Positions 1 through 34,245 of a stretch of DNA of 34,245 nt are shown here, piece by piece; position 1 is the stretch's first letter; every line of letters starts with the position of its first letter. The stretch spans positions 1 through 34,245 of the IMG/VR virus record IMGVR_UViG_3300017726_000032. The stretch is one strand, 5' to 3'. The notes beneath the pieces are model-generated. The model saw only the letters and a program-made list of their open reading frames with translations, searched no databases and was not told the DNA's origin. The position numbers and the translations under genes were made by a program. The DNA comes from a virus.

Positions 1-119
1 AAGACTTTGTCGTGATTGTAAGTTATTGTATCACCTTTTTTATTTGTGAATTCAATAGTTTGATTTTTACCGACTAGTGATTGTCTTACGACAAATCTTT
101 TTGAAATTAAGTTACTCAT
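1..119 (-). CDS. Unknown protein, N-terminal part, cut by window edge
   Basis: The reverse complement opens with ATG at 119-117 and stays open to the window edge, giving 39 codons that begin MSNLISKRFVVRQSLVGKNQ. It is preceded by an A/T-rich leader (AATTAAAATTTAAAACT) of the same kind seen before the plus-strand genes, which supports the start. The fragment is hydrophilic and basic, with no motif I recognise. It is the only minus-strand gene seen and marks the start of a divergent transcription unit to the left, probably a different functional module. Function unknown; the 3' end lies outside the window. Confidence 0.7.
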   Translation of the reverse strand, partial: MSNLISKRFVVRQSLVGKNQTIEFTNKKGDTITYNHDKV

Positions 120-388
120 AGTTTTAAATTTTAATTGTTATTATTTAGTTACGTTTATATTATCTTTAGTGTAATGTATTTAGTTTGTAAAAGTATATTG
201 TTTGTTTACTTGTTATTTTGTGTGTAGTAGTATTCCGCAATCACTCTCATTATCTAAATTATTATTATTTATTAAACTCATATATATTATCGAGACACTT
301 TGTATTAAGTTTGTAAACATAGTAAGTAATATTTACAAAATATAGTGAGTATATAAAGTAAAAGGTGAAATAATTTTACAAATATATA

Positions 389-415
389 TATAAAAAGGGG
401 CCCCCACTTTTGTAT
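389..415. other. G/C island with imperfect dyad symmetry
   Basis: GGGGCCCC at 397-404 is a perfect 8-bp palindrome. It is embedded in an imperfect larger dyad, with TATAAAAA on the left and CTTTTGTATA on the right. This is a striking pure G/C block in a strongly A/T-rich spacer. It could be an operator, part of a terminator for one direction, or a replication or packaging landmark; the sequence alone does not decide. Confidence 0.35.
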
Positions 416-494
416 ATTGCATTTTGTTTTACAATAAAAGTACGGGAGAGTAGTGGCAACACTTTACTCCAATATATCTAATAACTTTTTTTAT

Positions 495-539
495 GTGACA
501 CTAGCTATATAGATCCTAATAGTAACAGGCAATTGTCAC
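495..539. promoter_or_regulatory. Inverted repeat GTGACA...TGTCAC, operator candidate
   Basis: GTGACA at 495-500 and its complement TGTCAC at 534-539 are separated by 33 bp, about 40 to 85 bp upstream of the first rightward gene. The right arm extends to GCAATTGTCAC, whose reverse complement GTGACAATTGC recurs at 15610-15620 in another intergenic gap. A protein-binding site is plausible but unproven. Confidence 0.25.
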
Positions 540-581
540 CATTATTTTAAAACACTATAAATACATGTAATATATTATAGT

Positions 582-815
582 ATGGCAAAGCAGAAACTAA
601 GTCTTAGAGCTAGAGCGGCTAAGAAACGTAGAGATTTAAAAACCGCTAATGGCGCGAGACGTAAGAAGATGCGAGCTGAAAACCAGCGTAAGAGACGTGC
701 TGCTATTAAAGCAGGAAAGAACATACGTGGTAAAGATTACGACCACAAAACCAAGAGGTTCGTAAGCGTAAAATCTAACCGCGGAAACAGAGGACGCGGT
801 ACGAAGAAAGAATAA
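582..815 (+). CDS. Small highly basic protein, putative nucleic-acid-binding
   Basis: This 77-residue protein is extremely rich in Lys and Arg (runs such as AAKKRRDLK, GARRKKMRAE, NQRKRRAA). It has almost no hydrophobic core and no Cys, signal peptide or membrane segment. The C-terminal part (GKDYDHKTKRF, then a Gly/Arg/Asn tail) is less helical than the N-terminal half, which could form one long basic helix. Such composition suggests binding to DNA or RNA, for example condensing the genome or acting on the ribosome; this is inference from charge only. It is the first gene of the rightward block, next to the divergent control region. The start follows an A/T-rich leader and is the only reasonable ATG. 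Confidence 0.8.
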   Translation: MAKQKLSLRARAAKKRRDLKTANGARRKKMRAENQRKRRAAIKAGKNIRGKDYDHKTKRFVSVKSNRGNRGRGTKKE

Positions 816-847
816 ACTATACCTCTGCAACCTAAAAACCTAATACA

Positions 848-1132
848 ATGACGTATTTTTATTACAGGACTAGTACATCTAGTCAACCACAAATCAATGA
901 ACAAACCATTAAATTCTGGAAGCACTTAGCTGAAAAGAAAAACTGGCGTATAGTCCAGCTACCTAATGGATTTTATCAAACCGAATACCAAGACTTCGAT
1001 GAAGCCTGGGTAGACGTTACAAGAAGAGAAACTATGGACGGAGCAGAGGCTGCTATTGATGGTAGCATCGAGCATTATGGTAAAAGATTAGATTTTATCA
1101 AAGGACCGAAAGTAGTTAAAGAATTTAAATAG
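848..1132 (+). CDS. Conserved-type hypothetical protein, 94 aa
   Basis: A 94-residue soluble protein rich in aromatic residues (MTYFYYRTSTSS; FWKHLAEKKNW; LPNGFYQTEY). The second half, with EAWVDVTRRETMDGAEAAID and a terminal GPKVVKEFK, reads like an alpha/beta domain. It resembles small uncharacterised proteins I associate with marine phages, but I know of no function. It lies between the basic 77-residue protein and groEL in the same orientation, with short gaps, and is probably co-transcribed. The start is set by ATG after an A-rich leader (CCTAATACA). Confidence 0.75.
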   Translation: MTYFYYRTSTSSQPQINEQTIKFWKHLAEKKNWRIVQLPNGFYQTEYQDFDEAWVDVTRRETMDGAEAAIDGSIEHYGKRLDFIKGPKVVKEFK

Positions 1133-1154
1133 GAATAAAATAAAATTTAATTAA

Positions 1155-2720
1155 ATGGAATATAATCAACCTAGTCAGATTGTAAAAGATCTGAACTTTA
1201 GCGAAGACGCTAAATGGAAAATAATTGAAGGAGTAGAGAAACTGAACAACGCAGTTAAATCTACATTAGGCGCTTCAGGAAAATGTGTCATCTATGAAGA
1301 TGCATTAGGAAAACCGGTGATAACAAAAGACGGTGTAACAGTAGCAGAATCTGTTGTCTTATATGACCCGGTTGAAAATATAGGTGCAACACTTATAAAG
1401 GAAGCTGCTAGCAATACTGTGAAAGAAGCAGGAGATGGTACCACTACGGCTACTGTTTTAGCTCATTCACTTTTAAAGATAGCAAGCGCTAGACAATCTG
1501 ACAATGTTAGAGAGATAAAACAAGGTATTAAATCAGCTACAGATAAAGTAATGACATACTTAGATAAAGTAAGCATCGATGTAAATGATGATTTACTTGA
1601 GCATGTTGCTACAATATCAACTAATAATGATAGTGAACTTGGTACCTTTATATCATCAGCATATAAACAAGTAGGTAAAGATGGTGTAGTATTAATGGAA
1701 GAGTCACCAACAGGAGAAACATATGTTGATGTTGTTGATGGTATACAAATAAAATCTCCGTTAAAATCACCTCATCTTGTTACAGATAAAGATAGAGGCG
1801 TTGCAGAACTAGATAATCCTTTAGTACTGATAACATCGTCACCAATACCTAATATACGTAAAATACAACCTATATTAGAACACTGTATAAAGAAAAACAG
1901 ATCTTTACTTATAGTTGGTGAATTAGAGCAACAGCCTAAAGCAGCATTATTAACAAACAAGGTTAAAGGTAATATAAAGATTAACTTTATTGACTTACCT
2001 GGCTTTGGTCCTACTAAACAGGATAGTACTGAAGATTTAGCAATAGTAACAGGTGCTAAAGTTATTAATGAAGAGCTTGGTGATGACTTTGATCTTATTG
2101 ATGTAGATTGTTTAGGTGAAGCAGTTAAAACTGTTACAGATGACAAACATACAGTGTTTACTGTAAATAAATCTGGAAAAAGCCTTAAAGATCGTATAAA
2201 ACAAGTAAAAGATATAATAGGTAAAGAAACTAAAAATCCTTACTTAAAAAAGAAACAACAAGAGAGATTAGCAATACTTAATGGATCAGTAGGGATTGTG
2301 TTTGTAGGAGCTGATAGTAAAGTAGAACTAAAAGAAAAGAAAGACAGGATAGAAGATGCAATATATGCTACCAAAGCAGCTTTACAAGAAGGCATCGTTC
2401 CTGGAGGTGGTATAGCGTTACTTAATGCTAGTAACAATATAACACCTAAAAATGTTGGAGAAGAATTATTATTACAGGCAATACAAACACCTTTCAATGT
2501 AATACTAGATAACGCAGGTATTGAAAAACCTACTAAACTAGTTAAAGGTCAAGGTATAAACGTAGTAACTGGTAAAAAGGTTAATATGATTAAGTCTGGA
2601 ATTATCGATCCGGTTTTGGTTACAAAATCGGCGCTAAAAAATGCTGTGTCAGTAGTTACGACTATTATATCAGCTGATTGTGTAATATCTAATATGAGGA
2701 TAAATGAAAGCAATAAATAG
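1155..2720 (+). CDS. groEL: Phage-encoded chaperonin GroEL (Cpn60)
   Basis: The 521 residues cover a full group I chaperonin, slightly shorter than the usual ~548 and without the C-terminal Gly-Gly-Met tail. The hallmark ATP-binding motif GDGTTTATVLA is at residues 93-103. KDGVTVAES lies upstream near residue 58. The second equatorial block RIEDAIYATKAALQEG leads into GIVPGGGIA at 413-421, and GIIDP is near residue 483. The Asp in RIEDA corresponds to the catalytic Asp398 of E. coli GroEL. The product would fold phage virion proteins in the host cytoplasm, alone or in place of host GroEL. The co-chaperonin gene follows and overlaps by 17 nt. Divergence is high, particularly in the apical half. 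Leader TAAAATTTAATTAA fixes the start. Confidence 0.96.
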   Translation: MEYNQPSQIVKDLNFSEDAKWKIIEGVEKLNNAVKSTLGASGKCVIYEDALGKPVITKDGVTVAESVVLYDPVENIGATLIKEAASNTVKEAGDGTTTATVLAHSLLKIASARQSDNVREIKQGIKSATDKVMTYLDKVSIDVNDDLLEHVATISTNNDSELGTFISSAYKQVGKDGVVLMEESPTGETYVDVVDGIQIKSPLKSPHLVTDKDRGVAELDNPLVLITSSPIPNIRKIQPILEHCIKKNRSLLIVGELEQQPKAALLTNKVKGNIKINFIDLPGFGPTKQDSTEDLAIVTGAKVINEELGDDFDLIDVDCLGEAVKTVTDDKHTVFTVNKSGKSLKDRIKQVKDIIGKETKNPYLKKKQQERLAILNGSVGIVFVGADSKVELKEKKDRIEDAIYATKAALQEGIVPGGGIALLNASNNITPKNVGEELLLQAIQTPFNVILDNAGIEKPTKLVKGQGINVVTGKKVNMIKSGIIDPVLVTKSALKNAVSVVTTIISADCVISNMRINESNK

Positions 2721-2961
2721 TTTTTTAGTAGTAGATAAAATAAAAGAAAAGCCTAAAGCAGAAAAAGGATTTGTCTTGAGCGAGTCTCAAAATGAAGACA
2801 TTAGGTTCTTAAAAGGCAAGGTGATCAGTGTTGGTGATCAAATCAAAGGTATTAAAGAAAATAATATAGTTTGGTATGATAAAAACGCTGGACACGGAAT
2901 AGAATTTAACGGTAACTACTTCTATGTAATAAAGCACGGAGATGTAGTTATTGTTGAATAG
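2704..2961 (+). CDS. groES: GroES-like co-chaperonin (Cpn10)
   Basis: An 85-residue protein aligned by eye with Cpn10: an N-terminal strand (FLVVDKI), a Lys/Glu-rich loop where the mobile loop should be (KEKPKAEKGFVLSESQN), then KGKVISVGDQIKG, followed by NNIVWYDKNAGHGIEFNG and a terminal GDVVIVE like the usual SDILAIVE. The canonical GGIVL of the mobile loop is reduced to KGFVL, so pairing may be specific to the phage GroEL. The ATG lies inside the 3' end of groEL (17-nt overlap), implying translational coupling. The order groEL then groES is the reverse of the usual bacterial operon. The Cpn10 assignment rests on length, fold pattern and context. Confidence 0.85.
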   Translation: MKAINSFLVVDKIKEKPKAEKGFVLSESQNEDIRFLKGKVISVGDQIKGIKENNIVWYDKNAGHGIEFNGNYFYVIKHGDVVIVE

Positions 2962-3023
2962 TTAACAATTACAATTTAATATAGTCGTGCTGAAATTATT
3001 GTTTAACCCTTAAAAAAAAAATC

Positions 3024-3350
3024 ATGGTAAAAAAGTTTATTTTTTTAGCTAACGCTGCAGATGACGCGGTAGCTTATCCAGTAGGAAACTTCAGAGGTAT
3101 TGATACTTCTGCAGGAAAACTAAACCTATATTTTACTCCAATGGCAATTACAGATGTTGCTACTAGTGATGTCGCAGATAAAGTTATTTTATCTGTTGGT
3201 GCGGATGAGAAAGCTGCTGCGAAAGTAGTAGTTGACGCAATTTGCGATGCATACGGAGATAAATTCTTGGTTATCGCTGATGATGAGAACTCAGTTTATT
3301 TAACTGGTTCTGGTATCACAGCTGTTGATTCTATCACATTAGCTGCATAG
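3024..3350 (+). CDS. Small putative virion protein, 108 aa
   Basis: A 108-residue, Ala/Val/Asp-rich, Cys-poor soluble protein (FIFLANAADDAVAYPVGNF at the N-terminus, VYLTGSGITAVDSITLAA at the C-terminus). The strand-rich pattern would suit a head-decoration or accessory structural protein. I recognise similar small proteins from marine phages but no function. Codon choice leans to C-ending codons (TTC, ATC, GAC), as in the major capsid gene, which suggests strong expression. It has its own 62-bp upstream gap ending in an A9 tract before ATC-ATG. The next gene begins 3 nt after its stop. Confidence 0.75.
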   Translation: MVKKFIFLANAADDAVAYPVGNFRGIDTSAGKLNLYFTPMAITDVATSDVADKVILSVGADEKAAAKVVVDAICDAYGDKFLVIADDENSVYLTGSGITAVDSITLAA

Positions 3351-3353
3351 TAA

Positions 3354-3794
3354 ATGAGAATCGACGCGCAAGATTTGCGTGAAATGAAACTGTTTAAGTA
3401 TTACAGGCTCGTTAGAAAATGGGCCTGTAAAACTTACGGTTTAACAGACGCAGACCTTGAACTTTTAATATATTTAGACTGTAAGGACAGATTTACACGA
3501 CAAGAGTTTATCGATGGCGTATACACAATGTCATGGGATAAACAGCGATGGGAACGATTACGCTCACAAGGCTGGATCGAAGTATGGAGACATCGCAACC
3601 GCACTTCAATTAAATTTTCTATTTTTAAAACTTCATTTAAATGTTCGCAATTAATAAGCAGAATATACCGCATACTATTAGGTGAGGAAGACTTACCAAC
3701 TAGTGAGCGAAGTATATTTTTTAATAACAAATCATATACCGATAAAGTATTTAATAAAGCTATCGATGATATGGTTAAAGATATAGATCGATAA
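3354..3794 (+). CDS. Putative winged-helix DNA-binding protein
   Basis: The 146 residues contain a region (about 15-75) with a MarR-like winged-helix look: KYYRLVRKWACKTYGLTDAD, LELLIYLDCKDRFTRQEFID, then WDKQRWERLRSQGWIEVWR and a basic wing (HRNRTSIKFSIF). After this comes FKCSQLISRIYRILLGEEDL and a charged tail. In known winged-helix proteins this arrangement places a recognition helix around RWERLRSQGWI, so a phage transcription regulator is plausible. It could instead be a structural or replication accessory protein. The gene lies immediately behind the 108-residue protein and ahead of small structural-type genes. Confidence 0.6.
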   Translation: MRIDAQDLREMKLFKYYRLVRKWACKTYGLTDADLELLIYLDCKDRFTRQEFIDGVYTMSWDKQRWERLRSQGWIEVWRHRNRTSIKFSIFKTSFKCSQLISRIYRILLGEEDLPTSERSIFFNNKSYTDKVFNKAIDDMVKDIDR

Positions 3795-3812
3795 CAATTA
3801 AAATAAAAAATT

Positions 3813-4166
3813 ATGCCAAATAAAGAACCGTACAAAATGTACCCTGGTAAACACAGTGAAGTTAACCCAGGAAACTTCAAAGGAACTGAAGTTAAAAAAT
3901 ACGCAGCTTTTAATATGCACCCAATGAAATTTGAAGATCAAAAAGGAACTGGACCAGGTATTACACAAGCTGATGTTGTAAAAGCTAGAAAAGATGGATA
4001 TGAAGCAAAGATGTATCCTAAAGCTCATCATCCAATGGATTTTAGAAATCAACTTGGTAAAGCAGTAGGCTTAGCTAAAAAAGCAGACAAAGCTTATAGA
4101 GCGGAAGGTGATAAAAATGATCCGGATTATCAAAACATGATGAATCCTAAAAAATATAACAAGTAA
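3813..4166 (+). CDS. Hypothetical protein, 117 aa, Pro/Lys-rich
   Basis: A 117-residue basic protein with few long hydrophobic stretches, containing repeated short motifs with MYP or MHPM (KMYPGKHSE, FNMHPMKFEDQ, KMYPKAHHPMDF). The C-terminal half is helical and Lys-rich (LGKAVGLAKKADKAYRA). This looks intrinsically disordered at the N-terminus. No family is recognised. The clear leader AAAATAAAAAATT fixes the start, and the next gene follows after 11 nt, so both belong to one unit with the holin. Confidence 0.7.
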   Translation: MPNKEPYKMYPGKHSEVNPGNFKGTEVKKYAAFNMHPMKFEDQKGTGPGITQADVVKARKDGYEAKMYPKAHHPMDFRNQLGKAVGLAKKADKAYRAEGDKNDPDYQNMMNPKKYNK

Positions 4167-4177
4167 AATAAACCACC

Positions 4178-5191
4178 ATGGGAATATTCAGCGGTAAAAA
4201 TAAGTTCGTCATGAACGCTCTAAGAATAAAAGAGCGTGGCAGTAAAGATACACCAACTAACTTTTCAGAAAAAGCTGTAGCTTTTATGCAAGGTATGCCA
4301 GGGTATTATCCTAACATGCACGAAGAAGATGCCGATGGAAATAAAAAAATCCATGAAGACGATATAAAAAATATAAAAGTTGTAGAAGGTGAAGGTGGTA
4401 GAAAGATGTATGGTGAGATATTTGGTGATAAAGAATTTGTTGGAGAAAGAGATGAAGGTGTTTATGATGCTTTACAAAAAGAGATAGAATCTGGTTTTGC
4501 AAAGGAAAAAGGTTTTACAGGTACTGACGTAAAAGAATATGAGCAATTTAAGCTTGATCAAATGGAAGGTGATGATGTTAAGCAAGAAAAAATTGAGGTT
4601 GAAAAAGAAATAAAAGACGATACATTAGGTAAATCTATAACAGAAATTAAAGAAGTTGAAAGACAAGAAAACTTTTTTGAAGGATTTGAAAAACAGTTTG
4701 AAATAGAAGGAACAAGAGGTGAGAATAATAGATTACAGATACCAGTTACTGTTTCTAGTGGTAAAATAGATTTTAAGGATAATAACACTATGAGATGGCT
4801 TAATACTGAAGAAGGTGGAAAAGTGGTAAAGGGTATGAGTGACATGATGGGTAATATACAAGAGTCTTTAAAAAACAAAATATTACAAAATGCATCGGCT
4901 AGAGATATGCAATTATACAATATCTATCCTGATAGAGTTAACAGAAGAATTGAACAAGAGTTAAAAGGTATTATGGGTATAGGTCCTAATGATGCAAGAG
5001 GTTACGGTATATCAACTCCTCTTCATAAACTACTTGATTTGTACACTAACGATCCTGATAAACTTCAAAAAATACTAGGTTCTCTTGGTTTAACTCAAAA
5101 AGCAAAAACAATTACAGAACAACAAGAAGTAGAGTCTTCTACACCAGGTACTGAAGGTTATGAAACTAATTGGAGACAAAGAAAAGACTAA
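4178..5191 (+). CDS. Hypothetical acidic protein, 337 aa
   Basis: A 337-residue protein with very high Glu/Lys/Asp content, especially at residues 45-185 (EEDADGNKKIHEDDIKNIK; DDVKQEKIEVEKEIKDD), which suggests coiled coil or disorder. The C-terminal third (residues ~195-315) is more globular and contains MRWLNTEEGGKVVKGMSDMM and GIGPNDARGYGISTPLHK. There is no signal peptide or membrane segment. A virion-internal or assembly role is possible from its position among late genes, but I do not recognise it. Its TAA stop shares one base with the ATG of the holin gene (TAATG). Confidence 0.7.
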   Translation: MGIFSGKNKFVMNALRIKERGSKDTPTNFSEKAVAFMQGMPGYYPNMHEEDADGNKKIHEDDIKNIKVVEGEGGRKMYGEIFGDKEFVGERDEGVYDALQKEIESGFAKEKGFTGTDVKEYEQFKLDQMEGDDVKQEKIEVEKEIKDDTLGKSITEIKEVERQENFFEGFEKQFEIEGTRGENNRLQIPVTVSSGKIDFKDNNTMRWLNTEEGGKVVKGMSDMMGNIQESLKNKILQNASARDMQLYNIYPDRVNRRIEQELKGIMGIGPNDARGYGISTPLHKLLDLYTNDPDKLQKILGSLGLTQKAKTITEQQEVESSTPGTEGYETNWRQRKD

Positions 5192-5589
5192 TGAGTAAAA
5201 TATTAGCAAAAATATTTGGTGATGCTGGTGGTAACGTTGTAGATAAACTAGCTGGTGTTGCTGATCGATTTATAAGAACAAAAGACGAGAAAGCAAATTT
5301 TGAAAAAGAAATGACTCAGATATTTATTGAAGCTGAGTCTCAAATGCAAAAAAATGTCACCGAAAGGTGGAAAGCAGATTTAGAGCACGGCAACTGGTTA
5401 ACGCGTTCAGTTCGCCCTCTCGTTCTTATATTCCTAATAGTGGCGACCGTGCTCATGGTATTTATAGACAGTGGATCTTTAGCTTTTAACGTAGAAGAAA
5501 AGTGGACAGATTTACTTCAAATAATCTTGATAACTGTCATCGGATCCTATTTCGGTGGACGTAGTATCGAAAAAATAAGAAAAAAATAA
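5191..5589 (+). CDS. Holin (gene-transfer-agent/3TM holin type)
   Basis: The 132-residue product has an amphipathic N-terminal half ending in ERWKADLEHGNWLTRSVRP, then a membrane segment at about residues 76-93 (LVLIFLIVATVLMVFID) and a second at about 108-122 (LLQIILITVIGSYF). It ends with GGRSIEKIRKK. The W-K-x-D ... W-L-x-x-x-x-R-P-L entry to the first membrane helix and the YFGGRSIEK exit are typical of the phage/GTA holin family. It would permeabilise the inner membrane at lysis. A TTG 21 nt upstream could extend the frame, but the ATG overlapping the previous stop (TAATG) is the natural start. No endolysin gene is visible in the window. Confidence 0.82.
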   Translation: MSKILAKIFGDAGGNVVDKLAGVADRFIRTKDEKANFEKEMTQIFIEAESQMQKNVTERWKADLEHGNWLTRSVRPLVLIFLIVATVLMVFIDSGSLAFNVEEKWTDLLQIILITVIGSYFGGRSIEKIRKK

Positions 5590-5590
5590 T

Positions 5591-5938
5591 ATGCCTAAAA
5601 TTAGTAAAATACAAGTAGACACTACCATCAATGATGGAGACAAGGTTTTAGGCTCTGATGCGTCAGGGGCAACTAGAAATTATACTTTAAAGCAAATAGC
5701 TGATTTCGTAGTTGAATCAGGTGGATCACACAAACATCATCAAAACACACCAAGTGCGGAATGGCAAATCATACATGGTTTAGAGCTAGGTGATTATTTA
5801 CCAAGTGTCACTGTTAGATTAGATGATGGAACACATGCTGATGTTGGAGCTTTTGGTCAAGTAAAATACATCGACAAAAACGAATTAAAAATTTTCTTTG
5901 CAGCTAGTTATTCTGGCTTCGCATATATTAATAAATAA
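5591..5938 (+). CDS. Fibre-tip/tail-associated small protein
   Basis: A 115-residue protein in two parts. The N-terminus (KISKIQVDTTINDGDKVLGS ... NYTLKQIADFV) is the trimerisation-like segment common at fibre starts. The C-terminus carries HHQNTPSAEWQIIHGLELGD, then PSVTVRLDDGTHADVGAFGQ, ending in FFAASYSGFAYINK. This W-x-I-x-H ... PSV-x-V ... G-x-A-Y-x-N pattern is a beta-sandwich found repeatedly at phage fibre tips and adaptor proteins. It probably sits in the tail or fibre and contributes to receptor contact. It follows the holin by one nucleotide and precedes the large fibre gene. Confidence 0.7.
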   Translation: MPKISKIQVDTTINDGDKVLGSDASGATRNYTLKQIADFVVESGGSHKHHQNTPSAEWQIIHGLELGDYLPSVTVRLDDGTHADVGAFGQVKYIDKNELKIFFAASYSGFAYINK

Positions 5939-5954
5939 AAACAATTAAAACACT

Positions 5955-7811
5955 ATGGCAATACCTATTTTAAATCATTTAAACGTTAAGGGCAATATAA
6001 ACCTTAACGATTACAAATTAAACGATTTTGTCGTAGATCACTCTACTGAAGGCGATGCCGGAAATGTTACGGGTAAGCTGATCTTCGACACTAACGCTTT
6101 AAAATTTTACGATGGCTCCAATTGGCAGACATTAGGAACAGCATCGGGAACAATGAGTTCTTTTCAGTTAGAAGATGGAGATGGAACTGAAGTTACAATA
6201 AACGATGCAAAAGAAGTTAAATTTATAGACGGAAAAGGTTTACAAATAAACTGGTCAGACGTATCTGATGGTTCAGACGGTGATCCTTATGATCTTACAT
6301 TTGAATTAGATTTATCAAATGGATTATCAGATGTAACACCAACAAACGGTGATAAGCTTTTAACTTTAGATTCAGACGGATCTGCACAACAATTAACTAC
6401 GGTTGCAGCTCTTGCAACTTTATTCGCAGGAACTGGATTAACAGCAACTGATAGTGTTATAGCAGTTGATACGCTTAACCAAGATACTACTGGTACAGCA
6501 GATCACGTAACTATTACAGATAATGAAAACACAAACGAAGAAAACCAAATAACATTTATTGAAGGTGCTGGAGGTGCTGGTAGCCAAGGTTTAGAAGCCG
6601 ACGGTGATTTTACTTATAATCCAAGTACTGGTACTGTTAGCGCTACAATATTTAAAGGTAATATAGATGCTGTTGATGGTGATTTTGATGGAACATTAGA
6701 AGCAGACGCTATTACAGTAAACGGAACTGCTTTAGATGAGTTTATACAAGATACTGTTGGAGCTATGTTCACTAGTAATACAGAAACTAGAGTATCTGTA
6801 ACTTATCAAGATGATGATGGAACTATAGATGTTGAAGTAGATGATATGACAGCTAACACCGATGTAGATGTTAATATTGCTAACTTAACAGCTAGACTTC
6901 CTCAAATTACAGAAAGTCTTACAATTGGTGATGCGACAGATGTTACAGTAACAACATCAGGTAACTTAGTTGTAACTGGTGACTTAACTGTATCAGGTGA
7001 TACTGTTTCAGCTAACGTAGCAACTTTAGATGTTGAAGATAAAAATATAACATTAAACAAATCAGCTGGAGACTCTAGTTCTACAGCAGATGGTGCGGGT
7101 ATTACAATACAAGACGCTGTAGATGCTTCAAACGATGCTTCGATATTATGGAACGCTGCAAGTGATAAATTTCTATTTTCACATTTAATACAAGCACCAG
7201 GCACTTCGATATTTACTAACTTAGATATATCTGGTAATGTTGATATTGATGGAACAACTAATCTTGATGCTGTTGATATTGATGGTAATGTACAATTAGA
7301 CGGGACATTAAGCGTTGGTGTTGATGACACTGGTTATGATGTTAAATTCTTTGGTGCTACAGCTAGTAAGTATATGTTATGGGATGCTAGTGAAGATACA
7401 TTATACTTAACTGGAGAATTAGATGCTGGTTCGTTAGATATTTCTGGTGATGCAGATATTGATGGAACATTAGAAGCTGACGCGATTACCGTTGCTGGAA
7501 CAGCACTTAATACAGTTATTGATAACAGAATTAAGGTTGTACAAAAAACTGCAACAATAGATGTTAGTTCGTTAACAAGTAATGTGAATAAATGTAGCAT
7601 TACTCACAGTATGAACTCAACTAACTTAATTATTAAGATGTACGATAGCGTTACGTTTTTAGATGTCTTTGCAGATGTTGATAGACTTAGTGTTAATCAA
7701 ATACAAGTTGTTTTCTCTCATCAACCTAGTAACGACATCATTGTTGTTATTCAGGAAGTAATTGGAGACAATATTGCTGCGGGATCAAATATTACATATC
7801 CATCATCATAA
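5955..7811 (+). CDS. Tail fibre protein with beta-strand repeats
   Basis: A 618-residue, Asp/Thr/Gly-rich protein with tandem short beta motifs such as GNLVVTGDLTVSGDTVSANV, LDISGNVDIDGTTNLDAVDI and DISGDADIDGTLEADAITV. The last appears twice (DGTLEADAITV near residues 245 and 510). Such alternating G-N/D-hydrophobic repeats form triple beta-helices in trimeric phage fibres. The N-terminus (PILNHLNVKGNINLNDYKLN ... GKLIFDTNALKFYDGSNWQ) matches the attachment/head region of many marine phage fibres. The C-terminus, after about residue 515, has a non-repetitive strand-rich domain that may be the receptor-binding tip (KCSITHSMNSTNLIIKMYD). A hairpin terminator follows directly. Confidence 0.85.
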   Translation: MAIPILNHLNVKGNINLNDYKLNDFVVDHSTEGDAGNVTGKLIFDTNALKFYDGSNWQTLGTASGTMSSFQLEDGDGTEVTINDAKEVKFIDGKGLQINWSDVSDGSDGDPYDLTFELDLSNGLSDVTPTNGDKLLTLDSDGSAQQLTTVAALATLFAGTGLTATDSVIAVDTLNQDTTGTADHVTITDNENTNEENQITFIEGAGGAGSQGLEADGDFTYNPSTGTVSATIFKGNIDAVDGDFDGTLEADAITVNGTALDEFIQDTVGAMFTSNTETRVSVTYQDDDGTIDVEVDDMTANTDVDVNIANLTARLPQITESLTIGDATDVTVTTSGNLVVTGDLTVSGDTVSANVATLDVEDKNITLNKSAGDSSSTADGAGITIQDAVDASNDASILWNAASDKFLFSHLIQAPGTSIFTNLDISGNVDIDGTTNLDAVDIDGNVQLDGTLSVGVDDTGYDVKFFGATASKYMLWDASEDTLYLTGELDAGSLDISGDADIDGTLEADAITVAGTALNTVIDNRIKVVQKTATIDVSSLTSNVNKCSITHSMNSTNLIIKMYDSVTFLDVFADVDRLSVNQIQVVFSHQPSNDIIVVIQEVIGDNIAAGSNITYPSS

Positions 7812-7825
7812 TAAATAATTAACTA

Positions 7826-7857
7826 AATATAGACGGTGCTTCGGCGCCGTCTGTATT
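7826..7857 (+). terminator. Rho-independent terminator, UUCG loop
   Basis: A stem of 14 pairs (AAATATAGACGGTGC side against GCGCCGTCTGTATT side, with two G-U wobbles) closes on a C(UUCG)G tetraloop at 7840-7843 and is followed by TATTTTA. It lies 15 nt after the 618-residue fibre stop and 17 nt before the next gene, so it should end or attenuate the upstream transcript. Confidence 0.85.
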
Positions 7858-7873
7858 ATTTTAAATAAAATAT

Positions 7874-8275
7874 ATGGCAATACAGTTTTTGCAAGATACA
7901 TTTATAAACGGTAACTTAGCTTTCCAGAGTGCACCATTTACAGCTATAACGCATAGTGGTAATACCCACACTGTAGATTTCAGCCAGTCAACAAACAATT
8001 ATAATATATCTGCACAAAACGCTACAAACACAATAGCGTTTAGTAATTTAGGTGCGGCTGTTGTTGGTAAATCAGGTACTATAGTTATAACAAATCCAGC
8101 TAGTGTAGGGTCTTTAGGTTGGGCAGCTTTGCCTGCTACAGCTTACACACCTGGCGGCGTGGCTATATCATTTGACACAACGGCAAACAAAATAGCAGTA
8201 TTAACTTATTTTGTTGCAGCATCAAACAAAGTATTAATAAACTATGTAGGAGACTTTGGTAGTTATCCTCAATAA
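7874..8275 (+). CDS. Putative tail/fibre-associated protein, 133 aa
   Basis: A 133-residue strand-rich protein with many Thr, Asn, Ser and Ala and no charged clusters. Features are FSQSTNNYNISAQNATNTIA, then GKSGTIVITNPASVGSLGW, and a C-terminal VLINYVGDFGSYPQ. The pattern of a jelly-roll or beta-sandwich accompanying fibres fits its position between two fibre genes. I associate this sequence type with virion proteins of marine phages but cannot name a fold. It is the first gene after a terminator and probably starts the transcript that carries the two giant repeat proteins. The next gene begins 11 nt later. Confidence 0.65.
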   Translation: MAIQFLQDTFINGNLAFQSAPFTAITHSGNTHTVDFSQSTNNYNISAQNATNTIAFSNLGAAVVGKSGTIVITNPASVGSLGWAALPATAYTPGGVAISFDTTANKIAVLTYFVAASNKVLINYVGDFGSYPQ

Positions 8276-8286
8276 AATCTAATTTA

Positions 8287-11178
8287 ATGAAGTGGTTATG
8301 GAATAAAATAGATTTCTGGAATACCGCGACTAGCAGGAGCACAACAGTTAGTACTTCTAAATCGACGGCTACTAGCAAATCCACAACTACTACTTTTAAC
8401 ACAAGTAAGAATACCACTACTACTTTCAATACAAGTACTAATACAACTACTACATTTGAAACTAGTAAAAGTACAAGTACAGTATTTAATACTAGTACTA
8501 CAACTACCTTTGAAACTTCTAGAGAAACTACTGTATCAACTAGTAGATCAACTAGCACGGAGTTTAATACTAGCACATCTACAACCACAACCTTTGAAAC
8601 TAGTAAGTCAACCTCGACTGTTTTCAATACTAGCACTACAACAACTTTTAATACAACTAGAGAAACAACCGTTTCTACTAGTAGGTCAACTACAACTACT
8701 TTTGAGACTTCAAAAAGTACTACAACTACTTTTGAAACAAGCAAGTCTACTTCAACAGTTTTTAATACTAGTACAACAACTACTTTTAATACTACTAGAG
8801 AAACTACAGTATCAACAAGTAGAACTACTCAAACTGCATACAACACTACTAGAAGCACAAATACAACGTTTGCAACTAGCAAGAGTACTACGACTACATT
8901 TAACACAAGTACTACAACCACATTTGAAACTAATAGGTCTACCACCGTATCAACAAGTAAAAGTACAACCACAACGTTTAACACTACGAGAACTACAGAA
9001 ACTACTTTTAATACTACAAGAAGCACTAGCACTGTATTTAATACAAGTACTACGACAACTTTTAATACAAGTAGAGAAACCACAATAAGCACGTCTAGAT
9101 CAACTCAAACAACATTTGCTACTAGTAGATCTACATCTACAGTTTTTAACACTAGTACAACTACTACATTCAATACAAGTAGAGAAACTACAGTAAGCAC
9201 ATCAAGATCTACGACAACTACTTTTAATACTAGTAAGTCTACATCTACGGTATTTAATACCAGTACAACAACAACTTTTGAAACAAGTAGACAAACAACT
9301 GTTTCAACTAGTAGGAATACGACTACTACTTTCAACACTAGTAAGAACACTACCACTACGTTTAACACAACTAAATCTACTAGTACAGTATTTAACACAA
9401 GCACTACTACTACTTTCAATACTAGTAGAGGCACTACTATATCTACATCTAGATCTACAACAACCACGTTTAATACAAGTAAAAATACTACGACCACTTT
9501 TAATACAACAAGGTCTACAAGTACTGTGTTTAATACTAGCACTACTACAACATTTAACACCACTAGACAAACGACAATATCAACTAGTAGAAACACCACT
9601 ACTACATTTAATACGAGTAAAAACACTACTACTACATTTGCTACAAGTAGATCCACAAGTACGGTATTTAATACTAGTACGACTACTACATTTAACACAA
9701 GCAGGGTCACAACTATTTCAACTAGTAGAAACACAACTACAACTTTCAACACTACGAGGACTACTCAAACAACATTTGCTACAAGTAAATCTACTACCAC
9801 GGTGTTTAATACGACAACTTTAACTACGTTTAACACAACAACTACGTTTAACACGTCTAAATCTACGTCAACTAGTAGAAATACCAGTTATGCTACTACT
9901 AGATCTACTCAAACCGCGTATAATACTACTAGGTCAACTCAAACAACTTTTGCTACAAATAGAAGCACGGCAACTAGTAGAAATACTACTTATGCTACTA
10001 GTAGATCTACACTCACTGTTTTCAATACAACGACGTTAACAACATTTGGGACGCAAACAACTTTTTCTACAAGTAAGTCAACTACAACTGTATTTAACAC
10101 CACTACTTTAACCACGTTTAATACAACAACAACTTTTAACACTAGTAAGTCAACCTCAACTGTTTTCAATACAACAACTTTAACTGTGTTTAATACGACA
10201 ACAACTTTTAACACTACTAGATCAACTAGTACAGTTTTCAACACAACAACTTTAACCACGTTTAACACTACCACTACTTTTAACACAACAACAACGTTTA
10301 GTACTACTACTTTTTATAACACTAGTACTAATACAACTACTACTTTTTCAACATCAACAAGTAGAAACACTACTACTACATATTCAACATCAACAAATAG
10401 AGCTACTAGTACAATATTTAGCACTACTAAATCTACTAACGTTAACTATGTTGTGTGGGATGTGAGTGCGGGAGATAATAGCACGGCTGGTGCGGGTTAT
10501 GTGTACCAACAAAACCTAAGTCCTACCGCTGGAAGTAACATTAGTGCAGCTAGAATTAGATTTAATGCTCAATTTCCTGAAAACGCTAGTAAAGTATATA
10601 TACATGAAGAAGATGATACAGGTGACAACCTTTATAACGCGTTTTTAAATATAATGACTTTTGTTAATGCTGGTGGTGGAAATTTTGCTAGACTTCTTTG
10701 GGCTGGTGACAATTCAAAAAATATTTCTTTTAAAGTTACCGGTGGATCATATAATTCTACTTTAGATTATTTTGAATTTGATCTAGCTGGAGACATATTT
10801 GTTGACACAGTTAAATTCCCAAGTCATAACACGTTTGGGCTAGAAGCAAATGATACAAAAGGAGACCTATGGATGTGGAGAAGTGATGGTGCTGGCGGAT
10901 ACAGTTCAAGTACTACAACAACATTTTCTACTAGTACTTTAACCACGTTTAACACAGCTAGATCTACTAGTAAATCAACATCTAGAACAACAAATACAAC
11001 AACTGTATTTAACACAAGTAGATCAACAAGTAGAAGTACTAATATAACAACAACATATAGTACAAGTACACTTACTACAAAAATAACACAGTTTAACGCA
11101 TTTACTTTATATAATACATTTAGATCAACATTTACATCCGGCGGTGGCGGCGGCGGTTGTAGTAGAGGTTGTCAATAA
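8287..11178 (+). CDS. Giant Thr/Ser-rich repeat fibre/adhesin 1
   Basis: A 963-residue protein, most of which is 8- and 10-residue units of the type S-R-x-T-T-T-T-F-N-T, S-T-T-T-T-F-N-T and T-R-E-T-T-V-S-T. These combine into a 46-residue super-repeat (example start Ser at 8518 and its equivalent at 8656, exactly 138 bp apart). Nearly every unit carries one Phe/Val, most carry one Arg/Lys, and many have an N-T-S/T triplet; Pro and Cys are absent from the repeats. Residues about 717-874 form a non-repetitive island with Trp, Gly and acidic residues (WDVSAGDNSTAGAG; DLWMWRSDGAGG), perhaps the folded receptor-binding domain. After a short repeat tail it ends in GGGGGGCSRGCQ. It is likely a virion fibre made of extended beta structure; no family is known to me. 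The start MKWLWNKIDFWN follows TCTAATTTA. Confidence 0.85.
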   Translation: MKWLWNKIDFWNTATSRSTTVSTSKSTATSKSTTTTFNTSKNTTTTFNTSTNTTTTFETSKSTSTVFNTSTTTTFETSRETTVSTSRSTSTEFNTSTSTTTTFETSKSTSTVFNTSTTTTFNTTRETTVSTSRSTTTTFETSKSTTTTFETSKSTSTVFNTSTTTTFNTTRETTVSTSRTTQTAYNTTRSTNTTFATSKSTTTTFNTSTTTTFETNRSTTVSTSKSTTTTFNTTRTTETTFNTTRSTSTVFNTSTTTTFNTSRETTISTSRSTQTTFATSRSTSTVFNTSTTTTFNTSRETTVSTSRSTTTTFNTSKSTSTVFNTSTTTTFETSRQTTVSTSRNTTTTFNTSKNTTTTFNTTKSTSTVFNTSTTTTFNTSRGTTISTSRSTTTTFNTSKNTTTTFNTTRSTSTVFNTSTTTTFNTTRQTTISTSRNTTTTFNTSKNTTTTFATSRSTSTVFNTSTTTTFNTSRVTTISTSRNTTTTFNTTRTTQTTFATSKSTTTVFNTTTLTTFNTTTTFNTSKSTSTSRNTSYATTRSTQTAYNTTRSTQTTFATNRSTATSRNTTYATSRSTLTVFNTTTLTTFGTQTTFSTSKSTTTVFNTTTLTTFNTTTTFNTSKSTSTVFNTTTLTVFNTTTTFNTTRSTSTVFNTTTLTTFNTTTTFNTTTTFSTTTFYNTSTNTTTTFSTSTSRNTTTTYSTSTNRATSTIFSTTKSTNVNYVVWDVSAGDNSTAGAGYVYQQNLSPTAGSNISAARIRFNAQFPENASKVYIHEEDDTGDNLYNAFLNIMTFVNAGGGNFARLLWAGDNSKNISFKVTGGSYNSTLDYFEFDLAGDIFVDTVKFPSHNTFGLEANDTKGDLWMWRSDGAGGYSSSTTTTFSTSTLTTFNTARSTSKSTSRTTNTTTVFNTSRSTSRSTNITTTYSTSTLTTKITQFNAFTLYNTFRSTFTSGGGGGGCSRGCQ
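8320..10436 (+). repeat. Coding repeat array, 46-aa (138-bp) super-repeat
   Basis: Within fibre 1 the protein repeat is nearly perfect but the DNA copies differ because all four Thr codons (ACA, ACT, ACC, ACG) and both Ser codon families are used interchangeably. The pattern is 8+10n+8 residues, with n usually 3. Toward the 3' end a variant module (TVFNTTTLTTFNTTTTFNT) replaces it. The palindrome ACTAGT (Thr-Ser) recurs many times. Confidence 0.85.
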
Positions 11179-11188
11179 AATTAAAAAC

Positions 11189-12220
11189 ATGAATATACCT
11201 TATAGAACATCGGGTACGCAGGAAAATTACCATGCAGCTGATTTAACTTTTCGTGAAAATGGAGACATAGTCTGGACCAACCCTGTTACTAACGAGATAT
11301 GGGAGGTCATGATGGACTGGGAGATACCAATAATGCAAAAAGCCGCTGAGGTATGTGTTGAAGCTGGTGATGATGTTTTAGAGTGTGGTTTTGGTATGGG
11401 TATATTGTCTGACGCTATACAAGCTAGAAACCCAGGTACACATACAATATGTGAAACGCATCCTCAAATAATACCTAAGTTAAAAGCTTGGGCCAAAGAT
11501 AAACCTAATGTAATTGTTATTGAAGATAAGTGGTTAAGCTTATTAAACGAGCGTAAAGGTTATGATGCAATACTAATGGACACGTATGCAGACCCTGATT
11601 TGCATCCTCATTTTAGATATTTTGTAAAACAAAAAGCAAAAGACGGAGCTAAAATAACATGGTGGAATTTTAGTGGTGGAACAACAGATGAATATATGAG
11701 GTTTTACTGGGACGATGTAGTGTTCCATGATGTGGCTATATCTCCACCTGAAAATCAATATTATAATAGAAAAGTGTATCATGTTCCGGTTAAAATTTAT
11801 AATAGAGAAACAGGTTTTGGCGTGTTATCAAATTCTAATTTTAATACAAGTGAAACAGAAGCTAAAAATCTTGAAGAAGCTAGATCGTTTTTAATTTGTG
11901 ACATTTCAAATGGAACAAAAAGTGTTAAAGATGTTGATGGTGTTGAAAGATTAGCAATGTACTGCGAAGGTTTGTATACTTTAAATGAAAGTTTAGTTAT
12001 AGCAGGTTCACACTCTATATATGTAAAAAGAAATAATCAATGGACTACAGTTAAAGTAAATGAACTAGTGGTTGGTGATAAACTATATGGTAAAGATGGA
12101 GAAGTTGAGTTAACAAGTAAAACTTTTGATTCGTCTGAAACAACAAGACAAATATATAAAGTAATGCTTAATAACTATTTTGTTAACGATATATTATTGA
12201 AAGGAGGGTCTGATGCCTAA
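11189..12220 (+). CDS. GAMT/RMT2-like guanidino/arginine methyltransferase with Hint-like C-terminus
   Basis: 343 residues starting at ATG 11189; an in-frame GTG at 11144 lies inside the previous gene, whereas this ATG has an A-rich leader. Residues ~35-170 resemble guanidinoacetate N-methyltransferase and arginine methyltransferase Rmt2: MMDWEIPIM (Glu45), the SAM loop LECGFGMG (65-71), ICETHP, NVIVIEDKW, and MDTYADPDLH (Asp131), then ITWWNFSG. In GAMT the Glu of WE-x-P and the Asp of DTY bind the guanidino group, and both are present. After about residue 235 the protein changes character and looks like a Hint module: GSHSIYVKRNNQW, VKVNELVVGDKLYGKDG, QIYKVMLNNYFVNDIL. The terminal His-Asn of active Hint domains is absent. 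It sits between two Arg-containing repeat fibres and overlaps the second by 8 nt, so methylation of fibre arginines is an attractive but unproven role. Confidence 0.75.
   Translation: MNIPYRTSGTQENYHAADLTFRENGDIVWTNPVTNEIWEVMMDWEIPIMQKAAEVCVEAGDDVLECGFGMGILSDAIQARNPGTHTICETHPQIIPKLKAWAKDKPNVIVIEDKWLSLLNERKGYDAILMDTYADPDLHPHFRYFVKQKAKDGAKITWWNFSGGTTDEYMRFYWDDVVFHDVAISPPENQYYNRKVYHVPVKIYNRETGFGVLSNSNFNTSETEAKNLEEARSFLICDISNGTKSVKDVDGVERLAMYCEGLYTLNESLVIAGSHSIYVKRNNQWTTVKVNELVVGDKLYGKDGEVELTSKTFDSSETTRQIYKVMLNNYFVNDILLKGGSDA
12201..12207 (+). promoter_or_regulatory. Shine-Dalgarno-like AAGGAGG before fibre 2
   Basis: AAGGAGG lies 5 nt before the ATG at 12213, inside the 3' coding end of the methyltransferase. 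Almost all other genes in the window have A/T-rich leaders and no such site, as expected in Bacteroidota. It may support coupled re-initiation at the ATGCCTAA overlap, or be a chance product of Lys-Gly-Gly codons. Confidence 0.45.
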
Positions 12221-14657
12221 TACTACTACTGTTTTTGGAACATCGAGGTTAACGTTAAAATCTCAACTTACTGCATACACTACTATATTTAATGAAAGTA
12301 GAAGCACAGCTATTACAACTACTTTTAATACCACTTACGCAACTAGTAAATCAACTTCTACAACTACTATTTACAACACTAGTTATACTACTACTTATAA
12401 TACAACTAGAACTAGTAATTATGCTACTAGTAGAACCACTAGTACAACTGTAGGTGCAGATATGGATGATGATGTGATGACATTGTATAACACGAGTACT
12501 AACACTACTACTACATTTAATACACTAACTAGTAGAAGTACACTAACCGTATTTAATACACTTACAACGCGTAGTACAACAACCAATTTTAACACTAGCA
12601 CAGAAACACTGACTAGTAGAAGCACAGCTACAAGTAGAAGTACAGCTACAAGTAGAAATACCAGTTATGCTACTAGCAAAAATACGACAACAACTTTTAA
12701 CACGCAAAGATCAACTGAAACAAGTAGAAATACTACGGTATCAACAAGTAAAAATACTACTACCACGTATAATACTACAAGAAGTACTGCCACAAGTAGA
12801 AATACAACTGTATCTACTAGTAGAAACACAACTACTACATTCAATACAAGTACTGTTACGCAAACAAGTAGAAATACAACTGTGTCTACCAGTAAAAATA
12901 CTACTACTACGTTTAACACGCAGACGTTGACAACTTTTAATACCACAACTACTTTTAATACTAGTAAGAATACAACAACTACGTTTTCAACAAGTACTAA
13001 TACCACAACTACGTTTAACACGCAGACGTTAACAGTTTTTAATACTACAACAACTTTTAATACCACTAGATCAACAGCAACTAGTAGAAATACGACTGTA
13101 TCCACTAGTAAAAGTACAACTACAACATTTAACACTAGTAAAAACACAACAACTACGTTTAACACCACTAGGTCAACCACAACAACATTTAATACTTCCA
13201 CAACTACAACGTTTAATACGTCTAGGTCTACAACTGTGAGTACAAGTAGAAATACAACTACAACGTTCAACACGACAAGAAGTACTCAAACAACGTTTGC
13301 TACAAGTAAAAGTACTACTACAGTTTTCAATACTTCTACTACTACAACTTTCAACACATCTAGATCAACTACTGTAAGCACGAGTAGAAACACAACAACA
13401 ACTTTTAATACTACTAGGTCAACACAAACCACATTTGCCACTAGTAGAAATACAACAACTGTATTTAATACAAGTACGACCACTACGTTTAATACATCTA
13501 GGTCTACTACAATAAGTACAAGCAGAAACACTACGACTACTTTTAATACCACTAGAACTACACAGACTACTTTTGCTACTAGTAAATCAACTACTACAGT
13601 GTTCAACACAAGTACAACCACTACGTTTAACACATCAAGATCTACAACTATTAGCACAAGTAGAAACACTACTACGGTATATGCTACAAGTAAATCAACA
13701 ACTACTACTTTTAACACGTCTACAACAACGACATTTAATACTAGTAGATCAACAACTGTATCAACTAGTAGAAATACAACAACGACATTTAATACTAGTA
13801 AAAATACGACTACAACATTTAATACTAGCACAACGACCACGTTTAATACTAGTAGATCTACTACGGTTTCTACTAGCAGAAACACGACTACAACGTTTAA
13901 TACTAGTAAGAATACTACCACGACGTTTAATACCTCTAAGAGTACTACTACGGTATTTAATACATCTACAACCACTACTTTTAACACAAGTAGGGTTACA
14001 ACTATAAGCACGTCAAGGTCTACTACTACAATATTTAACACGAGTAAGTCCACAACTACAACGTTTCAAACTAGTACTAACACAACTACTACTTTTAATA
14101 CGAGTACCACAACTACTTTTGAAACTAGTAGGTCAACTACGATTAGTACGTCTAGAAATACTACTACGACTTTTAATACAACTAAGTCTACTACTACTAC
14201 GTTTAATACTAGCAAGAGTACGACAACTGTGTTTAATACATCAACAACAACTACGTTTGAAACTAGTAGATCAACTACAGTTAGTACTAGTAGAAATACA
14301 ACCACAACTTTTAATACAACTAAATCTACTACTACGAATTATAATACTAGTACTAATACTACGACTACGTTTAACACTAGTACTACCACCACTTTTAACA
14401 CAAGTAGAAGCACAACTATAAGTACATCTAGGAATACTACAACGACGTTTAATACTACTAGGACCACACAGACAACTTTTAGTACAAGTAAGAGTACAAC
14501 AACAATTTTTGAGACAACAAAGAGTACTACTACAATATTTAACACTACGACTGTATTTAATACTAGTACTACCACTACGTTTCAAACTAATACAAACTGG
14601 TACGATGGTGATCCTAGTAATTTTGGTCAATTAGGTGACGTGTCATTTGAAAGGTAG
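12213..14657 (+). CDS. Giant Thr/Ser-rich repeat fibre/adhesin 2
   Basis: An 814-residue paralogue of the 963-residue fibre. Residues ~1-95 are less regular (MPNTTTVFGTSRLTLKSQL; TVGADMDDDVMTLYN). The rest is almost wholly units such as S-R-N-T-T-T-T-F-N-T, T-R-S-T-Q-T-T-F-A-T, S-K-S-T-T-T-V-F-N-T and S-T-T-T-T-F-N-T, and it ends in a short unique tail (NWYDGDPSNFGQLGDVSFER). Acidic residues are almost missing from the repeats, so the shaft is strongly positive. Unlike fibre 1 it has no inserted globular domain and no Gly-Cys tail. It is probably an extended, beta-rich virion fibre or host-surface adhesin. The start overlaps the methyltransferase stop (ATGCCTAA). Confidence 0.85.
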   Translation: MPNTTTVFGTSRLTLKSQLTAYTTIFNESRSTAITTTFNTTYATSKSTSTTTIYNTSYTTTYNTTRTSNYATSRTTSTTVGADMDDDVMTLYNTSTNTTTTFNTLTSRSTLTVFNTLTTRSTTTNFNTSTETLTSRSTATSRSTATSRNTSYATSKNTTTTFNTQRSTETSRNTTVSTSKNTTTTYNTTRSTATSRNTTVSTSRNTTTTFNTSTVTQTSRNTTVSTSKNTTTTFNTQTLTTFNTTTTFNTSKNTTTTFSTSTNTTTTFNTQTLTVFNTTTTFNTTRSTATSRNTTVSTSKSTTTTFNTSKNTTTTFNTTRSTTTTFNTSTTTTFNTSRSTTVSTSRNTTTTFNTTRSTQTTFATSKSTTTVFNTSTTTTFNTSRSTTVSTSRNTTTTFNTTRSTQTTFATSRNTTTVFNTSTTTTFNTSRSTTISTSRNTTTTFNTTRTTQTTFATSKSTTTVFNTSTTTTFNTSRSTTISTSRNTTTVYATSKSTTTTFNTSTTTTFNTSRSTTVSTSRNTTTTFNTSKNTTTTFNTSTTTTFNTSRSTTVSTSRNTTTTFNTSKNTTTTFNTSKSTTTVFNTSTTTTFNTSRVTTISTSRSTTTIFNTSKSTTTTFQTSTNTTTTFNTSTTTTFETSRSTTISTSRNTTTTFNTTKSTTTTFNTSKSTTTVFNTSTTTTFETSRSTTVSTSRNTTTTFNTTKSTTTNYNTSTNTTTTFNTSTTTTFNTSRSTTISTSRNTTTTFNTTRTTQTTFSTSKSTTTIFETTKSTTTIFNTTTVFNTSTTTTFQTNTNWYDGDPSNFGQLGDVSFER
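12499..14589 (+). repeat. Coding repeat array of fibre 2, 138/108-bp periods
   Basis: Equivalent Ser codons of the super-repeat start at 13221, 13359, 13497, 13635, 13743, 13851 and 13989. The spacings are 138, 138, 138, 108, 108 and 138 bp. The 108-bp spacing is the 138-bp period minus exactly one 10-residue (30-bp) unit, so units have been gained or lost whole. Codons are heavily varied synonymously between copies. Confidence 0.88.
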
Positions 14658-14665
14658 AAAAGCGC

Positions 14666-14710
14666 AAAAACGTGTAACTATTATAATACTAATAAATTAA
14701 ATTTAATTAT
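14666..14710 (+). promoter_or_regulatory. Intergenic promoter candidate
   Basis: The gap after fibre 2 contains AAAAACGTG at 14666-14674, then TAACTATTATAATACT. The same AAAAACGTG followed by an A/T-rich stretch occurs in the next gap (15604-15612). This could be a phage promoter, with AAATTTAATTAT serving as translation leader just before ATG 14711. Only two copies are seen, so support is weak. Confidence 0.3.
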
Positions 14711-15604
14711 ATGGAAATGTTTAACAGACGTGAGTTGGACAAAAGAATTGGCCATCTCAAAAAAAATAAAAAACTTGAAAGTTTAGAACAAGTAGAAGGA
14801 TACTTTATAAGAAAGTGTACTGAGGCTGGTATTGAGTTTAGCTATGATGTTATGGCTGATGAAATGCCTTATTTTAAAACTTTAGCATACACTGAGTTTG
14901 CTACTAGTTTTTATATGCAACCTTTAAACACGAAGCTTAGGTATGCTCAAATGATTGATGCTTACGCTGACGACTGCGAAGTTGTTGATTACTCATCTTA
15001 TTTAATTGAAAATATTATGAGTAAAAATGCTAACAAGTATCAAGATAGAAACTCTAAATTTGATCAATATGAGCCGAAAGATAATATTGTTATATTACCT
15101 GGCTCAAATAAAGTAAAATCCAATATTTGTTTAAACAGATTAAAGTTTTTAGCAAATAAACATGGTAATAACATGTATTTTAAGCCACATCCTATAACAA
15201 CGCATCAAATTATTGGTGAGTTAAAAGATTTTTTTGGCGATAGTAATATATTACCAAGGGATATAGATATGTATTATTATCTGCAAAAAGCAAATAACGT
15301 ATACACAACACATATTAGTGAAAGTATGATATACGCGGCTGTTTTAGGTAAAAAAATAGAACCTATTGATGTTTGGAATAATATACAAATGGGATCTTTT
15401 TACTGTATTAACAATCATTTGCTTGATAATCAGCATGATATTAAGAATTATATCAATAAATGTTTTTCAAGCCCAAAGTCTGGTATTATAAACCCAGCTG
15501 TAGACAAAAATTGGAAAGAAAAAATAGATAAATACTTGCAATACATACTTAAAAAACGAGAAATGTACAAAGACTGGTTTATAGCTGAACCAAAAAAGAA
15601 GTAA
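14711..15604 (+). CDS. GT-B-like glycosyltransferase candidate
   Basis: A 297-residue soluble protein. The C-terminal half has the look of the donor-binding domain of capsule/CDP-glycerol-type GT-B transferases: DNIVILPGSNKVKSN at ~124-138, a KPHP motif at 158-161, then ILPRDIDMYYYLQKANNVYT and THISESMIYAAVLGKKIEPI (to ~219). In those families the K-P-H-P histidine and the Ser-Glu-Ser loop contact the nucleotide-sugar phosphates. The N-terminal half (~1-110) is unlike anything I can name. It directly follows two Thr/Ser/Asn-rich fibres, so glycosylating them, or modifying host surface glycans, would make sense. It could instead be a diverged protein that merely shares the fold. Start ATG follows TTAAATTTAATTAT. 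Confidence 0.5.
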   Translation: MEMFNRRELDKRIGHLKKNKKLESLEQVEGYFIRKCTEAGIEFSYDVMADEMPYFKTLAYTEFATSFYMQPLNTKLRYAQMIDAYADDCEVVDYSSYLIENIMSKNANKYQDRNSKFDQYEPKDNIVILPGSNKVKSNICLNRLKFLANKHGNNMYFKPHPITTHQIIGELKDFFGDSNILPRDIDMYYYLQKANNVYTTHISESMIYAAVLGKKIEPIDVWNNIQMGSFYCINNHLLDNQHDIKNYINKCFSSPKSGIINPAVDKNWKEKIDKYLQYILKKREMYKDWFIAEPKKK

Positions 15605-15654
15605 AAAACGTGACAATTGCGTGATAATATAAAAGAAAACTAAAATTTAATAAA
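15604..15654 (+). promoter_or_regulatory. Intergenic promoter candidate
   Basis: This gap holds AAAAACGTG (15604-15612) and GTGACAATTGC (15610-15620), followed by GTGATAATATAAAAG. GTGACAATTGC also occurs on the opposite strand at 539-529 in the divergent control region. A promoter for the packaging and capsid cluster is plausible. The end, ACTAAAATTTAATAAA, is the translation leader for the next gene. Confidence 0.3.
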
Positions 15655-15894
15655 ATGGCAAAAAAAATAGCAAAAAAAGAATTAGCTGAATTACAAGAAA
15701 ATATAAAAAATCTAAACAGCGTTCAAATAAGAATTGGTGAGCTTGAACTAGGTAAATTAAACTTAGCAGCTCAATTTAATCAACTAAATAGTAACATGAA
15801 ACAATTTCAGGCTAAACTTGAAGAAAAGTATGGGTCTGTAAATATTAATGTTAATACAGGAGAAATAAAAGATGAAACTAATAAGAAAAATTAG
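15655..15894 (+). CDS. Small coiled-coil protein, 79 aa
   Basis: A 79-residue protein that begins with a Lys-rich segment (MAKKIAKKELAELQENIKNL) and continues as one predicted helix with heptad-like Leu/Ile spacing to about residue 58. It then has the short strand motif GSVNINVNTGEIKD. It is similar in style to small uncharacterised proteins next to terminase genes in marine phages. It may be an assembly factor; no function can be assigned. Its 3' end overlaps the next gene by 23 nt. Confidence 0.7.
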   Translation: MAKKIAKKELAELQENIKNLNSVQIRIGELELGKLNLAAQFNQLNSNMKQFQAKLEEKYGSVNINVNTGEIKDETNKKN

Positions 15895-16090
15895 CATAGG
15901 TAGAGATTACAAGAACGATGCAATGCATTATTCAGTTGGTCAAGAAGTTTATGGTAATCATATTATATGTGACATCATAGAATCTAAAGACAAGTTTAGT
16001 GTTTTAATTGAAAAAAACAACGAGGTTTTACCTTGGAAAGATTTTAATAAAAACATGGCTGTATCAGTTGAATATAATCTTGAGTATTAA
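15872..16090 (+). CDS. Conserved-type hypothetical protein, 72 aa
   Basis: A 72-residue protein with a beta-rich pattern (IRKISIGRDYKNDAMHYSVG; IICDIIESKDKFSVLIEKN; WKDFNKNMAVSVEYNLEY). I recall similar short proteins upstream of terminases in marine phages, without known function. It starts inside the preceding coiled-coil gene and its stop overlaps the next start by one base (TAATG), so these genes are tightly coupled. Confidence 0.7.
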   Translation: MKLIRKISIGRDYKNDAMHYSVGQEVYGNHIICDIIESKDKFSVLIEKNNEVLPWKDFNKNMAVSVEYNLEY

Positions 16091-16668
16091 TGAAAGGAAC
16101 GTTTTATTTTTTAATAAAACCTAAAACGCAACGATACAATAATACTAAAAAAATTGGTGATAAAGAACTTATTTTAAACTCTGAAATTTACAACCATCAA
16201 TATGTTAGCCGTGAGGCTGTTGTTGTAGGTTTACCTTCAGAGTTTAACTCACCGATTGAAGAAGATGACGAGGTAATCGTACATCATAATGTATTTAGAA
16301 GATGGCATGATGCAAGAGGTAAAGAGCGTAATTCAGGTAGTTATATAAAAGAAGATTTATACAGAGTTAGTGTAGATCAGATATTTGCTTATAAAAAAAT
16401 AGTAGAGTGGAAAGCTTTACCAGGTTATTCATTTATAAAGCCTATACAAAAGCAAGACGGATCTGAAGCTGATCAAATAGGTATTGTAAAATATTCCGAT
16501 GGTAGTTTTAAAAAAGGCGAACTAGTAGGTTATAATAAAGCAGCTGAGTATGAGTTTATCATAGGCGCTGAAAGATTATACAGAGTTCCAAACATTTTTA
16601 TTGAAATTAAATATGAGTACAAAGGAAAAGAAAAAGAATATAATCCAAGCTGGTTACAGAGCGGTTGA
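16090..16668 (+). CDS. Putative GroES-like double beta-barrel protein
   Basis: A 192-residue protein with two similar halves. The first has REAVVVGLPSEFNSPIEEDD, EVIVHHNVFRRWHDARGKE and a strand ending in YRVSVDQIFAYK. The second begins WKALPGYSFIKPIQKQDGSE, continues with GIVKYSDGSFKKGELVGYNK, and ends EFIIGAERLYRV. Both halves show the order strand-loop-G-x-V-x-x-G-D/E-x-V typical of Cpn10-like barrels, so it may be a specialised co-chaperonin or a head assembly factor. This reading is by eye and modest in strength. Its 3' end overlaps the next gene by 56 nt in another frame. Confidence 0.5.
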   Translation: MKGTFYFLIKPKTQRYNNTKKIGDKELILNSEIYNHQYVSREAVVVGLPSEFNSPIEEDDEVIVHHNVFRRWHDARGKERNSGSYIKEDLYRVSVDQIFAYKKIVEWKALPGYSFIKPIQKQDGSEADQIGIVKYSDGSFKKGELVGYNKAAEYEFIIGAERLYRVPNIFIEIKYEYKGKEKEYNPSWLQSG

Positions 16669-16885
16669 TGAGTTGGTTAAAGTTGCTAAAGAACCTATAG
16701 TAGAAACTGAAGATGACGTTTCTGCTGACAGGCTAAAAAATGCTGCTGCTACAAAAAAGCTAGCTATATTTGACGCTTTTGAAATACTTAATCGTATTGA
16801 GTCTGAGCAAGCAATGTTAGATGGTGTTGTAAAAGAAACTAAGCAAAAGTCTTTTGGTGGTTTTGCAGAAAGAAGATCTAAGTAA
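16613..16885 (+). CDS. Small protein before TerL, possible small terminase
   Basis: A 90-residue mainly helical protein (KKKNIIQAGYRAVDELVKVA; DDVSADRLKNAAATKKLAIF; DAFEILNRIESEQAMLDG) ending in the basic FGGFAERRSK. It lies directly before the large terminase and shares one base with its start, which is where small terminases normally lie. It lacks an obvious helix-turn-helix, so this identity is positional inference only. I chose ATG 16613 (after ATTAAAT) rather than the upstream TTG at 16601. Confidence 0.6.
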   Translation: MSTKEKKKNIIQAGYRAVDELVKVAKEPIVETEDDVSADRLKNAAATKKLAIFDAFEILNRIESEQAMLDGVVKETKQKSFGGFAERRSK

Positions 16886-19095
16886 TGTATAACCAAAGTT
16901 TATGTGAAATTGTTAAGCCAATAAAATTAAATACAATTAAAAGGCTTAATAAAAAAAAGGCTTGGAAATATGGCTATAATAAAGAACACGATGTTGTAGT
17001 TATTAGCAAAGATGGTACGATAGGTGATGTGTATAGCATACAGAATTTAAAAATAGCAATACCTAAACAGCCAAAGAAAATACACAAGTTTGAAAAAAAC
17101 AAATGGCAAGTTACACCATATCCAAAAGAATTAAATCAAATAAAAACAATTTTTGACTGGAGAGATTACCCAGCTAATTTTAAAGAAAAATATATAGACT
17201 ACATAGAAGATGAATTCAGAAAAAGAGAAAATGGTTTCTGGTTTTATAACAAGGGTTTTGCTACTTATATTAGCGGTACTCACTATATGTATCTTCAGTG
17301 GTCTAAAATAGATGTAGGTAAACCTGATTTTAGAGAAGCCAATAGATTATTTTATATATTTTGGGAAGCTTGTAAAGCTGATACTAGATGTTATGGTATG
17401 TGTTACCTCAAAAACAGGCGATCTGGTTTTTCATTTATGGCTTCAGGTGAAACAGTTAATTTAGCTACAATATCTAGTGATGCTAGATTTGGTATATTAT
17501 CCAAGTCTGGTGCTGATGCTAAAAAAATGTTTACTGACAAGGTTGTACCTATATCAGTTAATTACCCTTTCTTTTTTAAACCGATCCAAGATGGTATGGA
17601 TCGCCCAAAAACAGAGTTAGCTTATAGAGTACCAGCTTCAAAGCTTACAAGAAGAAAAATAACAAGCAATGATAAACCTGAAGAGCTAACAGGTCTTGAT
17701 ACAACAATAGACTGGAAAAACACAGGTGATAACAGTTATGATGGTGAAAAGCTTAAATTACTAGTACATGATGAATCTGGTAAGTGGGAAAGACCAGATA
17801 ATATATTAAATAACTGGAGGGTAACAAAAACTACTTTACGATTAGGTAGTAGAATTATAGGAAAATGTATGATGGGATCAACGTGTAACGCGTTAGACAA
17901 GGGTGGTGATAATTTTAAAAAGTTATATTATAATTCAGATGTTACTAAACGAAACAGAAATGGTCAAACTAATTCGGGTTTGTACTCTTTTTTTATTCCA
18001 ATGGAGTGGAACTATGAGGGTTTTATTGATGAATACGGGATACCTGTATTTGAAAATCCAGAAACAGAAGTATATGGTCCTCATAACGATGTTATTGATA
18101 CTGGAGTTATTACGCACTGGCAAAACGAAGCAGATGGTTTAAAAAACGATCAAGACGCTTTAAATGAATATTATAGACAGTTTCCAAGAACTGAAGAACA
18201 TGCTTTCAGAGATGAAACTAAAAATAGTTTATTTAATTTAGTAAGAATATACGAGCAAATTGATTATAACGAAATGCAGAGCAAACCTATAAAAGGTAGT
18301 TTTGTATGGGAAAATGGTATTAAAGATACTAATGTTAGATTTTATCCAGATGAAACTGGTAGATTTAACTTGTCATGGGTGCCACCAGTTAGTTTACAAA
18401 ATAGATATTTTACTAAAAACGGTAAAAAATACCCTGGTAACGAACATATAGGAGCGTTTGGTTGTGATAGTTATGACATATCAGGTACTGTAGACAACAA
18501 AGGATCAAAGGGATCTTTGCACGGCTTGACCAAGTTTAGCATGGAAGATGCGCCTCCAAATGAGTTTTTTTTAGAATATATCGCAAGACCTAACACGGCT
18601 GAAATGTTTTTTGAAGATGTGTTAATGGCTTTAGTATTTTACGGTATGCCTTTATTATGTGAAAATAATAAACCTAGATTACTGTATTATTTAAAGAGAA
18701 GAGGTTATAGAGGTTATTCTATGAATAGACCTGATAAGCTTTGGAATAAATTATCTACAGCTGAAAAAGAAATAGGAGGTATACCAAACTCCAGTGAAGA
18801 TATTAAACAAGCGCACGCTGCAGCAATTGAAAGCTACATACAGCAGTACGTAGGTTTAACGCAAGAAGGACAATATGGTAATATATCATTTAATACAACA
18901 TTAAATGATTGGGCTAGATTTGATATTAATAATAGAACAAAGTTTGATGCTACTATTAGTTCAGGTTTAGCAATTATGGCTTGTAATAAAAATTTATATA
19001 GACCAAGCCCAAAAAGAGAAAACACAACAATAAATTTTGGTTTTACAAAATACAACAATAAAGGTATGTCATCAAAACTGATAACTAATGATTAA
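16885..19095 (+). CDS. terL: Terminase large subunit
   Basis: A 736-residue DNA packaging motor: an ATPase that drives DNA into the prohead and a nuclease that cuts concatemers. The Walker A-like loop is the variant LKNRRSGFSF (175-184), with RRSGFS in place of the usual G-x-x-GK-S/T. Walker B is LLVHDE (292-297), followed by the coupling-type MMGSTCNALDKGG. The RNase H-like nuclease begins with GCDSYDISG and KGSKGSLHGL, then FLEYIARPNTAEMFFEDVLM and the acidic CENNKPRLLYY. This Walker A variant and nuclease pattern resemble crAss-like and related marine flavophage terminases. The start and stop overlap both neighbours (1 nt and 8 nt). Confidence 0.93.
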   Translation: MYNQSLCEIVKPIKLNTIKRLNKKKAWKYGYNKEHDVVVISKDGTIGDVYSIQNLKIAIPKQPKKIHKFEKNKWQVTPYPKELNQIKTIFDWRDYPANFKEKYIDYIEDEFRKRENGFWFYNKGFATYISGTHYMYLQWSKIDVGKPDFREANRLFYIFWEACKADTRCYGMCYLKNRRSGFSFMASGETVNLATISSDARFGILSKSGADAKKMFTDKVVPISVNYPFFFKPIQDGMDRPKTELAYRVPASKLTRRKITSNDKPEELTGLDTTIDWKNTGDNSYDGEKLKLLVHDESGKWERPDNILNNWRVTKTTLRLGSRIIGKCMMGSTCNALDKGGDNFKKLYYNSDVTKRNRNGQTNSGLYSFFIPMEWNYEGFIDEYGIPVFENPETEVYGPHNDVIDTGVITHWQNEADGLKNDQDALNEYYRQFPRTEEHAFRDETKNSLFNLVRIYEQIDYNEMQSKPIKGSFVWENGIKDTNVRFYPDETGRFNLSWVPPVSLQNRYFTKNGKKYPGNEHIGAFGCDSYDISGTVDNKGSKGSLHGLTKFSMEDAPPNEFFLEYIARPNTAEMFFEDVLMALVFYGMPLLCENNKPRLLYYLKRRGYRGYSMNRPDKLWNKLSTAEKEIGGIPNSSEDIKQAHAAAIESYIQQYVGLTQEGQYGNISFNTTLNDWARFDINNRTKFDATISSGLAIMACNKNLYRPSPKRENTTINFGFTKYNNKGMSSKLITND

Positions 19096-21505
19096 AACAA
19101 AAGCAAAATCTACATTTCCAAGCCAGGCAGTGCCTGACGCTAAGAAGTCTAGTAAAGAATATGGCCTGCAAGTTGCAAGAGCTATTGAGCAAGAGTGGTT
19201 TAAAAGTGACCGCGGTTCAGACCGTTACTATGATACTCAATTAAAATATCACGAGCTAAGATTATACGCTCGTGGAGAGCAGAGTATACAAAAATATAAA
19301 GATGAGTTATCTATAAATGGTGATTTGTCTTATCTTAATTTAGACTGGAAGCCAGTACCTATTATACCTAAATTTATAGACATTGTTGTTAATGGTATAC
19401 AAGAGAGAACTTATAATATAAAAGCATTTTCTATTGATCCTATAGCGGCTCAAGATAGAACAGATTATATAAAAAATATGCAAGAAGACATGAAGTTTAA
19501 ATCATTTAAACTAAATGTACAAGCTCAAACTGGTATAAACTCTTTTAAAAATGATGTTGAAAAAATACCAGAAAATGACGAAGAGCTTTCTGTGCATATG
19601 CAATTAAACTACAAGCAGTCTATTGAAATAGCTGAAGAAGAAGCTCTTGACAATGTAATGGCTCTTAATAAGTTTAATAACGTAAAGAAAAGATTAGATT
19701 ATGATTTAGCTGTACTTGGTATCGCTTGTGTTAAAAACGGTTTTAATAGAGCTGAAGGTATCACGCTTGAATACGTTGATCCTGCTAATATAGTTCACTC
19801 ATATAGTGATTCACCTTATTTTGAAGATTTATATTATGTAGGTGAAGTAAAAAGAGTTTTAATAAAAGATCTTATAAAGCAATATCCTGATATTACAAAT
19901 GAGCAAATAGAAGATCTTGAGAAAAAATACAGTAATCAAAAGTTTGATAAATATGTTTATTATCCTGAAGATGCAAATGAAAAAGGTTATATAAATGTAT
20001 TATATTTTGAATATAAAACTTTTAACAGGCAAACTTTTAAAATAAAACAAACAGCATCAGGTGCTGATAAAGCTTTAGCAAAAGATGATACTTTTGATCC
20101 ACCAAAAGATGGTAGAGCAAGATTTGAAAAAGCTGATAGAGCTATTGAAGTTTTATACAGTGGTATAAAGGTTTTAAACCATGACATAATATTAGACTGG
20201 AAAAAATGTGAAAACATGACAAGACCTAAGTCTGATATTACAAAAGTATCTATGAGCTACAGTATTGCTGCTCCACGTATATATAAAGGTAGACCTGAGT
20301 CACTTGTTAGCCGTATGGTAAGTTTTGCTGATATGATACAGTTAACACATTTAAAGTTGCAACAGGTATTATCTAGAACTGTACCAGACGGTGTATTTTT
20401 AGACGCTGATGGTTTAGCTGAAATAGATTTAGGAAATGGTACTAACTATAATCCACAGGAAGCATTAAATATGTATTTCCAAACTGGTAGTGTTATTGGT
20501 AGATCAATGACGCAAGATGGTGACTTTAACAATGGTCGTATGCCAATACAAGAGTTACAGTCTTCAGGTGGTAATGCTAAAATAGCAGCATTAATACAGT
20601 CTTACAACTATTATTTACAAATGATAAGGGACGTAACCGGATTAAATGAAGCAAGAGATGGTAGCTCGCCAGATAAAAATGCTTTAGTTGGATTACAAAA
20701 ATTAGCAGCTGCTAATAGTAACACAGCTACTAGACATATACTACAAGCTGGTTTGTTCTTAGTATTAAAAACAGCAGAAGCTGTTTCACTTAGAATATCT
20801 GATGTATTAGAATATTCTAAAGCTAGAAATCAATTTGTTTTATCACTAGGTAGATTCAATGTTGGTACTTTAGATCAAGTTAAAGAATTACATTTACATG
20901 ACTTTGGTATATTTTTAGAACTAGCACCTGACGAAGAAGAAAAACAGAGATTAGAAAACAATATACAAATGGCTCTTCAACAACAACAAATAAACTTAGA
21001 AGATGCTATTGATATTAGAGAGGTTAGAAACTTAAAGTTAGCAAACCAAGTATTAAAACTAAGAAAAAGAAAAAAGCAAGAGCAAGATCAACAAATAGCT
21101 CAACAAAATATACAAGCTCAATCACAAGCTAACGCTCAATCAGCTCAAGCAGCTGCAGAAGCTGAAGCACAGAAAAATCAAATAATTACTGAGCAAAAAG
21201 TTCAATTAGCCCAAGCAGAGTTTCAGTTTGGAACCCAAAAAATGGAAAGAGAAGCTGAAATTAAAAAAGAACTTATGGAACATGAGTTTAATTTAAATAT
21301 GAGATTAAAAGACATGGAATCACAAGTGATTAAAGATAAAGAGCAATATAAAGAAGATCGTAAAGATGAACGTACTAGAATACAAGCTAGTCAACAGTCT
21401 GAATTAATCGATCAAAGAAAAAAAGATCTACCAGCTAAAAAGTTTGAGTCAAAAGGCTTTGACAACTTAGGTGGTTTTGACTTAGAACAATTTGAACCAA
21501 GATAA
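19088..21505 (+). CDS. Portal protein
   Basis: An 805-residue portal, long as in P22-like and crAss-like phages. The core includes NLDWKPVPIIPKFIDIVVNG (~90), where portal wings usually begin; then VDPANIVHSYSDSPYFEDLY (~225), DITKVSMSYSIAAPRIYKGR and a stem region around RDVTGLNEARDGSSPDKNAL (~515). Residues ~640-790 are a very long Gln/Glu/Lys/Ala coiled coil that would form the portal barrel inside the capsid. It forms the dodecameric DNA channel bound by the terminase. Its ATG overlaps the terL stop by 8 nt. Confidence 0.9.
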   Translation: MIKTKAKSTFPSQAVPDAKKSSKEYGLQVARAIEQEWFKSDRGSDRYYDTQLKYHELRLYARGEQSIQKYKDELSINGDLSYLNLDWKPVPIIPKFIDIVVNGIQERTYNIKAFSIDPIAAQDRTDYIKNMQEDMKFKSFKLNVQAQTGINSFKNDVEKIPENDEELSVHMQLNYKQSIEIAEEEALDNVMALNKFNNVKKRLDYDLAVLGIACVKNGFNRAEGITLEYVDPANIVHSYSDSPYFEDLYYVGEVKRVLIKDLIKQYPDITNEQIEDLEKKYSNQKFDKYVYYPEDANEKGYINVLYFEYKTFNRQTFKIKQTASGADKALAKDDTFDPPKDGRARFEKADRAIEVLYSGIKVLNHDIILDWKKCENMTRPKSDITKVSMSYSIAAPRIYKGRPESLVSRMVSFADMIQLTHLKLQQVLSRTVPDGVFLDADGLAEIDLGNGTNYNPQEALNMYFQTGSVIGRSMTQDGDFNNGRMPIQELQSSGGNAKIAALIQSYNYYLQMIRDVTGLNEARDGSSPDKNALVGLQKLAAANSNTATRHILQAGLFLVLKTAEAVSLRISDVLEYSKARNQFVLSLGRFNVGTLDQVKELHLHDFGIFLELAPDEEEKQRLENNIQMALQQQQINLEDAIDIREVRNLKLANQVLKLRKRKKQEQDQQIAQQNIQAQSQANAQSAQAAAEAEAQKNQIITEQKVQLAQAEFQFGTQKMEREAEIKKELMEHEFNLNMRLKDMESQVIKDKEQYKEDRKDERTRIQASQQSELIDQRKKDLPAKKFESKGFDNLGGFDLEQFEPR

Positions 21506-21515
21506 ATAAAAAATT

Positions 21516-21866
21516 ATGCCAAGATTACATAACGACTATCCAGGTAATATAGCTGGATCAGTATTTTCAAAAGGTGGAGACGTAATAGTACCACCAGACC
21601 AGCATATTTTTATAGCTATTACAACTTTAGCTGCTACTACATTTAGTAATACTACTGGATTAGTTGCTGAAGAAGCTACTAGATATGCTAACACAGAAGA
21701 CGCTGCTGGTGACGCTGCTTCAGGATCTGAAACTTATAATGAAGGATCTGGAGGAGAAGAAGTAGTAGTAGGTGATGCTTTTCCAGCAGGTATTGATATA
21801 TTTGGTCAGTATACCAAAATAAATGTCAACTCTGGAAGTATCATAGCGTATTACGCTAGAAAATAA
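21516..21866 (+). CDS. Small putative head-associated protein, 116 aa
   Basis: A 116-residue acidic, beta-rich protein between portal and scaffold. The centre is Ala/Glu/Gly-rich (VAEEATRYANTEDAAGDA; SETYNEGSGGEEVVVGDAFP). The end, GIDIFGQYTKINVNSGSIIA, leads into YYARK, a short strand pattern I have seen in small phage proteins near capsid genes. It may decorate the head or belong to the connector. The leader ATAAATAAAAAATT precedes the ATG. Confidence 0.7.
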   Translation: MPRLHNDYPGNIAGSVFSKGGDVIVPPDQHIFIAITTLAATTFSNTTGLVAEEATRYANTEDAAGDAASGSETYNEGSGGEEVVVGDAFPAGIDIFGQYTKINVNSGSIIAYYARK

Positions 21867-21896
21867 TATTTTTAAACAATTATATAATATCTTATT

Positions 21897-23105
21897 ATGG
21901 AAAATGAAAACAAAGAAGTGGTTGAAAAACCACAAGAACAGGCTGTTGAGCAAGAAGCAAAAGCTTCAACTACAGAAAAAATAGTTGACGCTAAAGAAGT
22001 CGAAGCTCCAAAGCCTAAAAGAAAAAGTAACGCGTTTGATCAAGGCGCTGATACTATAAAGGTTGATATGAGTAAACAACCTGAAAAAGCTACTGAAGAA
22101 AAAGTAGAAGAACCTGTTACTGAAGGTAAAAAAGAAGAGGTGGTTGAAGAAACACCTGTTATACAAGAAGTAACAGATGAACAAGAAGAACAAACAAATG
22201 ATATTGTTGAAGAAGTTTACAAACAACAAAATAAAATTGTTGAAGAAAAACAAGAGCAACAAACTCCAGAAGTGGAACTACCAGAAAACATTGAAGAACT
22301 CGTGAAGTTTATGAATGAGACTGGTGGAACGTTAGAGGAATATGTTCGCCTCAACGCGGATTACTCAAGTGTAGATGGAGAAGCACTCTTGCGAGAGTAC
22401 TACAAATCTACAAAACCTCATCTTTCATCTGATGAAGTTAACTTCATGTTAGAAGATAATTTTAAATTTGATGAAGATATAGATGAGCCTAGGGACGTAA
22501 AAAGAAAACAGCTCGCTTATAAAGAAGCGGTTGCACAAGCTAAGAACCATTTAGAAGGTATGAAGGCGCAATATTACAAAGAGGTCAAGTTGGGCTCTAA
22601 GTTAGCACCTGAACAACAAAAGGCAATTGACTTTTTCAACCGTTACAGTAATGAGCAAGCTCAGGTTAGTGAACTAACTGCAAAGCAACAAAAACACTTT
22701 AATCAAAAAACTGATCAGGTTTTTAATGAGAAGTTCAAAGGTTTTGATTTTCAAGTTGGAGACAAAAAGTATCGTTACAACGTTAAAGATGCGCAACAAA
22801 CAAGGGAAGCTCAGTCTGACGTGCTAAATGTTTTTAGCAAGTATATTGGTCAAGATAATATGCTACAAGACGCTAAGGGTTATCATAAATCTTTATTTGC
22901 TGCACGAAACGCTGACGCTTTAGCTAGTCATTTTTACGAGCAAGGCAAAGCTGACGCTGTCAAACAATTAACTTCTGAGGCAAAGAATATAAATGTCGAT
23001 GGAAGAAAAACGTCTGATGGTGTTGTTAATGTCGGTGGTCAAAAAGTGAAAGTTATAAGCGGCGATAATAGTTCTAGCCGAAAGTTTAAATTGAAAAATT
23101 ATTAA
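21897..23105 (+). CDS. Scaffold protein candidate
   Basis: A 402-residue protein with an N-terminal ~135 residues almost entirely Glu, Lys, Gln, Val and Thr (ENENKEVVEKPQEQAVEQ; EEVVEETPVIQEVTDEQEEQ). A helical middle follows (YVRLNADYSSVDGEALLREY; RKQLAYKEAVAQAKNHLEGM), then a basic C-terminus (VNVGGQKVKVISGDNSSSRK). An acidic, disordered, helical protein directly before the major capsid gene is the classical place and composition of an internal scaffold. No protease motif is visible. Confidence 0.75.
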   Translation: MENENKEVVEKPQEQAVEQEAKASTTEKIVDAKEVEAPKPKRKSNAFDQGADTIKVDMSKQPEKATEEKVEEPVTEGKKEEVVEETPVIQEVTDEQEEQTNDIVEEVYKQQNKIVEEKQEQQTPEVELPENIEELVKFMNETGGTLEEYVRLNADYSSVDGEALLREYYKSTKPHLSSDEVNFMLEDNFKFDEDIDEPRDVKRKQLAYKEAVAQAKNHLEGMKAQYYKEVKLGSKLAPEQQKAIDFFNRYSNEQAQVSELTAKQQKHFNQKTDQVFNEKFKGFDFQVGDKKYRYNVKDAQQTREAQSDVLNVFSKYIGQDNMLQDAKGYHKSLFAARNADALASHFYEQGKADAVKQLTSEAKNINVDGRKTSDGVVNVGGQKVKVISGDNSSSRKFKLKNY

Positions 23106-23124
23106 AAATTAAAAATTAAAAATT
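23106..23124 (+). promoter_or_regulatory. A/T-rich translation leader of the capsid gene
   Basis: The entire gap between the scaffold stop and the capsid ATG is three near-copies of AAATT separated by AA (AAATTAAAAATTAAAAATT). There is no Shine-Dalgarno. In Bacteroidota, A-rich unstructured leaders support strong initiation, fitting the need for abundant capsid protein. Confidence 0.55.
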
Positions 23125-24600
23125 ATGGCAACAGTAAGTTTTAGTGGACCAGCTGCCGGTTCGATAGTCTCTCCAGCGTATCAAAAGATGACGCTTGCGA
23201 CTAATTACCTAGACTTTACATCATCTGATGTATTTGGCGATGGAACGAACGTAGCAGGTTGGGCACAACAATATCTTCCTGATTTATATGAGCAGGAAGT
23301 AGACAGATATGGTAACAGAACCATTTCTGGATTTTTATCTATGCTTAGTGCTGAAATGCCTTTACAATCTGATCAAGTAATTTGGTCTGAGCAAGGTAGA
23401 TTACACTTAGCATATAACGGTACTTGTGACACTACTAACGGTGCAGTAACTTCGATTACTGACATTGATGGTGGTTCAAGTGCAAAACACGCAGTAAGAA
23501 AAGGAGCAACAGTTGTAGCTGTAGTAGAAAACGTAGTCTTCAAAGGTTATGTATCTGCTGGAGTTGAAGCTAGTGAAACTGGTCTTACAATTTTACCTTA
23601 CGGAGCAGAAAATATTGAAGATTTAGCTGGTATCTCAACTGGATCTAAAGCAATTAAGTTCTTCGTATATGGTTCTGAATTTGCAAAAGGATCTGACACT
23701 ATGGGTAACTCCGTAGAGCCAAATTTCTTAACTTTCAACAATAGACCTATGATCATTAAAGATCACTTTGAAATCAATGGTTCTGACACTGCTCAGATCG
23801 GTTGGATCGAAGTAGCTGGTGAGTCTGGACAAGGTGGATACTTATGGTATCTAAAATCTTCAGGTGATACTAGAGTGAGATTTAACGATTATATGGAGAT
23901 GACTATGGTTGAAGCTGAGAAAGTTGTAACAGGTTCTGGAACTGCAGACTCACAACTTCATGATCTTGGTTCAGGCGGTGTTGATGGTTTCAATGGTTCA
24001 GAAGGTATGTTCTCAGCTATTGAAAACAGAGGTATCGTAGCTACTAACTTAGTTGATAACGCGTCTGATGCATTAGCTGATTTCGATTTATTATTAGCTG
24101 AGCTAGATAAGCAAGGTGCAATTGAAGAAAACATGTTATATCTTAACAGAACTTCAAACTTAATCTTTGATGATATGTTAGGTCAAATTAATGCTAACTA
24201 CGATGGTGGTACATCTTTCGGTGTATTTGAAAACTCATCTGACATGGCGTTAAACCTAGGATTCTCTGGATTTAGAAGAGGTTCTTATGACTTCTACAAA
24301 ACTGATTGGAAATACTTAAACGACGCTTCTACAAGAGGTTTAGTTGGTGGTATCAAAGGGGTAATTATTCCTGCAGGTACTTCTTCAGTATATGATCAGC
24401 AAGTAGGATCTAATGTAAGAAGACCTTTCTTACACGTTAGATATAGAGCAGGTCAAGCAGACGATAGAAAATTAAAGTCTTGGGTGACTGGATCAGTTGG
24501 TGGACCAACTAGTTCAAGCATTGACAAGATGGAGATTCACTATCTATCTGAAAGATGTTTAGTAGTACAAGCTGCAAACAACTTTATATTACTTAAGTAA
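23125..24600 (+). CDS. Major capsid protein
   Basis: A 491-residue protein following scaffold, near the size of crAss-like major capsid proteins and expected to have the HK97 fold. Notable segments are QYLPDLYEQEVDRYGNRTIS at ~50-70 (N-arm/E-loop region), GSEFAKGSDTMGNSVEP, then NRPMIIKDHFEINGSDTAQI, GIVATNLVDNASDALADFDL, and the C-terminal HYLSERCLVVQAANNFILLK. Codons are biased to C-ending forms (TTC, AAC, ATC, TAC) compared with terL and portal, consistent with very high expression. It has an A/T-rich leader in front and a strong hairpin terminator behind. Confidence 0.88.
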   Translation: MATVSFSGPAAGSIVSPAYQKMTLATNYLDFTSSDVFGDGTNVAGWAQQYLPDLYEQEVDRYGNRTISGFLSMLSAEMPLQSDQVIWSEQGRLHLAYNGTCDTTNGAVTSITDIDGGSSAKHAVRKGATVVAVVENVVFKGYVSAGVEASETGLTILPYGAENIEDLAGISTGSKAIKFFVYGSEFAKGSDTMGNSVEPNFLTFNNRPMIIKDHFEINGSDTAQIGWIEVAGESGQGGYLWYLKSSGDTRVRFNDYMEMTMVEAEKVVTGSGTADSQLHDLGSGGVDGFNGSEGMFSAIENRGIVATNLVDNASDALADFDLLLAELDKQGAIEENMLYLNRTSNLIFDDMLGQINANYDGGTSFGVFENSSDMALNLGFSGFRRGSYDFYKTDWKYLNDASTRGLVGGIKGVIIPAGTSSVYDQQVGSNVRRPFLHVRYRAGQADDRKLKSWVTGSVGGPTSSSIDKMEIHYLSERCLVVQAANNFILLK

Positions 24601-24610
24601 TATTTATATT

Positions 24611-24650
24611 AAAGAGTTAGGCGCTTCGGCGCCTAGCCCTTTATTTTTAT
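24611..24650 (+). terminator. Rho-independent terminator after capsid gene
   Basis: TAGGCGC (24618-24624) pairs perfectly with GCGCCTA (24629-24635) across a UUCG tetraloop, extended outward by AAAGAGT against GCCCTTT with one mismatch and one wobble. It is followed by ATTTTTAT. It lies 10 nt after the capsid stop and would separate highly expressed head genes from the tail genes. It has the same C(UUCG)G design as the terminator at 7826-7857. Confidence 0.88.
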
Positions 24651-24671
24651 TAATTTTTATTATATTATATC

Positions 24672-25460
24672 ATGAAAAAAACAAAAACAAAAGAAAAAGC
24701 TCCAGTTGTAACTAACGCTGAAGCTGTCCCAGCAAAACCAAGTTGGGTAGTAAAAGATAGGTTGTATGAATTAAATTTAAATGCAGTACCTCCTGTTTAT
24801 ATATTAAGATCTAGACAATTATTTTATTTTGACGAAAGCGTAGGATACGAAAGAGAGATAAAATATTGTAGAAATCAAAACACAGTATTCGTTGATGAAA
24901 TGAAAGGACCTCAAAGATTAGGTCATATTGTATTTAGAAACGGACAACTGTTTGTAGAAAAAGAACAAACAACATTACAAAAATTTCTATCAACATACCA
25001 CCCAGAAGCTGGTAGAACGTTTATAGAGTTTAATGCTGATCAAGTAGCAGAAGAAGAAATTGATGTTTTAGAGTTACAATTAGAAGCTATGAACGCTGCT
25101 AAAACACTAGACATTGATAGAATTGAAGCTATTGTAAGAACAGAGATCGGTAACGCAGTCAATAAGATGACTTCTAAAGAACTTAAACGTGACTCAATGG
25201 TATTTGCTAGGAATAATCCAGAATTGTTCTTAGAACTCGCTAATGATGAAAATATCAATATTAGAAACATGGGTATTAGGGCTGTTGAAAAGAATATAAT
25301 TAAATTATCTTCTGACAATAGATCTTTCAAATGGGCAAATAATGATAGAAAATTATTTGATATACCGTTTGATGAAAATCCATACTCTGCTTTAACCGCT
25401 TGGTTTAAAACAGATGAAGGTATTGAAGTTTACAAATTAGTTGAGAAAAAACTAAAATAA
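24672..25460 (+). CDS. Conserved-type structural protein, 262 aa
   Basis: A 262-residue soluble protein: a Lys-rich start (MKKTKTKEKAPVVTNAEAVP), then WVVKDRLYELNLNAVPPVYI, LLYFDE-like LFYFDESVGYEREIKYCRNQ, GHIVFRNGQLFVEKEQTTLQ, a helical middle (LELQLEAMNAAKTLDIDRIE; IGNAVNKMTSKELKRDSMVF), and the end NPYSALTAWFKTDEGIEVYK. I associate this sequence type with virion-assembly genes of marine phages, but its exact role is unknown. Position after the capsid and before ring proteins points to head completion. Confidence 0.65.
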   Translation: MKKTKTKEKAPVVTNAEAVPAKPSWVVKDRLYELNLNAVPPVYILRSRQLFYFDESVGYEREIKYCRNQNTVFVDEMKGPQRLGHIVFRNGQLFVEKEQTTLQKFLSTYHPEAGRTFIEFNADQVAEEEIDVLELQLEAMNAAKTLDIDRIEAIVRTEIGNAVNKMTSKELKRDSMVFARNNPELFLELANDENINIRNMGIRAVEKNIIKLSSDNRSFKWANNDRKLFDIPFDENPYSALTAWFKTDEGIEVYKLVEKKLK

Positions 25461-25473
25461 AAATCATTTATAG

Positions 25474-25501
25474 AGGTGGTCATCTCTATGGGTGACCACT
25501 T
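25474..25501 (+). other. Hairpin between structural genes
   Basis: GTGGTCA (25476-25482) pairs with TGACCAC (25493-25499) around a 10-nt loop, with two more outer pairs. It lies in the 58-bp gap before the ring-protein gene and is not followed by a T-run. It may be an RNA-processing or weak attenuation element. An upstream GTG (25492) inside it is unlikely to be a start. Confidence 0.5.
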
Positions 25502-25518
25502 ACTATAAAAAAGAAATT

Positions 25519-26268
25519 ATGGCAATAAACATAAACAAGGTATATAAATCAGTCTTGTCAATATTGAACAAAGAGCAAAGAGGTTATTTAACACCATCTG
25601 AGTACAATAACTTAGCTAGACAAGCTCAATTAGAATTATTAGATAAGCTATTTTACGATTATAACAGGTTTTTAAATATTGAAAAAGCTGGTAGAGTAAA
25701 CGATGCTTTAGCTGATATACCTACAAAAATACAAGAACAAATAGACCCGTTTTATGCCCAAGATGATATTTCATTAACAAATGGTGTTGGTACCTTACCA
25801 ACAGATCTATATAAAGTTATTGATATAACAATGACAGATGAAACTATTGAAATAGAAAAAATAGACAAAAATAGATTACCTTACTTAAAATCTTCACCAT
25901 TAACAAAACCAACTAAAGATTTTCCTGTATATTATCAGAGAGCTGCAGATATTATTGTAGAACCTGCGCTTACTGATGGAAGTTGGACATTAGGTGATTT
26001 AAAAATTAAATACATAAAAACACCAGCAGAACCTAGATGGGGTTATACTACAAATGCAACTTACGGTACTCAAACATATGATAGTACAACGTTTTCAAAC
26101 CAAACAAACACTCAAGGGTCAACAGACTTTGTATTACATCCATCACAAGAAACAGAATTAATAATAAACATCTTAGCTTATACAGGATTTATAATTAAAG
26201 ATCCTAATGTGGTTCAGCAAGCTGTATCATTAGGTCAAGGTGCTCAAATGGCTAAACAACAACAATAA
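25519..26268 (+). CDS. Ring/adaptor (head-tail connector) protein 1
   Basis: 250 residues from ATG 25519, which has the AAGAAATT leader; the frame extends to an in-frame GTG at 25492 inside a hairpin, which I reject. The N-terminus is helical (INKVYKSVLSILNKEQRGYL; NNLARQAQLELLDKLFYDYN), the middle is beta-rich with GVGTLPTDLYKVIDITMTD, and the end is helical (ETELIINILAYTGFIIKDPN). Helical N-terminus plus a TLP-x-D-L-Y-K strand is common in ring proteins of podovirus tails. It would attach below the portal. Its stop shares a base with the next start. Confidence 0.7.
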   Translation: MAININKVYKSVLSILNKEQRGYLTPSEYNNLARQAQLELLDKLFYDYNRFLNIEKAGRVNDALADIPTKIQEQIDPFYAQDDISLTNGVGTLPTDLYKVIDITMTDETIEIEKIDKNRLPYLKSSPLTKPTKDFPVYYQRAADIIVEPALTDGSWTLGDLKIKYIKTPAEPRWGYTTNATYGTQTYDSTTFSNQTNTQGSTDFVLHPSQETELIINILAYTGFIIKDPNVVQQAVSLGQGAQMAKQQQ

Positions 26269-27392
26269 TGGGATTTTTAGGAACAACATCAGCAAAACAA
26301 TACTACAATAGTAGTCAGGAATTTACGGCAACAGCAAGTCAAACTGAGTTTGTATTAACGGTTGCTAGCTTACCAGCTTTAATAACTGATTTTTTAGTAT
26401 TTGTAGACGGTACTGAAGTAAATCCTAGTACCTACGCTTATGCTGGCCCAACAGGTGGTAACGCTGGTAAAATTACATTTACATCTGGTCAAACAGCTGG
26501 TGCTAAAGTATTAGTTAAATTAATTGATAGAGAATTAGGTGATTATAGATATATAAAACTAAAAGATATAGTTAACAACTTTATAATAGCTTATGTTGGT
26601 AACGGTAAACTTATACCACATGCTAACAGATCTGAAGTTTTATTTCATATAAAAAGAGGTATACAAGAGTTTAGTTATGACATATCAAGATTAGAAAAAA
26701 TACAAGAAATTGATGTTCCACCATCTTTAAAAATACCTATGCCACAAGACTATATAAGTTACATTGGTATACATTGGGTTGACACAGCTGGTATTGAACA
26801 TCCAGTTTTTCCTGCAAGATTTACATCAAGACCATCAGAGTCTATAGCGCAGGATGGTGATGGTAATTATTTATTTGATGAAAATGAAGGTGTGTTAAAT
26901 ATAACACCTGGTATAACTGTTGATAGATTTAACTCAAACTTTAATCAAGATTTGTTTGATGGAACAGTGACTAATGATGATTATTTTTTATACACACATT
27001 ACATAGCTAATAGATTAGCATCATTTTCAAATAGATATGGCGCTGAGCCAGAACTTTCTAACTTAAACGGTGTTTTTACAATTGATGAAGTTGGTGGTCA
27101 ATTTGGCTTTGATTCATCAATGAGCGGCAGGACTATAACAATAAAGTATGTATCAGACGGTATGGCAACTGACGGTGAAATGAAAGTACATAAAATGGCA
27201 GAAGATGCTTTATACAAATATGTTTTGTTTGGTATGCTTTCAACAAGAACTAACATACCTGAATACATAGTCGCAAGATATAAAAAAGAAAGAAGAGCTG
27301 CTATGCGTAACGCTAAACTTAGGTTAACTAATATAAATATAAAAGAACTTACAAATGTAATGAGAGGTAAGTCAAAACAAATTAAACACTAA
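26268..27392 (+). CDS. Ring/adaptor (head-tail connector) protein 2
   Basis: A 374-residue protein with an N-terminal beta module (residues ~15-90: FTATASQTEFVLTVASLPAL, DFLVFVDGTEVNPSTYAYAG) similar to the beta-sandwich modules of T7-like fibre N-termini. A conserved-looking middle follows (RSEVLFHIKRGIQEFSYDIS; PMPQDYISYIGIHWVD), then a helical basic end (EDALYKYVLFGMLSTRTNIP, RRAAMRNAKLRLTN). Such helical basic ends occur in T7 gp11/P22 gp4-like ring proteins. It likely stacks on ring protein 1 and may dock fibres through the N-terminal module. TAATG overlap with the preceding gene. Confidence 0.7.
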   Translation: MGFLGTTSAKQYYNSSQEFTATASQTEFVLTVASLPALITDFLVFVDGTEVNPSTYAYAGPTGGNAGKITFTSGQTAGAKVLVKLIDRELGDYRYIKLKDIVNNFIIAYVGNGKLIPHANRSEVLFHIKRGIQEFSYDISRLEKIQEIDVPPSLKIPMPQDYISYIGIHWVDTAGIEHPVFPARFTSRPSESIAQDGDGNYLFDENEGVLNITPGITVDRFNSNFNQDLFDGTVTNDDYFLYTHYIANRLASFSNRYGAEPELSNLNGVFTIDEVGGQFGFDSSMSGRTITIKYVSDGMATDGEMKVHKMAEDALYKYVLFGMLSTRTNIPEYIVARYKKERRAAMRNAKLRLTNINIKELTNVMRGKSKQIKH

Positions 27393-27395
27393 TAC

Positions 27396-30300
27396 ATGCC
27401 GAAAATAAAAAATATTTTTACTAAAGCTCGTATGAATAAAGATCTGGACGAAAGACTCGTTCCAGGTGGTGAATATAGAGAAGCTCAAAATGTATCTATA
27501 GCTACAAGTGAAGATTCAGACGTTGGAGCTATTGAAAATATTAGAGGTAATAAAAAGCTTACAACTCAAGAAATTAAAGATCTTGGCAATGCTTTTGATG
27601 TAACTACAATAGGTTCTTACGTAGATGTTTCTAACGATAGAATATTTTGGTTTACAACTTCATGTACAAGCACAACTCCAAATGCAGACATACATACAAT
27701 GCAAAGGGCGAAAGAAAATTCAAACAAGCATAGGATGAAAGTTGTAATGAAAGAAGGTAACAACGCTGAAGAAGTTTTAGCATCAGGCTTGTATTTAAAT
27801 TTTACAAAAACACATCCTATAACAGGTGTAAATACTATAGGTAATTATTTATATTTTACAGACAACTACAACTCACCAAGAGTTATAGATGTAGACTTAG
27901 CTAGAAATAATACAACTTATTATGTAGATGCACAAGAAGAAAAAATATCAGTTGCAAAAGTAGCACCATATTTAGCACCTATGTTAAATAAGCCAAACAC
28001 AATTGACGCCGCTGCTAGTATAGAGGGTGGTGGAACTGGTTATTCTGTAGCTAACGACTTAGCAACTACAGGTGGAACTGGTACTGGCTTAAAAGTAAAT
28101 GTAACAACTGTAAACTCTGGAGTTATAACAGCTATCACAATATCAGAAGATGATATAGGTTATGGTTACAGCATAGATGATGTGTTAACAATAACAGGTG
28201 GTGGTAACAATGCTACTGTAAAAATAACGGCTTATCCTAATGTAGCAGACGGACAAACATTAATAACATCTAATCCTAATGCTCTAATAGGTGTTAAATC
28301 TGATTATATGCAAGAGCGATTTATTAGATTTGCATATAGATATAAATACAAAGATGGTACGTACTCTATAATGTCACCATTTACACAACCTGTATTTAAG
28401 CCTTTAAACGCTGGTATACTTAAATTTTCTCCTGACACAGCTGTAAACGCAACTACAAACGAACCTAAAGTAAATATATCTTCACAAGATGTTGTTGAGC
28501 GAGGTATTGTTCCTTTAATGCAAAACGCTTACGATAAAGTTATTATGCGTATACCTTTACCAACTATAGACACAGACTTTGTTTTTACAGAGCATCAAAC
28601 AACTAGTAATAAAGTTACTACAACTTATGAAAATGATAAAGGTCTTAGAATAAAAGATATAGAAATATTATTAAAAGAATCAAACGGTATATCTGTTAAA
28701 CTTGTAGACACTATAAACGTTGATGCTGCAAAAAACGAGTCAACAAGTCCGTTTGGTATATATACAGTAACTCCAAAACCAGGACAAACTCATCACAAAC
28801 AATTTATAGAATACACGTACAAAGCAAAAGAACCATTTAAAGTTTTACCAGAAAAACAGTTAATAAGAGTTTCTGATGATGTTCCCGTTAGAGCAAAAGC
28901 TCAAGAAGTAGTTGGTAACAGAATAGTTTATGGAAATATAACACTAGGTTACGATGTGCCTAATGATGAGGCTGGTAATAAAGGTATAAGTTTCTTTTTA
29001 TCAAGTGATAATAAAGGTAACGTTGAAAAAGGAGTTTCATCAGGACATTTTTACTTTAACACACAGTCACATAGATTTCATACTGTAAAACAAAGAAGAA
29101 CTTACCAAGCAGGTATAGTATTAATGGATGTTTTTGGTAGAATGTCACCTGTGATACCATCAACTTATAAAAGCGATGATTTATCTGACACACACACTGT
29201 AGTAGCAGAAACAGATTCGTATGCTGCTAATACAGATGGTAGCTGGGAAAATACATTTAAAACATATGGTAAAGCTTTAAACATAGACTTTCAAGACTCT
29301 AGAATAGTACCAACATCAAACACACATCAATATGAAGATAATCCAAATGGTTGGTTTGCATGGAAAGTTGTAGTTAAACAAACAGAACAAGAATATTATA
29401 ACGTTTATACTCAACATCCAATGAACAATTGGTCAGTTACAAAGGGTAAAACAGTAACAGATAACCCAAATAATCATGCTGATGATCAAGATCAAGTGGT
29501 TGCTGGTCTATTTGATACAAGTTCAAGATCAAGATCATGGTTTAGTTTAACAGGTGATAATATAAATAAAGTGCCTAGATCTATCATAGACATTGATGAG
29601 TTTAAAGATGGTGTTGCTGGGTCAGAAGTACAGTTGTATCCTAAAGTTGTACAAATAAACGTAGGAACACAATCGGGTAACGTTGGTAATAGGCTTTTTG
29701 ATTCTAAAATGGGTATTGATGGTCAAGAGTATATTGATGTTATGACTATTGGTGATGCTAAGTCACAAGGTTTATTTAGTATATCTAACGCTAAAAACGG
29801 ACCTTATGCTGACGGAGCTTTTATACCTAGAAGCTTACCAGATAGAGAAAGAGTATACGACTTTTTACAAGATGCAGAAAAAAACCCAACAGTAGCTGAA
29901 ATACCAAATTTAGATAATGAAATAGTAAACGTAACTGGTGAGTTTACTCAAGCTAGTGATGTTGTTTCTTCAACAGATGATTCAAATAATGATAGACCAT
30001 TTGGTTACCCAAAAGCTAAAGACAAAGGTTTGACTGTTTTTGAAACAAAACCTTTTCAATCAAATCTTGATATATATTATGAAACAGCTACTTGTGGTAC
30101 TGTTACAGATTTAAACCTACAGTGCGAAGCTGCATCATCTGGACCAACTAATGTAAGGATAACAGCTACAGCTGAAAAAGAAGCTTACGCAGCGGCTATA
30201 ACGGCTAGTTTCCCAGAAAGTTTTGATTATACAAATAATAATAAATTAGAAAAACAAATTGGTGAATTAACAGCAACTGTAGATGATCCAACAAGTCAAG

Positions 30301-31505
30301 GTTATACCATGTCAAACTTTCAATTAATGGCTGTTACAAATAACGATGATACTGATGGCGCTGACTTAGGTAAGTTTGAAATTGATGAAGAAGATGATAT
30401 TACAGTAGTTAGACGTTCAGCTAAACATACTTCTGCTGCTAACGCAAACGGAATTAATTTAACATTAAATAATAACCCTGGCGTTATTATAGCTAGATTT
30501 AAAAATAGTGAGCTAGCGGCGTTATCAACAGGTGGAAGCGTTGCAATGACTTCAATACCTAGTGACGGAGCTGGTTTTTATAAAATTTGGTTTTACGACA
30601 ATAGTGGCACAAACATTACAGATCAAAGACAATGTGTTATTCAGGTAGATGCTAATAATGCAATACTTGCTATAACCAACGAACAGGCTGGACCAGGCGG
30701 TGGCGCTCAAATTGATCCTAGGTTTATGTTAAAATTAGGACATCAGTTTGGTTTTAGTAATAACGGCTCTGATGATTATAGTATTTTAGTAAGAGCTACA
30801 CAAAGCAACAACGCTTCTTCTTTACAAACATTTACAGTTAGCGTAGCAAATAGTAATCCTGTTGGAACTAATGCTAACGGTTTTATAGATAATCAAAGTA
30901 CTTATGGTAGCGGTGGAAAAGGTTATCAAGTGGGTACTATAACAGCTGTTAATGGATCTGCAAACGCAGCTCTAAATAAAACAGGTCTGACAGCGGCAAT
31001 ATCTGGTGGTACTAACTCTAGTATGTTTAATATTCAAGCAGGTATGGCAGACGGTACTTTTACAATAAGAACAAATAATACATTTACTTATAGTGGTTTC
31101 TTTGGCAATGATAATATATCAGGAAGAGCGATAAGTATAGTGTTTACAGATATTGGTGGGTTAACATCACCAACTGGTGTAGCTGCTACGCAGTTTACAA
31201 TATTTCCAAGAACATCAACACCTATAGACGGTCATTATTTGGCTGGAGCACTTAATGATGTGTGTACTATAAAATACAATCAACCAGCTGTAACTTACTA
31301 TATTAAATCATCTATTGGTGGTGGCGGTGGTGCAGCTCCTACTCAAAGTGGTGGTGTAAATGCCGGTAATATAATACATACGGATAAATTATTGAACAAT
31401 CCAGTTGCAGCTGGGACGTTTACAGTATCTGGTATAAATCCTAGACACGCTGTATCAGGCACAGGTGTTGTATCAGCGAGTACTTTTAATTGTCCAATAG
31501 CATAA
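27396..31505 (+). CDS. Muzzle/tail nozzle protein, N-terminal part
   Basis: A 1369-residue protein. Its first 50 residues carry the signature FTKARMNKDLDERLVPGGEY then REAQNVSIATSEDSDVGAIE, which I associate with the muzzle/tail stabilisation proteins of crAss-like and marine phages. Strand-rich segments with propeller character follow (TIGNYLYFTDNYNSPRVIDV; YKYKDGTYSIMSPFTQPVF). From about residue 895 (CGTVTDLNLQCEAA) to ~1290 there is a Ser/Thr/Asn-rich beta region resembling Ig- or cadherin-like inserts (ANSNPVGTNANGF). It ends with a Gly5 stretch and AGTFTVSGINPRHAVSGTGV. The remainder of the muzzle appears in the next gene, in the same frame after one TAA. Confidence 0.75.
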   Translation: MPKIKNIFTKARMNKDLDERLVPGGEYREAQNVSIATSEDSDVGAIENIRGNKKLTTQEIKDLGNAFDVTTIGSYVDVSNDRIFWFTTSCTSTTPNADIHTMQRAKENSNKHRMKVVMKEGNNAEEVLASGLYLNFTKTHPITGVNTIGNYLYFTDNYNSPRVIDVDLARNNTTYYVDAQEEKISVAKVAPYLAPMLNKPNTIDAAASIEGGGTGYSVANDLATTGGTGTGLKVNVTTVNSGVITAITISEDDIGYGYSIDDVLTITGGGNNATVKITAYPNVADGQTLITSNPNALIGVKSDYMQERFIRFAYRYKYKDGTYSIMSPFTQPVFKPLNAGILKFSPDTAVNATTNEPKVNISSQDVVERGIVPLMQNAYDKVIMRIPLPTIDTDFVFTEHQTTSNKVTTTYENDKGLRIKDIEILLKESNGISVKLVDTINVDAAKNESTSPFGIYTVTPKPGQTHHKQFIEYTYKAKEPFKVLPEKQLIRVSDDVPVRAKAQEVVGNRIVYGNITLGYDVPNDEAGNKGISFFLSSDNKGNVEKGVSSGHFYFNTQSHRFHTVKQRRTYQAGIVLMDVFGRMSPVIPSTYKSDDLSDTHTVVAETDSYAANTDGSWENTFKTYGKALNIDFQDSRIVPTSNTHQYEDNPNGWFAWKVVVKQTEQEYYNVYTQHPMNNWSVTKGKTVTDNPNNHADDQDQVVAGLFDTSSRSRSWFSLTGDNINKVPRSIIDIDEFKDGVAGSEVQLYPKVVQINVGTQSGNVGNRLFDSKMGIDGQEYIDVMTIGDAKSQGLFSISNAKNGPYADGAFIPRSLPDRERVYDFLQDAEKNPTVAEIPNLDNEIVNVTGEFTQASDVVSSTDDSNNDRPFGYPKAKDKGLTVFETKPFQSNLDIYYETATCGTVTDLNLQCEAASSGPTNVRITATAEKEAYAAAITASFPESFDYTNNNKLEKQIGELTATVDDPTSQGYTMSNFQLMAVTNNDDTDGADLGKFEIDEEDDITVVRRSAKHTSAANANGINLTLNNNPGVIIARFKNSELAALSTGGSVAMTSIPSDGAGFYKIWFYDNSGTNITDQRQCVIQVDANNAILAITNEQAGPGGGAQIDPRFMLKLGHQFGFSNNGSDDYSILVRATQSNNASSLQTFTVSVANSNPVGTNANGFIDNQSTYGSGGKGYQVGTITAVNGSANAALNKTGLTAAISGGTNSSMFNIQAGMADGTFTIRTNNTFTYSGFFGNDNISGRAISIVFTDIGGLTSPTGVAATQFTIFPRTSTPIDGHYLAGALNDVCTIKYNQPAVTYYIKSSIGGGGGAAPTQSGGVNAGNIIHTDKLLNNPVAAGTFTVSGINPRHAVSGTGVVSASTFNCPIA

Positions 31506-31514
31506 AATAAAAAT

Positions 31515-32858
31515 ATGGGAGCAGTAATAGAATTAGCATTTTCAAACGCCATAATAATACAAGGTGGTAGAAGCGGATCAAATGAAGCGCCTGGCGTATA
31601 TCACATTGAAGAAAATAGAATAAAAGGTGAGTATAATGGTATTCAAATGGATATTGGTGCAAGAGCTCATATAACAGACGAAGAATATAAAGGTAGGGTA
31701 AGAAAAAACGCTTTAACATACAGTGGTATATTCAATGCTAGAACTACTGTTAACGAGTTGAATCAATTTCCATCAGGTCAATCAATAACAAGAGCCGTTG
31801 ATGTTAACAATGGTAGTATACAAAAACTGCACGCTGAAGATACTAACTTAAATATATTTCAAGAAAATAAAGTTAATAGAGCTTTAATAGATAAAGACGC
31901 TATATTTACAGCTGAAGGACAACCAATAACAGCATCAGGCGCTAATGTCATAGGCCAAATAACACCTTATTCTGGTAAGTATGGTATTGGTAAAAACCCT
32001 GAAAGTTTTGCATACTTTGGTAATAGAAAATACTTTGCAGACAAGCAAAGAGGTGTTATATGTAGATTGTCAGCAGACGGTATAACTCCTATATCAGACG
32101 CTGGTATGAAAGACTGGTTTAAAGATAACCTAAAAGTGTGTGATACTATATATGGAGCGTTTGATGAACAAAAGAAACAATACGTTGTAACATTAGAAGG
32201 AACAGGTATTGAAGGAGGTGTAGTGGCACCAGCTTTACTAGGTGGAACAGCAACAGCTAACGTAACAGATTATGCCACATTGTCATTTGATGAAAGAGCT
32301 AGTGGTTGGGTTAGTTTTTACACATATAAAGCAACACATGGTGTAAGTTTAAAAAATGAGTTCTACACATATCATTTATCAAACTTATACAGACAGCATG
32401 ATGAAACAGCAGCGAGAGCTAATTTTTATGATGCAACATATAACGATCCATCATATGTTAAATTTCTATTTAACATGGAACCATCAACAGTTAAAACGTT
32501 TTTAACTCTTGATTATGAAGGAACAACTGGTTGGAATATGACTAATTTTTCAACAGGTGGTTACGCTGTATACGGAGCATCAGGTAGTTATGATGATCTT
32601 AATACAGCATATGAGATACCTAAAGAAGGTACAACAATAGGAACAGGTGAAACTGTAGGCTTTATTAAAAAAGAAAGTTTTTACTACAGTGAATTAAGAA
32701 ATAAGGCGGTTGATTTTTATCAAGACAATAGCCATTTTCAAACATCTGGTTTAAAAGGATATTTTTCAAACATAACAATGCAGTACTGGGAACCTAACGA
32801 AAGTTCCAATGATCCAAAGGCTGAATTATTTTCAGTCAATGGAGAAGTTACTGTCTAA
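31515..32858 (+). CDS. Muzzle/tail nozzle protein, C-terminal part
   Basis: A 447-residue protein in the same reading frame as the 1369-residue protein, separated by TAA plus three codons. It contains the typical C-terminal muzzle core: VNRALIDKDAIFTAEGQPIT (~118-137), VIGQITPYSGKYGIGKNPES, FAYFGNRKYFADKQRGVICR (~165-185) and LSADGITPISDAGMKDWFKD. These resemble the distal half of single-chain muzzle proteins, so the tail nozzle here is probably assembled from two chains. ATG follows AATAAAAAT, a proper local leader, which supports real separate initiation rather than only readthrough. Confidence 0.75.
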   Translation: MGAVIELAFSNAIIIQGGRSGSNEAPGVYHIEENRIKGEYNGIQMDIGARAHITDEEYKGRVRKNALTYSGIFNARTTVNELNQFPSGQSITRAVDVNNGSIQKLHAEDTNLNIFQENKVNRALIDKDAIFTAEGQPITASGANVIGQITPYSGKYGIGKNPESFAYFGNRKYFADKQRGVICRLSADGITPISDAGMKDWFKDNLKVCDTIYGAFDEQKKQYVVTLEGTGIEGGVVAPALLGGTATANVTDYATLSFDERASGWVSFYTYKATHGVSLKNEFYTYHLSNLYRQHDETAARANFYDATYNDPSYVKFLFNMEPSTVKTFLTLDYEGTTGWNMTNFSTGGYAVYGASGSYDDLNTAYEIPKEGTTIGTGETVGFIKKESFYYSELRNKAVDFYQDNSHFQTSGLKGYFSNITMQYWEPNESSNDPKAELFSVNGEVTV

Positions 32859-32873
32859 TAAAATTATAGTAAT

Positions 32874-33893
32874 ATGAGCATGGCTTTAATAGGAGCTGCT
32901 ACTAATATAGTAGGCGGCTTAATACAAGGTTTCGGCGCTAAAAAAAGAGCAAAAGCGGCAGAAGGTAGATATAAAGATGCGCAGAGAGCTTTCAGTAACT
33001 TGAAAGGTCAAAGGCAAGCTTTAAATGATCTTGGTCGTTTTGCTAAAGATAGATCTGGCGATATAACAAACCCATTTGCAAACATTGGTGTTGCGACGCA
33101 AGCTTCAGAGTTTCAAGCTGAAGAAGCTGACGTTGCTTTAGCAAATACATTAGATACTCTAAGATCTACAGGTGCTGGCGCAGGTGGTGCCACAGCTTTA
33201 GCTCAAGCAGCATTAAGAAGTAAAAGAGGTATATCTGCTAATATTGAAAAGCAAGAAATACAAAGTCAACAATTAAGAGCTCAAGGCGAACAAAGAGCTG
33301 AAGTAGCAAGAGCGCAAATAGGTGCACAAGCCGATGCGTTAAAAATAAGAGGTACTTCGTTTACACAACAAATGACAGAAGCTAGACAGTTTAGAGATGA
33401 AGATAGATCTGCGGCATTGTTAGATCAAGCTAGAATGAAGATGGAAGGTGCTCAACAAGCTTCACGTGCAGGTTTTGCTAGTGCGTTGGGTAGCTTAGGT
33501 GGTATTGCACTGGGTGGTTTAGCTGGCGGCAAAGGATCATTAGCCAAAGCATTTGGATTAGGAGGAGGACAAGGATCGATACTTGATATAGCTGGTAACA
33601 GAATACCAGGTAATTATACTCAAGATCAAGCTAGCGCTGTAAATAATGCTGTAAACTATCTTTCAACTAACAATCCTTTTAGCCCTAGTGATAGACGACT
33701 TAAAAAAGATATTAAGTTTTTAAGACTTTCACCTAGCGGTTTAAAAATATATTCATTTAAATACTTAAACAGAAACGAAACTTATCAAGGTGTAATGTCT
33801 GATGAAATACCAAAATCAGCTGTTAAAAAAGATATAGATGGTTTTGACTTAGTAGATTACTCACAACTAGACGTAGAGTTTAAACAAATATAA
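32874..33893 (+). CDS. Ejection-type virion protein with S74-like C-terminal auto-chaperone
   Basis: A 339-residue protein. It starts with an Ala/Gly-rich amphipathic segment (SMALIGAATNIVGGLIQGFG), then long Ala/Gln/Arg helices (residues ~25-205), a hydrophobic Gly-rich stretch (ALGSLGGIALGGLAGG at ~207), and a C-terminal ~68-residue module starting SDRRLKKDI at Ser272. In S74 intramolecular chaperones the catalytic Ser and Lys lie five residues apart in SD-x-R-x-K; here they are Ser272 and Lys277. GLKIYSFKYLNRNETYQGVM continues the fold. The N-terminal part resembles T7 gp14/P22 gp7-like internal proteins that are ejected into the host. The small S74 module is shorter than in fibres, so cleavage is uncertain. 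Confidence 0.72.
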   Translation: MSMALIGAATNIVGGLIQGFGAKKRAKAAEGRYKDAQRAFSNLKGQRQALNDLGRFAKDRSGDITNPFANIGVATQASEFQAEEADVALANTLDTLRSTGAGAGGATALAQAALRSKRGISANIEKQEIQSQQLRAQGEQRAEVARAQIGAQADALKIRGTSFTQQMTEARQFRDEDRSAALLDQARMKMEGAQQASRAGFASALGSLGGIALGGLAGGKGSLAKAFGLGGGQGSILDIAGNRIPGNYTQDQASAVNNAVNYLSTNNPFSPSDRRLKKDIKFLRLSPSGLKIYSFKYLNRNETYQGVMSDEIPKSAVKKDIDGFDLVDYSQLDVEFKQI

Positions 33894-33895
33894 TT

Positions 33896-34245
33896 ATGAG
33901 TTACAGAAATCCAAGATTTTTTAAAGAAGATTACACGTTAATAAACAAAAGCTTTCAACAAGCTTTTACAGCCGCGTATAAAGGTGCTCAAGACTTTTAT
34001 GATAAAATAGAAACAGAACAAAAAGAATATGAATCAGATGTTCAGGTAAGATCTGACTTGATGAAACAAGATGTTACTAATTTAAAAGACTTAGCAGCTG
34101 GAACACAAGCTGAAATATTAAAAACAGTAAATGAATTTTATGATGAAGCCACAAGAGTTGATCTTGGTGGTAAAAAACGTATGGGGCTTTTTGCTAAAAA
34201 CCTTGATCAAGAAAGAAGATCTAAAACAGATTTAGATTTAGCTGC
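33896..34245 (+). CDS. Putative internal virion protein, N-terminal part
   Basis: ATG at 33896 opens a frame of 116 codons that continues past the window. It begins MSYRNPRFFKEDYTLINKSF and then has long polar helices (YKGAQDFYDKIETEQKEYES; NLKDLAAGTQAEILKTVNEF). It starts 2 nt after the previous stop, behind the ejection-type gene, where podoviruses encode large internal virion (ejection/cargo) proteins. No enzyme domain is visible in this part. Identity is inferred from position and composition. Confidence 0.7.
   Translation, partial: MSYRNPRFFKEDYTLINKSFQQAFTAAYKGAQDFYDKIETEQKEYESDVQVRSDLMKQDVTNLKDLAAGTQAEILKTVNEFYDEATRVDLGGKKRMGLFAKNLDQERRSKTDLDLA

Follow-up and report, generated by a model that had tools for sequence, protein, structure and literature searches.

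Why would a phage carry, wedged between two genes for threonine-rich, fibre-like proteins, a gene for a methyltransferase that resembles guanidinoacetate methyltransferase (GAMT)? The question is raised by a single linear IMG/VR record, IMGVR_UViG_3300017726_000032, whose positions 1 to 34,245 form the window, that is, the whole stretch of DNA analysed here (34,245 nucleotides). The host is probably a flavobacterium, since 86 of the 87 INPHARED records matched by the large terminase are phages of Flavobacterium, Cellulophaga, Tenacibaculum or Maribacter; the best terminase match, at 63%, is an uncultured phage. The reading frame of the enzyme runs from an ATG at 11189 to a stop at 12220 (343 residues), beginning 10 nt past the stop of the first flanking gene and overlapping the start of the second by 8 nt (Table 1). 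The repeats of the two flanking proteins suggest that they are fibres, called fibre 1 and fibre 2 below. The answer favoured here, with a probability of roughly 0.6, is that the enzyme is a putative phage protein-arginine methyltransferase acting on the tail of a virion protein.

Table 1. The enzyme gene of the window, its predicted domains and residues, and its neighbours.
Feature	Position	Strand	Remarks
Thr-rich fibre-like protein 1, 963 aa	8287..11178	+	39% Thr, R5 K3; upstream partner
Gly-run tail GGGGGGCSRGCQ of protein 1 with candidate target Arg960	11140..11175	+	codon AGA 11164-11166
GAMT-type methyltransferase domain, residues 1-205	11189..11803	+	sequence and fold matches
W44-E45	11318..11323	+	kept in 112/112 clusters; E45 pairs with GAMT E45
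SAM loop GFGMG, residues 67-71	11387..11401	+	
D131	11579..11581	+	109/112 clusters; pairs with GAMT D134
Hint / bacterial-intein-like (BIL) domain, residues 208-339	11810..12205	+	Z 17.9 to 2lwy and 6y75, over 126-130 residues; 18-tail alignment
Thr-rich fibre-like protein 2, 814 aa	12213..14657	+	46% Thr; AAAGGAGGG at 12200-12208
Conserved 297-aa gene, phrog_26179 (unknown function)	14711..15604	+	tree marker

The nature of the catalytic core is the first issue. The first-pass annotation had read in this frame the SAM loop of a methyltransferase and the two acids that bind the guanidino group in GAMT, and both readings hold: G67-F68-G69-M70-G71, W44-E45 and D131-T132-Y133 are all present. 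The comparison with GAMT that it had proposed is equally clear. In a phmmer search of the PDB the protein matches four distinct GAMT sequences (E 1.2e-10 to 5.5e-10), a profile built from 49 relatives matches GAMT at E 8e-26, and Foldseek places the enzyme model on GAMT at 2.8e-10. The AlphaFold2 model (pLDDT 92) superposes on 1xcj with a Z of 21.5 over 193 residues (rmsd 2.4, 24% identity), whereas the best methyltransferase-fold entry outside GAMT reaches a Z of 15.6. In the phmmer alignment, residue 40 of the query lies opposite residue 40 of 1xcj_A, with three gaps ahead of D131; E45 therefore pairs with GAMT E45 and D131 with GAMT D134, which we take to be the guanidino-binding acids. Across the family described below, W44 and E45 are kept in all 112 clusters formed at 90% identity, and D131 in 109 (the exceptions being two Phe and one gap). 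A Pfam scan of the enzyme at E up to 0.1 gave no PRMT family; its only entries, Methyltransf_25, DUF5498 and RrnaAD, fell short of their cut-offs. Assignment to the GAMT-fold, guanidino-type methyltransferases is supported.

The likeness to GAMT (1xcj, 3orh, 1p1b, 1khh) covers the fold, the SAM loop, W44-E45 and the equivalent of D134, whereas the phage gene differs in sitting between virion-protein genes and, in phages with threonine-rich fibres (Thr-fibre phages), in carrying a C-terminal Hint domain. The product of GAMT is creatine, and the gene context speaks against a role of the phage enzyme in turning guanidinoacetate into creatine. Rmt2, the type IV PRMT of fungi and plants, modifies protein arginine with a catalytic domain like that of GAMT. 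PMC3365026 reports that Rmt2 methylates Arg67 of Rpl12 and is needed for delta-N-methylarginine. Rmt2 belongs to other organisms and has another substrate than the one proposed here, and its likeness to the phage enzyme is putative. Type I and II PRMTs act on RGG motifs; the proposed phage substrate, a Gly-flanked Arg-Gly, is alike in this respect, whereas the second domain of the phage enzyme is a Hint domain and not the PRMT barrel.

This second domain, which the first-pass annotation had missed, shares the fold of the Hint/BIL entries 2lwy and 6y75, and an alignment profile matches an intein, 9hth (E 4e-4). Splicing by inteins and BIL domains relies on an N-terminal Cys or Ser nucleophile and a C-terminal His-Asn. 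In 18 aligned Hint tails there is no conserved Cys near the start (the nucleophile position being judged by eye) and no terminal His-Asn, which makes self-splicing unlikely: the phage domain has the fold of its known relatives but apparently not their splicing residues. Among the loci read, the domain is confined to Thr-fibre phages. It is absent from a few Thr-fibre phages (loci L010, L043, L049 and L058), which form a small group with a second Rossmann protein after the enzyme, and elsewhere in the family the enzyme is mostly 182-218 residues long.

The family is large. Two scans of IMG/VR gave 452 and 428 related stretches, and the loci read were the best 80 of the 452 and the best 80 of the 428, plus further loci. 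The 200 viral loci, several of which share one contig, fall into the 112 clusters, with three bacterial loci (L092-L094) left out before clustering. Elsewhere the family is scarce: 1 of 50,697 INPHARED records, LR745206, holds a member (tblastn, three members), three partner proteins tried against INPHARED found no match there, and PLSDB gave one weak match (E 8e-4). An annotated relative in BFVD, A0A8D9CBY1, is named 'Putative guanidinoacetate methyltransferase [uncultured marine phage]'. The enzyme in the window matches no PHROG at E 0.1 and four other family members match none better than E 0.003, so that annotation misses the family.

The position of the gene is highly regular, even where its neighbours differ. 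With a neighbour search spanning about -200 to +40 nt upstream and about -150 to +130 nt downstream, a same-strand ORF ends close upstream of the enzyme gene in 108/112 clusters (within -75 to +40 nt in 105 of them), and a same-strand ORF starts close downstream in 109 (within -60 to +40 nt in 108). Sorted by a pattern in their 45 C-terminal residues, which may misfile a few, the upstream proteins fall into a YFNPDxTW type (49 clusters), an SFYWDADN type (23), Thr-rich proteins (21), coiled coils (6) and others (10), and three clusters have no upstream protein on the contig. Downstream partners are of four kinds: an RSFxFD protein, a BACON-domain protein (Pfam PF13004 in L047, E 3.6e-7), another Thr fibre or another Rossmann protein. 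Some loci have peculiarities of their own: giant GSSGTSG-repeat proteins stand directly 5' of the enzyme gene in L011-L014, exceeding 2600 residues in L012 and L013; the enzyme gene of L014 (887-1451) is broken into two frames; and in L015, the 634-kb phage LR745206, the same enzyme (11983-12567) comes after three large genes.

Which residue could such an enzyme modify? The first-pass annotation saw the enzyme and its two flanking fibres as a self-contained modification system, with the Arg or Lys that recurs at a fixed position every 8-10 residues of the repeats as candidate substrate. The link to neighbouring fibre-like genes has stood, and the periodic arginines as substrate have not. The spacing itself is real (R or K mostly 10, 8 or 18 residues apart), but the slot that follows xT[ST] is not fixed as Arg, because R, K and T are all common there (36/20/21 in fibre 1 and 36/19/18 in fibre 2). 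The expected companionship of the gene with an Arg-rich fibre also breaks down, an outcome that the annotation had itself named as refuting: a Thr-rich protein lies upstream in only 21/112 clusters, and where the upstream protein belongs to another main class the median R is 1.5-2.4%. Within the 21 Thr-fibre clusters R ranges from 0.5 to 7.0%, with K rising as R falls (r -0.88). Thr fibres without an adjoining enzyme, taken among the matches listed in a scan with the fibre N-terminus, have a median R of 3.4% (n=17), compared with 4.0% for those with it (n=30; Mann-Whitney p 0.80), so the repeats appear independent of the enzyme. That the enzyme methylates these repeats, as its place between two proteins with R or K every 8-10 residues might suggest, is therefore highly improbable, given the 91/112 clusters without a Thr-rich upstream protein, the R/K trade-off and the equal Arg content of enzyme-less fibres, and the repeat arginines were rejected as substrate.

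A single arginine in a C-terminal tail is a better candidate. The upstream Thr fibre ends in a Gly run with C-x-R-G-C or GGGGRGGGG, and the downstream BACON protein in a Gly run with RG. The rule for scoring a Gly-flanked RG was set from the tails of enzyme-bearing loci, BACON included, and enzyme-less loci were fetched afterwards. Such a tail is present on 29 of 31 Thr fibres next to an enzyme and on 0 of 17 Thr fibres without one, the latter among the matches listed. These 48 rows are the loci of the Thr tree, restricted to those in which the marker gene is present and fibre 1 can be read; three enzyme-less loci outside them (L239, L241, L263) are also without RG. L026 is counted as RG on the tail GGGCARGCQ, its frame read by hand, and L230, whose RG is not Gly-flanked, was scored as RG in the first Thr tree and as none under the Gly-flank rule. 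The tree holds four independent pairs, on average 3.9 in the same direction and 0 opposite (one pairing sometimes shows no difference). The sisters L010, with enzyme and GGGGRGGGG, and L250, without enzyme and ending in GGGDGGDGPGGPR, have similar Gly tails (support 98/91). The only enzyme-bearing rows without RG, L054 and L063, end in CFRNC, with R-N for R-G, and their enzymes have F-A at D131-T132.

The BACON proteins repeat the pattern from the other side of the enzyme gene. A BACON query without the Gly tail found 34 loci. Both traits could be scored in 30 of them: enzyme and RG occur together in 22, both are missing from eight, and none is discordant. Left out were L275, L284 and L290 (no upstream sequence; tails without RG) and L299 (no tail). 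On the tree of the BACON bodies each trait changes four times and 4/4 independent pairs run in the same direction (p 0.125 alone). Plain linkage fails to explain the BACON tail, because the whole protein body lies between tail and enzyme gene and the body tree mixes enzyme-bearing and enzyme-less lineages; in the Thr phages, the adjacent tail and enzyme gene may move as one piece. The enzyme-less L289 ends in GGGGGGGKGGGG, with Lys where its clade mates L276 and L278 have R (clade support 96/87), although a long branch makes the place of L289 in the tree unsure. Over the two trees 0/8 contrasts are opposed; each set alone gives p 0.125, and 8/8 pooled would give p 0.008.

Counts over all genes point the same way. 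A Gly-flanked RG lies in the last 25 residues of 53/349 enzyme-adjacent ORFs against 15/1548 other distinct ORFs (at least 100 residues), and two of those 15 (in L272 and L292) adjoin a truncated enzyme. Anywhere in the protein, the motif is found in 91/208 flanking and 59/496 other ORFs. In 24 enzyme-less contigs, all of them fragments, there is no second family member, and two weak matches lie where the other Rossmann protein sits.

The commonest class of locus, with 80 clusters, shows another picture. Its downstream RSFxFD protein, named for the motif, has 190-250 residues, no Pfam match in L106, L177 and L222 and, at a guess, a beta-sandwich fold. An internal loop carries an Arg that is invariant in 80/80 partners and is mostly followed by Gly (R-V in L178, R-N in L117). 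Among 159 RSFxFD ORFs, drawn from overlapping loci, four have no adjacent enzyme match, including L014 with its broken enzyme and L225, which is truncated. The R-G persists in L219 and L224, the only two genuine enzyme-less loci, so the Arg may be structural, and this loop is not claimed as a target. Under the strict rule, a Gly-flanked RG occurs in at least one neighbour in 87/112 clusters and in none in 25/112; L042 and L015 have the enzyme and no Gly-flanked RG in the adjacent genes.

How might the system work? Enzyme and substrate would be expressed from adjacent, often overlapping genes, as the gene order indicates. The GFGM loop would bind SAM, as fold and conservation suggest, and E45 and D131 would hold the Arg guanidinium, as in the alignment with GAMT. 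In Thr-fibre phages the candidate target is the single Arg in the Gly-rich stretch that ends fibre 1 (Arg960 in the window); in the second phage group it is the single Arg of the RG that follows a Gly run at the end of the downstream BACON-domain protein. Co-occurrence of enzyme and tail is consistent with methylation before or during assembly. More speculatively, the fused and apparently inert Hint domain could serve to dock the enzyme onto its fibre in Thr-fibre phages, and methylation could tune or protect the exposed tail, with receptor contact, protease resistance or tail packing as candidate benefits.

The tail-methylation reading has to be weighed against three other explanations. Enzyme and RG tail could both mark one type of host or receptor, the enzyme modifying another residue of the neighbouring protein. 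The two commonest-class loci that keep the RG loop without the enzyme fit this account, as do L042 and L015, where the enzyme has no adjoining RG; yet it does not readily predict tracking at the level of one residue, as in the change from R to K in L289, or four BACON contrasts out of four in which the gene body stays in its family, and it is judged unlikely. Considerably less probable is that the methyl acceptor is a host protein or a small metabolite with a guanidino group and that the fibre genes are only a convenient place for the gene: the same wedged position recurs across clusters despite very different neighbours, although GAMT itself makes creatine and the bacterial relatives L092-L094, among the matches listed, have no fibre-like neighbours recognised by eye.

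A non-catalytic assembly helper that retains the fold would suit the fused Hint domain and a position that resembles that of fibre chaperones. Near-invariance of the SAM loop and of both acids over 112 clusters argues against it, and little weight is given to this possibility. The reading of a methylated tail arginine invites a generalisation, offered tentatively and with the odds against it: a large, almost wholly uncultured family of phage protein-arginine methyltransferases with a GAMT core instead of a PRMT core, each serving one Gly-flanked Arg of a neighbouring virion protein (in the C-terminal tail where the phage has Thr fibres or a BACON protein, in the RSFxFD loop elsewhere) and possibly making delta-N-methylarginine as Rmt2 does.

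Methylation of phage virion proteins has a recent precedent. PMC13288928 (2026) describes Arg and Lys methylation of structural proteins of Cellulophaga phages, including two Arg of a putative tail fibre, and states that methylation of phage proteins was previously unreported. The paper adds that the phages it studied are not known to have methyltransferase genes of their own, and it proposes host enzymes. The hosts are flavobacteria, as is likely for the phage of the window, whereas here the candidate enzyme is phage-encoded. Searches of the open-licence PMC literature found no phage-encoded arginine methyltransferase and no phage GAMT. Should the wider family reading be right, then within the reach of these searches no earlier virus would be known to use an enzyme of its own for methylating its surface protein; tail methylation would in any case give a phage a way of chemically finishing its own surface parts. 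The candidate enzyme is dedicated and phage-encoded, its putative target residue can be named, and related loci without the enzyme serve as natural controls, the Arg-to-Lys change included. It makes a question testable: do phages chemically finish their exposed fibre tails, and with what effect on binding or stability?

The slot between the Thr fibres looks like a site for exchangeable modifying enzymes. A second Rossmann protein (family B) either replaces the GAMT-like enzyme there or follows it, and in enzyme-less Thr phages a different Rossmann protein or a relative of it takes the enzyme's place in 16/17 slots read, among the matches listed. Proteins of family B have about 185 residues and are spermidine-synthase- or methyltransferase-like (L230:6949-7518, L234:11269-11835 and others; L010:8558-9073). 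They are distantly similar to the enzyme profile (E 9e-10 to 0.01) and match Spermine_synth or MTS in Pfam (E 2.6e-4 to 4e-5); a model with pLDDT 92 matches only general methyltransferase and aminopropyltransferase folds, at a TMq of about 0.5.

Some minor observations concern the genes around the enzyme. Thr-rich relatives of the fibres reach 1937 residues, and the antisense strands of Thr-rich genes contain long open frames that are probably artefactual. The window also encodes a phage GroEL (1155-2720; PHROG E 2e-131) and a GroES-like co-chaperonin (16090-16668; PHROG E 9e-13).
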